A stretch of DNA of 64,000 nucleotides, taken from assembly GCA_013141175.1 (NCBI GenBank), contig JABFRN010000001.1, forward strand, positions 1,937,444-2,001,443, written 5' to 3'. Made by a program: the position numbers and the translations under genes. Each line of letters opens with the position of its first letter. The stretch's first letter is position 1. The notes under the pieces were generated by a model. The model had not been told where the DNA came from, searched no databases, and saw only the letters and a program-made list of their open reading frames with translations. This document shows positions 1-64,000 of the stretch, piece by piece. The stretch is from Lysobacter sp. Its GTDB lineage: Bacteria > Pseudomonadota > Gammaproteobacteria > Xanthomonadales > Xanthomonadaceae.

Positions 1-3000
1 GGGTGCGGTGAGCGTGGCGCCGGGTACGCCTGCGGGCACGTACGACGTGACGTATGAGATCTGCGAGACGCTGAACCCGACGAACTGCGACGTTGCGATC
101 GCGACGGTGACGGTGGGCGCGGCGGTGATCGACGCGGTGGACGACACCGGCACGGTGGCGAACGGTGCGACCGGCGGAACGGCGGTGGCGAACGTGCTGG
201 TCAACGACACGCTCAACGGCGTGCCTGCGACGCTGGCGACGGTGGTGATCACGCAGGTGAGCACGACCAACCCGAACGTGACCTTGAACCCGGCGACGGG
301 TGCGGTGACGGTGGCGCCGGGTACGCCTGCGGGCACCTACACGCTGGTCTATCAGATCTGCGAACAGCTGAACCCGACGAACTGCGACACCGCGACGGTG
401 ACGGTGACGGTGGGCGCGGCGGTGATCGATGCGGTCGACGACGACTACAGCGCGACGCCGGTGAACGGCGCGAGCGGTGGCAGCACGCCGAGCGTGCTGG
501 TCAACGACACCCTCAACGGCAATCCGGTGACGGTGGGCGCTGGCGGCAACGTGACGCTGACCCCCGGAGCGGCGCCTGCGCCGACGGCCGGCAGCATCAC
601 GATGAACGCGGACGGCACGATCACGGTGGCGGCGGGTACGACGGCGGGCGTGTACACGTATCCGTACACGATCTGCGAAGTGCTGAACCCGACGAACTGC
701 GACACGGCGACGGCAACGATCGTCGTCAGTGCGGCGGTGATCGATGCGGTGGACGACACCGGCACGGTGGCGAACGGTGCGGTGGGCGGCGTGGGCATCC
801 CGAACGTGCTGGTCAACGACACGCTCAACGGCGCTCCTGCGACGCTGGCGACGGTGACGATCACGCAGCTGGCGACGACCAATCCTGGCGTGACGCTGAA
901 CCCGGCGACGGGTGCGGTGAGCGTGGCGCCGGGTACGCCTGCGGGCACGTACGACGTGACGTATGAGATCTGCGAGACGCTGAACCCGACGAACTGCGAC
1001 GTTGCGATCGCGACGGTGACGGTGGGCGCGGCGGTGATCGACGCGGTGGACGACACCGGCACGGTGGCGAACGGTGCGACCGGCGGAACGGCGGTGGCGA
1101 ACGTGCTGGTCAACGACACGCTCAACGGCGTGCCTGCGACGCTGGCGACGGTGGTGATCACGCAGGTGAGCACGACCAACCCGAACGTGACCTTGAACCC
1201 GGCGACGGGTGCGGTGACGGTGGCGCCGGGTACGCCTGCGGGCACCTACACGCTGGTCTATCAGATCTGCGAACAGCTGAACCCGACGAACTGCGACACC
1301 GCGACGGTGACGGTGACGGTGGGCGCGGCGGTGATCGATGCGGTCGACGACGACTACAGCGCGACGCCGGTGAACGGCGCGAGCGGTGGCAGCACGCCGA
1401 GCGTGCTGGTCAACGACACCCTCAACGGCAATCCGGTGACGGTGGGCGCTGGCGGCAACGTGACGCTGACCCCCGGAGCGGCGCCTGCGCCGACGGCCGG
1501 CAGCATCACGATGAACGCGGACGGCACGATCACGGTGGCGGCGGGTACGACGGCGGGCGTGTACACGTATCCGTACACGATCTGCGAAGTGCTGAACCCG
1601 ACGAACTGCGACACGGCGACGGCAACGATCGTCGTCAGTGCGGCGGTGATCGATGCGGTCGACGACACCGGCACGGTGGCGAACGGTGCGGTGGGCGGCG
1701 TGGGCATCCCGAACGTGCTGGTCAACGACACGCTCAACGGCGCTCCTGCGACGCTGGCGACGGTGACGATCACGCAGCTGGCGACGACCAATCCTGGCGT
1801 GACGCTGAACCCGGCGACGGGTGCGGTGAGCGTGGCGCCGGGTACGCCTGCGGGCACGTACGACGTGACGTATGAGATCTGCGAGACGCTGAACCCGACG
1901 AACTGCGACGTTGCGATCGCGACGGTGACGGTGGGCGCGGCGGTGATCGACGCGGTGGACGACACCGGCACGGTGGCGAACGGTGCGACCGGCGGAACGG
2001 CGGTGGCGAACGTGCTGGTCAACGACACGCTCAACGGCGTGCCTGCGACGCTGGCGACGGTGGTGATCACGCAGGTGAGCACGACCAACCCGAACGTGAC
2101 CTTGAACCCGGCGACGGGTGCGGTGACGGTGGCGCCGGGTACGCCTGCGGGCACCTACACGCTGGTCTATCAGATCTGCGAACAGCTGAACCCGACGAAC
2201 TGCGACACCGCGACGGTGACGGTGACAGTGGGCGCGGCGGTGATCGATGCGGTCGACGACGACTACAGCGCGACGCCGGTGAACGGCGCGAGCGGTGGCA
2301 GCACGCCGAGCGTGCTGGTCAACGACACCCTCAACGGCAATCCGGTGACGGTGGGCGCTGGCGGCAACGTGACGCTGACCCCCGGAGCGGCGCCTGCGCC
2401 GACGGCCGGCAGCATCACGATGAACGCGGACGGCACGATCACGGTGGCGGCGGGTACGACGGCGGGCGTGTACACGTATCCGTACACGATCTGCGAAGTG
2501 CTGAACCCGACGAACTGCGACACGGCGACGGCAACGATCGTCGTCAGTGCGGCGGTGATCGATGCAGTGGACGACACCGGCACGGTGGCGAACGGTGCGG
2601 TGGGCGGCGTGGGCATCCCGAACGTGCTGGTCAACGACACGCTCAACGGCGCTCCTGCGACGCTGGCGACGGTGACGATCACGCAGCTGGCGACGACCAA
2701 TCCTGGCGTGACGCTGAACCCGGCGACGGGTGCGGTGAGCGTGGCGCCGGGTACGCCTGCGGGCACGTACGACGTGACGTATGAGATCTGCGAGACGCTG
2801 AACCCGACGAACTGCGACGTTGCGATCGCGACGGTGACGGTGGGCGCGGCGGTGATCGACGCGGTGGACGACACCGGCACGGTGGCGAACGGTGCGACCG
2901 GCGGAACGGCGGTGGCGAACGTGCTGGTCAACGACACGCTCAACGGCGTGCCTGCGACGCTGGCGACGGTGGTGATCACGCAGGTGAGCACGACCAACCC

Positions 3001-3435
3001 GAACGTGACCTTGAACCCGGCGACGGGTGCGGTGACGGTGGCGCCGGGTACGCCTGCGGGCACCTACACGCTGGTCTATCAGATCTGCGAACAGCTGAAC
3101 CCGACGAACTGCGACACCGCGACGGTGACGGTGACGGTGGGCGCGGCGGTGATCGATGCGGTCGACGACGACTACAGCGCGACGCCGGTGAACGGCGCGA
3201 GCGGTGGATCGACGCCGAGCGTGCTGGTCAACGACACCCTCAACGGCAATCCGGTGACGGTGGGCGCTGGCGGCAACGTGACGCTGACCCCCGGAGCGGC
3301 GCCTGCGCCGACGGCCGGCAGCATCACGATGAACGCGGACGGCACGATCACGGTGGCGGCGGGTACGACGGCGGGCGTGTACACGTATCCGTACACGATC
3401 TGCGAAGTGTTGAACCCGACGAACTGCGACACGGC
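1..3435. repeat. 909-bp tandem repeat array (about 3.8 copies, continues upstream)
   Basis: The sequence repeats with an exact 909-bp period (for example the GTG at 8 recurs at 917). Each unit encodes three related modules of about 101 residues. Copies differ at only scattered bases, such as the codon around 1658 and changes near 2226, 2566 and 3205, so they are recently amplified or kept alike by gene conversion. The left end is outside the window, so copy number is a minimum. Confidence 0.95.
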
Positions 3436-6400
3436 GACCGCGACAGTGGTGGTCAGCGCCGCAGTGATCGACGCGGTGGACGACAACCTCGGTCCGGTGG
3501 TCGGCGCGAGCGGCGGCAACACGCCGAGCGTGCTGGTCAACGACACGTTGAACGGTGGTGCGGTGACGGTGGGCGCGGGTGGCAACAGCACCCTGACTCC
3601 GGGCGCGGCGCCGACGCCGGCAGCGGGTTCGATCACGATGAACCCGGACGGCACGATCACGATCGCGCCGGGCACGACCGCAGGCACGTACACGTATCCG
3701 TACACGATCTGCGAAGTGCTGAACCCGACGAACTGCGACACGGCGACGGCCACGATCGTCGTCAGTGCGGCGGTGATCGACGCGGTCGACGACAGCGGCA
3801 CGGTGGCCAACGGCGCGAACGGCGGCGTGGCGGTGCCGAACGTCCTGGTCAACGACACGCTCAATGGCGTGCCGGTGACCCTGGCGACGGTGACGCTGAC
3901 GCAGGTCTCGACAACCAATCCGAACGTGACGCTGAACCCGGCGACGGGTGCGGTGACGGTGGCCCCGGGCACTCCGGCGGGCACCTACACGCTGGTGTAC
4001 CGGATCTGCGAAATCCTGAACCCGAACAACTGCGACACCGCGACCGTGACGGTCACGGTGGGTGCGGCGGTGATCGACGCGGTGGACGACAACCTCGGTC
4101 CGGTGGTCGGTGCGAGCGGCGGCAATACGCCGAGCGTGCTGGTCAACGACACGTTGAACGGTGGTGCGGTGACGGTGGGCGCGGGTGGCAACAGCACCCT
4201 GACTCCGGGCGCAGCGCCGACACCGGCAGCGGGTTCGATCACGATGAACCCGGACGGCACGATCACGATCGCGCCGGGCACGACCGCAGGCACGTACACG
4301 TATCCGTACACGATCTGCGAAGTGCTGAACCCGACGAACTGCGACACGGCGACGGCCACGATCGTCGTCAGCGCGGCGGTGATCGACGCGGTCGACGACA
4401 GCGGCACGGTGGCCAACGGCGCGAACGGCGGCGTGGCGGTGCCGAACGTCCTGGTCAACGACACGCTCAATGGCGTGCCGGTGACCCTGGCGACGGTGAC
4501 GCTGACGCAGGTCTCGACAACCAATCCGAACGTGACGCTGAACCCGGCGACGGGTGCTGTGACGGTGGCCCCGGGCACTCCGGCGGGCACCTACACGCTG
4601 GTGTACCGGATCTGCGAAATCCTGAACCCGAACAACTGCGACACCGCGACCGTGACGGTCACGGTGGGTGCGGCGGTGATCGACGCGGTGGACGACAACC
4701 TCGGTCCGGTGGTCGGTGCGAGCGGCGGCAATACGCCGAGCGTGCTGGTCAACGACACGTTGAACGGTGGTGCGGTGACGGTGGGCGCGGGTGGCAACAG
4801 CACCCTGACTCCGGGCGCAGCGCCGACACCGGCAGCGGGTTCGATCACGATGAACCCGGACGGCACGATCACGATCGCGCCGGGCACGACCGCAGGCACG
4901 TACACGTATCCGTACACGATCTGCGAAGTGCTGAACCCGACGAACTGCGACACGGCGACGGCCACGATCGTCGTCAGCGCGGCGGTGATCGACGCGGTCG
5001 ACGACAGCGGCACGGTGGCCAACGGCGCGAACGGCGGCGTGGCGGTGCCGAACGTCCTGGTCAACGACACGCTCAATGGCGTGCCGGTGACCCTGGCGAC
5101 GGTGACGCTGACGCAGGTCTCGACAACCAATCCGAACGTGACGCTGAACCCGGCGACGGGTGCTGTGACGGTGGCCCCGGGCACTCCGGCGGGCACCTAC
5201 ACGCTGGTGTACCGGATCTGCGAAATCCTGAACCCGAACAACTGCGACACCGCGACCGTGACGGTCACGGTGGGTGCGGCGCCGATCGATGCGATCGACG
5301 ACAGCTTCGGTCCGGCCAACGGTGCGACGGGCAACCCGAATGCCGGCAATGCGTACACCAACGACACCCTCAACGGTGTTCCGGTGAACGTGGCCGACAT
5401 CACCGGCTCGGTGACGACGCCGGCGACGCCGATCAACGGCGGCCCGGTGCCGGTGCTCGATCCGCAGACCGGCAACGTGAGCGTGCCGGCCGGAACGCCG
5501 GCGGGCACCTACACGATCGTCTACAGGATCTGCGAGAACCTGAACCCGACCAACTGCGATTCGGCAACGATCACGGTGACGGTGGACGCCGCGCCGATCG
5601 ATGCGGTGGACGACGCCTTCCCGCCGGTCAACGGCGTGGGCGGCGGCTCGACCGCTTCGGTGCTGGTCAACGACACGCTCAACGGCGTGGCGGTGAACCC
5701 GGCCGATGTGACCCTGACGCCCGGCACCGCGCCGACGCCGGGCAGCGGCAGCATCGTGATGAATCCGGACGGCACCATCACGGTGGGACCGAATACGGAA
5801 GCGGGCACGTATCAGTATCCGTACACGATCTGCGAAGTGCTGAACCCGACCAACTGCGACACCGCGATCGCGACCGTGGTCGTGTCCGCGCAGCCGGGCC
5901 TGACGATCGACAAGATCGCCGGCACCCCGACCGCGAACTCGGCCGGCGGCACGATCCCGTACAGCTTCGTGGTGACCAATACCGGCAACGTGACGGTGAC
6001 GGGCCTGACGATCAACGACGCGCAGCTCAGCGCGGCGGCGGTCTGCCCGACCACCACGCTGGCGCCGGGCGCGACCACCACGTGCACGGGTTCGCACACC
6101 ATCACCCAGGCGGACGTGGATGCGGGCACGGTGGTCAACACCGCGACCGCGACCGGTACGCTGCCGCGCGGCGGCACCACGGTGTCTCCGCCGGACAGCA
6201 CCACCACGACGATCGTGCAGACCCCGGCGATCACCGCAGTGAAGACGGCCACGCTGACCACCGACGGCGGTCTGCCGGGTCTTGCCGATCCGGGCGATGT
6301 CATCACCTACAACGTCACCGTCCGCAACAGCGGCAACGTGACGCTGAGCAGTCTGGTGGTGAACGACAGCTTCGAAGGCGGCGCCTCGACCACGCTGAAC

Positions 6401-8311
6401 TGCGCGCCGACCACGCTGGCCCCGGGCGCCACCGCCACCTGTGCGAGCTACACGCACACGGTGACCGTGGCCGAAGCGGCGGCGGGCGGCACGCTCGAGA
6501 ACGTGGTCACGGCCACGGCGACCTCGTCGACCTCGACCCAGACGGTGACCTCGACCAGTACGGCCGTGGTCAACGTCAACGGCGAGCCGGCGGCGATCCG
6601 CATCATCAAGACCGCCAATCCGCGCGACGTGAAGGTCGGCGATCTGGTCCGCTACACGCTGACGATGCAGAACACCAGCATCACGCCGATGGTCGATGGC
6701 ACGCTGATCGACACCCCGCCTGCGGGCTTCACCTACGTCGAAGGTTCGCTGGCGGTGGTCGATGCCGACAACGCCGGTCGTCTGGTCGGGACCTACCCGA
6801 TCCGGGTCGACCAGCTCGACATCGCGGGCGAAGGCAGCGCCACCATCACCTACCTGCTGCGCGTCGGCGCGGGTGTCCGTCCGGGCGTCCACACCAACAG
6901 CGCGTATGTCGAGGACAACGGTGAGGTGGTGTCCAACGTCGCCACCGCGAACGTGCAGATGACGTCCGATCCGCTGATGGACGAGTCGCTGATCGTCGGT
7001 ACGGTCTTCAGCGACCGCGACGGCGACCGTTGGCAGGATACGGCCGGCCTCAGCGGCGTCCGCGTCCAGGGCGGCTTCGCGCCGGAGGCCTACGTGCCGA
7101 ATTCGACCACGGTCGATCGCGGCGCCGGCCCGACGCCGGAGCCCGATGCCAGCTCGCCGATGCTCCACGGCATCGACGTGGGCGACATCACCGCGCGCCA
7201 GTCCGAGGCCGATCCCATCGCCAAGCACACGGTGGTCATCCGCCAGACGCTGCGCGAGCTGCGCTTCACCGACGACTTCGCGCTGACCACCGCGCAGGGC
7301 GTCACGGTGCGCATGAGCGCCGACGGCAAGACCTCGGTCGACAAGGCCGGCGATGCGGCCAAGGGCCTCAACGCCGCCGAGCCGACGGTGGAACGCCGCG
7401 TCAGCCAGGTGGCCGACGGCTATGTCGTCGACTACGTGATCGCCAACGCCGGCATCGATGAGCGCGGCATCCCGGGCGTGCGTATCGCCTCGGTGGAAGG
7501 TCTGCTGATGGAAACCGACCAGTACGGTCGTTATCACCTGACGGGTGTGGACGGCGGTCGCGAACGCGGTCGCAACTTCATCCTCAAGGTCGATCCGGCC
7601 ACGCTGCCGCCGGGCAGCACGCTGACCACCGACAATCCGCTGGTGAAGCGCGTGACCCCGGGCGTCCCGACCCGCTTCGACTTCGGCGTGAAGATGCCGG
7701 TGGCGATGCTGGAAGGCGGCGCGCAGACGGTCGAGATGGAGCTGGGCGAAATCGTCTTCCACGCCGAAAGCGCCAAGCTCCGCGAGGAATACCTGCCGGT
7801 GATCGAAAAGATCGCCGAGCAGGTGCGCAGCCACGGCAACGGTGAAGTGGTGCTGGCCGCCAATGGCGAAACCCAGTCGCTCGCCTACGATCGCGCCAAG
7901 GCGGTGCAGACAGCGCTGCTGGGCATGTTGAGCAAGGACGAGGCGCAGGCGGTGAAGATCAGCCTGCGCAGCGACCTGGCCGATCCCGACAGCACGCTGG
8001 TGTCGCTGGGCGAGTCGCCGGTGCTGGGCATGGTGCTGTTCGATACCGACCAGTCGGCGATCAAGCCCGAGTTCGAGCCGGTCATCGCCAAGGTTGCGGC
8101 GGATATCGAGCGATTGCGAGGTGGCGTGGTCGGCATCATCGGCCATGCCGACAAGCGCGGCTCGGCGGAATACAACGTCGCGCTGGGCATGCGTCGTGCG
8201 AAAGCGGTGTACGAGGCGATCGCTGCGAAGCTCAGCCCCGAGGTGCGCAGCAAGCTGCGCGTGGATTTCAGCGACAACCCGACCGCCCCTGTCGGCATTC
8301 GTGGTCAATAA
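2..8311 (+). CDS. Giant repetitive surface protein with DUF11-like and OmpA-like C terminus (5' end outside window)
   Basis: The reading frame is already open at the window edge, so the true start and signal peptide lie upstream; about 2,769 residues are visible. Residues up to about 1,960 are tandem Ig-like modules of about 100 residues. Each carries a V-L-V-N-D-T-L-N-G motif and a Cys pair in ICE-x-LNP(T/N)NCD. Three diverged DUF11/TIGR01451-type domains follow (nt about 5890-6960), then an SdrD-B-like segment (nt about 7470-7690) and two OmpA-like domains (nt about 7740-7960 and 8020-8260). The second OmpA-like domain holds GHADKRGSAEYN, the usual peptidoglycan-binding signature. Inference: a long cell-surface fibre or adhesin whose C terminus binds peptidoglycan in the periplasm. 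The barrel gene starts 7 bases after the stop, so the two are probably one operon. Specific ligand or role unknown. Confidence 0.85.
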   Translation, partial: GAVSVAPGTPAGTYDVTYEICETLNPTNCDVAIATVTVGAAVIDAVDDTGTVANGATGGTAVANVLVNDTLNGVPATLATVVITQVSTTNPNVTLNPATGAVTVAPGTPAGTYTLVYQICEQLNPTNCDTATVTVTVGAAVIDAVDDDYSATPVNGASGGSTPSVLVNDTLNGNPVTVGAGGNVTLTPGAAPAPTAGSITMNADGTITVAAGTTAGVYTYPYTICEVLNPTNCDTATATIVVSAAVIDAVDDTGTVANGAVGGVGIPNVLVNDTLNGAPATLATVTITQLATTNPGVTLNPATGAVSVAPGTPAGTYDVTYEICETLNPTNCDVAIATVTVGAAVIDAVDDTGTVANGATGGTAVANVLVNDTLNGVPATLATVVITQVSTTNPNVTLNPATGAVTVAPGTPAGTYTLVYQICEQLNPTNCDTATVTVTVGAAVIDAVDDDYSATPVNGASGGSTPSVLVNDTLNGNPVTVGAGGNVTLTPGAAPAPTAGSITMNADGTITVAAGTTAGVYTYPYTICEVLNPTNCDTATATIVVSAAVIDAVDDTGTVANGAVGGVGIPNVLVNDTLNGAPATLATVTITQLATTNPGVTLNPATGAVSVAPGTPAGTYDVTYEICETLNPTNCDVAIATVTVGAAVIDAVDDTGTVANGATGGTAVANVLVNDTLNGVPATLATVVITQVSTTNPNVTLNPATGAVTVAPGTPAGTYTLVYQICEQLNPTNCDTATVTVTVGAAVIDAVDDDYSATPVNGASGGSTPSVLVNDTLNGNPVTVGAGGNVTLTPGAAPAPTAGSITMNADGTITVAAGTTAGVYTYPYTICEVLNPTNCDTATATIVVSAAVIDAVDDTGTVANGAVGGVGIPNVLVNDTLNGAPATLATVTITQLATTNPGVTLNPATGAVSVAPGTPAGTYDVTYEICETLNPTNCDVAIATVTVGAAVIDAVDDTGTVANGATGGTAVANVLVNDTLNGVPATLATVVITQVSTTNPNVTLNPATGAVTVAPGTPAGTYTLVYQICEQLNPTNCDTATVTVTVGAAVIDAVDDDYSATPVNGASGGSTPSVLVNDTLNGNPVTVGAGGNVTLTPGAAPAPTAGSITMNADGTITVAAGTTAGVYTYPYTICEVLNPTNCDTATATVVVSAAVIDAVDDNLGPVVGASGGNTPSVLVNDTLNGGAVTVGAGGNSTLTPGAAPTPAAGSITMNPDGTITIAPGTTAGTYTYPYTICEVLNPTNCDTATATIVVSAAVIDAVDDSGTVANGANGGVAVPNVLVNDTLNGVPVTLATVTLTQVSTTNPNVTLNPATGAVTVAPGTPAGTYTLVYRICEILNPNNCDTATVTVTVGAAVIDAVDDNLGPVVGASGGNTPSVLVNDTLNGGAVTVGAGGNSTLTPGAAPTPAAGSITMNPDGTITIAPGTTAGTYTYPYTICEVLNPTNCDTATATIVVSAAVIDAVDDSGTVANGANGGVAVPNVLVNDTLNGVPVTLATVTLTQVSTTNPNVTLNPATGAVTVAPGTPAGTYTLVYRICEILNPNNCDTATVTVTVGAAVIDAVDDNLGPVVGASGGNTPSVLVNDTLNGGAVTVGAGGNSTLTPGAAPTPAAGSITMNPDGTITIAPGTTAGTYTYPYTICEVLNPTNCDTATATIVVSAAVIDAVDDSGTVANGANGGVAVPNVLVNDTLNGVPVTLATVTLTQVSTTNPNVTLNPATGAVTVAPGTPAGTYTLVYRICEILNPNNCDTATVTVTVGAAPIDAIDDSFGPANGATGNPNAGNAYTNDTLNGVPVNVADITGSVTTPATPINGGPVPVLDPQTGNVSVPAGTPAGTYTIVYRICENLNPTNCDSATITVTVDAAPIDAVDDAFPPVNGVGGGSTASVLVNDTLNGVAVNPADVTLTPGTAPTPGSGSIVMNPDGTITVGPNTEAGTYQYPYTICEVLNPTNCDTAIATVVVSAQPGLTIDKIAGTPTANSAGGTIPYSFVVTNTGNVTVTGLTINDAQLSAAAVCPTTTLAPGATTTCTGSHTITQADVDAGTVVNTATATGTLPRGGTTVSPPDSTTTTIVQTPAITAVKTATLTTDGGLPGLADPGDVITYNVTVRNSGNVTLSSLVVNDSFEGGASTTLNCAPTTLAPGATATCASYTHTVTVAEAAAGGTLENVVTATATSSTSTQTVTSTSTAVVNVNGEPAAIRIIKTANPRDVKVGDLVRYTLTMQNTSITPMVDGTLIDTPPAGFTYVEGSLAVVDADNAGRLVGTYPIRVDQLDIAGEGSATITYLLRVGAGVRPGVHTNSAYVEDNGEVVSNVATANVQMTSDPLMDESLIVGTVFSDRDGDRWQDTAGLSGVRVQGGFAPEAYVPNSTTVDRGAGPTPEPDASSPMLHGIDVGDITARQSEADPIAKHTVVIRQTLRELRFTDDFALTTAQGVTVRMSADGKTSVDKAGDAAKGLNAAEPTVERRVSQVADGYVVDYVIANAGIDERGIPGVRIASVEGLLMETDQYGRYHLTGVDGGRERGRNFILKVDPATLPPGSTLTTDNPLVKRVTPGVPTRFDFGVKMPVAMLEGGAQTVEMELGEIVFHAESAKLREEYLPVIEKIAEQVRSHGNGEVVLAANGETQSLAYDRAKAVQTALLGMLSKDEAQAVKISLRSDLADPDSTLVSLGESPVLGMVLFDTDQSAIKPEFEPVIAKVAADIERLRGGVVGIIGHADKRGSAEYNVALGMRRAKAVYEAIAAKLSPEVRSKLRVDFSDNPTAPVGIRGQ
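3463..5280. repeat. 606-bp tandem repeat array (three copies)
   Basis: Immediately after the 909-bp array, a two-module unit (beginning with DDNLGPVV and DDSGTVAN) repeats three times with an exact 606-bp period; the AAC of the first module lies at 3485 and again at 4091. The units keep the 303-bp module size of the first array but are a separate expansion, again almost identical in DNA. Confidence 0.93.
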
Positions 8312-8317
8312 GGGGCG

Positions 8318-11300
8318 ATGACGATGAAGATGAAACTCCTCGACTACACCTTGATCAGCCTGCTGGCCGGTATGGCGCAGATGGCGTCGGCCCAGTCCGC
8401 CTCTTCGCAAAACGCCGAGGCTGCGAAGGACCCGTCGCCCAATGCAGCGGCGCAGGTCGACTGCAGCGGTAACGACTGCACCTCGCAGGACGGCCTGCTG
8501 CTGCGGGTCCGTACCCGCGGCGAGCATCAGCCGGAAACGCGCAACACCACCGACATCGACAGTTCGCCGACCCTGCAGCCGGACCGCCGGGTCACGATCG
8601 AAACCGAGCAGCCCGGCAAGGTGCAGGCGATCGGCAAATGGTCGACAGACGTGCCGGGCGGCGGCGTGATCTGGGCCACCGAAGATCCCAATCTCGGCCA
8701 GCCGCAGTTCAACGTGTCCGCGCCGTCGCTGGTCGCCTTCGACGGCGGCCGGATCACCAAGCCGGTGCGCTTCTACGCCTTCAGCAACTACTCGGCCTTC
8801 ATCCAGCGCGCCGAAGTGCTGGTCTACCGCGCCAGCGACACCGATCTGGTGACGCCGCTGGCCAAGGTCGATCTGCCGCTGGGCGCGGTGAGCGACGCCT
8901 CATGGGACGGCACGCTGCCGGCGGGCTTCGAAGCCCGCGCCGGCGACGAACTGCTGTACCTCGTGCGCGCCTACGGTGCCGACGGCAACTTCGACGAAAC
9001 CTATCCGCGCCGCCTGCAGCTGGTCACGCCCGAGGAAGTCGAGCGCGGCAACCAGACCCTGCGCCAGTCGGTGGAACGTCGCAGCGGCCTCGCGCTGAGC
9101 ACCGAGGAAGCCGAACAGCGCAGCCTGGTCGAAGGCATCTTCGGCGAGAACTCGCTGCGTCAGCAGAACATCCCGATCTACGGCTCGCGCATCCGCATCC
9201 AGGGCCGCGACCTGCCCGAAGGCTACAGCGTCCGCATCAACGGCCAGAGCCATCCGATCGATCTGCAGCGCAAGCTGGTCGCGGAATACCTGGTCCCGGT
9301 CGGTCGCCACGGTTTCGCCCTCGAGCTGCGCGGCCCGAACCAGGAAACGCTGTCGCGCAATCTCGATATCGACGTCAGCGGCAAATACATGTTCGCGGTG
9401 GCCATCGCCGACCTCACCGTGTCCGGCAGCAGTGCCTCCGGTTCGATCGAGCCGCTGGCCGGCGACGACCGCTACGACGACAGTTTCCTGATCGAAGGTC
9501 GCCTCGCGTTCTATCTGAAGGGCAAGGTCAAGGGCAAATACCTGATCACCGCCCAGGCCGATACCGAAGAGCGCGAAGTCTCCGATCTGTTCGACGGTTT
9601 CTGGAACGCCGATCCGCAGGACGTGTTCCGCCGCCTCGATCCGGATGCCTACTATCCGGTCTACGGCGACGACTCCACGACCTATCGCGACGTCGACACC
9701 CAGGGTCGCCTGTACGTCCGCGTCGACTGGGACAAGAGCCAGGCGGTGTGGGGCAACTTCAACACCGGCATCACCGGCAACGAATACGGCCAGTACTCGC
9801 GATCGCTCTACGGCGGCGCGCTGTCGTGGCGTTCGCGCCAGGCGACCGCGCTCGGCGAGCCGGGCAGCGAGCTGAAGGTGTTCGGTTCCGAAGCGCAGAC
9901 CGCGCCCGGCCACAGCGAATTCCTCGGCACCGGCGGCAGCCTGTACTACCTCAAGCACACCGACGTGATGCCCGGTTCGGATCGCATCGTGCTGGAAGTG
10001 CGCGACGAAACCACCGGCCGCGTCGAGCGCCGGATCGACCTGGCGCGCGGCGCCGATTACGAGATCGACGAGTTCCAGGGCCGCGTGCTGCTGACCCGTC
10101 CGCTCTCGCAGATCACCCGCGAGAACATCCCCACGCTGACCCGCGACACCCCGCTCGACGGCTTCGCGCAGATCCTGCTGATCGATTACGAATACATCCC
10201 CAGCGGGTTCGACGCCGATGCCTTCACCGCCGGCTTCCGCGGCAAGCACTGGTTCGGCGACCACGTCGCGGTGGGCGGCACGTGGGTCGACGAAAACCGC
10301 GCGGGCGACGATTACAGGCTTCAGGGACTCGATCTGACCCTGCAGGCCGGTCGCGGCACGTATCTGAAGGTCGAACAGAGCCACACGCGTGCGACCAGCG
10401 CGCCGATCTTCTTCTCCGACAACGGCGGTCTGAGCTTCACCGAGACCAATGCCGCGCTCGGCGTGCGTGAAGGCGATGCGCGTTCGGTCGAAGCCCGCGC
10501 CAACTTCAAGGAACTCGGCTGGACCGGACTGGACTGGTCGGCCGGCGCCTGGTGGCGCAACGTCGACGCCGGCTACTCGGTCGGACGTTTCGATACCGGT
10601 GCGGACATCCGGGAACACGGCGCCGAAGTGCTGGGACAGTTCGCGCCCAACGTCAACGTGCACGGCCGTTACACCCGCGCCGAACGCGGCGCCGAAGCGC
10701 TCACCCAGACCCAGGTGACCGGCGAGTGGCGGATCAACGACCACGACAGCGTCGCGGCGGAACTGCGTCGGGTCGATGAAGAGCGGGTGTCCGGCGATGT
10801 CGTCGGCACGCTCGCCGCGCTGCAGTACAAGCACCGCTTCGGCAGCAGTCTCGATGTCTACGGCACCGCGCAATTCACCGTCGACGACGACAACGGCCAA
10901 TACGTCAGCAACGACGCGCTGACCCTCGGCGGCAAGTACCTGTTCGGCGATCTGTCCAGCATCGGTGCGGAAGTCACCAGCGGCGATCGCGGCGATGCCG
11001 CGCAGATCAACGGCGAATACCGGATCAGCCCCGAGCACACCCTGTACGGCGGCTACACCTATTCGACCGACCGCAGCGACTACGACCCGCTGTTCAACGA
11101 CCGCCAGAATTCCGGCTGGACGCTGGGCCAGCGCTGGCGCCTGTCGGACCAGGTGAACCTGTTCAACGAAAGCCAGTTCCTCAAGGCGCCGAACGAATCC
11201 GGCCTGGCCCACACCTTCGGCATGGATTTCTATCCGGGCGTGGGTTGGACCCTCGGCTTCACGCTGCAGCAGGCGAACCTCGACAAGGCCATCGGCAACG

Positions 11301-12028
11301 TCGACCGCGAAGCGGTGAGCGTCAGCGCCGGCCGCACCTCCAACGACACCCAGTGGCAGAGCAAACTGGAATGGCGTCAGGACACCGGCGCGGAACAGCG
11401 CGACCAGTGGGTGACCACCAACCAGTTCACGCACAAGATCAACGAGAGCTTCCGGGTCGCGGCGCGCTTCAACTACTCGAAGACCACCGACGATCTGCTG
11501 ACCGAAGCCGGTGCGAAATTCATCGAAGGCAACTTCGGTTTCGCATGGCGTCCGTTCGATTCGGGCAAGTGGGCGCTGCTGGGCAAGTACACGTACCTGT
11601 ACGACGTCTCTTCACTGCCGCAGATCGGCGACAACGTCGCGTTCTACGACCAGCGCAGCCAGGTGCTTTCGCTGGAAGGCATCTATTCGCCGAACACGCG
11701 TTGGGAATTCGCCGGCAAGCTGCTGCGGCGCGAGGGCGAAGTGCGCTTCGGCCGTCTCGCCGGGCAATGGGCGGATTCCGGCGCGACGTTCGCGGCGGGC
11801 CAGGCCCGTTACGCATTCGCCGACAAGTGGCACGCGCTGGGCGAATACCGCTGGCTGGGCGTGAAGGACGGCGGCGACCGCCAGGGCGTGCTGCTCGGCG
11901 TCGATCGCGATCTGGGCAAGAACCTGCGCGTCGGTACCGGCTACAACTTCACCGAGTTCAGCGACGACCTGACCGACTTCGATTACGACCACAAGGGGTG
12001 GTTCATCAATCTGGTCGGTTGGTACTGA
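8318..12028 (+). CDS. Large beta-barrel outer-membrane protein partnered with the repeat protein
   Basis: The protein is 1,236 residues. It starts with a Sec signal (basic residues, hydrophobic stretch, cleavage near ASAQ at about residue 26). The first 400 residues look like periplasmic Ig-like folds. From about residue 400 to the end it is rich in alternating Tyr/Arg/Asp strands typical of outer-membrane barrels, and it ends in an aromatic (W-Y), the usual barrel-assembly signal. No TonB box or plug domain was seen, so a plain TonB-receptor label is not supported. The AAGGGG-type ribosome site overlaps the end of the upstream gene (7-base gap), implying co-expression. Inference: it exports, anchors or displays the giant repeat protein or its neighbours. 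Confidence 0.8.
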   Translation: MTMKMKLLDYTLISLLAGMAQMASAQSASSQNAEAAKDPSPNAAAQVDCSGNDCTSQDGLLLRVRTRGEHQPETRNTTDIDSSPTLQPDRRVTIETEQPGKVQAIGKWSTDVPGGGVIWATEDPNLGQPQFNVSAPSLVAFDGGRITKPVRFYAFSNYSAFIQRAEVLVYRASDTDLVTPLAKVDLPLGAVSDASWDGTLPAGFEARAGDELLYLVRAYGADGNFDETYPRRLQLVTPEEVERGNQTLRQSVERRSGLALSTEEAEQRSLVEGIFGENSLRQQNIPIYGSRIRIQGRDLPEGYSVRINGQSHPIDLQRKLVAEYLVPVGRHGFALELRGPNQETLSRNLDIDVSGKYMFAVAIADLTVSGSSASGSIEPLAGDDRYDDSFLIEGRLAFYLKGKVKGKYLITAQADTEEREVSDLFDGFWNADPQDVFRRLDPDAYYPVYGDDSTTYRDVDTQGRLYVRVDWDKSQAVWGNFNTGITGNEYGQYSRSLYGGALSWRSRQATALGEPGSELKVFGSEAQTAPGHSEFLGTGGSLYYLKHTDVMPGSDRIVLEVRDETTGRVERRIDLARGADYEIDEFQGRVLLTRPLSQITRENIPTLTRDTPLDGFAQILLIDYEYIPSGFDADAFTAGFRGKHWFGDHVAVGGTWVDENRAGDDYRLQGLDLTLQAGRGTYLKVEQSHTRATSAPIFFSDNGGLSFTETNAALGVREGDARSVEARANFKELGWTGLDWSAGAWWRNVDAGYSVGRFDTGADIREHGAEVLGQFAPNVNVHGRYTRAERGAEALTQTQVTGEWRINDHDSVAAELRRVDEERVSGDVVGTLAALQYKHRFGSSLDVYGTAQFTVDDDNGQYVSNDALTLGGKYLFGDLSSIGAEVTSGDRGDAAQINGEYRISPEHTLYGGYTYSTDRSDYDPLFNDRQNSGWTLGQRWRLSDQVNLFNESQFLKAPNESGLAHTFGMDFYPGVGWTLGFTLQQANLDKAIGNVDREAVSVSAGRTSNDTQWQSKLEWRQDTGAEQRDQWVTTNQFTHKINESFRVAARFNYSKTTDDLLTEAGAKFIEGNFGFAWRPFDSGKWALLGKYTYLYDVSSLPQIGDNVAFYDQRSQVLSLEGIYSPNTRWEFAGKLLRREGEVRFGRLAGQWADSGATFAAGQARYAFADKWHALGEYRWLGVKDGGDRQGVLLGVDRDLGKNLRVGTGYNFTEFSDDLTDFDYDHKGWFINLVGWY

Positions 12029-12201
12029 TCGCGATGGGCCGGGGTTCGCCGCAGGGCGGGCCCCGCACCTCTGGCGCGATCGATCGAGCATGCGGTCGGA
12101 TATACGATTCGGCAGACGATCGAAGGACACGATCACCGATGCCCCGCATCGACGCGCAGGGATGCGCGCTGTTGCAGAAAGCAGTGGATGAGGACAGCGA
12201 G

Positions 12202-14103
12202 ATGGTAAGGGTCAAGCGGGACGGCGGTAGTGTGCGGTTGGGCGCGATGGCGGCGCTGGCCACGGCGTTGTGCGGTGCGCTGGCAATGCCGGCGCAGGCG
12301 CGCGTGCCCGGAAAGGACGGTGCGTTCACGGTCTCGGCCGCCAACACCACCGTCAATGCCACCACCACGCTGACCGCCGGTGCGACTTCCGGGGCGACCA
12401 CCATCACGGTGGGCAGCGCTGCGGGTATCACCGCCGGCGACGTGCTGATGCTGCATCAGGCCCAGGGCGCCACGATCAGCACCGCCAACGCCAACACCTA
12501 CGGCGCGGTGACCGCGCTGGGCAACGCCGGGCGCTACGAATACGTCAGCGTGGCCTCGGTCAGCGGCAACACCATCACCCTCGGCACCGCCTGCGACACC
12601 ACGCCGCTGCGCTTCGCCTACAGCGGCGGTGCGCAGGTCGTGCGCGTGCCCCAATACAGCAGCCTGACCGTGAATGCGGGCGCGTCGATCGTGCCGGCGG
12701 CATGGAACGGCAGCACCGGCGGCATCGTCGCGGTCATCGTCGATGGCACCGCCACCGTGAACGGCTCGATCAACGCCAACGGTCGCGGCTTCCGGGGCGG
12801 CGCGATCGAAAACGACACCACGGATCCGGCCACCGACGTCACCGCCTATGTCGCCGCGACGACCGTCGACGGCGGCGAAAAAGGCGAAAGCATCGCCGGC
12901 AGCCAGGCCACCTACGATGGCTTGGGTGGGCGCTACAACCGCGGTGCGCCCGCCAATGGCGGCGGCGGCGGCAATGCGCACAATGCCGGCGGCGGCGGCG
13001 GCGCCAACGGCGGCAACGTGGCCACCTGGAATGGCCAGGGCGTGCCGGATACCAGCCTTGCCGGCTGGGTCACCGCGTGGAACATCGACGGCACCCTGAC
13101 CGCAACCACCAATTCGTCCGGTGGCGGTCGCGGCGGCTACACCTATGCGTCCGCCAACCAGAATGCGCTGACCCGCGCGCCCGGCGCGACCCAATGGGGC
13201 GGCAACCTGCGTCGCGAGCGCGGCGGCCTGGGCGGACGTCCGCTGGCCAACAATCCCAGTACGACCGGCGATACGCGCCTGTTCTTCGGCGGTGGCGGCG
13301 GTGCGGGCGACGGCAACAACGGCGCGGCCAGCGCCGGCGCCAACGGCGGTGGCCTGGTGTTCGTGATCGCGACGGCCGTGGCCGGCAGCGGCAACCTGCA
13401 GGCCAACGGCGCTGCGGCAACACCGACTGTTCCCGGCCACAACGATGGTCCCGGCGGCGGCGGCGGCGGCGGCTCGGTGGTGCTGGTCGCTCCCGGCGCC
13501 GGCGCGCTCAGCTTCGCGGCCAGCGGCGGCCAGGGCGGCAACCAGCTGATCACCGTGGTCGAATCCGAAGGCCCGGGCGGCGGCGGTGGCGGCGGCTTCA
13601 TCGCGTCTCCGGCGGGGACCGGCACCATCGCCGGTGGCGTCAACGGCACCACGTCATCCAGCGCGCTGACCGAGTTCCTTCCCAACGGCGCGACCCGTGG
13701 CAACACCGGCAACGCTGCGACCGCGCCATCGCTGGCGAATGTGCCGATCTGCAACGTGCCGAATCTCGCGGATCTCAGCATCACCAAGACCAATACGCCG
13801 GTGTCCGGTCCGAACGACCAGGCCGCCGACACCGTGGTCTCGGGCGCGCAGACCACCTACAGCGTCATCGTCACCAACAGTGGGCCCGGCCCGGCGATCA
13901 ATGCGGTGATCCAGGATGCCCCGGCAGCCGGTTTGACCTGCCCGCCCGCCAACGCGGTCACCTGCACCAGCGCTGCCGTCGGCGCCTGTCCAGCGGGCCC
14001 CTTGACCGTGGCCAACCTCACCGCAGGCGTCACCCTCGGCACGCTCCCGGCCACGGCAGGCAGCAACACCATCACCTTCAGTTTCAGCTGCACCGTACAG
14101 TAG
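12202..14103 (+). CDS. Secreted glycine-rich surface protein with C-terminal DUF11 domain
   Basis: About 633 residues. The ATG at 12202 was chosen because GAGGA lies 7 bases upstream and a clear Sec signal follows (VRVKR, a hydrophobic run, then MPAQA-R). An in-frame ATG at 12139 is possible but would bury the signal. The middle (nt about 12,950-13,620) is full of Gly-Gly-Gly-Gly runs and reads like a beta-helix with glycine loops. The last 110 residues form a DUF11/TIGR01451-type domain beginning ADLSITKTNTPVSGPND and ending FSFSCTVQ. A close paralogue follows 38 bases downstream. Role unknown; an extracellular adhesive or matrix protein is an inference. Confidence 0.8.
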   Translation: MVRVKRDGGSVRLGAMAALATALCGALAMPAQARVPGKDGAFTVSAANTTVNATTTLTAGATSGATTITVGSAAGITAGDVLMLHQAQGATISTANANTYGAVTALGNAGRYEYVSVASVSGNTITLGTACDTTPLRFAYSGGAQVVRVPQYSSLTVNAGASIVPAAWNGSTGGIVAVIVDGTATVNGSINANGRGFRGGAIENDTTDPATDVTAYVAATTVDGGEKGESIAGSQATYDGLGGRYNRGAPANGGGGGNAHNAGGGGGANGGNVATWNGQGVPDTSLAGWVTAWNIDGTLTATTNSSGGGRGGYTYASANQNALTRAPGATQWGGNLRRERGGLGGRPLANNPSTTGDTRLFFGGGGGAGDGNNGAASAGANGGGLVFVIATAVAGSGNLQANGAAATPTVPGHNDGPGGGGGGGSVVLVAPGAGALSFAASGGQGGNQLITVVESEGPGGGGGGGFIASPAGTGTIAGGVNGTTSSSALTEFLPNGATRGNTGNAATAPSLANVPICNVPNLADLSITKTNTPVSGPNDQAADTVVSGAQTTYSVIVTNSGPGPAINAVIQDAPAAGLTCPPANAVTCTSAAVGACPAGPLTVANLTAGVTLGTLPATAGSNTITFSFSCTVQ

Positions 14104-14141
14104 CCGTCGTGTTTACCGTCAGCCTCAGGAATCCAGCGTAC

Positions 14142-16092
14142 ATGCACGTCAACTCATCTCTCCGTGGTTCCGCGGCACGGTTGCGCAAGGCGGCGTTCAC
14201 GGCCTTCGCTTTCGGTGCAGTGGTCGTGTCGGGTATCGGCGCCGCCAACGCCCAGGTCTGCGCGCTTCCGGGCAGCAACGGCGACGCCACCATTTCCGGC
14301 ACGGTCAACACCTACTGGACAGCGGGCACCGGCACCTACAACAACGGCAGCACCACGATCGCGCTCAGCGGCCAGCGCGGCGCCGCCGCGACGTTGGCGG
14401 CGGGCGATCTGGTGCTGGTCATCCAGATGCAGTGCGCGAACCTCAACACCGCCAACGGCCTGAATTACGGCGATGGCGCAGGCGGCGAACCCGCGTCCGG
14501 CTATACCGATCCCGCCGGCAGCTGCCTCGCCGGGCGCTACCAGTTCGTGCGTGCCGGTACCGGCACCAGCAATGCCGTGCTGAATCTCACCGGTTCGCCG
14601 CTGACGGCCACCTACGTGCAGGCCAATGCCACCGCGACCGCCGGGCGCCGCACCGTGCAGATCATCCGCGTGCCGCAGTACGCGAATCTCACGTTGGGCG
14701 GCACCGTCACCGCTGCGGATTGGGACGGCAACAGCGGCGGCATCGTCGTGCTCGATGCGGCGTTCACCCTGAACTTCAATGGCCAGGCCATCAATGTCGA
14801 TGGTCTGGGTTTCCGCGGCGGCGCCGGTCGCAGCCGTTCCGTCGACGACGCCGTCGAACGCTTCCGTTGGGACGACGACACCCGCCACGCCGTGAAGGGC
14901 GAGGGCATCGCCGGCACACCGCGATTCGTCAGCCTCAAGCGCGATCCGAACTCCGGCGCCACCGCCGGCTTCACCGATCTCGGCGCGGCCTGGGGCGGGT
15001 ATCCCACCGGCACCGCCAGCACCGGCGACTTCGCCCGTGGCGCGCCCGGCAACGCCGGTGGCGGCGGGCGCGTACTGGGACGCCGGCAGCGACAACGGCG
15101 GCGGCGGCGGCGGCGGCAACGGCGGCGCGGGTGGTCGCGGCGGCGCCGGTTGGCGCAGTGCCGGCTACGCGGGCATCCTGGCCAACTACAGCAACCTCAC
15201 GGACAAGAAATGGGGCTTCGGCGGCACCGGCTTCCTCGGTGCGGGCGTCGCCCGGTTGGTGATGGGCGGCGGCGGCGGTGCCGGCGACAACAACGTCAAC
15301 AGCCAGGCTGTCGAATCCAGCGGCGCCGCAGGCGGCGGGATCGTGATGGCGCGCGCGGTCACCTTCACCGGCGCCGGCAGCATCAGCGCGCGCGGTGCGC
15401 GTGCCGCCGACAACCCGACCAACGACGGTGCGGGCGGCGGCGGTGCCGGCGGCAGCGTGGTGGCGGTCGCCACCACATGGTCCGCCACGCTCAATGTCGA
15501 TGTCCGCGGCGGGCGCGGCGGCGACACCTGGCTCACCGGCACTGCGGCGCATGGCGCTGGCGGCGGCGGCGCCGGCGGTGTGGTGGTCACCAGCAGTCTC
15601 GCCACCACCACGCTCACCGGCGGCGTGGCCGGCACCACCACCACGGCCGATACCCCGCCCGGCGGCGCCAATCACGGCGCGCAGGGTGGCGCCAACGGTG
15701 TGGCGCAGGTCATCACCCCGGCCGCCGATACGCCCGGCAGCGATGTCGGCCGCACCTGCAAGGCGGACATCCGCATCACCAAGACCAATACGCCCGGCGT
15801 GAACGGCGAGGTGGATCAAGCCGCCGATATCGTGAATTCGGGTGCGGCCACGGTCTACACCATCACTGTGACCAATACGGGCCCCAAGCCCGCGAACAAC
15901 ACGCGCGTCAACGACCCGCTGCCCACGGGCCTGAACTGTCCGACCGCCACCTGCACGGCGTCTGGCGGCGGCGTCTGTCCTGCATTGACCGGGGCCGCAC
16001 TGGTCGCCGCGCTGCAGGGTGCTGGCGTGACGGTGCCGACCTTGCCTGTCAGCGGCAGCGTCAACTTTCTGTTGAACTGCACCGTTCAATAG
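14142..16092 (+). pseudogene. Glycine-rich DUF11 surface protein, frameshifted paralogue
   Basis: It starts with MHVNSSLRG and a Sec signal cleaving after ANAQ. The N-terminal half reads in one frame to about 15065, then turns into Arg-rich nonsense. The expected glycine-rich sequence (GAYWDAGSDN and onward) resumes in the +1 frame from about 15067 and runs to a stop at 16092. Dropping one G from the GGG at 15066-15068 restores a protein of about 649 residues ending LLNCTVQ. The rest shows no decay, so a sequencing error or very recent mutation in the GGC-rich tract is likely. Domain order matches the upstream paralogue: glycine-rich middle, then a DUF11 tail beginning ADIRITKTNTPGVNGEVD. Confidence 0.8.
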
Positions 16093-16177
16093 TGATTTCC
16101 GATAGGAATATCGAAATCCGATAGTCGTTATCTATATCAAAAGCGATGGCGCGCGCTCGATGCGCGCCATCCCTCGA

Positions 16178-16460
16178 CACCGTGAATCTCGAGCACGGCC
16201 ACGCTGTGCGCCATCACCGTGACCAATCTGGCCGAAGCCGCGAACAACGCGGTCATCGCCGACCTCTTGCCCAGAACCTTGATCTGCACACCGCGACCTC
16301 TGCAGCCGCTGCCTGCGCTTGAGGATGTCGCGCTGCCCGCATCGTTGCATGGCGCCTGTGCGACGGTGCCGACATCGCCAGCAACGACATCAATTTTCTG
16401 TTGGATCCCGCTGTTCGATCAGATTGTCGGCTGGAATCGCGAAATTCGATAGTCGCACTC
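16178..16460 (+). pseudogene. Decayed duplicate of a DUF11 gene 3' end
   Basis: This stretch aligns by eye with 15831-16120, the 3' end of the preceding gene. The phrase ITVTN is kept, as are AANNAVIADLLPR (against PANNTRVNDPLPT) and the DNA of the terminal FLLNCTVQ, including the AT-richer bases after its stop. It has no start codon, and the end has lost its frame. It is a tandem duplicate that has broken down; the 639-base gap to the next gene is otherwise empty of convincing genes. Confidence 0.75.
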
Positions 16461-16640
16461 TATCCATAAGCGGTGATGCGCCGCTCCGATGCGACGCCAT
16501 CGCGAAAACCCCGGTTTTTGCGGGAAAAAAAGCCAACCTGTCAGTAGTGACAGTGCAAGCGCGACGACACGCGCGCTTATCTTGCATGCCGGGGCCACTG
16601 GTTCACCGGCCCTTTTCAGCGCGCGATGGATCACCAATGC

Positions 16641-16666
16641 GCTCTGTCATCGATGGATGGCAGAGC
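16641..16666. other. Inverted repeat in the leader of the GEVED-domain gene
   Basis: Eleven-base arms (16641-16651 and 16656-16666) with one mismatch enclose a four-base loop, 65 bases before the start at 16732. It could fold in the mRNA leader or be an operator. No known riboswitch consensus was matched. Confidence 0.4.
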
Positions 16667-16731
16667 GTGTTTGCGTAACGTGCCGATGAGGGTTGGCGGC
16701 CAGGGAAGCGAGACGCAAGACGGGGATTGTC

Positions 16732-19350
16732 ATGACAGCAAGTCGGAAGTGGGTACAAATCGCGCGTGCGCTGACGCTGCGCAGCGGGTGTCGTGCAGCA
16801 AGGTCGCTGCGGTCGATGTTCGTTGTCGCAGTCGTATCGGGCGCATGCATCGCGACCGCGCACGCCGCGCAGGTGCAGCACCTCGATACCCAGACCGCCA
16901 CGGCCACCGGTGCGGGTGCGGCCGGCACGCCCACCATCGCCAGCTTCAATATCCCCAGCGGCAAGAACCGCGTGCTGTTCATCTGGCCGACGTTCGAGCG
17001 CGACCACTGCTCGCCGGCCGACGGCACCGGTGGTCTGTGCAACAGCGGCAATACTGCCGGCACTGGCCTGGGCGACAACTATCCCGAACCTCGGGTCGGC
17101 ACCCCACCGGCCACGACCAGCAACAACCAGCTCACCGCGCGCATCGTCGGCCCCGGCGGCACCATCAACAAGCAGAACGCGCTGGTGATCGGCGGCACGC
17201 CCAGCGGCGATACCCGCTTCATCCGCATCAGCACCTCGCCGTCCGGCTCCCCGGCCGGTACGGCGTTCTTTGGCGTCGATTCGTTCCACATCGTGCTGTT
17301 CGAGAACGAGATCAATACGCTGCTCGGCGGCGCGGCCTCGGGCACCGTCACCATCACCCTGCCGGATACCGTCGCGCCCTCCAATGCGGGCGACGACGCG
17401 CTGCTGATCGCCTCGGTCTACCAGAACGTCGAACAGACACCGACCGGCTTCGTCCGCAATGCGACAGGTGTCGCGCAGGCGGTGGCCGGTGTCGATCCAG
17501 CCGGCAACTACACGATCACAGTAGCGGCCTACGACGCTGGCCAGGCTCCGGACGAAGCCGACGACGGCAAGCTGGTGATGGGCGCCAATGCCACCACCGC
17601 CGGTTTCGCCGTGCCCGCTGGCCATGTGGCTCTGGCGACGCTATCCACCACCAATGCTGGCGGCACCTTCGATACCCCCAGCGGCGGCGTCACCAATGAA
17701 CCGAACGGTATGTCCGGCGGTGCCTGGTTCCGCAACGGCGGCGCCACGCCCGCCAGCCTGTACGCGCTGACCTCGGCGGGCACCGCAACCCCTGCGGTCT
17801 ATGGCGGCACCACCTCCTCGTTCCTGCTCGAATCCGACAACGCCGACGTCGGCGACGCGCCGATCACTTACGGCAATCCCACGCATACGATCACGGGCAT
17901 CCGCCTCGGCGCCAGCGTCGATGCCGACGCCAGCCTGCTCAACAACGCCACCGCCACCGGCGACGACGTCAACAACACCGACGACGAAGACGGCGTGACC
18001 CTCACGCCGCTGCTGCCGACCGGCGAAACCACCATCGTGCCGACCAGCATCCAGAACGGCAGCGGTTTCCTCAACGTCTGGTTCGACTGGAACGCCGACG
18101 GCGACTTCAACGATGCCGGCGAGCAGATGATCACCAACCAGGCGGTCGCGGTCGGCGTGACCAACCTCAACATCGCGGTGCCGGTCACCGCCATCATCGG
18201 CCCGACCTTCGCGCGTTTCCGGGTCTGCACCAACAACACCGCGCTCGACAACTGCTCCACGCCGGCCGGCACCGTTCAGAGCGGCGAGGTCGAGGACTAC
18301 CAGTTCACCGTGTCGCGCAAACTGCTGCTGCGCAAGACCACGCTCGGCGGCGTCGGCGGCGCCTTCGGCTACACCTTGACCAACACGGTGCAGACCACCG
18401 GCACGGTGACCACCACGGTCGTCAACACGCCGACCCAGGTCGATGGCGACACCGCCAGCACCGCGACGCTGGCCTACACCATCATCGCGCCGACCACGGC
18501 GGTCACCGTCGACGAAAGCACCTTGCCGGCGGGCTGGTCGTTCACCGACGCGACCTGCGTCAACGCCGCCGGCACCACCGTCGGCAGCCTGAGCGGTTCC
18601 ACCTACACCCTGACCGGTGCCGAGATCGGCGCCAGCGTCAGCTTCACCTGCACCTTCACCAATACGAAATTGCCGATCCTGCGTTTGCAGAAGGCGCTGC
18701 CGAACGGCCGTTTCGTCGCGACCGACCAGTTCGCGTTGACCATCGCCGGCACCGGCGGGCCCGCAACGGTCACCACGACAGGCGCAGGCACGACGGCCAC
18801 GGGCATCGCCACGCTCAGCCCCGGCGCGCTCGGCGCGGTCTACACGCTCAGCGAAGCGGGCGCGGCCGGCGCACTGCTGACGAACTACGCGACCATCTGG
18901 GCCTGCACCAACGCCCTCACCGGCGGACAGACACCCAACGGCAGCGGCACCAGCTTCAGCATCACTGCGGTCGCGGGCGACGATCTGACCTGCACGCTCA
19001 CCAACACCCGGAACAACCAGGCCGACCTTCGTCTGACCAAGACCAACACACCGGGCCTCAATGGCGAGGTCGATCAGCCGGCGGACACGGTGGTCTCCGG
19101 CACCACCACCAGTTACAGCATCACCGTCACCAACAACGGCCCCGATGCCGCCAACGGCTCGGTGCTGGCCGACCCGGCGCCGACCGGGCTCACCTGCACC
19201 ACCGCGAGCTGCACCGCAGCGGGTGGCGCGGTATGCCCGGTACCGACCGGCGCGGCACTGGTCACGGCGCTGCAGGGCGCGGGCGCGACCCTCCCGACCC
19301 TGCCCAACGGCGGCTCGGTGACGGTGACCCTGACCTGCACGGTGCAGTGA
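16732..19350 (+). CDS. Secreted surface protein with GEVED, Cna-like and DUF11 domains
   Basis: About 872 residues. The ATG at 16732 follows GGGGAT; a long N-region (RKWVQIARAL, RSGCRAARSLRS) precedes a hydrophobic signal ending AHAAQ. Residues about 30-380 form a lectin-like all-beta region of unknown family. Residues about 380-525 match the GEVED domain: DVGDAPITYG near the start, WFDWNADGDFND in the middle, and SGEVEDYQF at the end. Two prealbumin/Cna-B-like domains follow (KLLLRKTTLGG and LRLQKALPNG). The last 110 residues are a DUF11 domain beginning ADLRLTKTNTPGLNGEVD and ending LTCTVQ, close to the tails of the two upstream genes. Third member of the locus family; function unknown. Confidence 0.8.
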   Translation: MTASRKWVQIARALTLRSGCRAARSLRSMFVVAVVSGACIATAHAAQVQHLDTQTATATGAGAAGTPTIASFNIPSGKNRVLFIWPTFERDHCSPADGTGGLCNSGNTAGTGLGDNYPEPRVGTPPATTSNNQLTARIVGPGGTINKQNALVIGGTPSGDTRFIRISTSPSGSPAGTAFFGVDSFHIVLFENEINTLLGGAASGTVTITLPDTVAPSNAGDDALLIASVYQNVEQTPTGFVRNATGVAQAVAGVDPAGNYTITVAAYDAGQAPDEADDGKLVMGANATTAGFAVPAGHVALATLSTTNAGGTFDTPSGGVTNEPNGMSGGAWFRNGGATPASLYALTSAGTATPAVYGGTTSSFLLESDNADVGDAPITYGNPTHTITGIRLGASVDADASLLNNATATGDDVNNTDDEDGVTLTPLLPTGETTIVPTSIQNGSGFLNVWFDWNADGDFNDAGEQMITNQAVAVGVTNLNIAVPVTAIIGPTFARFRVCTNNTALDNCSTPAGTVQSGEVEDYQFTVSRKLLLRKTTLGGVGGAFGYTLTNTVQTTGTVTTTVVNTPTQVDGDTASTATLAYTIIAPTTAVTVDESTLPAGWSFTDATCVNAAGTTVGSLSGSTYTLTGAEIGASVSFTCTFTNTKLPILRLQKALPNGRFVATDQFALTIAGTGGPATVTTTGAGTTATGIATLSPGALGAVYTLSEAGAAGALLTNYATIWACTNALTGGQTPNGSGTSFSITAVAGDDLTCTLTNTRNNQADLRLTKTNTPGLNGEVDQPADTVVSGTTTSYSITVTNNGPDAANGSVLADPAPTGLTCTTASCTAAGGAVCPVPTGAALVTALQGAGATLPTLPNGGSVTVTLTCTVQ

Positions 19351-19454
19351 CCCCGACGGTTGCCGTTGCTGCCAGCGATGGATCCGCAGCGATGCCGGTC
19401 ATCGCCTTTCGGGCCATCGCTGCGGTTGCCGTACTCGCGGTCGCGGCATCACGA

Positions 19455-19538
19455 CGGCGCGCGGCCCGGCGGCGTCGCCATTCCCACCTTGCCCGCCACC
19501 GGTCGGTGGCCTTCACGCTCGCCTGCGCGGTGAACTGA
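19455..19538 (+). pseudogene. Vestigial DUF11 C-terminal tail
   Basis: Reading with one frame change, this segment encodes GVAIPTLPATG and then SVAFTLACAVN followed by a stop. That mirrors the end of the gene just upstream (GATLPTLPNGG, SVTVTLTCTVQ, stop). No start or upstream domain remains. The surrounding 19351-19703 gap contains nothing else I can support. Confidence 0.6.
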
Positions 19539-19703
19539 TCGCGGGGATTGACCTTGCGCGCCGCCCGCCCGAATGGAGCTAGACTGGGTTCGTGGGAAAG
19601 CGCTGGGGCCGCTGCTCCTGCTTTTCGCGTGTCCGGTCCATGAAACCCTGCGGTCAGCATGTCGATGATCGCGGGCTTTTCGCGATGGTGGGGGGAGGGG
19701 GCG

Positions 19704-21590
19704 ATGATGGCGAGTGCAGCAAACTCGAAACAGCAGGAACGCGGCGCGCGCGCGCGCCGCCACAATCACGCCCTGGTCGCATTGGGCCGGCGCGTATGGC
19801 ACGAGGACTGCACCTTCGACACCGCCATCGCCGAGATCTGCGAAGTCGCCGCCGACACGCTCGAAGTGGAACGCGTCAACATCTGGCGCGTGGACGCCGC
19901 CACCCATCAACTGCACTGCGTGCATGCCTACGTCCACAGCAGTGGCGTGCACAATCCTCCCGGTTTCGACGAAAGCCTGCTGCTGGATTCCGAATACGGC
20001 ACCCAGCTCGACGAGGTGCGGGTCATCGACATCGCCGATGTCGGCAACGACAGCACCGTCTCCGCATCGCAGGAAGCGCTGGGTGCGTATCTGCGCCGGC
20101 ATGAAATCCAGTCGCTCCTCGACGCGCCGGTGCGCGCCGAAGGCGAACTGCTGGGCGTGATCTGCAATGAGCATGTCGGCAGCGCGCGCGTGTGGAGCCC
20201 CGAAGACCACGCCTTCGCCGGCAGTCTCGGCGACTATGTGGCGGTCGCGTACGAAATCGCGCGGCGACGCGACATCGAAAACCGTCTGCGTTTCCTCGAA
20301 CGCCACGACGCGCAGACCAATCTTCCCAACCGCGACCACCTGCTGGAAGTCGCGCACACCGCGCTACGGCCGCTGCACGACAACGATGCCGGCCTCGCGG
20401 TGATCCACCTGCAGATCGATCCGCCCGCCGGCAACGAACAGCTCGATATCGAAGGCTTCCACCGGTTCCTGATCGACTGCGCCGAGCACCTGAGCGAGAT
20501 GACCTCCGACAACGCCGCACTGGCACGGGTGCGCGACGACGCATTCGCGATCATTCCGCACCGTCATCTGCGCGAAGTGGAAGCGCTGGAACTGGCGGAA
20601 CGCTGCATCGACCTGGTGCAATCCGACGCGGCGTCGCCCACCGGCTATCCGGCGACGGTGACCGCCGGCATCGCATTCTCGCGCGATCTGGCCGCGCCTT
20701 CGGCCGACGCGCTGCTGCGCAATGCCGAAAACGCCAGCCTGCGCGCACGCGCGAACGGCATGGGGCGCTGCAAGGTCTTCAACGCCGACCGGCACCGCAG
20801 CCTGCTCGCGCGCATGCGCACCGAGCAGGCGCTGCGCGATGCCTTCGACGATGGCCAGCTGCTGCTGTACTACATGCCCGAGGTCGATCTGCGCGATGGC
20901 CACTGGCGGTCCGCCGAAGCGCTGCTGCGCTGGCGCAACAGCGACGGCCGCATCGTGCCTGCGGGCGAGTTCATCGACGCGGCCGAAAGCTCCGGCCTGA
21001 TCGTCCGTCTCGGCCGCTGGGTGCTGCTGGAAGCCTGCAATGCGGCGATGCGCTGGCCGGTGCGCGACGGCATCGCGCCGATGCTGCGCGTCAACGTCTC
21101 GGCACGGCAGTTCGAGGAGACCGGCCTCGCCGCCGATGTCGACAGCGCGCTGGCCGAATCCGGACTGCCGCCCGAGCGGCTGTGCCTGGAGCTCACCGAA
21201 ACCCTGCTGCTGCGCGACCCCGACGCCGCCGCCAAGATCCTCGCGCGGCTGCGCGCGCTGGGCGTGCACGTGGCGCTGGACGATTTCGGCACCGGCTTCT
21301 GTTCGCTCGGCTATCTCAAGCACCTGCCGATCGACACCATCAAGATCGATCGCGGCTTCACCGCCGGCCTGCCCCAGGACCGCGCCGATCTTGCGATCGT
21401 CAAGGCACTGGTCGGCCTCGCCAACGACCTGGGCATCGACGTGGTCGGCGAAGGCGTCGAAACCGAAGCCCAGGCCCAGTGCCTCCGCGACTGCGGCGTG
21501 GTCGCGGTGCAGGGTTATCTGTATTCGCCTGCGATCGACAACGATGCGTTGATCGCGGGCTTCAACGGAACACGCCTGACAGCGACATAG
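19704..21590 (+). CDS. GAF / degenerate GGDEF / EAL cyclic-di-GMP phosphodiesterase
   Basis: 628 residues, starting at the ATG directly after a strong GGGGAGGGGG ribosome site. No membrane segment. Residues about 20-185 form a GAF sensor domain. Residues about 190-365 are a diguanylate-cyclase-like domain whose GGDEF signature is replaced by RDDAF (277-281), so cyclase activity is not expected. Residues about 375-625 are an EAL domain with EALLRW at 405 and DDFGTG at 526-531, so c-di-GMP hydrolysis is likely. Cytoplasmic; the GAF and dead GGDEF domains probably tune the EAL activity through a small ligand or GTP. It stands alone, and a palindromic repeat element begins at its stop codon. Confidence 0.9.
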   Translation: MMASAANSKQQERGARARRHNHALVALGRRVWHEDCTFDTAIAEICEVAADTLEVERVNIWRVDAATHQLHCVHAYVHSSGVHNPPGFDESLLLDSEYGTQLDEVRVIDIADVGNDSTVSASQEALGAYLRRHEIQSLLDAPVRAEGELLGVICNEHVGSARVWSPEDHAFAGSLGDYVAVAYEIARRRDIENRLRFLERHDAQTNLPNRDHLLEVAHTALRPLHDNDAGLAVIHLQIDPPAGNEQLDIEGFHRFLIDCAEHLSEMTSDNAALARVRDDAFAIIPHRHLREVEALELAERCIDLVQSDAASPTGYPATVTAGIAFSRDLAAPSADALLRNAENASLRARANGMGRCKVFNADRHRSLLARMRTEQALRDAFDDGQLLLYYMPEVDLRDGHWRSAEALLRWRNSDGRIVPAGEFIDAAESSGLIVRLGRWVLLEACNAAMRWPVRDGIAPMLRVNVSARQFEETGLAADVDSALAESGLPPERLCLELTETLLLRDPDAAAKILARLRALGVHVALDDFGTGFCSLGYLKHLPIDTIKIDRGFTAGLPQDRADLAIVKALVGLANDLGIDVVGEGVETEAQAQCLRDCGVVAVQGYLYSPAIDNDALIAGFNGTRLTAT

Positions 21591-21653
21591 GGTGCGCCTT
21601 GGCGCACCGTTTTTTGCGACGATCCCGAAGCGGTGCGCCAAGGCGCACCCTAT
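21588..21653. repeat. REP-like double palindrome, also serving as terminator
   Basis: Two units, 21588-21610 and 21631-21653, are inverted copies of each other, and each is itself a hairpin (GGTGCGCC-TT-GGCGCACC in the left unit). The left hairpin is followed by GTTTTTT, so it can act as a rho-independent terminator for the EAL gene. The paired inverted layout is typical of bacterial interspersed REP elements. Confidence 0.8.
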
Positions 21654-21691
21654 TGGCCTACGCTGTAGGTCCCGAGCCCGAGGCGGTTTCC

Positions 21692-23437
21692 ATGCGCAAC
21701 TTGCCCCTGACCTTCGCGTCTGCCTGTCTGTTGAGCCTCGCCACGGGCGCGACCCACGCCGCCGACCGCGTCACCGGCCAACCCTTCGCCACCCGCAGCG
21801 AGGTCTACGCGCCGCATGCGATGGCCGCGACCTCGCATCCGCTGGCCACGCAGATCGCTCTGCAGACGATGCGCGATGGCGGCAGTGCGGTGGATGCCGC
21901 GATCGCCGCCAACGCCGCGCTCGGGTTGATGGAGCCGACCGGCAACGGCATCGGCGGCGACCTGTTCGCGATCGTGTGGGATCCGAAGACGAAGCGGCTG
22001 CACGGGTACAACGGTTCGGGACGTTCGCCGAAAGCGTTGACGCTCGACGAATTCAAGCGTCGTGGCCTGACCGATATTCCCGCGCATGGTCCGTTGCCGG
22101 TGAGCGTGCCGGGCACCGTCGATGCGTGGTTCGCGCTGCACGGACGTTTCGGCAAGCGCACGATGGCGCAGAACCTCGCGCCCACCATCCGCTACGCGCG
22201 CGACGGCCATCCGGTGCACGAAGTCATCGCGTATTACTGGAGCCGCAGCGTGCCGGTGCTGTCGAAGTGGCCGGGCTTCAAGGAACAGTTCACTCTCGAC
22301 GGCGACACGCCGGATAAACGCCGGGGCCCACGCAGGGGCGAGACCTGGCGCAACCCGAATCTCGCGAACACCTTGGAGAAGATCGCGAACGGTGGCCGCG
22401 ATGCGTTCTACACGGGCGACATCGCGCGCAGCATCGATGCGTATTTCAAAGCCAACGATGGCTTCCTGCGCTATGAAGACATGGCCGCGCATCGCGGCGA
22501 ATGGGTCGAACCGGTCAGCACGAATTATCGCGGCTACGACGTGTGGGAACTGCCGCCGAACGGGCAGGGCATCGCCGCGCTGCAGATCCTCAATCTGCTG
22601 GAACCCTACGATCTGAAAACCTACGGCTTCGGCAGTCCCGAGCATGTGCATCTGTTCGTCGAAGCGAAGAAGCTCGCGTTCGCCGATCGCGCCGCGTCGT
22701 ATGCCGATCCCGCGTTCCACAAGACGCCGGTCGCGCGCCTGATCTCGAAGGCCTATGCGAAAGAGCGCGGCGCGCTGCTGTCGATGGACCGTGCGATGAA
22801 GGCGGTGGAGCCCGGCATCATTCCCGCGTTGAACGAAGGCGACACCATCTACATGACCGTCGCCGACGCCGACGGGATGATGGTGTCGCTGATCCAGTCG
22901 AACTATCGCGGCATGGGCAGCGGCATGGCGCCGCCGGGCCTGGGTTTCATCTTCCAGGATCGCGGCGAGATGTTCGTGCTGAAGGATTGCGATCGCAGGC
23001 CTGCACATCCCAACTGCTACGCACCGGGCAAGCGCCCGTTCCAGACCATCATTCCCGCCTTCGTGACGAAGGATGGCAAGCCATGGCTGTCGTACGGCGT
23101 GATGGGCGGCGCGATGCAGCCGCAGGGCCACGTGCAGATCCTGCTCAACATGATCGACTTCGGCATGAACCTGCAGGAAGCCGGCGATGCGCCGCGCATC
23201 CAGCACGACGGCAGTACCGAACCGACTGGACAGAACACCGCGATGACCGATGGCGGCGAAGTGGATCTGGAAACCGGTTTTCCGATCGAAACCATCCGCG
23301 CGCTGATGCGCAAAGGCCACAGCGTGCGTTTCGCCGACGGCCCCTACGGTGGGTACCAGGCGATCATGGTGAATCCCGAGGGTGGTTACATCGGCGCCAG
23401 CGAGTCGCGCAAGGACGGGCAGGCGGCGGGATATTGA
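21692..23437 (+). CDS. ggt: Gamma-glutamyltransferase (glutathione hydrolase), periplasmic
   Basis: 581 residues, the normal size for the family. A Sec signal covers the first 24 residues (cleavage after THA). The enzyme cleaves the gamma-glutamyl bond of glutathione and transfers the glutamyl group to water or amino acids. It is made as a precursor that self-cleaves before a threonine; here that residue is Thr385 in GDTIYMT, aligned with the TTHYS site of the E. coli enzyme. The large-subunit signature GGSAVDAAIAANAALG and the small-subunit glycine pair (SYGVMGGAMQPQ) are present. Single-gene unit downstream of a palindromic repeat. Confidence 0.93.
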   Translation: MRNLPLTFASACLLSLATGATHAADRVTGQPFATRSEVYAPHAMAATSHPLATQIALQTMRDGGSAVDAAIAANAALGLMEPTGNGIGGDLFAIVWDPKTKRLHGYNGSGRSPKALTLDEFKRRGLTDIPAHGPLPVSVPGTVDAWFALHGRFGKRTMAQNLAPTIRYARDGHPVHEVIAYYWSRSVPVLSKWPGFKEQFTLDGDTPDKRRGPRRGETWRNPNLANTLEKIANGGRDAFYTGDIARSIDAYFKANDGFLRYEDMAAHRGEWVEPVSTNYRGYDVWELPPNGQGIAALQILNLLEPYDLKTYGFGSPEHVHLFVEAKKLAFADRAASYADPAFHKTPVARLISKAYAKERGALLSMDRAMKAVEPGIIPALNEGDTIYMTVADADGMMVSLIQSNYRGMGSGMAPPGLGFIFQDRGEMFVLKDCDRRPAHPNCYAPGKRPFQTIIPAFVTKDGKPWLSYGVMGGAMQPQGHVQILLNMIDFGMNLQEAGDAPRIQHDGSTEPTGQNTAMTDGGEVDLETGFPIETIRALMRKGHSVRFADGPYGGYQAIMVNPEGGYIGASESRKDGQAAGY

Positions 23438-23567
23438 TGCGTCTGCGATCCGGCGCGCACGCACGCTACGCATATCGGCACGACAGGGCGTCCGTGTGGC
23501 CGCCCTGTGAGATCGCGTTGTTCCCGTGCGCTGCCGTCGCGGCGATCGCAGGGGACGAGATGACGCC

Positions 23568-23774
23568 TCAGCCGCAGCCGCGACGGGAGAGGCAGTCGAA
23601 GTACTCGGCGTTGCACTCGTCCTCCAGACCCCCGTTGACGAGGCACATTTCGCGCTGTTCCCAGCAGTAGGCGTAGGTGGAGGGTGTACAGGCGGCGACG
23701 GCATAGCCGCCGCTGCCGAAGGTGAGCAGCAGGCCGAGAACGAGGGGGCGGATCAGATGGCGTGTCGTGTTCAT
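23568..23774 (-). CDS. Small secreted cysteine-rich protein
   Basis: 68 residues with a Sec signal (MNTTRHLIRP, then a Leu-rich core, cleaving after YAVA) and a mature part of about 40 residues holding six cysteines (C-T-P, YCW, MCL, ECN, DCL, GCG). On the minus strand GGAAG sits just before the ATG. The even Cys count suggests three disulfides in the periplasm or outside the cell. It lies convergent to ggt and divergent from the AEC transporter gene. No family recognised. Confidence 0.7.
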   Translation of the reverse strand: MNTTRHLIRPLVLGLLLTFGSGGYAVAACTPSTYAYCWEQREMCLVNGGLEDECNAEYFDCLSRRGCG

Positions 23775-23931
23775 GGCGCTTCCATTGCGTTGGCCCCACA
23801 GCGGGGCGAATCATGCTACTACGCTGTGCGCGGCGCTGACGCTGCAGTGCCGCAAAATGCGCACGGCGCCGCGCCCGCATTCCTGTCGCTCCCACAGTGG
23901 ACATGAACACTTACCGATTCCCGCCCGCATC

Positions 23932-24840
23932 ATGACCTTCGACGCCTTCGCCCTGATCCTCGCCATGCTCGCGCTGGGCTACGGCTTCCAGCGCCTGCAT
24001 GTGTTGCCGGACAACGCGGCGCAAACGCTCAACCTCGTGGTGTTGTACGTGTGCCTGCCGGCGGCGGTATTGCGCTATGCGCCGCGTCTGCACCTGGAAT
24101 CGGCGCTGATCGGTGTCGCCGTGGCGCCGTGGCTGCTGTTGATCGCGACCGTGGTGCTGGTGTGGTTGTGCGCGCGCGCATTCAAATTCAGGGACGACGA
24201 ACGCGCGGTGCTGTTGCTCACGGTCGCCCTGGGCAATACCAGTTTTCTCGGCTATCCATTGACCCGCGCGCTGATCGGCGAACACGCGCTGCCGTACGCG
24301 GTGATCTACGATCAGTTCGGCGCCTTCCTCATTCTTTCGACCTTCGGTTTGTGGGTGCTCGCGCGCTACGGCGGCGACGCACCCCCGACCGCGCGCGGGA
24401 TGCTGCTGCGGGTGCTGAAGTTTCCGCCGCTGTGGGCGCTGATCGTCGGCTTCAGCGTGATGCCCGAAAACCCGCCGCATTGGATCGCCGGCGCACTGCA
24501 GCGTCTGTCCGATGCGCTGCTGCCGCTGGCGATGCTGACGATCGGGCTGTCGGTGAAACTCGCGTTGCCGCGCGACGAGCTCAAGCCGCTGGCCATCGGC
24601 CTGTTGTTGAAACTCGCGCTGATGCCCGCGCTGGCCCTGCTGCTGGTGCCGTTGCTCGGCCTGCACGGCGACATGGCGCGCACGACCGTGCTGGAATCGG
24701 CGATGCCGTCGATGGTGACGGCCGGTGCGCTGGCGATCTCGCACAACCTCGCACCGCGTCTCGCCGCCGCGATGGTCGGTTATGGGCTGCTGCTGTCGCT
24801 GCTCACGCTGCCGTTCTGGGCGCATGCCGCCGCTGGGTGA
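23932..24840 (+). CDS. AEC-family transporter (auxin efflux carrier-like permease)
   Basis: 302 residues and about ten hydrophobic segments, the size and layout of the Mem_trans (AEC) family. Typical features are the N-terminal LNLVVLYVCLPAAVLRY segment, the ALGNTSFLGYPLTRALIGE motif of the first half, and a mirrored second half (LLPLAMLTIGLSVKL, ESAMPSMVTAGALAI). Members move small organic acids or amino-acid-like anions across the inner membrane; the substrate cannot be told from sequence. The ATG at 23932 begins the first membrane segment. Apparently monocistronic. Confidence 0.85.
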   Translation: MTFDAFALILAMLALGYGFQRLHVLPDNAAQTLNLVVLYVCLPAAVLRYAPRLHLESALIGVAVAPWLLLIATVVLVWLCARAFKFRDDERAVLLLTVALGNTSFLGYPLTRALIGEHALPYAVIYDQFGAFLILSTFGLWVLARYGGDAPPTARGMLLRVLKFPPLWALIVGFSVMPENPPHWIAGALQRLSDALLPLAMLTIGLSVKLALPRDELKPLAIGLLLKLALMPALALLLVPLLGLHGDMARTTVLESAMPSMVTAGALAISHNLAPRLAAAMVGYGLLLSLLTLPFWAHAAAG

Positions 24841-25167
24841 TGCCGGTGGGATGTCCACGCCTTCGCCCGCCGGGAATGTTCAGGGGCAGGTCCGTGCCAC
24901 GATTGCTTTTGTGACGAACAGAGCAAAAAGCCGCTGATGCCGCCTGCGTGTCGCAGCGGCATGTCCTGTTCGTGCCGCAACGCGCGGCCTTCTGACTGTT
25001 GAGCCGCCATTCCGGCCCCGCTTGGGCATGGGATGCATCACGCATGCGCCCTGTCGGGTCACCGATGCGTGCGACCGGCTCAGCGCCGTCATGTCGCGAA
25101 GAGATGTCCGGATCTTTCGCGATGCCGAAACCACCGGGTCGATGGACAACACGTCAAGGACACACAG
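24841..25167. other. Gap of 327 bases before the hydrolase pair
   Basis: No gene seen. It holds an imperfect hairpin around 24931-24961 (GCCGCTG pairing with CAGCGGC) that may end the AEC transcript, and the presumed promoter of the first hydrolase gene, which was not identified. Confidence 0.4.
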
Positions 25168-26454
25168 ATGCGCAGAATCAAGAGGAAGACCGGCCGCGCT
25201 TTCGCGGGCATACGTTGCAGCGCAGGTTTGCTGCTGGCCGCGATGGTCCTGCCGGGAACGGGCATGGCCGCCGACGGAACAATCGGCACGTCGCGATTCA
25301 GTTCGCGCCTGGCTTATGACGTGAACAACAGGCCCTACCGCATCGCGGAAATTCCCGCGAGCTGGTATGGCGGACGACCGGCCTGTGCCGCCGCCCATGC
25401 CAGTGGAACGTTGAACAGCACGCCCTATGTCGCCGCTTTCGTGGGCGGCGGCGGAAACTTCGGCAATACCGATCCCGGCAACACCATCAGGAACGGGTAT
25501 TACCAGGGCAAGATGATGAACATGGCGAATGCGCTTTCCGCCAATGGCGGTTGCGTCAGGGTGGTGTCGATCGAGGCGCCGCTTGCCGCGGATGGCGGTT
25601 ACGGCGCATTCGGCGCGTATCCCAATTACAACTTCTTCGGCGCGACGATGAGCGGCAGCTACGATGTCTACCTGCCGATCTCCAAGGGCGCCAGCGCGGA
25701 TTTCGCCATCAGCCTGGCCATCCAGCGCAATGCGACCTATTCGACGGCTTCGCGCTGGTACCTGCACGGCGGAAGCGGCAGCGCGATGCATTCGGCGCGT
25801 TTGCTGGACATGCTCAACGATGGCGCGGTCGCAGCGTACGCCTACAAGGTGCCGCAGGCGACGATCCTCGAATCGCTGCCGATTTCCGGCGATATGCTCG
25901 AGGCATGCCGGAACGTCAACGCACTCAGTGACGCGGACAAGATCATTTCCATGTCCTACGCCGGATACGAAACCGCCAACACGTGTTCGGTGGTTCGCGC
26001 CAATCCGTCGCTGTACAACTACAGGATCTACACCCCGGCCATTCGCGACTGGTACGTCGGCGCCAAAGGCAAGAGCGTGTACGTGATGATGGGTGCGAAC
26101 GATCCGCTGTGGAAAGAGACGCTGGGCAAGACGGATCCAGCCGCCGGCGGGTCGGTGTATTACGTCTCGCCGACAACGACAGGTTGGGCATCGCTCGGGC
26201 TGTACAGGAATTTCCTTGCGACGATCGGTGTCGCCGAAAGCTCGTGCACGAATCGATCCACGTATGTCTTCGACGCTTCCCACGCGAGCCATATGTACAA
26301 CACCTACCAGAAAGCCGATTGCGGCGCGGGTGGGCGGATCAAGATCCGCCAGTATCAGAATGGCGGTCACGGGCCATTGACCAACGCCACGTTCGGCGCG
26401 ATTCCCGCCGGCGAGAAAAATCCCATCGACCAGCTCAGGGCTTGGCTCTTTTGA
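25168..26454 (+). CDS. Secreted alpha/beta-hydrolase-like protein, copy 1
   Basis: 428 residues; AAGGA lies 7 bases before the ATG. A basic N terminus and hydrophobic core give a Sec signal cleaving near GMAA. A nucleophile-elbow-like motif, WYLHGGSGSAMHSAR, places a serine at 203; MMGANDPLW offers an acidic residue, and GGHGPL a histidine at 401, in the order expected for a Ser-Asp-His hydrolase. The elbow is G-G-S-G-S rather than the canonical G-x-S-x-G. The next gene is a paralogue with the same layout, so this is a tandem duplication. Probably an extracellular esterase or polymer depolymerase; substrate unknown. Confidence 0.7.
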   Translation: MRRIKRKTGRAFAGIRCSAGLLLAAMVLPGTGMAADGTIGTSRFSSRLAYDVNNRPYRIAEIPASWYGGRPACAAAHASGTLNSTPYVAAFVGGGGNFGNTDPGNTIRNGYYQGKMMNMANALSANGGCVRVVSIEAPLAADGGYGAFGAYPNYNFFGATMSGSYDVYLPISKGASADFAISLAIQRNATYSTASRWYLHGGSGSAMHSARLLDMLNDGAVAAYAYKVPQATILESLPISGDMLEACRNVNALSDADKIISMSYAGYETANTCSVVRANPSLYNYRIYTPAIRDWYVGAKGKSVYVMMGANDPLWKETLGKTDPAAGGSVYYVSPTTTGWASLGLYRNFLATIGVAESSCTNRSTYVFDASHASHMYNTYQKADCGAGGRIKIRQYQNGGHGPLTNATFGAIPAGEKNPIDQLRAWLF

Positions 26455-26598
26455 GTGGATGACCGGTGCGCCGTCCACCCAACGTCGCACGGGACACCTC
26501 CACGCGACTTGCGACCTGAGCAGACAGCGCTTGATTGCACGGACGCCGGCACGAAGCCGGCCATTGGATTTTCACACATCGATCATTGGAGAGAACGG

Positions 26599-27816
26599 AT
26601 GAAGATCAACACACGGAACACGAGTCGGAAAACCATCAAAAGCCGCAGTCGGGCGCTGAAGCTCCTGATGCTGGGCGGCCTGGCGGCAATCCTGCCGGGC
26701 CTCGGGAATGCGGCGGACGGTCAAGTCGGCACCTCGATCTTCGTGGCGCGGTCCGACTACGACGCGTTCAATCAACCCTATGTGATCGCGGAAATACCCG
26801 ACGCCACCTATGGCACGCCGGAGGCCGGAAACTGCAGGGCCGCGTATCTCAACAACACGCTGAAAAACATGCCTTATGTCGTGGTGTTTCCGGGGGACAC
26901 CGGAAACTTCGGAAACACGGACCCCGGAAACGCGGCGAGAAACGCCCATTACCAGAGTGTATTGACGCGCGAAGCGATCAGGTTGGCGAATGGCGGCACC
27001 TGCGTGCGCGTGGTTGCGGTGGAGACGAGTCCCGCATACACCGGCTATGCGGCTTACCCGCAGACAGGATTCATCGGCGCGAATTTGTCCGGAAGTTCGA
27101 ATATCAACTGGCCGATGACGAAAGGCGCTTCCGCCATTTTCAACATCACGCGGGACATACAGGGCAACGCCAAATACAGCGGCGCGCCGCGCTGGTATCT
27201 CCACGGTGGAAGCGCCGGTGCGATGAACGTCGCGCGGATGGTCGATATGCTCAACGACAGCGTCGTTTCGATATACGCCTACAAGATCCCGGAAGCGGTA
27301 TTGCTTGAATCGCTGCCGATTTCCGGCGACATGAGCTTGACGTGCGCGAACGCGAACACCGGGAGTCTCGTCTACGCCATCGTCAACAGGGACTATCAGA
27401 ATGCGAATGCCTGCGCCTATGCCGCCGGGAATCCGTCGGCCTACAACTACAAGGTCCTCAGCGGCAATATCCGGAACTGGTACGTTGGCGCCAAGGGAAA
27501 ACGTGTCAATGTCATGATGGGCGCGGACGATCTGATCTGGAAAAGCGCGTACACGTCTTCCGGATGGACCGCGCTGGGCAACTACAAGAACTTCATCGGC
27601 GCGATTGGCGCATCCGGCTGCGTGGGCTCTGCCTACGCGCTCGATCCTTCGCATGTGACGACGATCTACAACGCCGACATGTGGGTGGATTGCGATGGCG
27701 GGCGGATCCGCATCCGGCAGTTCCAATTCGGCGGGCATGGTCCTTTGTACAACTCCTCCGTGGGCAATCATCCTTATGGGAGCGCGGAGGATCACCTCAG
27801 GGCCTGGTTCCAATAA
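26599..27816 (+). CDS. Secreted alpha/beta-hydrolase-like protein, copy 2
   Basis: 405 residues; GGAGAG precedes the ATG. The Sec signal ends GNAADG, matching AADG in copy 1. It shares with copy 1 the blocks GNFGNTDPGN, WYLHGGSAGAMN, ESLPISGDM, NWYVGAKGK and FGGHGPL. The putative nucleophile is Ser205 in a proper G-G-S-A-G elbow, with MMGADDLIW and His380 completing a triad. Overall about half the residues agree with copy 1 by eye. The 3' side is followed by a ricin-lectin remnant that could once have been a C-terminal binding module. Substrate unknown. Confidence 0.7.
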   Translation: MKINTRNTSRKTIKSRSRALKLLMLGGLAAILPGLGNAADGQVGTSIFVARSDYDAFNQPYVIAEIPDATYGTPEAGNCRAAYLNNTLKNMPYVVVFPGDTGNFGNTDPGNAARNAHYQSVLTREAIRLANGGTCVRVVAVETSPAYTGYAAYPQTGFIGANLSGSSNINWPMTKGASAIFNITRDIQGNAKYSGAPRWYLHGGSAGAMNVARMVDMLNDSVVSIYAYKIPEAVLLESLPISGDMSLTCANANTGSLVYAIVNRDYQNANACAYAAGNPSAYNYKVLSGNIRNWYVGAKGKRVNVMMGADDLIWKSAYTSSGWTALGNYKNFIGAIGASGCVGSAYALDPSHVTTIYNADMWVDCDGGRIRIRQFQFGGHGPLYNSSVGNHPYGSAEDHLRAWFQ

Positions 27817-27929
27817 TCGATCCTGTTGTCCGCATCCGGTCTTCGGATTCATCCGGAGACCGGATGCGATCCGCAACGACATCAACGGCAGATGGACGCC
27901 ATTCCCGGATGCGATGCTGCCGGTCGCGG

Positions 27930-28080
27930 CGGGCGCTGCGTGCTGGAATTTCCGTCCCAACCATGCGCCCGGACAATGTCTCGACATCAGCGCCGGCAGC
28001 ACGGCCAACGGCGGCAACGTCCAGCAGTGGACGTGCAACGGTCTGGAGCCGCAGCAGTTTTCGCTGACGCCGTATCGATC
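27930..28080 (+). pseudogene. Orphan ricin-type beta-trefoil lectin fragment
   Basis: One frame encodes CLDISAGSTANGGNVQQWTC followed by NGLEPQQFSLTP, the classic QxW repeat of ricin-B lectins, but only about one repeat remains. There is no start codon with a ribosome site, and it is out of register with the hydrolase gene ending at 27816. It is most simply the leftover 3' end of a lectin-tailed protein. The rest of the 27817-28235 gap holds nothing recognisable. Confidence 0.65.
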
Positions 28081-28235
28081 GGCGTATCGACGGGAAACCC
28101 TCATCGAGGAATCAACACCGGCTGCCGGACACCCGTCCGCCAGCCGTTGGGCCACTTTCCGCACCACTGGCCACCGATGCGGACACCGCCGCCGATCGGA
28201 TAGGATGGTGCGAACCTGCTCTCCGCCCGTGTCCC

Positions 28236-28934
28236 ATGATCAGCAACGAGATCGATATCGACCACTGGCGACGCGCGCTCACGGAACGCTCGAGGATCCA
28301 GATCCCGGATTTTCTGCAGCCCTCCGCCGCCGATGCCTTCGCGCGCGAGTTGGCCGAACGCGTGCCATGGCAACTCGCCGAGCGCAGCGACGGCGAATCG
28401 CGGCTCTCGCCGCGCGGCGCCTATCCCGACGATGCCGAGTACGCGCGTCTGCTGCAGTGCGGCTATGCGCGCGCGACCGATACTTACCAGTTCGCCTACG
28501 ACAGCTACATGCTGGTGAAAGCCGCGAAGGAAGGCTGGGACCCCGGTCTGCTCGTCCACGGCCTGCTGCAATTCCTCAACACGCCGCCGTTCATCGAATT
28601 CGCGCGTTATCTCGGCAGCGATGCATCCATCACCCACACCGCCGCGCAATGCACCCGTTATCGCCCCGGGCATTACCTGATGCCGCACGAGGATCTGGAT
28701 GAAGGCGAAGGCCGCCGCTATGCCATGGTGATCAACCTGAGCCGCGAGTGGCGAACGGACTGGGGCGGGCAGCTGCAATTCCTCGACAGCGATGGCGGTG
28801 TGGGCGAGACCTTCCTGCCGCGCTGGAACTCGCTCAGCCTGTTCCGCGTACCGCAGCGGCACCAGGTCACGCTGGTGGCGCCCTGGGCGGTGCAGCCGCG
28901 GCATGCCATCACCGGATGGTGGCTGGCGCGATAG
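28236..28934 (+). CDS. 2OG-Fe(II) oxygenase superfamily protein
   Basis: 232 residues, cytoplasmic. The double-stranded beta-helix signature is complete: His151 and Asp153 in PHEDLD bind iron, His209 in PQRHQV is the distal iron ligand, and Arg222 in RHAITGWW would bind the 2-oxoglutarate carboxylate. The closest type is the prolyl-4-hydroxylase-like group (PF13640/PF13661). Members hydroxylate proteins or small molecules using 2-oxoglutarate and O2; the target is unknown. It stands alone ahead of the LuxR gene. Confidence 0.82.
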   Translation: MISNEIDIDHWRRALTERSRIQIPDFLQPSAADAFARELAERVPWQLAERSDGESRLSPRGAYPDDAEYARLLQCGYARATDTYQFAYDSYMLVKAAKEGWDPGLLVHGLLQFLNTPPFIEFARYLGSDASITHTAAQCTRYRPGHYLMPHEDLDEGEGRRYAMVINLSREWRTDWGGQLQFLDSDGGVGETFLPRWNSLSLFRVPQRHQVTLVAPWAVQPRHAITGWWLAR

Positions 28935-28991
28935 GGCGACGTCCGGGCGATTGCTATATTCCGAGACGACCGGTCCGGGCAGGAGGGGCAG

Positions 28992-29402
28992 ATGTGGAAG
29001 CGGATCACCCTCTACGGCGTGCTTTTGGCAGCGGGCACGCTTGCCCTGCAATGGCTGGATTACCAGCGGCTGGCCCGCGCCCACTCGGGCGATTTCTACG
29101 TGTTCATGATCGCTGCGGCCTTCCTGGCGCTCGGTGTCTGGCTCGGCGCCCGTGCATTCGGTACCCGGGCGCCTCCCTTCGACGGCAATCCACAGGCGTT
29201 GGCCGAACTGGGGATCAGCGCGCGCGAACGCGAAGTGCTGGCCGAGATCGTGGCCGGCCGCTCCAACAAGGAGATCGCCGCGCGGCTCAAGGTCTCGCCG
29301 AACACGGTCAAGACCCACGTCGCCCGGCTGTTCGAGAAACTGGGCGCCAACCGCCGCACCGAGGCCATCCGCAGGGCCCGCGAGCTGGGAATCGTGCCCT
29401 GA
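28992..29402 (+). CDS. Membrane-bound LuxR-type transcriptional regulator
   Basis: 136 residues. AGGAGGGG precedes the ATG. Two membrane segments (about residues 5-22 and 38-56) are followed by a LuxR/GerE helix-turn-helix: ISAREREVLAEIVAGRSNKE, then IAARLKVSPNTVKTH. There is no receiver or ligand-binding domain, so the membrane part is the likely input. It lies about 100 bases upstream of a DUF4199 membrane protein, a pairing I recall as common in xanthomonads, suggesting a shared envelope-linked function. Confidence 0.85.
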   Translation: MWKRITLYGVLLAAGTLALQWLDYQRLARAHSGDFYVFMIAAAFLALGVWLGARAFGTRAPPFDGNPQALAELGISAREREVLAEIVAGRSNKEIAARLKVSPNTVKTHVARLFEKLGANRRTEAIRRARELGIVP

Positions 29403-29507
29403 GGCTCATCAAGACGGCTGATTTCGCCGGAATCACCCGTTCGGGCGATTGATCCGCCGCCGTTCGGCACCGTCAATGGCGCCTCCACCGCTTTGAGGAG
29501 ACACACC

Positions 29508-30044
29508 ATGTTCCGCAAGATCCTGCTCTGGGGGACCGTCGCCGGCCTGATCGTCGGCAGCATCCTGTTCGGCACCACGGTCGCGATGGCCGGCCATCCG
29601 CCCTCGATGGGCATCGGCATGGCGATCGGGTACACGTCCATGCTCATCGCCCTGAGCGCGATCTTCGTGGGCGTGAAGCGCCACCGCGACGAAGCGCTGG
29701 GCGGCGTGATCCGCTTCTGGCCGGCGTTCGCCATGGGTCTGGGGATCAGCTTCGTCGCGGGGGTGTTCTATGTGATGGCCTGGGAGGCGGCGCTCGCGGT
29801 GACCGGCATGGACTACGGTGCCGAATTCGCCGGGCACATGATCGAGCAGCGGAAGGCGGCGGGCGCCAGCGCCGCCGAACTGGCGAAATACGTCGCCGAA
29901 ATGGAACGCTTCAAGACCCAGTACGCCAACCCGCTGTTCCGCATGCCGATGACGTTCACCGAAATCTTCCCGGTCGGCGTATTGGTGTCGTTGATCACCG
30001 CCGGCCTGCTGCGCAAGAGCACGTTCCTGCCGGCAAGGCGGTAG
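29508..30044 (+). CDS. DUF4199 family membrane protein
   Basis: 178 residues. GAGGAG lies 7 bases before the ATG. Four hydrophobic segments, the third within FAMGLGISFVAGVFYVMAWE, and the cytoplasmic GVKRHRDEALGG segment match the DUF4199 pattern. A charged stretch between the last two segments (residues about 110-145) lies on one side of the membrane. Function unknown; it probably works with the preceding LuxR-type regulator, with which it may share a transcript. Confidence 0.78.
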   Translation: MFRKILLWGTVAGLIVGSILFGTTVAMAGHPPSMGIGMAIGYTSMLIALSAIFVGVKRHRDEALGGVIRFWPAFAMGLGISFVAGVFYVMAWEAALAVTGMDYGAEFAGHMIEQRKAAGASAAELAKYVAEMERFKTQYANPLFRMPMTFTEIFPVGVLVSLITAGLLRKSTFLPARR

Positions 30045-30283
30045 CGCTTTTCGTCTCATGCGGCAAGGCGGCCCGCAAAAAACCGTAAGCAAGCTGTCAT
30101 GCCGTGCAACAGGCGGGTCGATATACTCGAAGCGTCGTGCGATGGAGTGCCGACGTTGTCCCTTTGCGCTCGCGCAATGCGGAGATCCGGTTCGATCCAC
30201 GCGCATGACGCCATCCGCACGACCGTGCGGGTGCCGCCCATCGCGTCCCGATCCGGACGCCTTCACGAACAAGGATGATCCTC

Positions 30284-31837
30284 ATGAAAAGACACGCTGC
30301 ATCCCGCACCGCCGCGCTTGCGGCTGGTGTTCTGCTCGCGATCGGTTCCGCCGCCGCGTTCGCAGGCGAGTTCCGCGCCGTCGAGAATCCCGTCCAGGGC
30401 CGCTATATCGTCGTCCTCAAAGAGAACGCCGCCCGTCTTTCCACCGAGGTCGGGATCAAGGCGCGCGTTCCCGATGTCGCGCGCGGCATGGCCACCGGCC
30501 ATGGCGCGAAACTGTTGCGCAGTTACGAAAACGCCTTGCGCGGTTTCGTGGTCGACGCCGATGACCGCGCCTTGGCGAAACTGCTGGCTGATCCGCGCGT
30601 GGCGTACGTCGAGGAAGACGGCTACGCCCGCATCAATGCCACCCAGAACGGCGCGACCTGGGGCCTGGATCGCGTCGACCAGCGCAATCTGCCGCTCAGC
30701 ACCACCTACACCTACAACACCACCGCTGCCGGCGTACACGCCTACATCATCGATACCGGCATGCTCGCCACCCACAACGAATACGCCGGCCGCGTCGGCA
30801 ACGGCTTCGACGCCGTCGGCGGCGGCACCAACGACTGCCACGGTCACGGCACCCACGTCGCCGGCACCGTCGGCGGCAGCACCTACGGCGTCGCCAAGGG
30901 CGTGACCCTGCATCCGGTGCGCGTGCTCGACTGCGGCGGCTCCGGCACCTGGGCCGGCGTGATTGCCGGCATCGACTGGGTCGCGGCCAATCGCGTGTTG
31001 CCGGCGGTCGCCAACATGAGTCTGGGCGGCGGCGCCAACGCCTCGGTGGATGCTGCCGTCGCCAATCTGAGCAACGCCGGCGTCACGGTGGCCGTCGCAG
31101 CAGGCAACAACGCGTCCGATGCCTGCGGCTTCTCGCCCGCGCGCGCGCCGTCCGCGATCACCGTCGGTTCCACCACCAGCACCGACGCGGCATCGTCGTT
31201 CACCAACTGGGGCACCTGCCTCGATATCTTCGCGCCGGGCTCGTCGATCACCTCATCCTGGAATACCGGCAACACCGCGACCAACACCATCAGTGGCACC
31301 TCGATGGCCTCGCCGCATGTGGCTGGTGCCGCCGCGTTGTATCTGGCGAGCAATCCGAGTGCGGCGCCTGCAACGGTCCGCAATGCGCTCGTGGGTAATG
31401 CCACCCCGAACAAGGTCACCGGCATCCCGGGATCGGGGTCACCGAATCTGCTGCTGTACACGTTGGGCAGCGCGCCGCCACCGCCACCGCCGCCGGGTTG
31501 CGGCATCCTCGCCAGTGGAGCGTCGCTGGCCACCGGCCAGTCGGTGACGTCGTGCGATGGTCGCTTCACGCTGGTCATCCAGGGCGACGGCAATCTGGTG
31601 CTGTATCAGGCAGGCGTGGGCGCGCTGTGGGCCAACTACGTGTTCGGCACCGGCCACACCCTGCACATGCAGGGCGACGGCAATCTGGTGGTCTACAACA
31701 ACATCGGCCAGGCGCGCTGGCACACGTACACCTACGGCCGCAACGGCGCGTACCTCGCCGTGCAGAACGATGGCAACGTCGTGGTCTACAGCACGACGTC
31801 GCAGCCGCTGTGGTGGTCCGGCACCTGCTGCCGCTGA
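30284..31837 (+). CDS. Secreted subtilisin-family (S8) protease with bulb-lectin tail
   Basis: 517 residues. AAGGA lies 8 bases before the ATG at 30284. Layout: Sec signal (1-27), inhibitor_I9 propeptide (about 38-112, starting RYIVVLK), proteinase-K-like catalytic domain (about 125-395), a proline linker, and a bulb-type lectin domain (about 406-517) with repeated D-G-N-L-V-x-Y motifs. The catalytic triad is Asp157 (IIDTG), His188 (HGHGTHVAG) and Ser340 (GTSMASP). It digests protein outside the cell; the lectin tail probably binds mannose-type or other glycans on prey walls or matrix. A long palindrome just downstream likely ends the transcript. Confidence 0.93.
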   Translation: MKRHAASRTAALAAGVLLAIGSAAAFAGEFRAVENPVQGRYIVVLKENAARLSTEVGIKARVPDVARGMATGHGAKLLRSYENALRGFVVDADDRALAKLLADPRVAYVEEDGYARINATQNGATWGLDRVDQRNLPLSTTYTYNTTAAGVHAYIIDTGMLATHNEYAGRVGNGFDAVGGGTNDCHGHGTHVAGTVGGSTYGVAKGVTLHPVRVLDCGGSGTWAGVIAGIDWVAANRVLPAVANMSLGGGANASVDAAVANLSNAGVTVAVAAGNNASDACGFSPARAPSAITVGSTTSTDAASSFTNWGTCLDIFAPGSSITSSWNTGNTATNTISGTSMASPHVAGAAALYLASNPSAAPATVRNALVGNATPNKVTGIPGSGSPNLLLYTLGSAPPPPPPPGCGILASGASLATGQSVTSCDGRFTLVIQGDGNLVLYQAGVGALWANYVFGTGHTLHMQGDGNLVVYNNIGQARWHTYTYGRNGAYLAVQNDGNVVVYSTTSQPLWWSGTCCR

Positions 31838-31864
31838 CTTCGTTTCGCATTGATGCGGTAATGC

Positions 31865-31892
31865 AGCGGTCCCTGTCGCGACAGGGACCGCT
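31865..31892 (+). terminator. Perfect 28-base palindrome after the subtilisin gene
   Basis: Two 14-base arms (31865-31878 and 31879-31892) pair perfectly without a spacer, 28 bases after the protease stop. The run of T after it is weak, so it is a terminator-like or mRNA-stabilising hairpin rather than a textbook terminator. Confidence 0.65.
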
Positions 31893-32066
31893 GTCTATTC
31901 GTCGTTCGTTCCCGCACTGCGGAAATCGCGATGCACGTTTCGCCCGCGGGTGCCCACAGGCAGGTTTTGCGCAGAATTTACGGCTTCTTCGCCGGCAGTG
32001 GATGGCACGTTTATGGCCTGCAGGCGCACAGTGCGCGCATCCGATCGCGCCGCTTCTCCGACCCGC

Positions 32067-32510
32067 ATGTCCATCGCCATCATCCGCAGTCCCGATGCCC
32101 CGCCGCCCCGTTCGAGCGGAATGTCCACCGAAGTCGTTTCGCTGCTGGTCGAGCGTGCCTCGCTGGCGGGCAAGGCGCTCGCGCTGCGCAATTGCGATTC
32201 CGACGCCGAAGTATTCGATTGCCTGGGTCGGATCAACGACTCGTCCATCGAGCTCGTACTCTTCGACCCGGGCAGGTGCGCATGCGTCAGCGAGCGGCTG
32301 CGGGCGAGATTGAATCAGCTCAAAGTGCCGTATATCGAAGTGCACGACGACCACTTCGGTGCGCTCGAAAACCCGTTGAGTCTGGACTGCGGTCCGCGTC
32401 TTCGATTGATCCAGGGGTATGGGTCGCAGAGTTACACCCTGGCGCTTTCGATCGCGCTGGAGCATCTGGGCTGCGGCGAATGCGGGAACGATGTGCATGT
32501 CGGAACCTGA
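32067..32510 (+). CDS. Degenerate type II 3-dehydroquinate dehydratase homologue
   Basis: 147 residues from ATG 32067; no good ribosome site, so the start is tentative (the frame is open to 31950). The chain follows the AroQ fold: ALRNCDSDAEVFDCLGRIND matches the family's RQSDSE...LLDW-IH region, FDPGRCACVS (66-75) stands where N-P-G-x-x-T-H-T-S belongs, PYIEVH (88-93) keeps the EVH histidine, and QGYGSQSYTLAL matches GxGxxGYxLAL. The N-terminal loop carrying the catalytic Tyr and Arg is missing, and the Asn is replaced by Asp. It is therefore unlikely to be a working shikimate enzyme; a binding or regulatory role is possible. A small ORF follows after 14 bases. Confidence 0.65.
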   Translation: MSIAIIRSPDAPPPRSSGMSTEVVSLLVERASLAGKALALRNCDSDAEVFDCLGRINDSSIELVLFDPGRCACVSERLRARLNQLKVPYIEVHDDHFGALENPLSLDCGPRLRLIQGYGSQSYTLALSIALEHLGCGECGNDVHVGT

Positions 32511-32524
32511 GTCCGAGCGATCCG

Positions 32525-32731
32525 ATGCACAGATACTGCTATTTCGTCGACTACGAAATCTTCATGGGCGAGAGGTTCAGGATGTGGGGACAGACCACGC
32601 TGGACTACCGCATCGACGATCCAGCGGATTTCGATCCAGCGCAGGTCCTGACCCTCATCCGCGAACGGGCCGCCCGGACGCACGGTGTCGGCTGCACCGA
32701 CGTGAGAGTTCGTGTATTGCACAGGCTGTGA
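32525..32731 (+). CDS. Small hypothetical protein downstream of the dehydroquinase homologue
   Basis: 68 residues starting MHRYCYFVDYEIFMGERFR and ending VRVLHRL. It has no signal peptide or membrane segment and is acidic in the middle (DYRIDDPADFDP). It begins 14 bases after the preceding stop, so it is probably co-transcribed. No family recognised. Coding status rests on codon bias and the tight spacing. Confidence 0.5.
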   Translation: MHRYCYFVDYEIFMGERFRMWGQTTLDYRIDDPADFDPAQVLTLIRERAARTHGVGCTDVRVRVLHRL

Positions 32732-32783
32732 TCTTTGCGCGGACTCGGCAGCCCGATGAAAACGATTGCATAGGCGCTACCTA

Positions 32784-32797
32784 TTGATCCTGATCAT
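32784..32797 (+). promoter_or_regulatory. FNR/Anr-type box upstream of the ODP gene
   Basis: TTGATCCTGATCAT matches the FNR/Anr consensus TTGAT-N4-ATCAA with one mismatch. It lies 72 bases before the start of an oxygen-linked metalloprotein gene, a distance consistent with a promoter activated in low oxygen. No experimental support. Confidence 0.5.
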
Positions 32798-32868
32798 GGG
32801 AGGCATGCCCGCCCGGGACTAGCGTGACCTTGGGCCGGGGCCCCGGCAGACATCACGAGGAAAGCCTC

Positions 32869-33663
32869 ATGCCGACAGACCTATTCAGGAACGAGACGCA
32901 TCGCTGCATCGCCTTCAGCGACCTTGTGCCGGGCGAGGATGGTGTCCAGGCCAACCAGTTCCTCATCATCGACAACGATGAGGCGGCGCTGATCGATCCG
33001 GGCGGCGACCTGCTCTACACGCCGCTGTGGCTGGCCATTTCCAGCCATGTACGGATCCCCCAGGTCAAATGGATCCTCGCCTCGCACCAGGACCCGGACA
33101 TCATCGGCGCCGCCGACCGGTGGCTGGCCAATACACCCGCGCGCATCGCCTGCTCGCGGCTGTGGGGCCGCTTCGTACCGCATTGCGTCTCGCACTACCA
33201 GGCCGGCAAGCTCGGCGACGACCGCTATCTGCTGCTGCCGGACGAAGGTGGCGTCATCACGCTTGGCCGCAGTGCGCTGCATGCGCTGCCGGCGCATTTC
33301 CTGCATTCGGTCGGCAATTTCAGTTTCTACGATCCGGTGTCGCGCATCCTGTTCTCGGGCGACGTCGGTTCATCGATGGTCGCGCCCGGCGTGGCGTACG
33401 CGGCGCCCACCGATTTCGCGCAGCACGTCCGGACGATGGAAGGTTTCCACAAGCGCTACATGGGCTCGCGCCGAGTCGCGCGGTTGTGGGTGGACATGGT
33501 TCGCGAGCTGGATCCCGCGATGATCGTCCCACAGCATGGCTTGCCGATGGATGTCCGCACCATTCCGGCATTCCTGGACTGGCTCGCCGATCTGCCCTGC
33601 GGCATCGACCTGCTCGATGCCTCGCTGTATCGAGCGCCGAATGCGCTGGCGCGGGTGGCGTAG
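32869..33663 (+). CDS. ODP-type metallo-beta-lactamase-fold diiron protein
   Basis: 264 residues; GAGGA precedes the ATG. The fold is metallo-beta-lactamase of the flavodiiron/ODP branch. Metal ligands visible: the HQDPD block at 73-77 (the usual H-x-E-x-D-H lacks its last His), a histidine in PAHFLH (143/146), Asp165 in FSGD and His223 in PQHG. There is no C-terminal flavodoxin domain, so it is not a full NO/O2 reductase. In known ODP proteins this site binds O2 reversibly and can signal oxygen level. The FNR-like box upstream fits an oxygen-sensing or nitrosative-stress role. No signal peptide, so cytoplasmic. Confidence 0.75.
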   Translation: MPTDLFRNETHRCIAFSDLVPGEDGVQANQFLIIDNDEAALIDPGGDLLYTPLWLAISSHVRIPQVKWILASHQDPDIIGAADRWLANTPARIACSRLWGRFVPHCVSHYQAGKLGDDRYLLLPDEGGVITLGRSALHALPAHFLHSVGNFSFYDPVSRILFSGDVGSSMVAPGVAYAAPTDFAQHVRTMEGFHKRYMGSRRVARLWVDMVRELDPAMIVPQHGLPMDVRTIPAFLDWLADLPCGIDLLDASLYRAPNALARVA

Positions 33664-33864
33664 ATATTCATGCGCGCGGGGCGAGTTTCGTTGCGGCGTG
33701 CAGTGAAACTGTTGTCGATTGTCCGAAAGCCGAAGCATTCTGGCTGACCGACGCGCGTGCGGTGCGGCGCTTCGTTCCTGGCGGGCCAAGGCTTGAGGTG
33801 CCCCCACTTTTTCCTCAAGAACATCAAACGGATCGATTGATCGGCAGTCACCGCTCTTTTTACC

Positions 33865-33950
33865 CGTCGTTCCCGCGAATGCGGGAACCCAGTGCCTTTG
33901 CGCTGCGCAGAAGCTGAAAGTCGCTGGATCCCCGCGTTCGCGGGGATGAC
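33865..33950. repeat. REP-like paired hairpins
   Basis: Two palindromes face each other: TTCCCGC-GAAT-GCGGGAA at 33870-33887 and ATCCCCGCG-TT-CGCGGGGAT at 33928-33947, joined by an AGTGCC...AGTCGCT spacer. This is the familiar interspersed REP pair. It sits in the 800-base gene-free stretch 33664-34463, in which no gene was seen. Confidence 0.75.
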
Positions 33951-34049
33951 GACGTTTTTTGAAATGCCCGAAAGAATAGGGACACCTCAGGCCAAGGCCT
34001 GCCCTATGCGGTGATGAATTTGCTGGCGCGATTCCAGACGTGATGTTTT

Positions 34050-34088
34050 GGCTCCCTCCCTTTCGCGCAGCGGGGAGGGTTGGGGTGG
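34050..34088. repeat. CCCTCCC/GGGAGGG inverted repeat
   Basis: Arms CCCTCCC (34054-34060) and GGGAGGG (34073-34079), followed by TTGGGGTGGG. A copy of the same family lies just after glnA (59773-59820), so it is a dispersed repeat of this genome. Confidence 0.6.
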
Positions 34089-34229
34089 GATTTTTTTAAA
34101 AGCCGGGCAGGAAAACGTAGGCGTCTCAGCGTGAATTCCGCGCGTGTGCAAGCTGCTTCGTTTATGGCGGGCCTACGCTGCCGTGACAACATGGACTTCG
34201 GATGAGAGCGGGTGCGCAGCATTGTGAGT

Positions 34230-34250
34230 AGGGCGGGTCTCGACCCGCCT
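34230..34250. repeat. Short palindromic element GGCGGGTC-TC-GACCCGCC
   Basis: Perfect eight-base arms (34232-34239 and 34242-34249) flanked by TAG and TGC, resembling a common intergenic palindrome of xanthomonads. Third repeat element in the same gene-free gap. Confidence 0.6.
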
Positions 34251-34463
34251 GCAATGAAACTGTCGTTCATTGATCGAAAATCGTAGGTATTCCAGTGTGA
34301 CATCCGTACGCGCGATGCGGTGCTTCGTTCGCAGCCAGCCCTGCACTGTTTGGATGTCAACCTGTAACTTTTAACAGGTTTGCGAAAATATAACAGTGGT
34401 GAGAATCTTGGAATGATTTTATTGAGTAATTAAAAAACAACCAAATCAAGCAGGGGGTGAGCA

Positions 34464-35009
34464 TTGAATGTTTTACAAAAAGACCATGAAAATTTGTATC
34501 GAGAAGAAATCGAGAAAATAGAGAGATATCGATTACTGCTCGACATGGTGAAGTATCACCAAACTATCGTGTGGGGCCCATTCCAGTCTTTTGTACTAAC
34601 CAATTCAATTTTTCTCGGCATTTTTGCCAGGTATGCAATAGAGGTCGGCCTTACGGCGCAGTCTAAGCCTCATTGGGGTGTGGTGGCCGCATCCGTAATG
34701 GGATTCATATTTTGGCTGCCTTGGTATGTCACTTACCAGAGAAGCAACTACTACTTTCTATTTCGCTTAGAGCAGGCAAAGCGAGCGGAACCAGAGGGCT
34801 TGAATATACTTCGCGGGTCAATGGAGAGATTGACTGATTACGGTGAAGTATTTGTGGACAACAAAAGATACAAACTGCCTTTCCCTGTAAATATTCTCCA
34901 GACTAGAAAGGTTATTCCTTTGTTTATTTTTGGATATGCGGCAATCTACGTATTCTTTGGGCTTTCTCAAATTCCAATAATAAAAAAATATCTCATAGAA
35001 GCATTTTGA
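34464..35009 (+). CDS. AT-rich membrane protein of unknown function (TTG start)
   Basis: 181 residues. There is no in-frame ATG near the start; TTG at 34464 follows AGGGGG by 7 bases. A charged, helical N terminus (HENLYREEIEKIERYRLLLD) leads into three hydrophobic segments (about residues 40-58, 72-90 and 150-170), with a basic loop between the second and third. Codon use is strikingly AT-rich (AAA, AAT, TTT, ATA) in a GC-rich chromosome, as is the flanking DNA from about 34360 to 35110. This points to recent horizontal acquisition. No family recognised. Confidence 0.75.
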   Translation: MNVLQKDHENLYREEIEKIERYRLLLDMVKYHQTIVWGPFQSFVLTNSIFLGIFARYAIEVGLTAQSKPHWGVVAASVMGFIFWLPWYVTYQRSNYYFLFRLEQAKRAEPEGLNILRGSMERLTDYGEVFVDNKRYKLPFPVNILQTRKVIPLFIFGYAAIYVFFGLSQIPIIKKYLIEAF

Positions 35010-35125
35010 CCTTTAATGCTGGAGCGGTGTGCGTGATTTAAGCCGTCATTCTTTGTATGAAAAACATGAAGACGATTGTGAAAAATTTCTGATTTTGCTC
35101 CCTGGTAGACTTGGGGGCAGTCCGA

Positions 35126-36610
35126 TCAATCCGCCGGCACAGTCCGCGCCGAAGCCCACTCCCGCAATTCATTGACCTGCTCCGCCATCAACACCGACAG
35201 CGGTCGCGTGTTCTTCAACTCCGCGCGCAGTTGGAAATCGCTGAGCGGGTGGCCGGCGGCGTGGGCGGCGTACAGCGCGGCCACGATGGCCTGTTCGATT
35301 TCGGCGCCGGAGAAGCCGTCCGCTGCGGTGGCGAGTGCGGGCAGGTCGAAGCCTTCCGCTTCAACGCTGCGACGACGCAGATGCAGTGCGAACAGTTCGG
35401 TGCGCGATTCCGAACTCGGCAGATCGACGAAGAAGATTTCGTCGAAACGGCCCTTGCGCAACAGTTCGGCGGGCAGGTCCTGCACCTGGTTGGCGGTGGC
35501 GACGAGGAACACGGGCGATTTGCGTTCGGCCAGCCAGGTGAGGAAGGTGCCGAGCACGCGGCGCGACACGCCGCCGTCTTCGCCGCCGGAGCTGGCGAGG
35601 CCTTTTTCCAGTTCGTCGATCCACAGCACGCAGGGCGAGAGCTGTTCGGCCGAGGCCAGCGCGTCGCGCAGGTTCTTTTCGGTTTCGCCGTGGTATTTGT
35701 TGTACAGCGCGGCGAAGTCCAGGCGCAGCAGCGGTACGCCGAAACCGGCGGCGATGGCTTTGGCGAGCATCGATTTTCCGCATCCCTGCACGCCGAGCAG
35801 CAGCAGGCCTTTCGGCGGGTCGAGGCCCGGCGGTGCGTTGCCTTCGACGAAGGCGCTGCGGCGAAGTTCCACCCAGCGCTTCACGCGTTTGGCGCCGATC
35901 ACGTGGTCCAGCTTCACCGGGTCGAATTCGTAATGCAGATGGCCGCTGCGGTTGATCAGCTCGAACTTCAGTTTCGCCAGTTCGGGCAGATCGTCGGCGT
36001 TGAGCACGCCGTCGCGGAAGATCAGATGGCGCGCGATGCGGCGGGCATCGGTTTCGGACAGACCGCGCAGATTGCGCACGATCTGTTTCACCGCTTCGGG
36101 GTCGACCTCCACGCGCTTGCCGCCGTGTTCGCGGGCGTAGGCGGCGGCTTCGTCCTTGACCATCTTCAGCAGCGCTTCGCTGCCGGGCAGTTTCGGGCGG
36201 TAGCGCACCGCGTGCGCTTCGAGGTCCTCGGGCAGTTCCACCTTGTTGCCGACCAGCACCAGCACGTGCGGCAGGCAATTGCGGCGCTGCAGGATGTCGC
36301 GGACCTGGCGCTGGGTGCCGGCGTATTTCAGGTAGGGCGCGAAATCGAGCAGCAGGAACACGCCGCGCTGGTCCGACCGGTAGATCGCCTGCAGCGTGGA
36401 GCCGGCGTCGGGTGCGCCTTCGGCTTCGTCCTCGCGGTCCATGTCGATGCGGCGCAGGCCTTCGGTGATCGACCACCGGTACAACGCGCGCCAGGCGTGC
36501 ATCAGCGATTGCCGGAACAGTTCGACCACCCGGGGTTCGTCCGGGGTTTCGATCACGATCAGTGGGGTGTCGGCGCGGATCAGCGCCACAAGGTCCTGCA
36601 AGCCGCTCAT
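35126..36610 (-). CDS. AAA+ ATPase of the Ycf46/SpoVK-like type
   Basis: 494 residues. The first 230 residues form a non-catalytic N-terminal region (including LIVIETPDEPRVVELFRQ) typical of Ycf46-like proteins. The AAA module at about 260-470 has Walker A GVQGCGKS, Walker B CVLWIDE and arginine finger RKGRFDE. The ATG at 36610 starts the MSGLQDLVAL sequence; upstream in-frame codons run into the divergent ParA-like gene and were rejected. Such ATPases remodel or unfold protein complexes; the client is unknown. The start faces a ParA-like gene 174 bases away. Confidence 0.87.
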   Translation of the reverse strand: MSGLQDLVALIRADTPLIVIETPDEPRVVELFRQSLMHAWRALYRWSITEGLRRIDMDREDEAEGAPDAGSTLQAIYRSDQRGVFLLLDFAPYLKYAGTQRQVRDILQRRNCLPHVLVLVGNKVELPEDLEAHAVRYRPKLPGSEALLKMVKDEAAAYAREHGGKRVEVDPEAVKQIVRNLRGLSETDARRIARHLIFRDGVLNADDLPELAKLKFELINRSGHLHYEFDPVKLDHVIGAKRVKRWVELRRSAFVEGNAPPGLDPPKGLLLLGVQGCGKSMLAKAIAAGFGVPLLRLDFAALYNKYHGETEKNLRDALASAEQLSPCVLWIDELEKGLASSGGEDGGVSRRVLGTFLTWLAERKSPVFLVATANQVQDLPAELLRKGRFDEIFFVDLPSSESRTELFALHLRRRSVEAEGFDLPALATAADGFSGAEIEQAIVAALYAAHAAGHPLSDFQLRAELKNTRPLSVLMAEQVNELREWASARTVPAD

Positions 36611-36784
36611 GGGGTCCTGGAGAGGCGGAAATCCGCCGAAAGCAGCGAAAACGATAGCAAAGCCGCGTCGTGGGCGGGCACGGCACCGCCAAGTGATTGA
36701 TTCGCTTGCCAACCCTTTCCGGAGGGCTCGCCGCGCGCCGCGATTCCGGTGATAAGCTGCGGGCTCTTCACTGCGGAGGTGCCG

Positions 36785-37414
36785 ATGAAAACGGTTCTGG
36801 TCGCCAGCTCGAAGGGCGGGGTGGGTAAGACCACCATCGCCACGCATCTCGCCGCGCAAGCGGCTTTGGACGGTCATCGCACCGTCCTGATCGACGCCGA
36901 CCCGCAGGGGTCGTCGACCCGTTGGGCCGAACGCCGGTCCGATCTGGAAACCGCAGTGCTGCCGATCGACGGTACCCGCAGGAACTGGCAGAAGCTGGTG
37001 CCCGACGACGTGCAGCGCACCGTCATCGACGCCCCGGCAGGGGCGACCGCCGACAGCCTCGAAACATTCCTCGAGCGCGCCGATGCGCTGATCGTCCCGG
37101 TGCTGCCGTCGACGCTGGATATCGACGCCACCGTGCCCTTCCTCAACGCCATCGCCAAGCACCCGCGCGTGCGTCGCGGCCAGTTGCGCGTGGGCCTGAT
37201 CGGCAACCGGCTCAAGCCGTGGACGAACGCTTCGCAGCAGGCGGTGGATCTGCTGCAGCAATGGCCCTATCCGGTGGTCGCGCAACTGCGCGACAGCCAG
37301 GCGTACGTGATGCTGGTCGGTCTGGGCCGCAGCCTGTTCGACTACCACTCGCAGCAGGTGCGCGAACACCAGGAAGATTGGGCGCCGCTGTTGAAGTGGT
37401 TGAAGAAGGGCTGA
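36785..37414 (+). CDS. ParA/MinD-like ATPase
   Basis: 209 residues, start ATG after GGAGGTGCC. The deviant Walker A SSKGGVGKTT opens the protein, followed by DADPQGSSTRW and TVIDAPAGA (Walker A' and B). It is shorter than chromosomal ParA and has no ParB partner nearby, so it is an orphan ParA of the type that positions protein cargo or regulates other ATPases. It is divergent from the AAA+ ATPase gene and convergent with the beta-lactamase-like gene. Cargo unknown. Confidence 0.85.
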   Translation: MKTVLVASSKGGVGKTTIATHLAAQAALDGHRTVLIDADPQGSSTRWAERRSDLETAVLPIDGTRRNWQKLVPDDVQRTVIDAPAGATADSLETFLERADALIVPVLPSTLDIDATVPFLNAIAKHPRVRRGQLRVGLIGNRLKPWTNASQQAVDLLQQWPYPVVAQLRDSQAYVMLVGLGRSLFDYHSQQVREHQEDWAPLLKWLKKG

Positions 37415-37459
37415 GCGCCGCAGGGAGGCGACGGCCGAAGCGGGCCGCCGCCCGGCTGC

Positions 37460-38305
37460 TCACCTCGGCGGCAGCAGACCGTCGGCGCGCAGCAATTGCT
37501 TGCCCAGCGCGACCCGCTTCATGCGGTTGTCCGGCGTCTTCAGGTCGATGCCCAGCACGAAGCTTGCGGCGGGTGCCTTGTGGCCTTCCACCCAGCCGCC
37601 TTCCACCCAGCCGATCCACCACGCGTTATCGGGGAGGGTGCCGGTCTTGCCGTAGACGCGGCGGCCTCCGATGGTCTCGTCCAGCATCGCCGCCTTCACC
37701 GCCTCGATGGTCTTGGCCGAGAACGGCAGGTCGTTGCGGCGCAGGCGGTCGACGAACTGAAGCTGTTGGCGGGCGGTCACGGTGAGCACGCCGTCGAGCC
37801 AGGCCTTGGCCGGAACTTCACCGATGCGGCCGTTGCCGTAGTCCGCGCGCGACACCCACACCGCCAGCCGGTCGTGGCCGATGCGGTCGGCGAGCGTGCC
37901 GAAGTAGTTCTCACTGGAGCTCTGCATCGCTTCGCGCAGCGCCATGTCCTTCTCCCACTCGGGCTGCTTCGGATAGCGCTTGCCGTCCCAGGGCACGACC
38001 TCGTCGGCGCCGCGCAGCGTGCCGGTCTCCAGCGCGACCAGCGCCAGGAAGACCTTGAAGGTGGAGGCCGGCCGCAGCGGCATCGCGGCGCGGTCGGCGC
38101 CGTGCAGCACCTGCGGGGCACCGCCGTCGCGCTGCAGCAGCCACGTCCCGGCATGACCGTAGTTGGCGAAGCGCATCGCGATCGTCGTGGTCTTCGCGGC
38201 GGCCGGCTTCGAGGTGGATTGGGCCGCCGGTACCGCCAGCGGAGCCAGGCAAAACGTCGCCAAGAAGGCGGCGAGGAACATCTGCGGGCGGATGTTGCAC
38301 GACAT
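37460..38305 (-). CDS. Class D beta-lactamase-like protein with altered SxV motif
   Basis: 281 residues with a Sec signal (cleaving near VPAA). Class D landmarks: STFK at 81-84 (Ser81 nucleophile, Lys84 the residue normally carbamylated), PWDGKRYPKQPEWEKD, YGN at 156-158 and KTG at 220-222. The second active-site motif, normally S-x-V, reads S130-S-E132, putting an acid where a hydrophobic residue normally lies. It could be an OXA-type beta-lactamase with unusual activity or a related penicillin-binding or peptidase protein. Periplasmic. No regulator of the blaR type is adjacent. Confidence 0.82.
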   Translation of the reverse strand: MSCNIRPQMFLAAFLATFCLAPLAVPAAQSTSKPAAAKTTTIAMRFANYGHAGTWLLQRDGGAPQVLHGADRAAMPLRPASTFKVFLALVALETGTLRGADEVVPWDGKRYPKQPEWEKDMALREAMQSSSENYFGTLADRIGHDRLAVWVSRADYGNGRIGEVPAKAWLDGVLTVTARQQLQFVDRLRRNDLPFSAKTIEAVKAAMLDETIGGRRVYGKTGTLPDNAWWIGWVEGGWVEGHKAPAASFVLGIDLKTPDNRMKRVALGKQLLRADGLLPPR

Positions 38306-38437
38306 GGATGGCTCCAGTGGATGGGTGAGGCCGCAGTGTGGCGAGCGCACCGGACCGTCTCCAACAGCGCGTACCGTTGCGCGCGTCACTCCTGTAACGT
38401 CCGTCACCGCACCGCCGCCGCATGCCAGACTCGACCG

Positions 38438-40036
38438 ATGACGACCAGCCGCACGAAGCCCGCCACCACGCCCGATCGCAAGCAGAAAGATCGTGTGAAG
38501 CCCATTCGTACGAAGCCCGACCGTATCGACATCGAACTGGCGGCACCCGCATGCGTACAGGGGCAGCCGGTGCGCCACCAGTCGCTGTGGATCCTGCTGC
38601 GGCTGTGGCTGGCGGCGCAGTCGGGCGACGGTTCGGGCTGGGTCCGCGAGACCCAACTGCGCGAGCAGTTCGCCAACGCGCGCAATCTGCGCATGGTGAT
38701 CAGCCGCGCCTATGCGGATTTCGCGCGCTGGGGCCTGCGCGTGGGCTGGGGCACCGACCGCAGCCGCGATCCCGATCTGCTGCCGCTGGCGGGACGCAAT
38801 CGTGGCCCGTACTGGTTGGGCGAAGGCGAAGCGGCACGGCTGCAGATCAGCCTCCACGGTGCGCCGGCCGGGCTCGACGCGGTGATCGCCTGGCTCGGTA
38901 CGCCGGACGCGACCCGCACCGCCGTCGTGCTGGGCGATGCCAGCAGCGCCAGTCCGGCCTACTGGCATGCCTGGGCCGGCGCGCGCCGCGACATGCTCGA
39001 CGGCCGGCTGATCCTGGATCGCGACCACGGTGCGCTGGCGGGGTATCGGCGTGCGCAGACACTGGCGCCCGATCCCTGGCTGCAGGCGTTGGCGCTGCTG
39101 CAGCAGGCGATGGTCTGGCGCCGCGCCGGCAACGCCGATGCCGCGCGCGCAGTGCTGGCCGAGCTGGATCGCCACTGGCACGACGAGCAGGCGCCCGAGC
39201 ATGCATGGCTCGGCGCGATGGCCGCGATCGTGCAGGCCTGGTGCGCCTATGCCGGCCGCGACCCGCAGGCGGCGCGGCAGATCCTGCGCCAGGCCACCGA
39301 GGACCCGCGCTGGTTCGGCCTGTTCCAGTACCACCCCCGGGTGCGCAGCGAGCACGCCAACCTGCAGGCGCTGATCCATCGCGCGCTGGCGCTGGACGAG
39401 CGTTCCGACCTTGGCGAACGCACCGAAGCGGCGCGCACCGCGTTGCGCTATTACCGGCTGGCGCTGTCGCTGGCCAACGAGGCCGAATTGTTCGATGCCG
39501 CCGCGTCCACCGCGAGCAACCTCGGCTGGTCGCTGTGGTTGTTCCAGCGTTGCGGTCTGGACGTGCCCAGCGACGATGGCCATCCGTTGACCTGGATCGC
39601 ACTCGCCGCGTGGCTCAGCGAACGGCATGGCGTGGGCGGCGGTTGCTGGAATCTGATCTATCTGCTGCGCATGGTGCGCGGCGGCGGTTCCGACGCGGCG
39701 CATCCGCGCGCCGACGTGTTCCGGCGCTGGCCGGTGATCGCACCGGCGGAGTTCCGCGCGCTGATCGCACCGGTCACGCTGTCGATCGAATGGCCGAGCT
39801 GGCGCGCGCTGGCACTGGCGATGCAGGCGGACATCGATGCCGGGCGCGTGCAACTGGATGCGCTGCAGCGCGCCAACATCCTGCTGGAAGTGGCTTGGTA
39901 CGAAGCGCACGACGGCGACCCGCAGCGCAGCACCGAAGCCGCCGCACGGCTGCGTCGGCGCCTGCGCGAATTGACGCCGGCCGATCGCATCTTCTTCCGC
40001 GATGCCCTGCGGCGCTTGCCGGAAGTGATCGGCTGA
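38438..40036 (+). CDS. Large helical protein with possible winged-helix start
   Basis: 532 residues, divergent from the beta-lactamase-like gene. The N terminus is basic (RTKPATTPDRKQKDRVK). Residues about 45-105 (HQSLWILLRLWLAAQSGDGS, then WVRETQLREQF) look like a small winged-helix or SARP-like fold. The remainder is a string of helix pairs resembling TPR-type repeats (for example MVWRRAGNADAARAVLAEL). No signal peptide or membrane segment, so it is cytoplasmic. I do not recognise the family; a transcription or protein-scaffold role is only a guess. Confidence 0.72.
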   Translation: MTTSRTKPATTPDRKQKDRVKPIRTKPDRIDIELAAPACVQGQPVRHQSLWILLRLWLAAQSGDGSGWVRETQLREQFANARNLRMVISRAYADFARWGLRVGWGTDRSRDPDLLPLAGRNRGPYWLGEGEAARLQISLHGAPAGLDAVIAWLGTPDATRTAVVLGDASSASPAYWHAWAGARRDMLDGRLILDRDHGALAGYRRAQTLAPDPWLQALALLQQAMVWRRAGNADAARAVLAELDRHWHDEQAPEHAWLGAMAAIVQAWCAYAGRDPQAARQILRQATEDPRWFGLFQYHPRVRSEHANLQALIHRALALDERSDLGERTEAARTALRYYRLALSLANEAELFDAAASTASNLGWSLWLFQRCGLDVPSDDGHPLTWIALAAWLSERHGVGGGCWNLIYLLRMVRGGGSDAAHPRADVFRRWPVIAPAEFRALIAPVTLSIEWPSWRALALAMQADIDAGRVQLDALQRANILLEVAWYEAHDGDPQRSTEAAARLRRRLRELTPADRIFFRDALRRLPEVIG

Positions 40037-40073
40037 AGAGTGCGGCCCCGGCTTTTCGTAGGAGCTTTTCGCA

Positions 40074-40140
40074 GGAGCGACGGAAGTCGCGACAGGCGGA
40101 GGAAAGTCTTCCCGTAGAGCGTCGCGACTTCCGTCGCTCC
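40074..40140. repeat. Long perfect inverted repeat (REP-like)
   Basis: Two 20-base arms, 40074-40093 and 40121-40140, are exact reverse complements around a 27-base loop. The GGAGCGACGGAAGTCGC core is the type of interspersed element seen across xanthomonads. It lies between the helical-protein gene and sixA and may stabilise or end the upstream mRNA. Confidence 0.8.
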
Positions 40141-40233
40141 TACGCGAGAGATGGCAGGCTTTCCCCGAATCCCGAATCCCGGCCGTTCGCGTTAAGCTGC
40201 CTGATATTCCACCGGCCAGAGACCGACGCGCAC

Positions 40234-40710
40234 ATGCGAACCCTGATCCTGCTCCGCCACGCCCACGCCGAACCCGTCAGCGACGGCCAATCCGATGTCG
40301 ATCGCGCGCTGTCTGCGGAGGGACTGGCGGAAGCCGAGGCCGCCGGACGCTGGCTGGCCGGGCAGGGGCTCGCGCCCGATCGGGTGCTGTGCTCGCCCAC
40401 GCGGCGCACGCGCGAGACGCTGGAAGCGGTGCTGGGCGCGATCGGTTTCGTCGAACAGCGGCTGGTCGACAGCATCTACGAGGCCACGCCGGGCGCGCTG
40501 GCCGAACTGGTCGATGAGCATCGCGAGGTCGAGCGGCTGATGCTGGTGGGTCACAACCCCGGTCTGGAACGTCTCGCCGCGCTGATGCACAGCGGACAGT
40601 CCGGCGACTACCGCGGCATGCCGCCGGGCAGCGTGGTGGTGCTGAATTTTCCGCTCGACGTCACCGTCGAACCCGGTGTCGCCAGCCTCTCCGCTTTCTG
40701 GTGGCCGTGA
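40234..40710 (+). CDS. sixA: Phosphohistidine phosphatase SixA
   Basis: 158 residues, the usual SixA size. The histidine-phosphatase core is clear: LLRHAHAEP near the start supplies the catalytic His, CSPTRRTRET the phosphate-binding Arg, and LVGHNPGLE the second catalytic His. SixA removes phosphate from His residues of phosphotransfer proteins, notably the nitrogen-PTS protein NPr in E. coli. The next gene starts inside its last codons, so translation is coupled. Confidence 0.88.
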   Translation: MRTLILLRHAHAEPVSDGQSDVDRALSAEGLAEAEAAGRWLAGQGLAPDRVLCSPTRRTRETLEAVLGAIGFVEQRLVDSIYEATPGALAELVDEHREVERLMLVGHNPGLERLAALMHSGQSGDYRGMPPGSVVVLNFPLDVTVEPGVASLSAFWWP

Positions 40711-41276
40711 ATTTCGCGACAGTCTCCGTTTCCCTGTGCGCCTGTGCGTTGGCTGCGGCCACCAGCCTTACCGCACACGCCGCCGACATCGATCCGCAGT
40801 ACACCCAGATCGGCTTCACCCTGAAAACGCGCTGGGGCCAGGTGCTTCGGGGGCGGTTCCCGCGTTACAGCGGCAGTATCGAATCCCTGGATGACGGCCA
40901 CGAACGGGTGCGGCTGCGGTTGTCGTCGAAGGATGTCGAGATCGTCGGTCATCCCAGCTACACCGGCATGACCCGTGGCCGCGGGTTCTTCGAGGCCGAC
41001 CGGTTTCCCGAGGTCGAGTTCGTATCGGAACCGTATGCGCCCGCGCTGGTCGCCGATGGCGGCAAGCTCGCCGGCCAGTTGACCATCCGCGACGTGACCC
41101 GGCGCGAGACCTTCACGATCCAGCCCAGTGCCTGCGCGCGCCCCGCCGTCGACTGCGATGTGGTCGCCAGCGGCAGCGTGCGCCGTGCCGATTACGGCGT
41201 CGACCGATGGGTGCTGGCGGTCTCCGACAGCGTGCGTTTCACATTGCGACTGCGCGTGCGCGAGGACGCCGAATGA
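40701..41276 (+). CDS. YceI-like periplasmic protein
   Basis: 191 residues. GTG at 40701 overlaps the sixA stop; a second GTG at 40707 is also possible. A Sec signal ends TAHAA. The mature part matches the YceI lipocalin-like barrel: IDPQYTQIGFTLKTRWGQV, then GRGFFEADRFPEVEF and KLAGQLTIRDVTR. YceI proteins bind long-chain isoprenoid-like or amphiphilic molecules in the periplasm. It sits between sixA and the phospholipase D gene, overlapping both by a few bases, so the three are co-expressed. Confidence 0.83.
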   Translation: MAVNFATVSVSLCACALAAATSLTAHAADIDPQYTQIGFTLKTRWGQVLRGRFPRYSGSIESLDDGHERVRLRLSSKDVEIVGHPSYTGMTRGRGFFEADRFPEVEFVSEPYAPALVADGGKLAGQLTIRDVTRRETFTIQPSACARPAVDCDVVASGSVRRADYGVDRWVLAVSDSVRFTLRLRVREDAE

Positions 41277-43300
41277 CCGCGACGCGCGCAATGTTGCTGG
41301 TGGTCTTCGCATTGGCGCAGGTCGCGTGCACGCGCTTGTCCACGAAGGACCAGGCGCGGGTGGATACGCTCGTGGCCGCCGCGCGCAGTACCGAGAACAC
41401 CTGTGGACGCGCCGATGCCTGCGCGCGGCCATCGCCGCTGCTGGCGCTGGGCCTGCGTGCCGGTGGCGAAGCGCAGGCCACGGCCGATGCGCCACCGGCG
41501 CCGGACATCGCGTCCTCCGCGATGCCGTCCACGGAACCATCGCGTCCGCAGCACTACGCGCTGATCCTCGACTATGGCCAGGATGCGTTGCTCGCGCGAT
41601 TGGATCTGATCCGCGGCGCGACCCGCAGCATCGACGTGCAGACGTATATCTTCGACGAGGACGACGCCGGCCACCTGGTTCTCGACGAACTGCTCGCCGC
41701 TGCGCATCGCGGCGTGAAGGTGCGGCTGCTGGTCGACCAGCTCGCCGCATTGCGCCGCGTCGACACGCTGGCGGCGCTGGCCGGTGCGCACGCGAATTTC
41801 GAGATGCGCCTGTACAACCCGGTGCTTGGACGCGCGCGGATCAGTTATCCGATGTACGCGCTGGCATCGGCCTGCTGCTGGCGCAAGCTCAATCAGCGCA
41901 TGCACAACAAGCTGATGGTGGTGGACGGACAGGTGGCGATCACCGGCGGACGCAATTACCAGAACGATTATTACGATTGGGATACGAGCTACAACTTCCG
42001 CGATCGCGACATCCTCGTCGCCGGGCCGGCGATCGCCGAGATCGCCGCGAATTTCGATGCGTTCTGGGATGCGCCGCTGAGCAGGCCGCTCACCCGCTTG
42101 CTGGATGTCGGGCGACTGGTCCTGCGCGATGGCGTGCCGGCGGTGCAACACCCGGAACCCGAGCAGCCGCGCCGGATCGAACTCATCGGCCGCGACGCCG
42201 ACGACGCCGCGCTGGTGCGCACCCGTCTGGTCGATGCGGCGATTCCCGTGCGCAGCCTGCGCTATATCGGCGATGCGCCAGGAAAACACGCGGGGTCGGT
42301 GCCGACCACCGAAACGCCGTCGCAGTTGCTGCGCGAGCTGATCGATTCCGCCGAAGATCGCGTGCTGCTGCAGACGCCCTATCTGGTCCTGTCGAAGCCG
42401 GCGCAGCGCCTGTTCAGCGATTTGCAGCAACGCGAGTCGCCGCCGCGGGTCGTGGTGTCGACCAACAGCCTGGCGGCCACCGACGCCTTCATTCCCTACG
42501 CGCTGTCGTACAAATACAAGCGCCGTTATCTGCGCGACTTCAAGTTCGAGATCTACGAATTCAAACCGTTTCCGCAGGACGCGCCGATCGACGTGGAAGC
42601 GACCGGCACCGTCGGCGTGGAATGGCACGCCGACGGCACCGCCGTCGTCCTGGGTTCGGGCGCCTCGGGATCGGGCGCATCACGATCGGGACCGTCCCGG
42701 GGAGGATCGCTTGGCGCGGGCGCCGAAGGCAGCCGTTCGCCGGATCGGCCGATTCCGCTGGCGCGCGAGTATTCGGCGCTGCGTTATTCCAAGCGCGGCG
42801 CCAACGAACCGGTGCCGTTGCAGCGCGGCGGCGTGCGCTTCGGCCTGCATGCGAAATCGATGGTGATCGACGAACGCGTCGCGGTGATCGGCACCCACAA
42901 TTTCGACCCGCGTGGGGAGAACTACAACACCGAGTCGGTGGTGGTGATCGACGATCCGACATTCGCGCGCGTGCTCGCCGCGAGTATCGAACGCGACACG
43001 CTGCCGGCGAACGCCTGGATGATCGCGCGGCGCGACAAGCCGCCGGTGTTCTCGGGGCTGGAGTATTCGCTGGCGAAAGTGTCCGAGCTGCTGCCGCTGT
43101 TCGATTTCTGGCCGGTGCGCTACGCCACCAGCTACGAATTCACGCCCGGGCCCGATTGTCCACAGCCCATCTCGCCGCGCGACCCGCATTTCCGTCGCTG
43201 CTACACGCCGGTGGGAGACTTCCCCGAAGTCGCGCCGGTGATCCGGCCGCTCACCCGGATCTTCACTGCCTTTGGCGCCGGGTTGGCTCCGATTCTGTAG
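41273..43300 (+). CDS. Phospholipase D / cardiolipin synthase-like protein
   Basis: 675 residues, start overlapping the YceI-like stop (ATGA). The N terminus is a lipoprotein-like signal with Cys19 (LAQVAC, a loose lipobox). Two HKD catalytic motifs, RMHNKLMVVDG and GLHAKSMVIDE, each with a following GG/GTHN block, mark a two-domain PLD enzyme of the cardiolipin-synthase C / Ymt type. It exchanges or cleaves phospholipid head groups at the membrane or in the periplasm. An odd Gly/Ser/Ala-rich insert (about residues 460-485) separates the two halves. Confidence 0.87.
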   Translation: MTATRAMLLVVFALAQVACTRLSTKDQARVDTLVAAARSTENTCGRADACARPSPLLALGLRAGGEAQATADAPPAPDIASSAMPSTEPSRPQHYALILDYGQDALLARLDLIRGATRSIDVQTYIFDEDDAGHLVLDELLAAAHRGVKVRLLVDQLAALRRVDTLAALAGAHANFEMRLYNPVLGRARISYPMYALASACCWRKLNQRMHNKLMVVDGQVAITGGRNYQNDYYDWDTSYNFRDRDILVAGPAIAEIAANFDAFWDAPLSRPLTRLLDVGRLVLRDGVPAVQHPEPEQPRRIELIGRDADDAALVRTRLVDAAIPVRSLRYIGDAPGKHAGSVPTTETPSQLLRELIDSAEDRVLLQTPYLVLSKPAQRLFSDLQQRESPPRVVVSTNSLAATDAFIPYALSYKYKRRYLRDFKFEIYEFKPFPQDAPIDVEATGTVGVEWHADGTAVVLGSGASGSGASRSGPSRGGSLGAGAEGSRSPDRPIPLAREYSALRYSKRGANEPVPLQRGGVRFGLHAKSMVIDERVAVIGTHNFDPRGENYNTESVVVIDDPTFARVLAASIERDTLPANAWMIARRDKPPVFSGLEYSLAKVSELLPLFDFWPVRYATSYEFTPGPDCPQPISPRDPHFRRCYTPVGDFPEVAPVIRPLTRIFTAFGAGLAPIL

Positions 43301-43669
43301 AGCTTGGCCTGCTCCGGACATGATCCGGGGTCTCGGGCTCGAGCCCGCCATGGCGACCCATCCGGTCGCCTCTTGGAACGGCCGAAATCGATCCGGCCAT
43401 GGCCTCGCAAGCCCTCGAACGCCGCAAGGCGGCCCGAAACCCTGCACAGCAGTCCGTTTAGGGCCTGTTTTGGCGCGAATCGGCACCTGACAGTGGCGTG
43501 CCCAAGACTCAGCTCACGACCGTTCGTCGGCTGACAGGCCATGAAAATACAATCAAAACAATGAGTTGTTGCCATGACTGGAGCTGGGTGACTTCCGGCA
43601 CATCTGTTTTGGTCAATAGGTGTTGTACTTTACCAACACACCAATTCACACCCACTCAGGAACACCGCC
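43301..43669. other. 369-base leader region ahead of the twin small genes
   Basis: No convincing gene. The last 170 bases are less GC-rich than the surroundings. They contain an inverted repeat GTGTTG-N8-CAACAC (43620-43639) and the word GCACATCTGTTT (43598-43609), which recurs at 43910-43921 before the second small gene. These could be operator or leader-RNA elements for the small genes. Confidence 0.45.
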
Positions 43670-43858
43670 ATGAACACCCAGACCCAGACCACCGAATCCA
43701 ACGTCCGCAGCCACGACAACGTCGTCGCTTTTGCCTCCAAAGCCCGCCACAGCTACCGGACCCCCAGCTTCGGTATCGGTTACGGCACCAGCAGCGGCTA
43801 CGGCACCGACAAGCGCTACACCACCGATTGGGGCCAGATCCGCTTCCGCTGCGCCTGA
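43670..43858 (+). CDS. Small Gly/Tyr-rich protein, twin 1
   Basis: 62 residues; AGGA sits 8 bases before the ATG. No signal peptide. A variable polar N terminus (MNTQTQTTESNVRSHDN) leads to a conserved end, FGIGYGTSSGY, then KRYTTDWGQIRFRCA, with a single Cys second to last. The next gene has the same end. Such short genes with variable leader and conserved aromatic tail can be peptide precursors, but no modifying enzyme is adjacent. I do not recognise the family. Confidence 0.7.
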   Translation: MNTQTQTTESNVRSHDNVVAFASKARHSYRTPSFGIGYGTSSGYGTDKRYTTDWGQIRFRCA

Positions 43859-43937
43859 TCAGCGTCTGCTTCCCCGGCGTTACCGGCAATACCCGTTCGT
43901 CACTCCCCCGCACATCTGTTTCCAGGACTGCTTCGTC

Positions 43938-44132
43938 ATGAACGCCCCTCGCACCCATGTCACGCTCGCCCCGCGCACGCCGGTCAACGTGCCGTCGCGC
44001 GCCGAGTCCACCTCCCGACATTCCCAGCCCAGCCGCTATCGCGCACGCGATTCCGGCATCGGCTACGGCGCCAGCAGCGGTTACAAACGCTACACCAGCG
44101 ATTGGGGCCAGACCCGCTTCCAATGCCGCTGA
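43938..44132 (+). CDS. Small Gly/Tyr-rich protein, twin 2
   Basis: 64 residues; AGGA precedes the ATG by about 12 bases. Its tail SGIGYGASSGYKRYTSDWGQ, then TRFQCR, matches twin 1 in both protein and DNA. The first 37 residues (MNAPRTHVTLAPRTPVNVPS...) are unrelated to it. Selection has clearly kept the last 25 residues. No signal or membrane segment. Function unknown; most likely made together with twin 1. Confidence 0.7.
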   Translation: MNAPRTHVTLAPRTPVNVPSRAESTSRHSQPSRYRARDSGIGYGASSGYKRYTSDWGQTRFQCR

Positions 44133-44247
44133 ACCTTCGATCCACGCCGCAAACCACGTCCCCGGAGCTCCGGCCGCAACGCGCATGTCCTCTCTCCCAT
44201 GCGCCTGCGGCCGGACCGCCGCTGTCGGCCTCGGTTATCCTGATGCG

Positions 44248-44697
44248 GTGACCACACCCGAATCCCCCACGCCGCGCCTGTTTCGCGGCACAGCCACCGT
44301 CGACGATCTCAATGCGATGTCCCGCGACACCGCGATGGCATCGCTCGGCATCGTCTTCACCGAGATCGGCCCGGATTTCGTGCGCGGCACCATGCCGGTG
44401 GACGCGCGGACCCACCAACCCTATGGCCTGCTGCACGGCGGCGCTTCGGTACTGCTGGCGGAAACGCTCGGCAGCAGCGCGGGCAATCTGTGTGTCGCGC
44501 CCGGCGAGCTGTGCGTCGGCATCGAGATCAACGCCAACCATGTGGCTGCAGTACGCGAGGGTCGGGTCACCGGCACCGCGCGACCGCTGCATATCGGCCG
44601 TCGCACCCAGGTCTGGGAGATCCGGATCGAGGACGCGCTCGGCCAACTCGTCTGCATCTCGCGGCTGACCCTCGCCGTCATCGCGCAGCGCAGCTGA
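44248..44697 (+). CDS. Hotdog-fold acyl-CoA thioesterase (PaaI/MenI type)
   Basis: 149 residues from GTG 44248. An in-frame ATG at 44185 would add a Cys-rich leader unlike the family, so it was rejected; the start is still uncertain. The hotdog signature is YGLLHGGASVLLAETLGS with the catalytic Glu in LAETL, followed by GIEINANHV and the terminal CISRLTLAV strand. These enzymes hydrolyse aryl- or short-chain acyl-CoA esters in the cytoplasm; the exact substrate is not readable. Ahead of the acyltransferase gene, possibly co-transcribed. Confidence 0.82.
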   Translation: MTTPESPTPRLFRGTATVDDLNAMSRDTAMASLGIVFTEIGPDFVRGTMPVDARTHQPYGLLHGGASVLLAETLGSSAGNLCVAPGELCVGIEINANHVAAVREGRVTGTARPLHIGRRTQVWEIRIEDALGQLVCISRLTLAVIAQRS

Positions 44698-44743
44698 CCG
44701 GGCCCGTATGCAAAGCTCTAATCCGCTTCCGTATGGTCGCCCG

Positions 44744-45526
44744 ATGACCGGAGCCCCTCTCATCGCGCGCGCCGCACGACCGCTGCGCTATCTCATCCGC
44801 ACGCCGATGCTGATGTGGCACGCGCTGGTGCACCTGCCGATCACCCTGATCCTGATGTCGCCGCCGTTCGCCGCGATACGAATCGGCGACGACCGCCTCG
44901 GTCACTGCATGGTGCGCTGGTGGCAGGGCGGGTTGATGCGGGTGTTCGGTTTCCGCATGCGCCGTATCGGCACGCCGCTGCCGGGCGCAGTCATGTTCGT
45001 CGCCAACCATGTCAGCTGGATCGATATCACCGCGTTGCACAGCTATCGGATGATGGGCTTCGTCGCCAAGCGCGAGATCGCCGGTTGGCCGCTGGTCGGC
45101 TGGCTTGCGACCATGGGCGAAACCATCTATCACCAGCGCGGCAGCCAGGAATCCCTCGGTGGCGTGCTGCACGAAATGCTGGCGCGGCTGCGCGATGGCC
45201 GCGCGGTCGGCGTGTTTCCGGAAGGCCGCACCCGCGGCGGTGAGGAAGTCGGCCCGTTCCACGCGCGCATCTTCCTCGCCGCGGTGGAAGCCGGGGTGCC
45301 GGTGCAGCCGGTGGCGCTGCGCTACGGCGTCGGCGGCTCGCGGCAGACGGTGGTGGCGTTCGGCCCGACCGAAAGTTTCGCCGCCAATCTGCTGCGCCTG
45401 CTCGGGGAACCCGGCTGCAGCGCCGAAGTGGTCTTTCTCGAACCGATTCTCCCCGGCGATGCCGAGGGCCGCCGTCGTCTGGCCGACACCGCCAGGACGC
45501 GGATCGTGGAGGCGATGGGGTCGTGA
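44744..45526 (+). CDS. 1-acyl-sn-glycerol-3-phosphate acyltransferase family protein
   Basis: 260 residues from ATG 44744; an upstream ATG at 44708 is in frame but the intervening codons look non-coding. An N-terminal membrane segment (HALVHLPITLILMSPPF) precedes the PlsC domain, whose NHVSWID is the HX4D catalytic motif and FPEGRTRGG the glycerolipid-binding block III. It acylates lysophosphatidic acid or a related lysolipid at the inner membrane. It may be one of several PlsC-like paralogues; a membrane-bound aminolipid role is also possible. Confidence 0.83.
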   Translation: MTGAPLIARAARPLRYLIRTPMLMWHALVHLPITLILMSPPFAAIRIGDDRLGHCMVRWWQGGLMRVFGFRMRRIGTPLPGAVMFVANHVSWIDITALHSYRMMGFVAKREIAGWPLVGWLATMGETIYHQRGSQESLGGVLHEMLARLRDGRAVGVFPEGRTRGGEEVGPFHARIFLAAVEAGVPVQPVALRYGVGGSRQTVVAFGPTESFAANLLRLLGEPGCSAEVVFLEPILPGDAEGRRRLADTARTRIVEAMGS

Positions 45527-45605
45527 GGCTGGCGACCACGCTACGCAGTTGCGGCATCCGCGCCGACGGACTTGAATGTCGTCATACAGCAGGTCCTTGC
45601 GAACC

Positions 45606-45902
45606 ATGAGCAGATCCCACGACCCCACCGCCGAACGTCTGGCCATCGGCATCCTGATCCTGTTCCTGATCGGCTATGGCTGGTTCGATCTGTGGCAGGG
45701 CGGCATTGCGGTCAAGGGTCGCAACGGCGTGGTGGGTTATGCCGAGGGCGGCTACGCGCTCGCCATCGCCGCCGGGGCGTTCCTGTTCGCAGCGCTGGTA
45801 TCGCTGCTGCTCGCGCGCAGTCTCCGGCTGAGCCGACCGGGCATCCTCTTGCTGCTCGCGGCGATCCTGCTGCCGCCGTTGGCGTATGTCCTGATCGGAT
45901 GA
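45606..45902 (+). CDS. Small two-to-three-segment membrane protein
   Basis: 98 residues with hydrophobic segments at about 12-30, 50-68 and 75-95 and a soluble loop (GGIAVKGRNGVVGYAEGG) between the first two. Its TGA overlaps the ATG of the YheT-like gene (ATGA), so the two are translationally coupled. No family recognised. Confidence 0.72.
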   Translation: MSRSHDPTAERLAIGILILFLIGYGWFDLWQGGIAVKGRNGVVGYAEGGYALAIAAGAFLFAALVSLLLARSLRLSRPGILLLLAAILLPPLAYVLIG

Positions 45903-46903
45903 GGACATCTCCGTCCGCTTATCGCCCACCGCTGTGGCTGCGCAGCCCGCATCTGCAGTCGCTGATTTCGACCAGTCCGCTGCGTCGCGCGCGCGGTGCG
46001 CTGCTGTTGCGGCGCAGCGGCGCGATCAGCAAACCGTACATCGTCGATGGCGGCGACGGCGTGCGTCTGGAAGGCGTGCACAGCCGGTTGCCCGGCACCC
46101 AGCCGCGCGGGCTGGCGCTGTTGCTGCACGGTTGGGAGGGCAGCGTCGAATCCAGTTACATGCGCATGACCGCCGCGCATCTGCTCGGCGCCGGCTTTGA
46201 AGTGTTCCGGCTCAATTTCCGCGATCACGGCGACACCCATCATCTGAACCAGGCGCTGTTCCATTCCAACCGCATCGACGAAGTGGTGAATGCGGCGGCG
46301 GATGTCGCGAATCGCTTCCTGGCGGGGTCTTCGCGGCCGATGGTGGTCGCGGGCTATTCGCTGGGCGGCAATTTCGCGCTGCGCGTGGCGATGCGTGCGC
46401 ATGCGGCCGGGCTGCCGCTGGCGCGGGTGGCGGCGGTGTGTCCGGTGCTGGATCCAGCCGTGACCATGACCCGCCTGGAGCAGGGGATTCCGGTGTATCT
46501 GCGCTACTTCGAGCAGAGCTGGCGGGAATCGCTGCGCCGCAAACGCGACCGCTTCCCGCAGTACTACGACTTCGACGACCGCGTGCTCAAGCTCGAGATG
46601 CGCGAACTCACCCGCTGGATGGTCGAGCGGCACACCGATTTCGACACGCTCGACGATTATTTCAACGGTTACGCCATCGCAGGCGACCGGCTTGCGGGTC
46701 TGGATGTGCCGGCCGATCTGCTGACCGCCGAAGACGATCCGGTGATTCCGGTAGAAGAATTCCACGCGCTGCGCCTGCCGGATACGGCGCTGATCGAGAT
46801 CGCCCACTGGGGCGGGCACTGCGGGTTTCTGGAAACCGCGCGCCTCGACGGTTATGCCGAGCGCTGGGTCGCGCAGCGGCTGTCGGCGGCGTTCGATACC
46901 TGA
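45899..46903 (+). CDS. YheT-like alpha/beta hydrolase
   Basis: 334 residues, start ATG overlapping the previous stop. The YheT/UPF0017 layout is clear: WLRSPHLQSL near the start, LLLHGWEGS oxyanion loop, AGYSLGGNFALR nucleophile elbow, TAEDDPVIP (Asp) and HWGGHCGF (His). Predicted carboxylesterase acting on lipid or polymer esters in the cytoplasm or at the inner face of the membrane. Coupled to a small membrane protein and followed by a TPR gene. Confidence 0.87.
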   Translation: MRTSPSAYRPPLWLRSPHLQSLISTSPLRRARGALLLRRSGAISKPYIVDGGDGVRLEGVHSRLPGTQPRGLALLLHGWEGSVESSYMRMTAAHLLGAGFEVFRLNFRDHGDTHHLNQALFHSNRIDEVVNAAADVANRFLAGSSRPMVVAGYSLGGNFALRVAMRAHAAGLPLARVAAVCPVLDPAVTMTRLEQGIPVYLRYFEQSWRESLRRKRDRFPQYYDFDDRVLKLEMRELTRWMVERHTDFDTLDDYFNGYAIAGDRLAGLDVPADLLTAEDDPVIPVEEFHALRLPDTALIEIAHWGGHCGFLETARLDGYAERWVAQRLSAAFDT

Positions 46904-46997
46904 CCGCCGATACCTGAGCACTGTTTCCGGAGGGCGCATTCCCTGCGGCGTTACACTAGACGCTTCCGGGCCCGGCCCCGCAGTCCCAGAACCTCCC

Positions 46998-49085
46998 ATG
47001 CAAGAACGAATTTTCGCCGCGCTGCGGCGCGGCGCCAACGCCGAAGCCCTGACGCTGGCCCGCGTGGCCGTGGCCGAAGCCCCGCACGATGCCCACGCGT
47101 ACGCGCTGCTGGCCCATGCCGAACGCGCCAACGGCGACCAGGCCGCCGCGCAGCATGCGATCGCACGCGCGGTGCTGCTGGCGCCGGAAGACGCCAACCT
47201 GCATTTCCAGCGCGCCGGCTTCCTGCTCAACGAGCACAAGCTTGGCGAAGCCCAGGCCGCGCTGACGCGCACGCTCGATCTCGACCCGAACCAGTTCCCG
47301 GCCTACATCCTGCAGGCGCAGATGGCGATCGGACGCGGCGAGATCGACGAAGCCGAACGCCTGCAGCGCTCCGCCGCCCGGCTCTCGCCCGATCACGCCT
47401 GGGTGAAAACGCTCGAAGGCATGATCGCGCTGCGTCGCGGCGACGGCGCGCGCGCGCAGACGCTGCTGATCCGCGCCGCCGAGCAGATGCCCAACGATCT
47501 GCAGGTGCTGTACGCGCTGGGGTTCGCGCATCTCAACCAGCGCCAGTTCGCGTTCGCCGAACAGGCGTTCCGCAAGATCATCGATCTTTCGCCGGCCATG
47601 CAGGGCCTGCGCGGCCTGCTCGCCGATGTGCTGTTGCAGCAGCAGCGCCCCGACGAAGCGCTCGAAGCGCTGCAGCCGCTGCTGGACAACCCCGCGACCG
47701 CCACGCCTGCGCTGAAGCGGATGACCGCCGAACTGGAAATGACGATGGGTCGCCAGGAATCGGCCATCCAGCGTCTGCGCGAAGCGTTGGCCGAAGATCC
47801 GCGCGATCCGCGCGCGTGGTCGCTGGCGACCGACATCTGGCGCCGCACCGGCGATGTCGCCGATGCCCGCACGACGCTCGATATCGCGCTGGAGCGTCAC
47901 CCGGAAGCGGTGCGGCTGTGGCAACTGCGGCTTGCGTTCGAGCCCGAAGGCGGCGACGGCGCCAAGGCGGTCGTCGACCGCTGGCTGGCGGCCACGCCGG
48001 AGCACGTGCTTGCGCTCGAAGCGGCGATGCATCTGCACGAGGCGCGCGGCGATACCGAAGCGGTCGATGCGCTCGCGCAGCGCATCATCGAAGTGGAACC
48101 GGGCCGCACCAGCGCCGAGATGCGCGTGCTCGATCGCATGATCCGCGATCAGCCCGAAGCCGCCATCGTCCACATCGAGGGACTGATCGCCAAAGCAGGC
48201 GATGACGAAGCCAAACGCGGAGTGATGCCCTGGCTCGGCTATGCGCAGGATCGCGCCGGTCGCCATGCCGAAGCCGTGGCGACGTGGATCGCGCTCAACG
48301 CCGGCGAAGCCGCCGCGCGTTGGCCGCTCACGAGTCCCGGTCCCGCCGGCCCGGTCGGCGGCATTTGGCCGGATGCGGCCACGGCCGTGCCGGGCACGCC
48401 GCCGGTGGCGTATCTGTGGGGCCTGCCGGGTTCGGGTGTCGAGAAAGTGGCGGCGGTGATCGGCCATGCCGGTTATCCGCTGTGCGCGGATCGTTTCGCA
48501 CCGAATCCGCCGCAGGACCCGATGCAGAACCCCGACACCATCGCCGCGCTCAACGACGGCAGGCTGACGCCCGAACGCCTGCTCGCCGAATGGCATGCCG
48601 CGCTGCCGGCGCGCGGGATCCGCGATGGCATCGTCATCGACTGGCTGCCGTTCTGGGACAACGCGTTCCTGAAGATGCTGCGCCCGCTGCAGCCCGGCGC
48701 GATCGTGATGGTCGCGCTGCGCGACCCGCGCGACATGCTGCTGGAGTGGCTGGCGTTCGGCAGCACGCTGCCCTACGGCATCGCCTCGCCGACCGACGCC
48801 GCGCTGTGGATGGCGCGACAGCTGCAGCACGTGGTCGCGCTGCGCAAGGACAACCTGCAGCCGCACAAGATCGTCGCTACCGATCATGCGTTGACGAATG
48901 TCGAAGCCTTCGCCGCCGAAGTCGGCGGCGGCCTCGGCCTCGAAGAAATCCGGGTGCCACCCGACGTGGCTTTGGGGACGCAGCGCTTCGCGTTCGGCCA
49001 TTGGCGCCACTACGCCAAGCCGTTGGCCGAGCCGTTCGCGCTGTTGTCGCAGGTCGCGCAGACCCTGGGCTATCCGGAGCGGTAA
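46998..49085 (+). CDS. TPR protein with a degenerate sulfotransferase-like C terminus
   Basis: 695 residues. Residues 1-450 are tetratricopeptide repeats (for example AHAERANGDQAAAQHAIARA). The C-terminal half resembles the sulfotransferase fold: a P-loop-like YLWGLPGSGVEKVAAV in place of the 5'-phosphosulfate loop GLPRSGTT, and VALRDPRDMLLEWL like the 3'-phosphate-binding RDP block. The first Arg/Ser/Thr of the loop differ, so PAPS use is doubtful. Such TPR-sulfotransferase fusions occur in many proteobacteria without a fixed role. No signal peptide. Confidence 0.78.
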   Translation: MQERIFAALRRGANAEALTLARVAVAEAPHDAHAYALLAHAERANGDQAAAQHAIARAVLLAPEDANLHFQRAGFLLNEHKLGEAQAALTRTLDLDPNQFPAYILQAQMAIGRGEIDEAERLQRSAARLSPDHAWVKTLEGMIALRRGDGARAQTLLIRAAEQMPNDLQVLYALGFAHLNQRQFAFAEQAFRKIIDLSPAMQGLRGLLADVLLQQQRPDEALEALQPLLDNPATATPALKRMTAELEMTMGRQESAIQRLREALAEDPRDPRAWSLATDIWRRTGDVADARTTLDIALERHPEAVRLWQLRLAFEPEGGDGAKAVVDRWLAATPEHVLALEAAMHLHEARGDTEAVDALAQRIIEVEPGRTSAEMRVLDRMIRDQPEAAIVHIEGLIAKAGDDEAKRGVMPWLGYAQDRAGRHAEAVATWIALNAGEAAARWPLTSPGPAGPVGGIWPDAATAVPGTPPVAYLWGLPGSGVEKVAAVIGHAGYPLCADRFAPNPPQDPMQNPDTIAALNDGRLTPERLLAEWHAALPARGIRDGIVIDWLPFWDNAFLKMLRPLQPGAIVMVALRDPRDMLLEWLAFGSTLPYGIASPTDAALWMARQLQHVVALRKDNLQPHKIVATDHALTNVEAFAAEVGGGLGLEEIRVPPDVALGTQRFAFGHWRHYAKPLAEPFALLSQVAQTLGYPER

Positions 49086-49098
49086 GGGGCCCGCGCGG

Positions 49099-49545
49099 TT
49101 GTCGATCGATGCACCGTTCGACACTCCCGAAGTCGCGGAGACGTTCGCGCGCTATCCGCCGCACGCACGCGCGAAGCTGCTGGCGTTGCGCCGCTTGATC
49201 CTGGACACCGCCGAACGCACCGAAGGCGTCGGCGCGGTGGTCGAAAGCCTGAAATGGGGCGAGCCGGCCTATCGCAGTCGCAGTGGGCGGATGGGCAGCA
49301 CCGTCCGCATCGACTGGAAGCCGGCGAAACCCGGGCAATACGCGATGTACTTCCACTGCAAGACCACGCTGGTCGAGACCTTCCGCACGCTGTTTCCCGG
49401 CGAATTCGGCTTCGAGGGCAATCGCGCCATCGTCTTCGATATGGATGCGGATCTTCCGGAAGATGCCGTACGCGTTTGTATCGAAGCCGCGTTGACCTAT
49501 CGAGCCGACCGGCGACGGTCGCAGGATCCGGCGAAGCGCATCTGA
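49099..49545 (+). CDS. DUF1801 family protein
   Basis: 148 residues from TTG 49099, chosen because AAGGGG lies 8 bases before it, 13 bases after the previous stop, and no ATG exists in the first 60 codons. The DUF1801 (YdhG-like) signature is FARYPPHARAKLLALRRLI and SLKWGEPAY, followed by an F-H-C-K strand and a helical end. Family members share the YdhG/frataxin-like fold; some take part in iron or metal handling, but no function is established here. Cytoplasmic. Confidence 0.75.
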   Translation: MSIDAPFDTPEVAETFARYPPHARAKLLALRRLILDTAERTEGVGAVVESLKWGEPAYRSRSGRMGSTVRIDWKPAKPGQYAMYFHCKTTLVETFRTLFPGEFGFEGNRAIVFDMDADLPEDAVRVCIEAALTYRADRRRSQDPAKRI

Positions 49546-49624
49546 CCGCGGCGGAGCGCGTGCGATATCCTGTTTCCCGGCCGATCGACCGGCCGATCTT
49601 CAGCGGATGAACCAGGAGCCGGAC

Positions 49625-50239
49625 ATGCAGATCGTCAGCGACAGTTTCGAACATCGCCACCGCATCCCCGCCGAATTCGCGATGGGCACGCCGGAGGGGT
49701 TCGGCGGCAATCGCAATCCGCATCTGCGCTGGAGCGATGCGCCCACGGACACCCGCAGCTTCGTGCTGCTGTGCATCGATCCGGATGCGCCGACCGACGG
49801 CGCGCTGGTTGCCGACGAGAGCACTGCGATCCCGGTCGAACATCCGCGCGGCGATTTCGTGCATTGGGTCATGGTCGATATTCCCGCCGATGTGAATGAA
49901 CTCGCCGCAGGCGCTTGCAGCGATGGCATCACGGCGCGCGGGAAATCCGCGCCCGGCGGGCCGGCCGGCGCGCGCCACGGCGTGAACGATTACACCGGCT
50001 GGTTCGCTGGCGACGCGCAGATGGGCGGCGATTACCTCGGCTACGACGGTCCGTATCCGCCGGGCCACGACCTGCGCCTGCATCGCTACTTCTTCCGCGT
50101 GTTCGCGTTGGATGTCGCGCGCCTGGATCTGCCCGCGAGATTCGCCGCCGCCGATGTGTTCCGCGCCATGCATGGACATGTTTTGGCGGAAACGGCCGTC
50201 TACGGGACGTATTCGCTCAATGCGAACGTGAAGGGCTGA
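49625..50239 (+). CDS. YbhB/YbcL family (PEBP-like) protein
   Basis: 204 residues; AGGAG lies 6 bases before the ATG. An upstream in-frame ATG at 49607 is less well placed. The phosphatidylethanolamine-binding fold signature DPDAPTDG, the central FVHWVMVDIP strand, GVNDYTGWF and the GYDGPYPPG loop are present. Bacterial YbhB-type proteins may bind phosphorylated or lipid ligands; no firm role is known. Separate from the upstream genes by a short gap. Confidence 0.85.
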   Translation: MQIVSDSFEHRHRIPAEFAMGTPEGFGGNRNPHLRWSDAPTDTRSFVLLCIDPDAPTDGALVADESTAIPVEHPRGDFVHWVMVDIPADVNELAAGACSDGITARGKSAPGGPAGARHGVNDYTGWFAGDAQMGGDYLGYDGPYPPGHDLRLHRYFFRVFALDVARLDLPARFAAADVFRAMHGHVLAETAVYGTYSLNANVKG

Positions 50240-50286
50240 GCCGATTCGACGCAGATTTCAGCGGTGACGAATCCGGTTCAAGCAAC

Positions 50287-50811
50287 TCAGAGCGGAATCG
50301 GTTTCGCCTGGAACACCAATACCTGGCCGCTGTCGCTGGTCAGGCGCATGCGGTAGGGCTGCGGTTCGATCAGTTCGACCTTGAACGACTGTCCCATCAG
50401 TTCGCTGAAGCTGCGATCGGCGAGATTCTTGTCGTCGGTGCAGGACATGCGGGTGGCGATGGCCAGGGTCATGTCGAGGCGTTTGCCTGCGACCGTGTAC
50501 GTGCCGCGCAGCCGATTGCAGCCGCCGGAAGCACTGACTTCGCCGTTGCTGAATGTCATCTCGAAAGCGATGCCCGGTGCGCGCAGCTCGGCGATGCCAG
50601 CGCCGCCCGCCGCATCGGCGGATTCAAGCGTCCAGCCGCCGGTGTTGCTCAGTTCGGTCGGGCTGAAGCGGGCGGTGCGCTCGCGTTCCGCGCCGGTGGC
50701 TGCGGCATCGCCGCGCGCGGTGCCGGCCATATCGCCGGTGGCGTCGGCGGACGCGCAGGCGGCGGTCGAGAGAAACAGGGTGGTGGCGATCAGGGCGGTG
50801 CGGGTGTTCAT
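50287..50811 (-). CDS. META-domain lipoprotein 1 (HslJ-like)
   Basis: 174 residues. A lipoprotein signal with STAAC (Cys near 19) targets the envelope. Residues about 55-170 form a META domain: ASGGCNRLRGTY (the N-R-GT turn) and a mid-domain MSCTDDKN loop that holds a Cys pair with the previous Cys. HslJ/META proteins are linked to stress and antibiotic tolerance in E. coli; the molecular function is unknown. Followed on the same strand by a second META lipoprotein gene. Confidence 0.82.
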   Translation of the reverse strand: MNTRTALIATTLFLSTAACASADATGDMAGTARGDAAATGAERERTARFSPTELSNTGGWTLESADAAGGAGIAELRAPGIAFEMTFSNGEVSASGGCNRLRGTYTVAGKRLDMTLAIATRMSCTDDKNLADRSFSELMGQSFKVELIEPQPYRMRLTSDSGQVLVFQAKPIPL

Positions 50812-50872
50812 GGACGTTCTCCGGAACGGAATGACGATCTGCGGTGACTGTAGACGACGAAGGGAAGGCGCA

Positions 50873-51715
50873 TCACGGATCGATGGTCTGCGACTCGATC
50901 ACCATGTCCAGCACGTACCCGGTCGCGGGCGCGTCCATCGGCGGATTGGCGATCGCAAAGCGTTTGACGCGCAGCACGTTGCGGACGCCTTCCTCGTGGG
51001 TGTAGCCCTCGATGGTGTCATGGAACAGCTGCCATTCGCCGGGTGTACCCGAACGCAGACCTTCTGCGTCGTAATGGAGTTCCCGCACTTCGAGGCATTG
51101 CCTGGGCGTGGGCATCATCGGGTGCTGGCAGGGTTCGAGGCGTGCCGCCACTTCCATGAAAACGATCGTGCCCGGATTGCCGAAACGGATTTCCGGCGCG
51201 GCCATGCCGACGAAGCGCAGCCTGTCGCCATTCGCGACGTTCAACATCAGTTGCGGTGGATCGCTTTCGAGCAATCGGAATGCGATGCCGCCTTCCAGGC
51301 GTTTCGCGATTTCGGCGTCCAGCGCCATCACCGCAGGGTCGGCGCAGGCCATCTTCGTCGAGGCCAGCGCGCCGATGCGCAACGTATCGCCGTCGATGCG
51401 GAGGTCGCCGCTCATGCCGTTGCAGGCATTGGTGATGCGGAGACGTCCTTCGGCGACATCGAATTGCAGCGGTTGCGCCGGGCGCACCAGCAATGCGTCG
51501 ATACGACGCCCCTGTGCGTCGGTGGCGTCCTGCAACCGCCAGCGATAGCCGTCCAGCGCGGTTCCCGTCGCGTCGTTGCTGCGCTCCGACTGCGATGGTG
51601 CGGCGGCGACGGATGCATCCGTGTGCGTGGTGGGTCGTGTGCAGGCGACGAGGATCAGTGGCAAGATCAACGACAAGATCAGCGGCAAGATCGGCATCGA
51701 CAGGGAACGGGTCAT
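50873..51715 (-). CDS. META/DUF4377 lipoprotein 2
   Basis: 280 residues. The lipobox ILVAC (after a very hydrophobic segment) marks an envelope lipoprotein. Residues about 52-170 are a META domain: ITNACNGMSGDLRIDGDTLR and STKMACADP. Residues about 180-275 match the DUF4377 module with IVFMEVAARLEPCQHPMMP and conserved Cys. The fusion resembles other HslJ-related proteins; role likely in envelope stress. Adjacent to the first META gene and convergent with the PEBP gene. Confidence 0.8.
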   Translation of the reverse strand: MTRSLSMPILPLILSLILPLILVACTRPTTHTDASVAAAPSQSERSNDATGTALDGYRWRLQDATDAQGRRIDALLVRPAQPLQFDVAEGRLRITNACNGMSGDLRIDGDTLRIGALASTKMACADPAVMALDAEIAKRLEGGIAFRLLESDPPQLMLNVANGDRLRFVGMAAPEIRFGNPGTIVFMEVAARLEPCQHPMMPTPRQCLEVRELHYDAEGLRSGTPGEWQLFHDTIEGYTHEEGVRNVLRVKRFAIANPPMDAPATGYVLDMVIESQTIDP

Positions 51716-51824
51716 GGCGGGCTCCGCGAGAGTGCGTCCTTGAACGTGCGGCGAGGCAGGACGGGGTTCATGTCACTGAATATCGCGCGCGGCTTCGCGC
51801 TTCCGAACGATACACCCGACTGCC

Positions 51825-53015
51825 TCAGCGCGCGTGTGGGCGCAGCAGCAGGGCGATACCGCCGGCGATCAGCCCCCAGAACGCGGACCCGATGCCGCCG
51901 AAGCTGAATCCCGAGGCGGTCACGAGGAAGGTGATCAATGCGGCCTCGCGATCGCGGTCTTCGCGCAGCGCGACCGCGAGACTGTTGCCGATGGTGCCGA
52001 ACAGCGCCAGCCCGGCGATCGCCATGACCAGTTCCTTCGGAAACGCCGCGAACAGTGCGGCGACGGTCGCGCCGAACACGCCCGTGAAGAGATAGAAAAT
52101 GCCGGCGAAGACCGATGCCACATAGCGCTTCGACGGTTCGGGATGCGCCTCGCGACCGCTGCAGATCGCGGCGGTGATCGCCGCCAGGCACAGCGCGTAC
52201 GCACCGAACGGCGCAAGCAGCAGATTGGTGGCGCCGATCCAGCCGATGCTCGACGAAATCGGCGGGTCGTAGCCGGAGGCGCGCATCACCGCGACGCCCG
52301 GAATGTTCTGCGAGGCCATCGTCACCACGAACAGCGGCAGCGCGATGCCGAACACCGCCGCCAGCGACAGCGAGGGCAGCGTGAAGATCGGCCGCGCGAC
52401 GCGCAGTTCGACGTCGTCCAGATGCAGCAGGCCGGATGCGCCGGCCACGCCCATTCCCAGCAACAGCGTCGCCAGCACGGCGTAACGCGGAAACCAGCGC
52501 CGCCCGCACAGGTAGATCGCCAGCATCGCCAGGGTCATGGCCATCTGCGTGCGCATCGACACGAACACGTCCATGCCGAAGCGCAGCAGCACGCCGCCGA
52601 GCAGGCCGGACGCCAACGTCAGCGGCACCCGGCGCATGCCGCGCTCGAACACGCCGCTGAAACCGACGATGGCGGTCAGCGCCGCGACCAGCACGAACGC
52701 ACCGATGGCATCGGACAGCGGTACGTCGGCGTTGCTGGCGATCAGCATCGCCGCGCCCGGCGTCGACCATGCGGTGACGACCGGTATCCGCCAACGCAGC
52801 GAGAGGCCGATGCAGGTGACGCCCATGCCGATGCCCAGCGCCCACAACCAGGATGCGGTTTCCGCTTCCGACGCGCCGAGCGCCTGCGCGGCCTGGAACA
52901 CGATCACCGCCGAGCTGGTGAACCCGACCAGCACGGTGACGAATCCCGCTGCGACCGATGACGGTGCGATGTCGTGCAGCCATGAATCCCGCGGTGGGGG
53001 TGTCGCTGTGCTCAT
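51825..53015 (-). CDS. benE: BenE-family benzoate/proton symporter
   Basis: 396 residues with about 12 hydrophobic segments. BenE landmarks: SSAVIVFQAAQALGAS near the start, WSTPGAAMLIAS, MASQNIPGVAVMRASGY and the FSFGGIGSAFWG end. It would import benzoate or a related aromatic acid with protons. The start ATG overlaps the UppP stop on the same strand (ATGA), so translation is coupled. No benzoate-degradation genes lie nearby, so the real substrate is uncertain. Confidence 0.85.
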   Translation of the reverse strand: MSTATPPPRDSWLHDIAPSSVAAGFVTVLVGFTSSAVIVFQAAQALGASEAETASWLWALGIGMGVTCIGLSLRWRIPVVTAWSTPGAAMLIASNADVPLSDAIGAFVLVAALTAIVGFSGVFERGMRRVPLTLASGLLGGVLLRFGMDVFVSMRTQMAMTLAMLAIYLCGRRWFPRYAVLATLLLGMGVAGASGLLHLDDVELRVARPIFTLPSLSLAAVFGIALPLFVVTMASQNIPGVAVMRASGYDPPISSSIGWIGATNLLLAPFGAYALCLAAITAAICSGREAHPEPSKRYVASVFAGIFYLFTGVFGATVAALFAAFPKELVMAIAGLALFGTIGNSLAVALREDRDREAALITFLVTASGFSFGGIGSAFWGLIAGGIALLLRPHAR

Positions 53016-53818
53016 TGGCCCGTGGGGACCAGCCAGAGCAGCGCCGCGCCGACCACGAAGCGATACACCGAAAACGCGGTGAACCGATGGCTCTGGATGT
53101 AGCGCAGCAGCCATTTCACCGCGACGAAGGCGGTGATGGCCGAAGCGACGAACGCGACCGCGAGCGCGGTCCAGTCTTCGTGCGCGGCGCCGCCGTCCTT
53201 GAACACGCTGAGCAACTCGTAGGCGGTGGCGGCGAACATCGTCGGAATACCGACGAGGAACGCGAACTCGGTCGCGGCGACACGGCTGGTGGTGCCGGCG
53301 AGCAACGCCACGAAGATGGTCGCACCCGAACGCGATGTGCCCGGAAACACCCCGGCCACGACCTGGGCGATGCCGACCAGAATCGCCACTGTCCAGCTGA
53401 TCTCGCTGCGTTCGCCGAGGGTGGCCGCGCGTTTGGCGGCGAAATGTTCGGCCAGCAGCATCCAGACGCCGCCGAGGATCAATGCCCACGCGATCGGCCG
53501 CACCTCGTCGGGCAATTCCCAGCCAAGCTTCTTGACCAGCAGCCCGCCGACCGCAGTGACGCCGAACGCCACCGCAAGCTTGATCGCGTAGTCGAAATTC
53601 TCGCGTTCGCGAAAGCCGATGAGCAGGCCCCACAGCCGCTGCCAGTAGATCGCGACCACCGCGAGGATCGCGCCGGCCTGGATCGCGATGTTGAACAGGT
53701 CGCTGCGATGACCCAGCCAGCGTTCCGCGATCAGCAGATGACCGGTGCTGGAGACCGGCAGGAATTCGGTGATGCCTTCGATGATGCCGAGCAGCAGGGC
53801 GGCGAGCAGATCGTTCAT
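53012..53818 (-). CDS. uppP: Undecaprenyl-diphosphatase UppP (BacA)
   Basis: 268 residues, the family length, with about eight membrane segments. The active-site blocks EGITEFLPVSSTGH and FPGTSRSGAT are both intact. It removes a phosphate from undecaprenyl diphosphate outside the inner membrane so the lipid carrier can be reused for peptidoglycan and polysaccharide export. Its loss raises bacitracin sensitivity. Overlaps benE by 4 bases. Confidence 0.95.
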   Translation of the reverse strand: MNDLLAALLLGIIEGITEFLPVSSTGHLLIAERWLGHRSDLFNIAIQAGAILAVVAIYWQRLWGLLIGFRERENFDYAIKLAVAFGVTAVGGLLVKKLGWELPDEVRPIAWALILGGVWMLLAEHFAAKRAATLGERSEISWTVAILVGIAQVVAGVFPGTSRSGATIFVALLAGTTSRVAATEFAFLVGIPTMFAATAYELLSVFKDGGAAHEDWTALAVAFVASAITAFVAVKWLLRYIQSHRFTAFSVYRFVVGAALLWLVPTGQ

Positions 53819-53913
53819 GCGGGGGTGGGTGCGATCAAAACGCTAGTGTAACGGTGAAGCAAAGCGCGCGATGCCGAGCGGGGGAAGCGAGTGCCGGAAC
53901 GACGACACCCCCG

Positions 53914-53939
53914 ATTGCGCGGGGGTGTCGAAACGGGTG
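53914..53939 (-). terminator. Hairpin between the S1E protease gene and uppP
   Basis: GACACCCCC (53914-53922) pairs with GGGGGTGTC (53931-53939) around an eight-base loop, just downstream of the protease stop on the minus strand. Probably ends the protease transcript. Confidence 0.65.
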
Positions 53940-53968
53940 TCCGCATGTCGTGTGCGGCTGTCGCAGGG

Positions 53969-55546
53969 TTACAGTCCGGCGGTGTTGCTCGCCCAAAGCA
54001 ACTGGCCCTGATGGCTGATGATGATCATGTTGCCGTTGTCCTGTAGCAGCAAGAAAGCACCTGGATGACCGCCCGTGACGCTGCTCCAGCGCAACTGTGG
54101 ATACGGCAGCCGCTGTGGGAACACGTACAGCATCAGATTGCCGTCGGTTGCCATCGAAAGCCTGTGCGGCATTCCATTGAACCCACTGACGCCCCGCGAC
54201 CAGATCACACTGCCCGCGGAGTTGTAGAGGCTCAGCCAGCCCGTATACCCCATCGACAGGCGGTAGCGGCCGTTGCATGACAACAGCGAGGTGCCGGCCG
54301 CCACGGAATTGCCGGGATTCAGACGTCCGCAGCTGGGTGCGGTGCGCAGCGTCAGTCCGTAGGCGTTGAGGATTGGCTGCAGCGGCTGATGGAACGATAT
54401 CGGCGCGGCGATCGAACAATTCTCGCCGTTCGCGTTCAATGCGCCGCCGGAGGCCACACCCTGCGCTTCTCCGGTTGGAGTGATGAAGGAACCACCGGAA
54501 TCGCCCTGCCCAAGACAGGCGCTGGACTGGGTGAGGCCGTAGACGAGACTGCCGCCGTAATTCACGGTGACGTTGCGGGCGCCGATGATGCCGCAGCGAT
54601 AGCCGGTGCGTGCGCCGGAGCGGCAGGTCACCGCACCCACGGGCGCTTCCAGGCCGCCCATGACACCGATCACGCCGCCCGCATAGTTCGCCACCCACGG
54701 CTGGCTGATCCAGCTCGTATTGGTGGCGCGGACCCACGCGAAATCATTGCCCGGGAACGACGAACCGGCGAAGCTGCCGATGGCAACGCCGTTGGATCCG
54801 GTGACTGCGGTATTCAGCGTGCCGCAGTGTCCCGCAGTGACGAAGCCGCCCTGCGTGACCGGGAGTCCGATCGAGCACCAGCCGCCGTTGGGCAGCGTAT
54901 AGCGGTCGCCGCCGATCAGGTCGTACGCCAGCTGAGGCCGCAGCGTCGAGGTTTCGACGCGCACCGTCTGCGGATCGGCGCCGCTGGCGGCGACGAAGTC
55001 GATCGCTGCAGCGGTCGCGCTCGCGGCGGCGGTCACCACCACCGTATTGCTCTGCAGATCAACCCGCCAACTGTGGATGTCCTTGCGTCCCGCCACCGAG
55101 GCGCGTCCGCGATTCAGGCGCGACATCGACGTTTCCAGCTGCGCCAGACTGTGCCGCACGCGTCTGACTTCCGCGCCGAGCGTTGGTGCCTTCGCGGCGA
55201 AGGCACTATTGGTGGTGCCGACGACGAGCTTGAATTCGCCGGTGCTGTCGCGTTCCATCCATGAACCGGCATAGGCATTGCCGAACAGCTGCCTGGCTTC
55301 TTCCTGCTTGCGCGCGGCATGACGTTCGGTATCGATGTAACGAGGGATCTGCGCGGAGTCCATGCCCAGATCGCGCTTCATCGCCTTGCGCATTTCGGGC
55401 GTTATCGTGTCCGTTCGATCGCCTTGCGCTGCGAACGCAGTCGATGAAAGCGTGGTCGATGAGAGCGCGGCCAGCAGCACGCTTGCGGCCACGATCGAGG
55501 TCTTCGTGGGGGTACGGGTATTGGGTTCGATACGACGCTTTCGCAT
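53969..55546 (-). CDS. Secreted alpha-lytic-type (S1E) serine protease with lectin tail
   Basis: 525 residues; AGGA precedes the ATG. Layout: Sec signal (1-40), an S1E propeptide with GSWMERDSTGEFKLVVGTT (about 95-113), chymotrypsin-like catalytic domain (about 205-400), and a bulb-type lectin domain (about 407-525) with DGNLMLY. The triad is His240 (TAGHC), Asp268 (GNDFAW) and Ser350 (GQGDSGGSF). Propeptide folding assistance is the hallmark of alpha-lytic protease. The tail resembles that of the unrelated subtilisin at 30284. Probably secreted for lysis or nutrition. Confidence 0.92.
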   Translation of the reverse strand: MRKRRIEPNTRTPTKTSIVAASVLLAALSSTTLSSTAFAAQGDRTDTITPEMRKAMKRDLGMDSAQIPRYIDTERHAARKQEEARQLFGNAYAGSWMERDSTGEFKLVVGTTNSAFAAKAPTLGAEVRRVRHSLAQLETSMSRLNRGRASVAGRKDIHSWRVDLQSNTVVVTAAASATAAAIDFVAASGADPQTVRVETSTLRPQLAYDLIGGDRYTLPNGGWCSIGLPVTQGGFVTAGHCGTLNTAVTGSNGVAIGSFAGSSFPGNDFAWVRATNTSWISQPWVANYAGGVIGVMGGLEAPVGAVTCRSGARTGYRCGIIGARNVTVNYGGSLVYGLTQSSACLGQGDSGGSFITPTGEAQGVASGGALNANGENCSIAAPISFHQPLQPILNAYGLTLRTAPSCGRLNPGNSVAAGTSLLSCNGRYRLSMGYTGWLSLYNSAGSVIWSRGVSGFNGMPHRLSMATDGNLMLYVFPQRLPYPQLRWSSVTGGHPGAFLLLQDNGNMIIISHQGQLLWASNTAGL

Positions 55547-55883
55547 GTGGAATCCTATGTTCGAGTCGTTGACTGGACGGAATATCCAACCAGGCATTCG
55601 CGGCGGAGGGGCGAATGCCGGTGCGGAGGGTCGTGGCGATGCGTGGGTGTCTTTTGGGATTGGTATCGCAGTTCGAGCGAAATCATCAAAAAGGATGAGG
55701 TGGCTCGTGGCCCGCAAAACGAATTTTTTCTGTTCTTGCGGTGCGTTCTGTGCGAATAGGATGCAGTACGCGTCTGCTTGTCGCGTCGCATCATGCTTTT
55801 GCGGTGCAGGAGGCGTTGTATGCGTCAACGCCGCGCGCCTGCGATGCATCGCAGGGCACGTCGTGGCCGCTACCGGCGCATGA
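55547..55883. other. Gap between the S1E protease start and the patatin gene end
   Basis: No gene seen. The part next to 55546 should hold the minus-strand promoter of the protease gene, but no clear -35/-10 pair was picked out. Confidence 0.4.
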
Positions 55884-55918
55884 CAGGATGTCGAGATCGG
55901 ATGCGTCGCGACATCCTG
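55884..55918 (-). terminator. Hairpin after the patatin-barrel gene
   Basis: CAGGATGTCG (55884-55893) pairs perfectly with CGACATCCTG (55909-55918). It lies 3 bases downstream of the stop on the minus strand. Confidence 0.65.
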
Positions 55919-55921
55919 CGA

Positions 55922-58180
55922 TCAGTACGGCTGGCCCAGTCTCAGGAACACCGCTTCCTGGCCGTTTTCGGCAAGCCCCAGGCCGAAGTAGATCGGACCC
56001 AGTGGCGTATCCAGCGCGGTGTAGACGCTGCCGCCGAAGATCGTGCGCTCGAAGCTCGGCGTTTGCCCGCGTCGCCAGAGTTGCCCGGCTTCCAGCGAAC
56101 CGCCGACGAACAGCGGGTACTGCAGCAGCTGCGCCAGCGGGTAATTGAACTGCAGCGTGCCCAGCGCCGCGCCGGTGCCGCGCAGCGTGTCGATGCCGTA
56201 GCCGGACAACCGGAATGGGCCACCGAGCTGCGCCACGTCTTCGTAGGCGTTGCCGCGATGGTCCTGCGCCTGCGCGCCGAACTGCCAGCGTCCGCCCAGC
56301 GCGGTGAATGCGTACGAAGCTTTCGCGCTGCTGGTGAAGCCATCGGTATCGGCATCCATCAGCGGCAGGTAGCGCGTGTGCCGCGCCTGCACATACCAGC
56401 CCCTGCCGGGGAATTCGGCGTCGTCCTGGGTGTCGAGGGTGAATTCCGCATCGACGCCGGTACTGGTGCTGGTGCGCGGGATGCCGCTGGACAGCGGTTG
56501 CGAGCGCAGGTCGAAGTGGTTGCGACGCAGGAACGGGGTGATCGCGATTTCGCCCCAGTCGCGAAGATTCAGGCCCAGCGCAGCGCGCGCTTCCCAGCGG
56601 CTGTCGCGATAGTCGCCGGTGTCGTTGTCGTCGTCGATCAGGGTTTCGTTTTCGCCGTTCCATTCCAGCGACGGCCGCACGAACGTGTTGCGGTGCATGT
56701 CCAGCGGCTGGTTCCACTGGGCGAACGCGCGGTTGCGGTCGCCCAGTCGCGCTTCGAGCAGCAGGTCGCCGCCGAAACGGTTGAGCTCGCGTTTGCCGTA
56801 GCGCGCGCCGATCTGGTATTCGCCGTGGCCTTCGAAATCGTCCTGCAGGAAGATGCCGAACTTCAAGGTGCCGTCCTCTTCCCAGCGCCGGCTGCGCGCG
56901 ACATAGGTGAGCACGGTCTTGTCGGCCGCATCGGTGTCGACGGTGTAATAGGCGCGCGAGAATTCGCCCAGGCCGTAGAGCCGGCTCAGGTCTTCTTCGA
57001 TTTTCTTCGGATCGATCGTATCGCCCGGCTGCGTGCCGAGATACGTGCGCAGCGCCTCGTCGTCCATGGTCGAGGTGTTGACCAGTTCGACCCGGTCGAC
57101 CGGACCGATCGGTTCCAGTCGCGCCAGTCGCGCTTCGCGCCACGTGGCATAGGCCTCGGGCGACACCCGCATCGCCTGCAATCGCGGCAGCGCAGCGACG
57201 GTCGCCTGTTCGCCCAGCGCGACGCCCTGGTCCAGGCCGGCGGTGAAATCGGCCGAGCTCAGATCGCCCAGCTCGGGGATGATCAGCACATCGGCAGCGC
57301 CCAACCGTTCGCGCTGGTGTTTCGTTTCCTTCAACATCAGCGCGGTCACCATCTGGTCGGTGATGCTGAAAGGGTCGGTCAACTGTTCGCGCTTCTTCAG
57401 CGTCGCGCCGATGTCCACCGCGATGATCCGCTTCGCGCCCCAGCCCTGCGCGATCTGCACCGGCAGGTTCATCGACATGCCGCCGTCGACCAGCGAGCGC
57501 TCGTCGTAACTCACCGGCGCCAGCGCGCCCGGCACGGCCATGCTTGCGCGCACCGCGTTGACCAGGTCGCCGTGATCCATCGCCACCGCGTCGCCGGTTT
57601 CCAGATCGGTGCCGATCGCGCGGAAGGGAATCGGCAGGTCGTCGAAGCGCGGGATGTTCGCGCTCGGCAACAGGGCCGCGCGCAGCGCCACCGCGAGGCG
57701 TTGGCCTTCGAACACCGACGGCGGCACCGTCAGCTTGCCGTCGCGCAGGCCGAAGCCGCCTTTCGCCAGGAAACTGCGGTCCTCGTCCTTGCGCCGGTGG
57801 GTGAAGGTGCGGCGGTCGATGCGGTCGACGAACATCGCGTTCCAGTCCAGCGCGCGCAGACCGCTTTCGATCTCGGCCGCAGTCATGCCGCTGGCGTAGA
57901 GACTGCCGACCACCGCGCCCATGCTGGTGCCGACGATGCAGTCCACCGGGATGCGCTCGCGCTCCAGCACCCGGATCACGCCGATGTGCGCCATGCCGCG
58001 CGCGCCGCCGCCGCTGAGCACCAGGCAGGTGCCGAAACCCGACGTCCGGGCCAGCCCTGGGCCGGACGCTTGCGGGAGATTCTTCAGGCCCGAGGGGTTC
58101 AGATCGTCGGTTTGCGCCTGCGCTGCGCCGGTAGCAACAAGCAGCAGTGCGAGGGCGACGACAAAGACATGGATCCGCAT
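55922..58180 (-). CDS. Patatin-like phospholipase with POTRA and beta-barrel (type Vd, PlpD-like)
   Basis: 752 residues. A Sec signal ends AQAQ. The patatin domain (about 45-330) has the oxyanion GGGARG (57-62), nucleophile Ser86 in GTSMG and Asp232 in DGG. A POTRA-like segment (about 335-420, VDRVELVNTSTMDDE) precedes an Omp85-type barrel that ends in a C-terminal aromatic (QPY). In PlpD-type proteins the barrel presents or releases the lipase at the cell surface. The ATG at 58180 starts the signal peptide. The gene points away from glnA. Confidence 0.9.
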   Translation of the reverse strand: MRIHVFVVALALLLVATGAAQAQTDDLNPSGLKNLPQASGPGLARTSGFGTCLVLSGGGARGMAHIGVIRVLERERIPVDCIVGTSMGAVVGSLYASGMTAAEIESGLRALDWNAMFVDRIDRRTFTHRRKDEDRSFLAKGGFGLRDGKLTVPPSVFEGQRLAVALRAALLPSANIPRFDDLPIPFRAIGTDLETGDAVAMDHGDLVNAVRASMAVPGALAPVSYDERSLVDGGMSMNLPVQIAQGWGAKRIIAVDIGATLKKREQLTDPFSITDQMVTALMLKETKHQRERLGAADVLIIPELGDLSSADFTAGLDQGVALGEQATVAALPRLQAMRVSPEAYATWREARLARLEPIGPVDRVELVNTSTMDDEALRTYLGTQPGDTIDPKKIEEDLSRLYGLGEFSRAYYTVDTDAADKTVLTYVARSRRWEEDGTLKFGIFLQDDFEGHGEYQIGARYGKRELNRFGGDLLLEARLGDRNRAFAQWNQPLDMHRNTFVRPSLEWNGENETLIDDDNDTGDYRDSRWEARAALGLNLRDWGEIAITPFLRRNHFDLRSQPLSSGIPRTSTSTGVDAEFTLDTQDDAEFPGRGWYVQARHTRYLPLMDADTDGFTSSAKASYAFTALGGRWQFGAQAQDHRGNAYEDVAQLGGPFRLSGYGIDTLRGTGAALGTLQFNYPLAQLLQYPLFVGGSLEAGQLWRRGQTPSFERTIFGGSVYTALDTPLGPIYFGLGLAENGQEAVFLRLGQPY

Positions 58181-58229
58181 ACCGAGAGTCCTGGAGAGTT
58201 TGAGCCAAAAGAGGGATTTCGACGGCAGC

Positions 58230-58246
58230 TGCACCAATTTGGCGCA
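58230..58246 (+). promoter_or_regulatory. NtrC-type binding site upstream of glnA
   Basis: TGCACCAATTTGGCGCA matches the palindromic NtrC enhancer consensus TGCACC-N5-GGTGCA with one base different. It lies 63 bases before the sigma-54 -24 element and only 50 bases from the divergent patatin-barrel start. Confidence 0.7.
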
Positions 58247-58308
58247 AAAAACCAACGGTCGATCAACCCAGTTCCTTTCTGATCAATAGTTTATCGCGAC
58301 TTTGCCGC

Positions 58309-58324
58309 TGGCACGCACCTTGCA
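58309..58324 (+). promoter_or_regulatory. Sigma-54 (RpoN) promoter of glnA
   Basis: TGGCACGCACCTTGCA is a full match to the -24/-12 consensus TGGCAC-N5-TTGCA, 39 bases before the glnA ATG. Together with the NtrC site it indicates nitrogen-limited induction of glutamine synthetase. Confidence 0.9.
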
Positions 58325-58362
58325 ATAGCAAAGGCATCCTTCTCACCCATCGGAGCCTCCGG

Positions 58363-59772
58363 ATGTCCCTCGAGCACGTCGAAAAACTCATCAAGGACCA
58401 CAAGATCGAATTCGTGGACCTGCGCTTCACCGACATGCGCGGCGTGCAGCACCACGTCACCTTCCCGAAATCCATCGTCGAAGCGAGCCTGTTCGAAGAC
58501 GGCAAGATGTTCGACGGTTCGTCGATCAGCGGCTGGAAGGGCATCAACGAATCCGACATGGTCCTGTTGCCCGACGCGTCGACCGCGGTCATCGACCCGT
58601 TCACCGCCGATCCGACCCTCATCCTGACCTGCGACATCCTCGACCCGGCGACCATGCAGGCCTACACCCGCGACCCGCGCGGCGTGGCCAAGCGCGCCGA
58701 AGCCTACCTCAAGGCCAGCGGCATCGCCGACCAGGCGTTCTTCGGCCCGGAGCCGGAATTCTTCATTTTCGACAGCGTCCGTTTCGCCAATGAAATGGGC
58801 CACACCTTCTTCCACATCGATTCGGAAGAAGCGCACTGGAACTCCGGCCGCGAGTACGAAGGCGGCAACACCGGCTACCGGCCGATGGTGAAGGGCGGTT
58901 ACTTCCCGGTCGCGCCGCTGGATTCGCTGCACGACATCCGCGCCGAAATGTGCAAGGAACTGGAAGCCGCCGGCATCGAAGTGGAAGTGCATCACCACGA
59001 AGTCGCCAATGCCGGACAGTGCGAGATCGGCACCAAGTTCAGCACCCTGGTGCAGAAGGCCGACGAACTGTTGACGATGAAGTACATCATCAAGAACGTG
59101 GCGCATCGCAACGGCAAGACCGCGACCTTCATGCCGAAGCCCATCGTCGGCGACAACGGCAGCGGCATGCACGTGCACCAGTCGCTGGCCAAGGGCGGCG
59201 TGAACCTGTTCTCCGGCGACGGCTACGGCGGCCTGTCGCAGATGGCGCTGTGGTACATCGGCGGCATCTTCAAGCACGCGCGCGCGATCAACGCGTTCGC
59301 CAACTCCACCACCAACAGCTACAAGCGCCTGGTCCCCGGCTTCGAAGCGCCGGTGATGCTGGCTTATTCGGCGCGCAACCGTTCGGCCTCGTGCCGTATC
59401 CCGTACGTGTCCAACCCGAAGGCGCGTCGCATCGAAATCCGTTTCCCGGACCCGATGAACTCCGGTTACCTCACCTTCGCCGCGCTGATGATGGCCGGTC
59501 TGGACGGTATCAAGAACCAGATCGATCCGGGTTCGCCCAGCGACAAGGATCTGTACGACCTGCCGCCGGAAGAAGAGAAGAACATCCCCACCGTCTGCCA
59601 TTCGTTGGACCAGGCGCTGGAGGCGCTGGACAAGGATCGCGAGTTCCTCAAGGCCGGCGGCGTGTTCAACGACGACTTCATCGACGGTTACATCGCGCTG
59701 AAGATGCAGGAAGTCACCAAGTTCCGCGCGGCGACGCATCCGCTGGAATACCAGATGTATTACACGATCTGA
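58363..59772 (+). CDS. glnA: Glutamine synthetase type I
   Basis: 469 residues, normal for GSI-beta. It makes glutamine from glutamate, ammonia and ATP. Recognised features: [14 protein letters not shown]-terminal strand, [13 protein letters not shown] (ATP/metal loop), [11 protein letters not shown], the [11 protein letters not shown] metal block, and Tyr398 in DLYDLPPEE (Tyr397 of E. coli numbering), the adenylylation site. The site implies control by GlnE, which is not in the window. Transcription is probably from the sigma-54 promoter upstream; glnK and amtB lie about 0.8 kb downstream. Confidence 0.97.
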
Positions 59773-59905
59773 TGTTTGCTCCCTCCCTTCCGCTGAAAGC
59801 GAAGGGGAGGGTTGGGGAGGGGTTGCGGTTGCAGATGTCGGGACAACAGCACTCCCTCCCGACCTCCCCCTGCGCTGTGCGCAAGGGGAGGAGAACACCC
59901 GGTTG
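59773..59905. repeat. CCCTCCC/GGGAGGG-rich repeat after glnA
   Basis: GCTCCCTCCCTT at the start and GGGGAGGGTTGGGGAGGGG about 30 bases on match the element at 34050, with a second, looser unit (CCCTCCCGACCTCC) following. A dispersed repeat that may form hairpins at the end of the glnA mRNA. Confidence 0.55.
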
Positions 59906-59919
59906 AGTTGGGGGAGGCG

Positions 59920-60375
59920 ATGGAGATCCGCATCGACGATCTGCGCAGCGAAGCGGTCATCGCGTTGCTGCGCGAACACAAGGCGGATCTCGCGCAGCAC
60001 TCGCCGCCGGAGAGTTGCCACGCGCTGGACCTGGACGGTCTGCGCGCACCGGAGGTCACGTTCTGGAGCGTGTGGCAGGCCGGCGAACTGGTGGGCTGCG
60101 GCGCGTTGAAGCAACTCGACGCGGCGCACGGCGAAATCAAATCGATGCGCACGGTTTCGCGGCATGTGCGCAAAGGGGTGGCGGCCAGGTTGATGCGCCA
60201 CATCCTGCAGGAAGCCAGGGGCCGGCAGTATCGGCGCCTGAGTCTGGAAACCGGTTCGATGGAAGTATTCGAACCGGCGAGGGCGCTGTACGAGCGTTTC
60301 GGCTTCGAGCCATGCGATCCGTTCGCGGATTACGTCGAAGACCCGTACAGCATGTTCATGACGATCGCGCTTTGA
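59920..60375 (+). CDS. GNAT family N-acetyltransferase
   Basis: 151 residues; GGGGGAGG precedes the ATG by 2-4 bases. The GNAT acetyl-CoA loop is SRHVRKGVAARLMRHIL, and strand 5/helix 4 are LSLETGSMEVFEPARALYER. Close to PhnO/ElaA-type small-molecule acetyltransferases; substrate unknown. It lies between glnA and glnK, but its relation to nitrogen metabolism is not shown. Confidence 0.82.
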   Translation: MEIRIDDLRSEAVIALLREHKADLAQHSPPESCHALDLDGLRAPEVTFWSVWQAGELVGCGALKQLDAAHGEIKSMRTVSRHVRKGVAARLMRHILQEARGRQYRRLSLETGSMEVFEPARALYERFGFEPCDPFADYVEDPYSMFMTIAL

Positions 60376-60476
60376 AGCGCGGCCGGCGTGCGAGCGATAT
60401 CGGCGGCTTGGGTTTTTTGCAAGACGAGGCACGGGAAACGCATACGCAGCTTCCTTCCCCACGTCGGAATGCGTAG

Positions 60477-60893
<417 letters not shown>

Positions 60894-60914
60894 CCCTTAC
60901 TCGGAGACTGTCCC

Positions 60915-62462
60915 ATGAACACTGGATTCTTTTCCGGGTTGCGAACCCGTACGTGGTTGCTTGCGCTGCTGTGCGGCGCGGCGATCTTCGGCGCAACGTT
61001 GACGGCGGCGGCGCAAACCGCACCGACGACCGAAACCGCCGCAACAACCGAAACCGCCGAAGCCACCGCTGAAGAGGCCAAGCCCGACGATGCCGCCGCG
61101 CCGGCCGCCGCTGCGGAACCCGCCGCGACCGAACCCGCCGCCGCGCCCGCGCAGGTCGCCGACAAGGGCGACACCGCATGGATCCTGGTGTGCTCGGCGC
61201 TGGTGATCTTCATGACCTTGCCGGGACTCGCGCTGTTCTACGGCGGTCTGGTGCGCAGCAAGAACGTGCTGTCGATCCTGATGCAATGCCTGGTGGTGTT
61301 CTCGCTGGTCGCGGTGCTGTGGGTGGTCTACGGCTACAGCCTCGCGTTCACCGAAAACAACGCCTTCGTCGGCGGCGGCGCGCGCTTGTTCGGCGCCGGG
61401 CTCAACGGTGCGATGGGCGCGACCTTCACCAAGGGCGTGTACCTCCCCGAACTCGCGTTCTTCGTGTTCCAGGGTGCGTTCGCCTGCATCACCTGCGCGC
61501 TGATCGTCGGTGCGTTCGCCGAACGCGTGAAGTTCGCAGGCCTGCTGCTGTTCACGGTGATCTGGTTCACCTTCGCCTATGCGCCGATGGCGCACATGGT
61601 GTGGTTCTTCCCGGGCCCGGATGCGTTCACCGGCACCGATGCGGTCGAAGGCGTGCTCGCGAAGTCCGGCATGCTGTGGGCCAAGGGTGCCCTGGATTTC
61701 GCCGGCGGCACGGTGGTGCACATCAACGCCGCCATCGCCGGCCTGGTCGGCGCGTACGTGATCGGTCCGCGTCTGGGCTATCGCCGCGAAGCGATCCGTC
61801 CGCACAACCTCACCCAGACCATGGTCGGTGCATCGATCCTGTGGTTCGGCTGGTTCGGCTTCAACGCCGGTTCGGCGCTGGAAGCCAACGGCGTCGCTGC
61901 GCTGGCGTTCGTCAACACCTTCCTCGCCACCGCCGCTGCAGTGCTGGTGTGGAGCGCGGTGGAATGGATCGCGCGCGGCAAACCGTCGATGCTCGGCGGC
62001 GCTTCGGGCGCGGTCGCGGGTCTGGTCGCGATCACCCCGGCCTGCGGCTACGTCGGCCTGATGGGCGCGCTCGCCATCGGCGCCATCGCCGGCATCGTTT
62101 GCTTCTGGGGCGTGACCGGGCTGAAGAAGCTGCTGCGCGCCGACGATTCGCTCGATGTGTTCGGCGTGCACGGCGTCGGCGGCATCACCGGTGCGCTGCT
62201 CACCGGCGTGTTCGCGGCGCCGTCGCTCGGCGGCGCGGGCATCTGGGACTACGTGACCGAAACCGCACTGGCCGACTACAGCATCGCCTCGCAGGTCTGG
62301 ATCCAGCTGCAGGGCGTGCTGGTGACGGTCGCGCTGTCGGGCGTGGTCTCGCTGGTCGCGTTCACGCTGGTGAAATACACCATCGGCCTGCGCGTGACCG
62401 AAGAAGCCGAGCGCGAAGGCCTGGATATCGCCTCGCACGGCGAAGCGGCTTACGAGCACTGA
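60915..62462 (+). CDS. amtB: Ammonium transporter AmtB
   Basis: 515 residues. A Sec signal and a long Ala/Pro/Glu-rich periplasmic leader (residues about 35-90, e.g. AEATAEEAKPDDAAAPAA) precede 11 membrane segments. AmtB landmarks: ALFYGGLVRSKNVLS, the channel histidines in HINAAIAG and VFGVHGVGG, and the LGGASGAVAGLVAITPACG segment. It conducts ammonium into the cell as a trimer. The end of its transcript has a strong hairpin at 62508. Made with glnK, as in most bacteria. Confidence 0.96.
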   Translation: MNTGFFSGLRTRTWLLALLCGAAIFGATLTAAAQTAPTTETAATTETAEATAEEAKPDDAAAPAAAAEPAATEPAAAPAQVADKGDTAWILVCSALVIFMTLPGLALFYGGLVRSKNVLSILMQCLVVFSLVAVLWVVYGYSLAFTENNAFVGGGARLFGAGLNGAMGATFTKGVYLPELAFFVFQGAFACITCALIVGAFAERVKFAGLLLFTVIWFTFAYAPMAHMVWFFPGPDAFTGTDAVEGVLAKSGMLWAKGALDFAGGTVVHINAAIAGLVGAYVIGPRLGYRREAIRPHNLTQTMVGASILWFGWFGFNAGSALEANGVAALAFVNTFLATAAAVLVWSAVEWIARGKPSMLGGASGAVAGLVAITPACGYVGLMGALAIGAIAGIVCFWGVTGLKKLLRADDSLDVFGVHGVGGITGALLTGVFAAPSLGGAGIWDYVTETALADYSIASQVWIQLQGVLVTVALSGVVSLVAFTLVKYTIGLRVTEEAEREGLDIASHGEAAYEH

Positions 62463-62507
62463 GCATCGTCGCTGCCCCGATTCGCAGCAGGTGTTTTCGC
62501 GACAACC

Positions 62508-62534
62508 GACGGCGCCGGAGTTTCCGGCGCCGTC
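62508..62534 (+). terminator. Terminator after amtB
   Basis: GACGGCGCCGGA (62508-62519), loop GTT, TCCGGCGCCGTC (62523-62534), then TTGCGTT. Perfect 12-base stem between the convergent amtB and 62553 genes, so it may serve both. Confidence 0.85.
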
Positions 62535-62552
62535 TTGCGTTCCGGCGGCTGT

Positions 62553-63011
62553 TCAGAGACTGCAGTTGGTCATCAAGCCGCCCCCGGGGCGGTTGTTGCA
62601 GGTGACGTAGTACTGCGTGTTGGCCGGACCGAAACCCATCCGCTGCTCGATCAGTTGGCCGTTGAGGTAAAGATAGGTCGCACCCCACGGATCGGCCTCG
62701 CGCCAGTAGTCGATGATCGCCTGTGCGTTCTGGAACGGGCCTTCCGCCGGGCAGTTCAGCTTGATGAGTGCGTCCTGCGGGCAGACGAAGTACTGGCCCA
62801 TGGCGGCCGGACCGAAGCCGTAACGCTGGAATACCAGCGTGCCGTCGACGTAAGCGTAGCCGGCACCCGCAGGATCGAACTGCTGCCAGGCCTGGACCAG
62901 GCCGTGCACGTTCTGGAACGGACCCTGTGGAATCTGCTGGGCTTCGGCACGGCCGCCGAACAGCAGCGCGCCGAGCAGGAGCAGGGTGGGGAATACGATG
63001 TTTCGGATCAT
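62553..63011 (-). CDS. Secreted protein made of two homologous repeats
   Basis: 152 residues with a Sec signal (cleavage near RAEAQ). The mature part is an internal duplication: GPFQNVHGLVQAWQQFDP and GPFQNAQAIIDYWREADP open the repeats, and GFGPA-x-x-x-Y-x-V-x-C ends them. A short Gly/Cys tail follows. Each repeat of about 50 residues has a W-x-x-x-D-P core. No family recognised; likely periplasmic or extracellular, possibly binding a ligand with each repeat. Confidence 0.75.
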   Translation of the reverse strand: MIRNIVFPTLLLLGALLFGGRAEAQQIPQGPFQNVHGLVQAWQQFDPAGAGYAYVDGTLVFQRYGFGPAAMGQYFVCPQDALIKLNCPAEGPFQNAQAIIDYWREADPWGATYLYLNGQLIEQRMGFGPANTQYYVTCNNRPGGGLMTNCSL

Positions 63012-63269
63012 GGAAAAACTCCTGGATGCGAGGGAACGGTGCCCATGGGCACCGGGGGATCCGTGCGTGGATCCAGTTGCTCAAGCGAAATGGGCCGTGC
63101 GGGAGGATCACGCCGGAGGCATCCGCAGTGCCGCCGCTGGCCTATGATCGAACCCGGCCGATGTGCCGGCCGACGTACCGGTCAATACGGCAGAGGACTC
63201 CGGGCAGATGGAACGACACCGCCACGCTTCGCGCGCCTGCGCACGCCAACGATTTCTCCGGCGCCGGGC

Positions 63270-64000
63270 ATGAGCGCCAGCGTGCACGACGGTCTGCCCG
63301 ATCTCCCGTTCGCGGCCGATGTCGATGCCATCGGCGATGAGCCGATGCGCTACCTGGACCGATGGCGCCGTTCGCTGGGCGATCTGTACGCATTGCCGGT
63401 CGACGGCCCGCTGCTGTCGCGATCGTCCGACTGCCGGGGCGTGGTCGCTGTTTTCGGCGAAGCCCATCAGCGCGCGGTGCTCGCCGATATCGAGCGTTTC
63501 GTGCTGCCGGTGTCCGCAGCCGTGCGCCTGGGCCTGCCGCCGACGCTGCAGAATCTCAATGCAAGCCTGCACGGCATGCGCGGCAGCGAGCACGAGCGCC
63601 AGAAGCAATCGCTGGCGCGCGTGCTCTCTTCCGCCGATGCGGCGGCCGTGCGCGACGCCGCGGACTCCGCGGTCGCCGAGACCTGCGCGCGCATGCGGAC
63701 GCAGCGCAAGGGGGGCTTGCTGGCGGAAATGCGCGACCTGGTCCTGCGGGCGTCGTCGCGCCTCATGTTCGGAGACTGCGCCACCTGCATGCTGTCGCCA
63801 GCGCTGCTGATGACCTATTTCCAACTGCGGCGCGAAGCCACCGCGCCCTGGCATTCGATGGATGATGCCAGTCGCGATCTGCTGATCCGGATGGGTGGCG
63901 ACGTCGACGCGGGGTTGCGCGACTACCGCCGCGCCGCGCGGGAGGAGGCTTCGCATCCCGAACGTTTCGGGGCGCTGGCGGCGCTGGCGACGGCGCCCGA
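63270..64000 (+). CDS. Cytochrome P450-like protein, N-terminal part (3' end outside window)
   Basis: About 243 residues are visible from ATG 63270 and the frame runs off the window. The N terminus follows the P450 layout: LGDLYALPVDGPLL resembles the beta-1 region and VVAVFGEAHQRAVLADIERF the F-G-P-E-H-x-R-x-x-L block. Then LHGMRGSEHERQKQSLARVL matches the C-helix motif G-x-x-H-x-x-x-[R/K]. The heme-binding Cys would lie downstream, so the assignment is provisional. Divergent from the duplicated-repeat gene. Confidence 0.6.
   Translation, partial: MSASVHDGLPDLPFAADVDAIGDEPMRYLDRWRRSLGDLYALPVDGPLLSRSSDCRGVVAVFGEAHQRAVLADIERFVLPVSAAVRLGLPPTLQNLNASLHGMRGSEHERQKQSLARVLSSADAAAVRDAADSAVAETCARMRTQRKGGLLAEMRDLVLRASSRLMFGDCATCMLSPALLMTYFQLRREATAPWHSMDDASRDLLIRMGGDVDAGLRDYRRAAREEASHPERFGALAALATAP

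Follow-up and report, generated by a model that had tools for sequence, protein, structure and literature searches.

Why do three neighboring genes of a Lysobacter sp. end in one and the same C-terminal domain, and what might that domain do for the proteins that carry it? These genes lie in the window that we analyzed, a stretch of 64,000 nucleotides from one contig of the genome. The earlier note on this DNA had described them as three proteins with different bodies and a shared DUF11 tail ending in C-T-V-Q, and had proposed that the tail is a sorting or secretion signal. Following up on that note, we found that the tail is a truncated DUF11 domain and that the strand it lacks is encoded, in the same genome, at the N terminus of a giant neighboring protein.

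The Locus and Its Tip Proteins

The shared tail was confirmed. In each of the three products (tip proteins 1–3, Table 1) a DUF11 match lies within the last ~112 residues, and the tails score 25.0, 38.5, and 38.9 bits against PF01345, for a cut-off of 24.6. Relative to tail 1, identity is 54% for tail 2 and 50% for tail 3. The bodies turned out to be less diverse than described, since only that of protein 3 is of a different type (GEVED, SpaA_4, and SpaA_3 by Pfam), whereas bodies 1 and 2 are related, both matching AgmC_N (NF047640), albeit below its cut-off. NCBIfam matches on the window proteins were limited to B_ant_repeat, AgmC_N, and a weak ThermolysLepto. The terminal C-T-V-Q holds for all three window tails (stop codons at 14101–14103, 16090–16092, and 19348–19350), but these letters are a local trait, the commonest ending in the wider family being C-x-V-[N/Q/P/D].

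Table 1. Features of the locus, in window coordinates
Feature	Position	Strand	Basis or remark
Giant OmpA-anchored repeat/DUF11 stalk protein, 3' part	1..8311	+	ORF; DUF7507, DUF11, and OmpA matches
Large outer-membrane beta-barrel protein, 1236 aa	8318..12028	+	ORF; constant neighbor of the giant
Tip protein 1: AgmC_N-like Gly-rich body and truncated DUF11 tail, end SFSCTVQ	12202..14103	+	
Open (truncated) DUF11 domain of tip protein 1	13759..14100	+	Pfam match
Tip protein 2: body type as in protein 1, frameshifted, tail end LLNCTVQ	14142..16092	+	
Open DUF11 domain of tip protein 2	15754..16089	+	Pfam profile 8–84 of 114
Decayed remnant of a fourth tail domain, internal stop codon	16168..16395	+	Tail search of the genome
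Tip protein 3: GEVED, SpaA_4, SpaA_3, and truncated DUF11 tail, end TLTCTVQ	16732..19350	+	Start set at the ATG at 16732
Open DUF11 domain of tip protein 3	19012..19347	+	Pfam profile 10–84 of 114

The whole open frame of the giant amounts to 6,222 aa and starts upstream of the window, at about G000:C1:1927086. This frame carries long, near-identical repeats (window positions 1–8311; also locus L192), apt for recombination and for assembly breaks. A frameshift in a Gly-rich stretch of gene 2, near 15060–15070, leaves the signal peptide and the tail in different frames; the homologue of gene 2 in locus L006 is a single open frame. The frameshift may reflect decay, phase variation, or a sequencing error. 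Judging from the decayed fourth tail domain, which separates gene 2 from gene 3, the set of tip genes seems to be in turnover.

Distribution and Conserved Residues of the Tail

In its own genome (4.16 Mb), only the three tails and the decayed copy matched, a fifth match having an E-value of 0.08. One scan of species genomes yielded 49 tail loci, in Lysobacteraceae (including Lysobacter, Luteimonas, and Pseudoxanthomonas) and in alphaproteobacteria (including Erythrobacter, Sphingorhabdus, and Hyphomonas), and some tail match was found in 79 of 149 family genomes. One genome, G015, has 14 tail matches, part of them checked as terminal.

The distinct domain copies in 84 loci comprised 112 terminal ones and 21 others, three of the latter being fragments; the share lying at most eight residues from a stop codon (112/133) is biased upwards, as terminal tails were the search query. 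The last residue of the terminal copies is most often N (39), Q (34), or P (22), and 12 of the 112 extend five or six residues further. All 112 have a Cys in the final (C-x-V) strand, and the Cys pair is likewise present in all of them. Lys10, Asp54, Cys62, and Cys109 are invariant over 93 aligned rows. Across the terminal copies the Lys is kept in 111/112 and the Asp in 110/112; some loci had been found by patterns that include this Lys, and the 47 copies matching neither pattern, counted apart, gave 46/47 and 45/47.

A second class of truncated DUF11 ending, devoid of C-T-V-Q, was observed just upstream of donor giants (see below) in L216, L240, L243, and L248, on open frames of 726–765 aa. 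A divergent tail lacking CTVQ and truncated alike stands just upstream of the donor giant in genomes G046, G016, G134, and G091.

The Tail Is a DUF11 Domain That Stops before Its Asn Strand

The Pfam DUF11 match reaches the C terminus in 10 of the 17 tails scanned, ending at profile position 84 (nine tails) or 88 (one) of 114. In the other seven (protein 1, L013, L016, L024, L026, L029, and L035) it does not: the match of window tail 1 also ends at profile position 84, yet stops 23 residues short of the C terminus, that of L026 stops at position 63, L013 and L035 have no DUF11 match, and for L016, L024, and L029 the best DUF11 match belongs to a copy other than the tail. Mid-protein copies, by comparison, run on to profile position 111–113 (four copies) or 106 (L024). 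The segment absent from the tails is the one bearing the motif TNTATV.

This segment matters for the chemistry of the family. According to the available text of PMC12617251, DUF11 has been renamed CLIPPER after structure 9IFR, in which Lys715 and Asn806 are joined by an isopeptide bond and Asp748 is the presumed catalyst; the survey described there found that the triad positions are not universally conserved across DUF11. A sequence search of the PDB with tail and mid-protein copies gave chance-level matches only, none of them to 9IFR, and the triad was therefore placed through the family alignment and the published residue numbers. Lys and Asp are present in the tails, which lack the Asn strand and with it a complete domain having Lys, Asp, and Asn in one chain. 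In the aligned mid-protein copies, on the other hand, Lys, Asp, and Asn occur in 11/11, and there is no Cys in the strand that closes the tails.

The earlier note had held that finding the tail often in the middle of proteins would speak against a terminal signal. Mid-protein copies do occur (21/133), yet the ten that could be aligned in full all continue into the Asn strand missing from the terminal copies. We had also considered that the last residue of the tail might be the isopeptide Asn, an idea dropped on seeing that mid-protein copies carry the Asn one strand later.

An AlphaFold2 (AF2) model of the lone tail domain of protein 3 had a pLDDT of 92, with the last strand (residues 102–111) constituting the C terminus. 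A Foldseek search with this tail returned nothing at E ≤ 0.001; the best match was 2x9z, and 9IFR ranked third with an E-value of 0.04.

The Missing Strand Opens the Giant Protein

Straight after its signal peptide, the giant of our genome begins with an orphan strand, NAVNSATITPPATVTDPNNANNSATDSDAI (G000:C1:1927299-1927388, upstream of the window). This candidate donor strand is unique in the genome at E 1e-12, the only other match having an E-value of 1.7. When we read the N termini of tip proteins 1, 2, and 3, no donor strand was seen on them; the genome has one donor for three tail genes. Two alphaproteobacterial tail proteins have mature N termini like ...TNTATVTAPSG...

Using mid-protein copies alone, we built a donor model and ran it on all loci, keeping matches preceded by a signal-like stretch. 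It returned 14 hits: the 13 that scored above 19 bits each corresponded to the N terminus of a giant or of a tail-locus protein, and the remaining hit was weak and on the reverse strand. The donor of our own giant, found by reading its N terminus, was missed by the signal-stretch filter.

We then compared 46 readable giants, having dropped those whose N termini were unreadable (contig end or masked) and L228, a region lacking a giant. The donor followed the signal peptide in 27 of 28 giants from genomes with truncated tails, versus 0 of 18 from genomes that have the barrel gene and no intact tail (Fisher 7e-12, the genomes being related, so that p-values overstate independence). The sole miss, a second giant of G070, begins with a tip-like body instead. 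Both states occur within genus g29, where G029 has tail and donor and G124 neither; terminal tails were confirmed by sequence also in G029, G046, and G053.

The association was also counted in other ways. Among the 28 are giants from G134 and G091, where the divergent truncated tails were noticed after the donor had been seen; counting these genomes as tail-less gave a Fisher value of 1.2e-9. With a score of at least 9 bits as the sole criterion, the figures became 24/28 vs 0/18 (2.6e-9), the top score of the 18 being 1.7 bits. Both G138 donors were called by eye, an insertion lowering their scores to 8.5 and 0.8 bits at best. We also repeated the search of the 18 donor-less barrel genomes, using the tail model and the divergent tail at E ≤ 0.001: the tail model found some match in 15, which in 14 lay exclusively within long frames and at a distance from the C terminus, and no terminal tails were detected at this threshold except for a remnant in G125. 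Treating G125 as a tail genome changed the counts to 27/29 vs 0/17 (Fisher 9.8e-11).

In G125 (L317, G125:C2:84500-92400), a short ORF beside the barrel fuses a signal peptide to the latter half of a tail. It has neither the body nor the half bearing the Lys, and the adjoining giant has no donor, which suggests that the tail decayed once its partner had been lost.

Tail and Donor Fit on One Domain Model

On a model of complete copies, 93/93 tails end at positions 109–117 (66 of them at 112), while the donors free of insertions (20/20) start at 115–121 and end at 141–147, with the Asn at 122. The pieces in our genome obey the same arrangement, its tails ending at position 112 and its donor spanning 120–147, again with the Asn at 122. 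Two proteins of one genome carry complementary pieces of the domain, as expected for a split pair.

Appending the donor of our giant to its own tails raised their scores by about 24 bits each, from 110.0 to 134.6, from 106.3 to 130.7, and from 89.7 to 114.0. Shuffled donors (50 for each tail) reached at most 116.3, 113.9, and 94.7 bits, respectively, below the real donor.

Whole Counterparts and Linker Proteins

Body types that elsewhere bear tails make up the N-terminal region of giants without a donor in G124 (52% over 412 aa), G229 (42% over 420), G133 (52% over 469), and G328 (43% over 434), and of the second giant of G070 (45% over 317). In G124 and G229, a DUF11 domain that has all three of Lys, Asp, and Asn comes after the N-terminal body. 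Such fusion of body and stalk extends to donor giants as well: a tip-body match was found in 11 of 19 donor-less giants and in 11 of 16 donor giants tested, and in G065 (41% over 411) and G117 (56% over 315) a tip-like body stands right behind the donor. As such matches occur in both kinds of giant alike, bodies and stalks have been widely exchanged, and the split form is cut inside a junction domain that is found whole elsewhere.

Some proteins combine a donor N terminus with a tail C terminus (in L024, 8108–10315; in L040, 10314–12500; and in G234). These linker proteins are encoded between a plain tail protein and a donor giant.

The Barrel Protein and Its Association with the Tail

The protein encoded next to the giant had no Pfam family above cut-off, no usher match in the NCBIfam and Pfam searches, and no PDB match by sequence up to E 10. 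Its AF2 model shows many antiparallel strands at low confidence (pLDDT 63, pTM 0.39), and Foldseek retrieved assorted outer-membrane barrels at low TM with this low-confidence model, SprA being among them at TM 0.10–0.16.

The earlier note had suggested checking whether the linked barrel gene always accompanies the tail. Over 149 family genomes, counting only strong tails (E ≤ 1e-15) and strong barrels (19 of the 68 barrel matches were weak and had been set aside), we obtained 32 genomes with both, 2 with the tail only, 17 with the barrel only, and 98 with neither. Of the two tail-only genomes, G033 has only mid-protein repeats, and G019 is a true exception. The latter encodes two terminal tail proteins (L189, 8649–10637; L190, 9267–10487), and we found in it no barrel and no donor; it is either an exception or a remnant.

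Among 398 genomes of the phylum, a barrel match was found in 57 (near full length in 22) and a tail match at E ≤ 1e-10 in 9. Six of these nine genomes, whose tails run up to a stop codon, each have a barrel match as well (a weak one in G509); the others (G299, G539, and G370) have mid-protein or interrupted tail copies and no barrel match. For 14 of the 49 named loci the sequence retrieved includes a barrel; the rest are in many cases tails away from the barrel or short contigs. In Lysobacteraceae, and also in L028, the giant comes first, then the barrel, then the tails; the alphaproteobacterial loci L024, L038, and L040 start with the tails, followed by the giant and the barrel. In regions picked for their lack of a strong tail, the giant adjoins the barrel or is fused with it in 20/20 cases; a tail did turn out to be present in one of these regions (L187). 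A single open frame of 2079 aa in L174 (L174:3-6239, genome G389) matches both the C-terminal region of the giant and the barrel, apparently representing fused partners.

Searches of the tip proteins against NCBIfam and Pfam revealed no match to a T9SS CTD family. The hydrophobic C-terminal helix with a basic end that typifies PEP-CTERM is absent as well: AF2 models the C terminus as a beta strand, and no CTERM model matched. We also considered the tip proteins as T11SS cargo and dropped the idea, because the 25 ‘DUF11’ counts in the available part of PMC12282271 are nearly all DUF1194.

Discussion

Starting from what is observed, namely the truncation, its complement, their co-occurrence, and the gene order, we infer that a DUF11/CLIPPER domain is split over two proteins. 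The tail of the tip protein would be the larger half, with the reactive Lys, the helper Asp, and a Cys pair that may form a disulfide; the remainder of the domain, a stretch of about 30 residues that contains the Asn, would be supplied by the giant immediately behind its signal peptide. Outside the cell, the N-terminal strand of the giant would insert into the open tail and complete the domain, after which an isopeptide bond would probably link Lys and Asn. The far end of the stalk could in this way receive any one of several alternative tip proteins, and the OmpA domain would hold the stalk at the cell wall, the barrel presumably serving for passage of the stalk through the outer membrane and the assembly possibly acting as an adhesin. 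In some alphaproteobacteria, where a middle protein has both a donor and an open domain, tip, linker, and anchored stalk could form a chain. We consider docking of the tip proteins onto the anchored stalk by domain completion to be probable; that it comes together with a Lys–Asn isopeptide bond is a reading towards which we lean slightly.

Several results tell against docking. The lone tail folds with a pLDDT of 92 in the AF2 model, so the donor may be dispensable for folding; G019 has tails without barrel or donor; the second giant of G070 and the giant beside the G125 tail remnant lack a donor; one donor would have to serve three tail genes in our genome; body-like stretches occur in donor giants too; and in seven of the 17 tails scanned the Pfam match does not extend to the C terminus. 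Docking might also occur by hydrogen bonds only, the strand of the giant completing the open tail as in chaperone-usher pili. Such a mode would rest on the same complementarity of tail and donor, and a disulfide of the invariant Cys pair (112/112) may take the place of the isopeptide bond in locking the open domain. We nevertheless regard it as unlikely, because the tail Lys and Asp and the donor Asn (the latter read by eye) have been kept despite being split over two proteins, when the triad positions are not universally conserved in DUF11 at large, judging from the available text of PMC12617251. The conservation of Lys and Asp in the tails could, on the other hand, serve the fold instead.

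A type IX–like arrangement, where the barrel reads the tail as a C-terminal secretion or sorting signal and the donor on the giant is incidental, seems to us quite improbable. The extreme C-terminal position on many bodies would suit it, as would the genome counts (tail with barrel 32, without 2) and the adjacency of barrel, giant, and tails in both Lysobacteraceae and alphaproteobacteria, in differing orders. However, the constant neighbor of the barrel is the giant (20/20 regions), not the tail; the presence of the tail follows that of the donor; bodies of these kinds are also seen in tail-free giants; and many barrels have no accompanying tail. Since, in addition, the tail is an incomplete DUF11 whose missing strand sits on the giant, the type IX–like part of the earlier proposal is unsupported. 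The proposal is otherwise partly right: the conserved C terminus does occur on many bodies and is tied to the barrel locus, and its role in sorting would probably be one of surface attachment. The least probable explanation is that the tail is just a lineage-specific DUF11 ending and the strand of the giant a relic of an old gene split, with no interaction today. Folding of the lone tail in AF2 and the persistence of two tails in G019, where no partner was found, would agree with this; the distribution of the donor (27/28 vs 0/18) argues against it, as do the near-invariant Lys and Asp, the invariant Cys pair, and the Asn retained over two classes of Pseudomonadota.

Domain completion between tip and stalk has several relatives among known systems. 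Conserved C termini on different bodies are found in the type IX secretion CTD and in PEP-CTERM proteins; compared with these, the tail is an incomplete DUF11 domain with its complement elsewhere, and it ends in a strand rather than in a membrane helix. In SpyTag/SpyCatcher and like pairs, an isopeptide domain is split so that a terminal strand joins the rest in trans. Such tag/catcher pairs are man-made and derive from CnaB-type domains, whereas the putative pair described here, likewise a split isopeptide domain, is natural, belongs to DUF11 (CnaA-like), and has the Asn on the tag.

The closest structural counterpart is the CLIPPER domain 9IFR from Acinetobacter silvestris B9T28_05395, which, going by the accessible portion of PMC12617251, belongs to the same Pfam family and shares its Lys and Asp with the tails. 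As presented in that portion (PMC12617251), the adhesin combines a GEVED-like N-terminal region, a CLIPPER stalk, and an OmpA-like anchor, the layout of tip protein 3 and the giant taken together. Its domain is whole, however, with the bond within one chain (PMC12617251, same portion), while here the domain is cut before the Asn strand, which sits on another protein. In chaperone-usher pili, as summarized in the accessible part of PMC9715654, an Ig-like C-terminal domain short of a strand is completed by the N-terminal strand of the next protein; at our locus the barrel has no usher match, isopeptide residues are present, and large bodies and a giant stalk replace the small repeated pilins. 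Archaeal threads of Saci_0406, described in the same part of PMC9715654, join donor-strand complementation to a proposed inter-subunit isopeptide bond, as we propose here, but that bond runs from the alpha-amino group of Asp24 to Asn57 two subunits away, and no split Lys–Asp–Asn domain is involved.

In the literature searched, whose reach mostly stopped short of subscription papers, we found no natural pair from a split DUF11 domain. Tag/catcher pairs obtained by cutting isopeptide domains are a laboratory tool. On sequence grounds, we find it somewhat more plausible than its negation that the system is a natural form of enzyme-free ligation in Gram-negative bacteria, with autocatalytic isopeptide domains split into an N-terminal tag and a C-terminal catcher, and with interchangeable tips, plus serial linkers in some species, being clipped covalently to an anchored giant stalk. 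If true, this would give Gram-negative cells a way to attach separately made surface proteins without a sortase, and it would explain why a single genome can have many tail matches, such as the 14 in G015.
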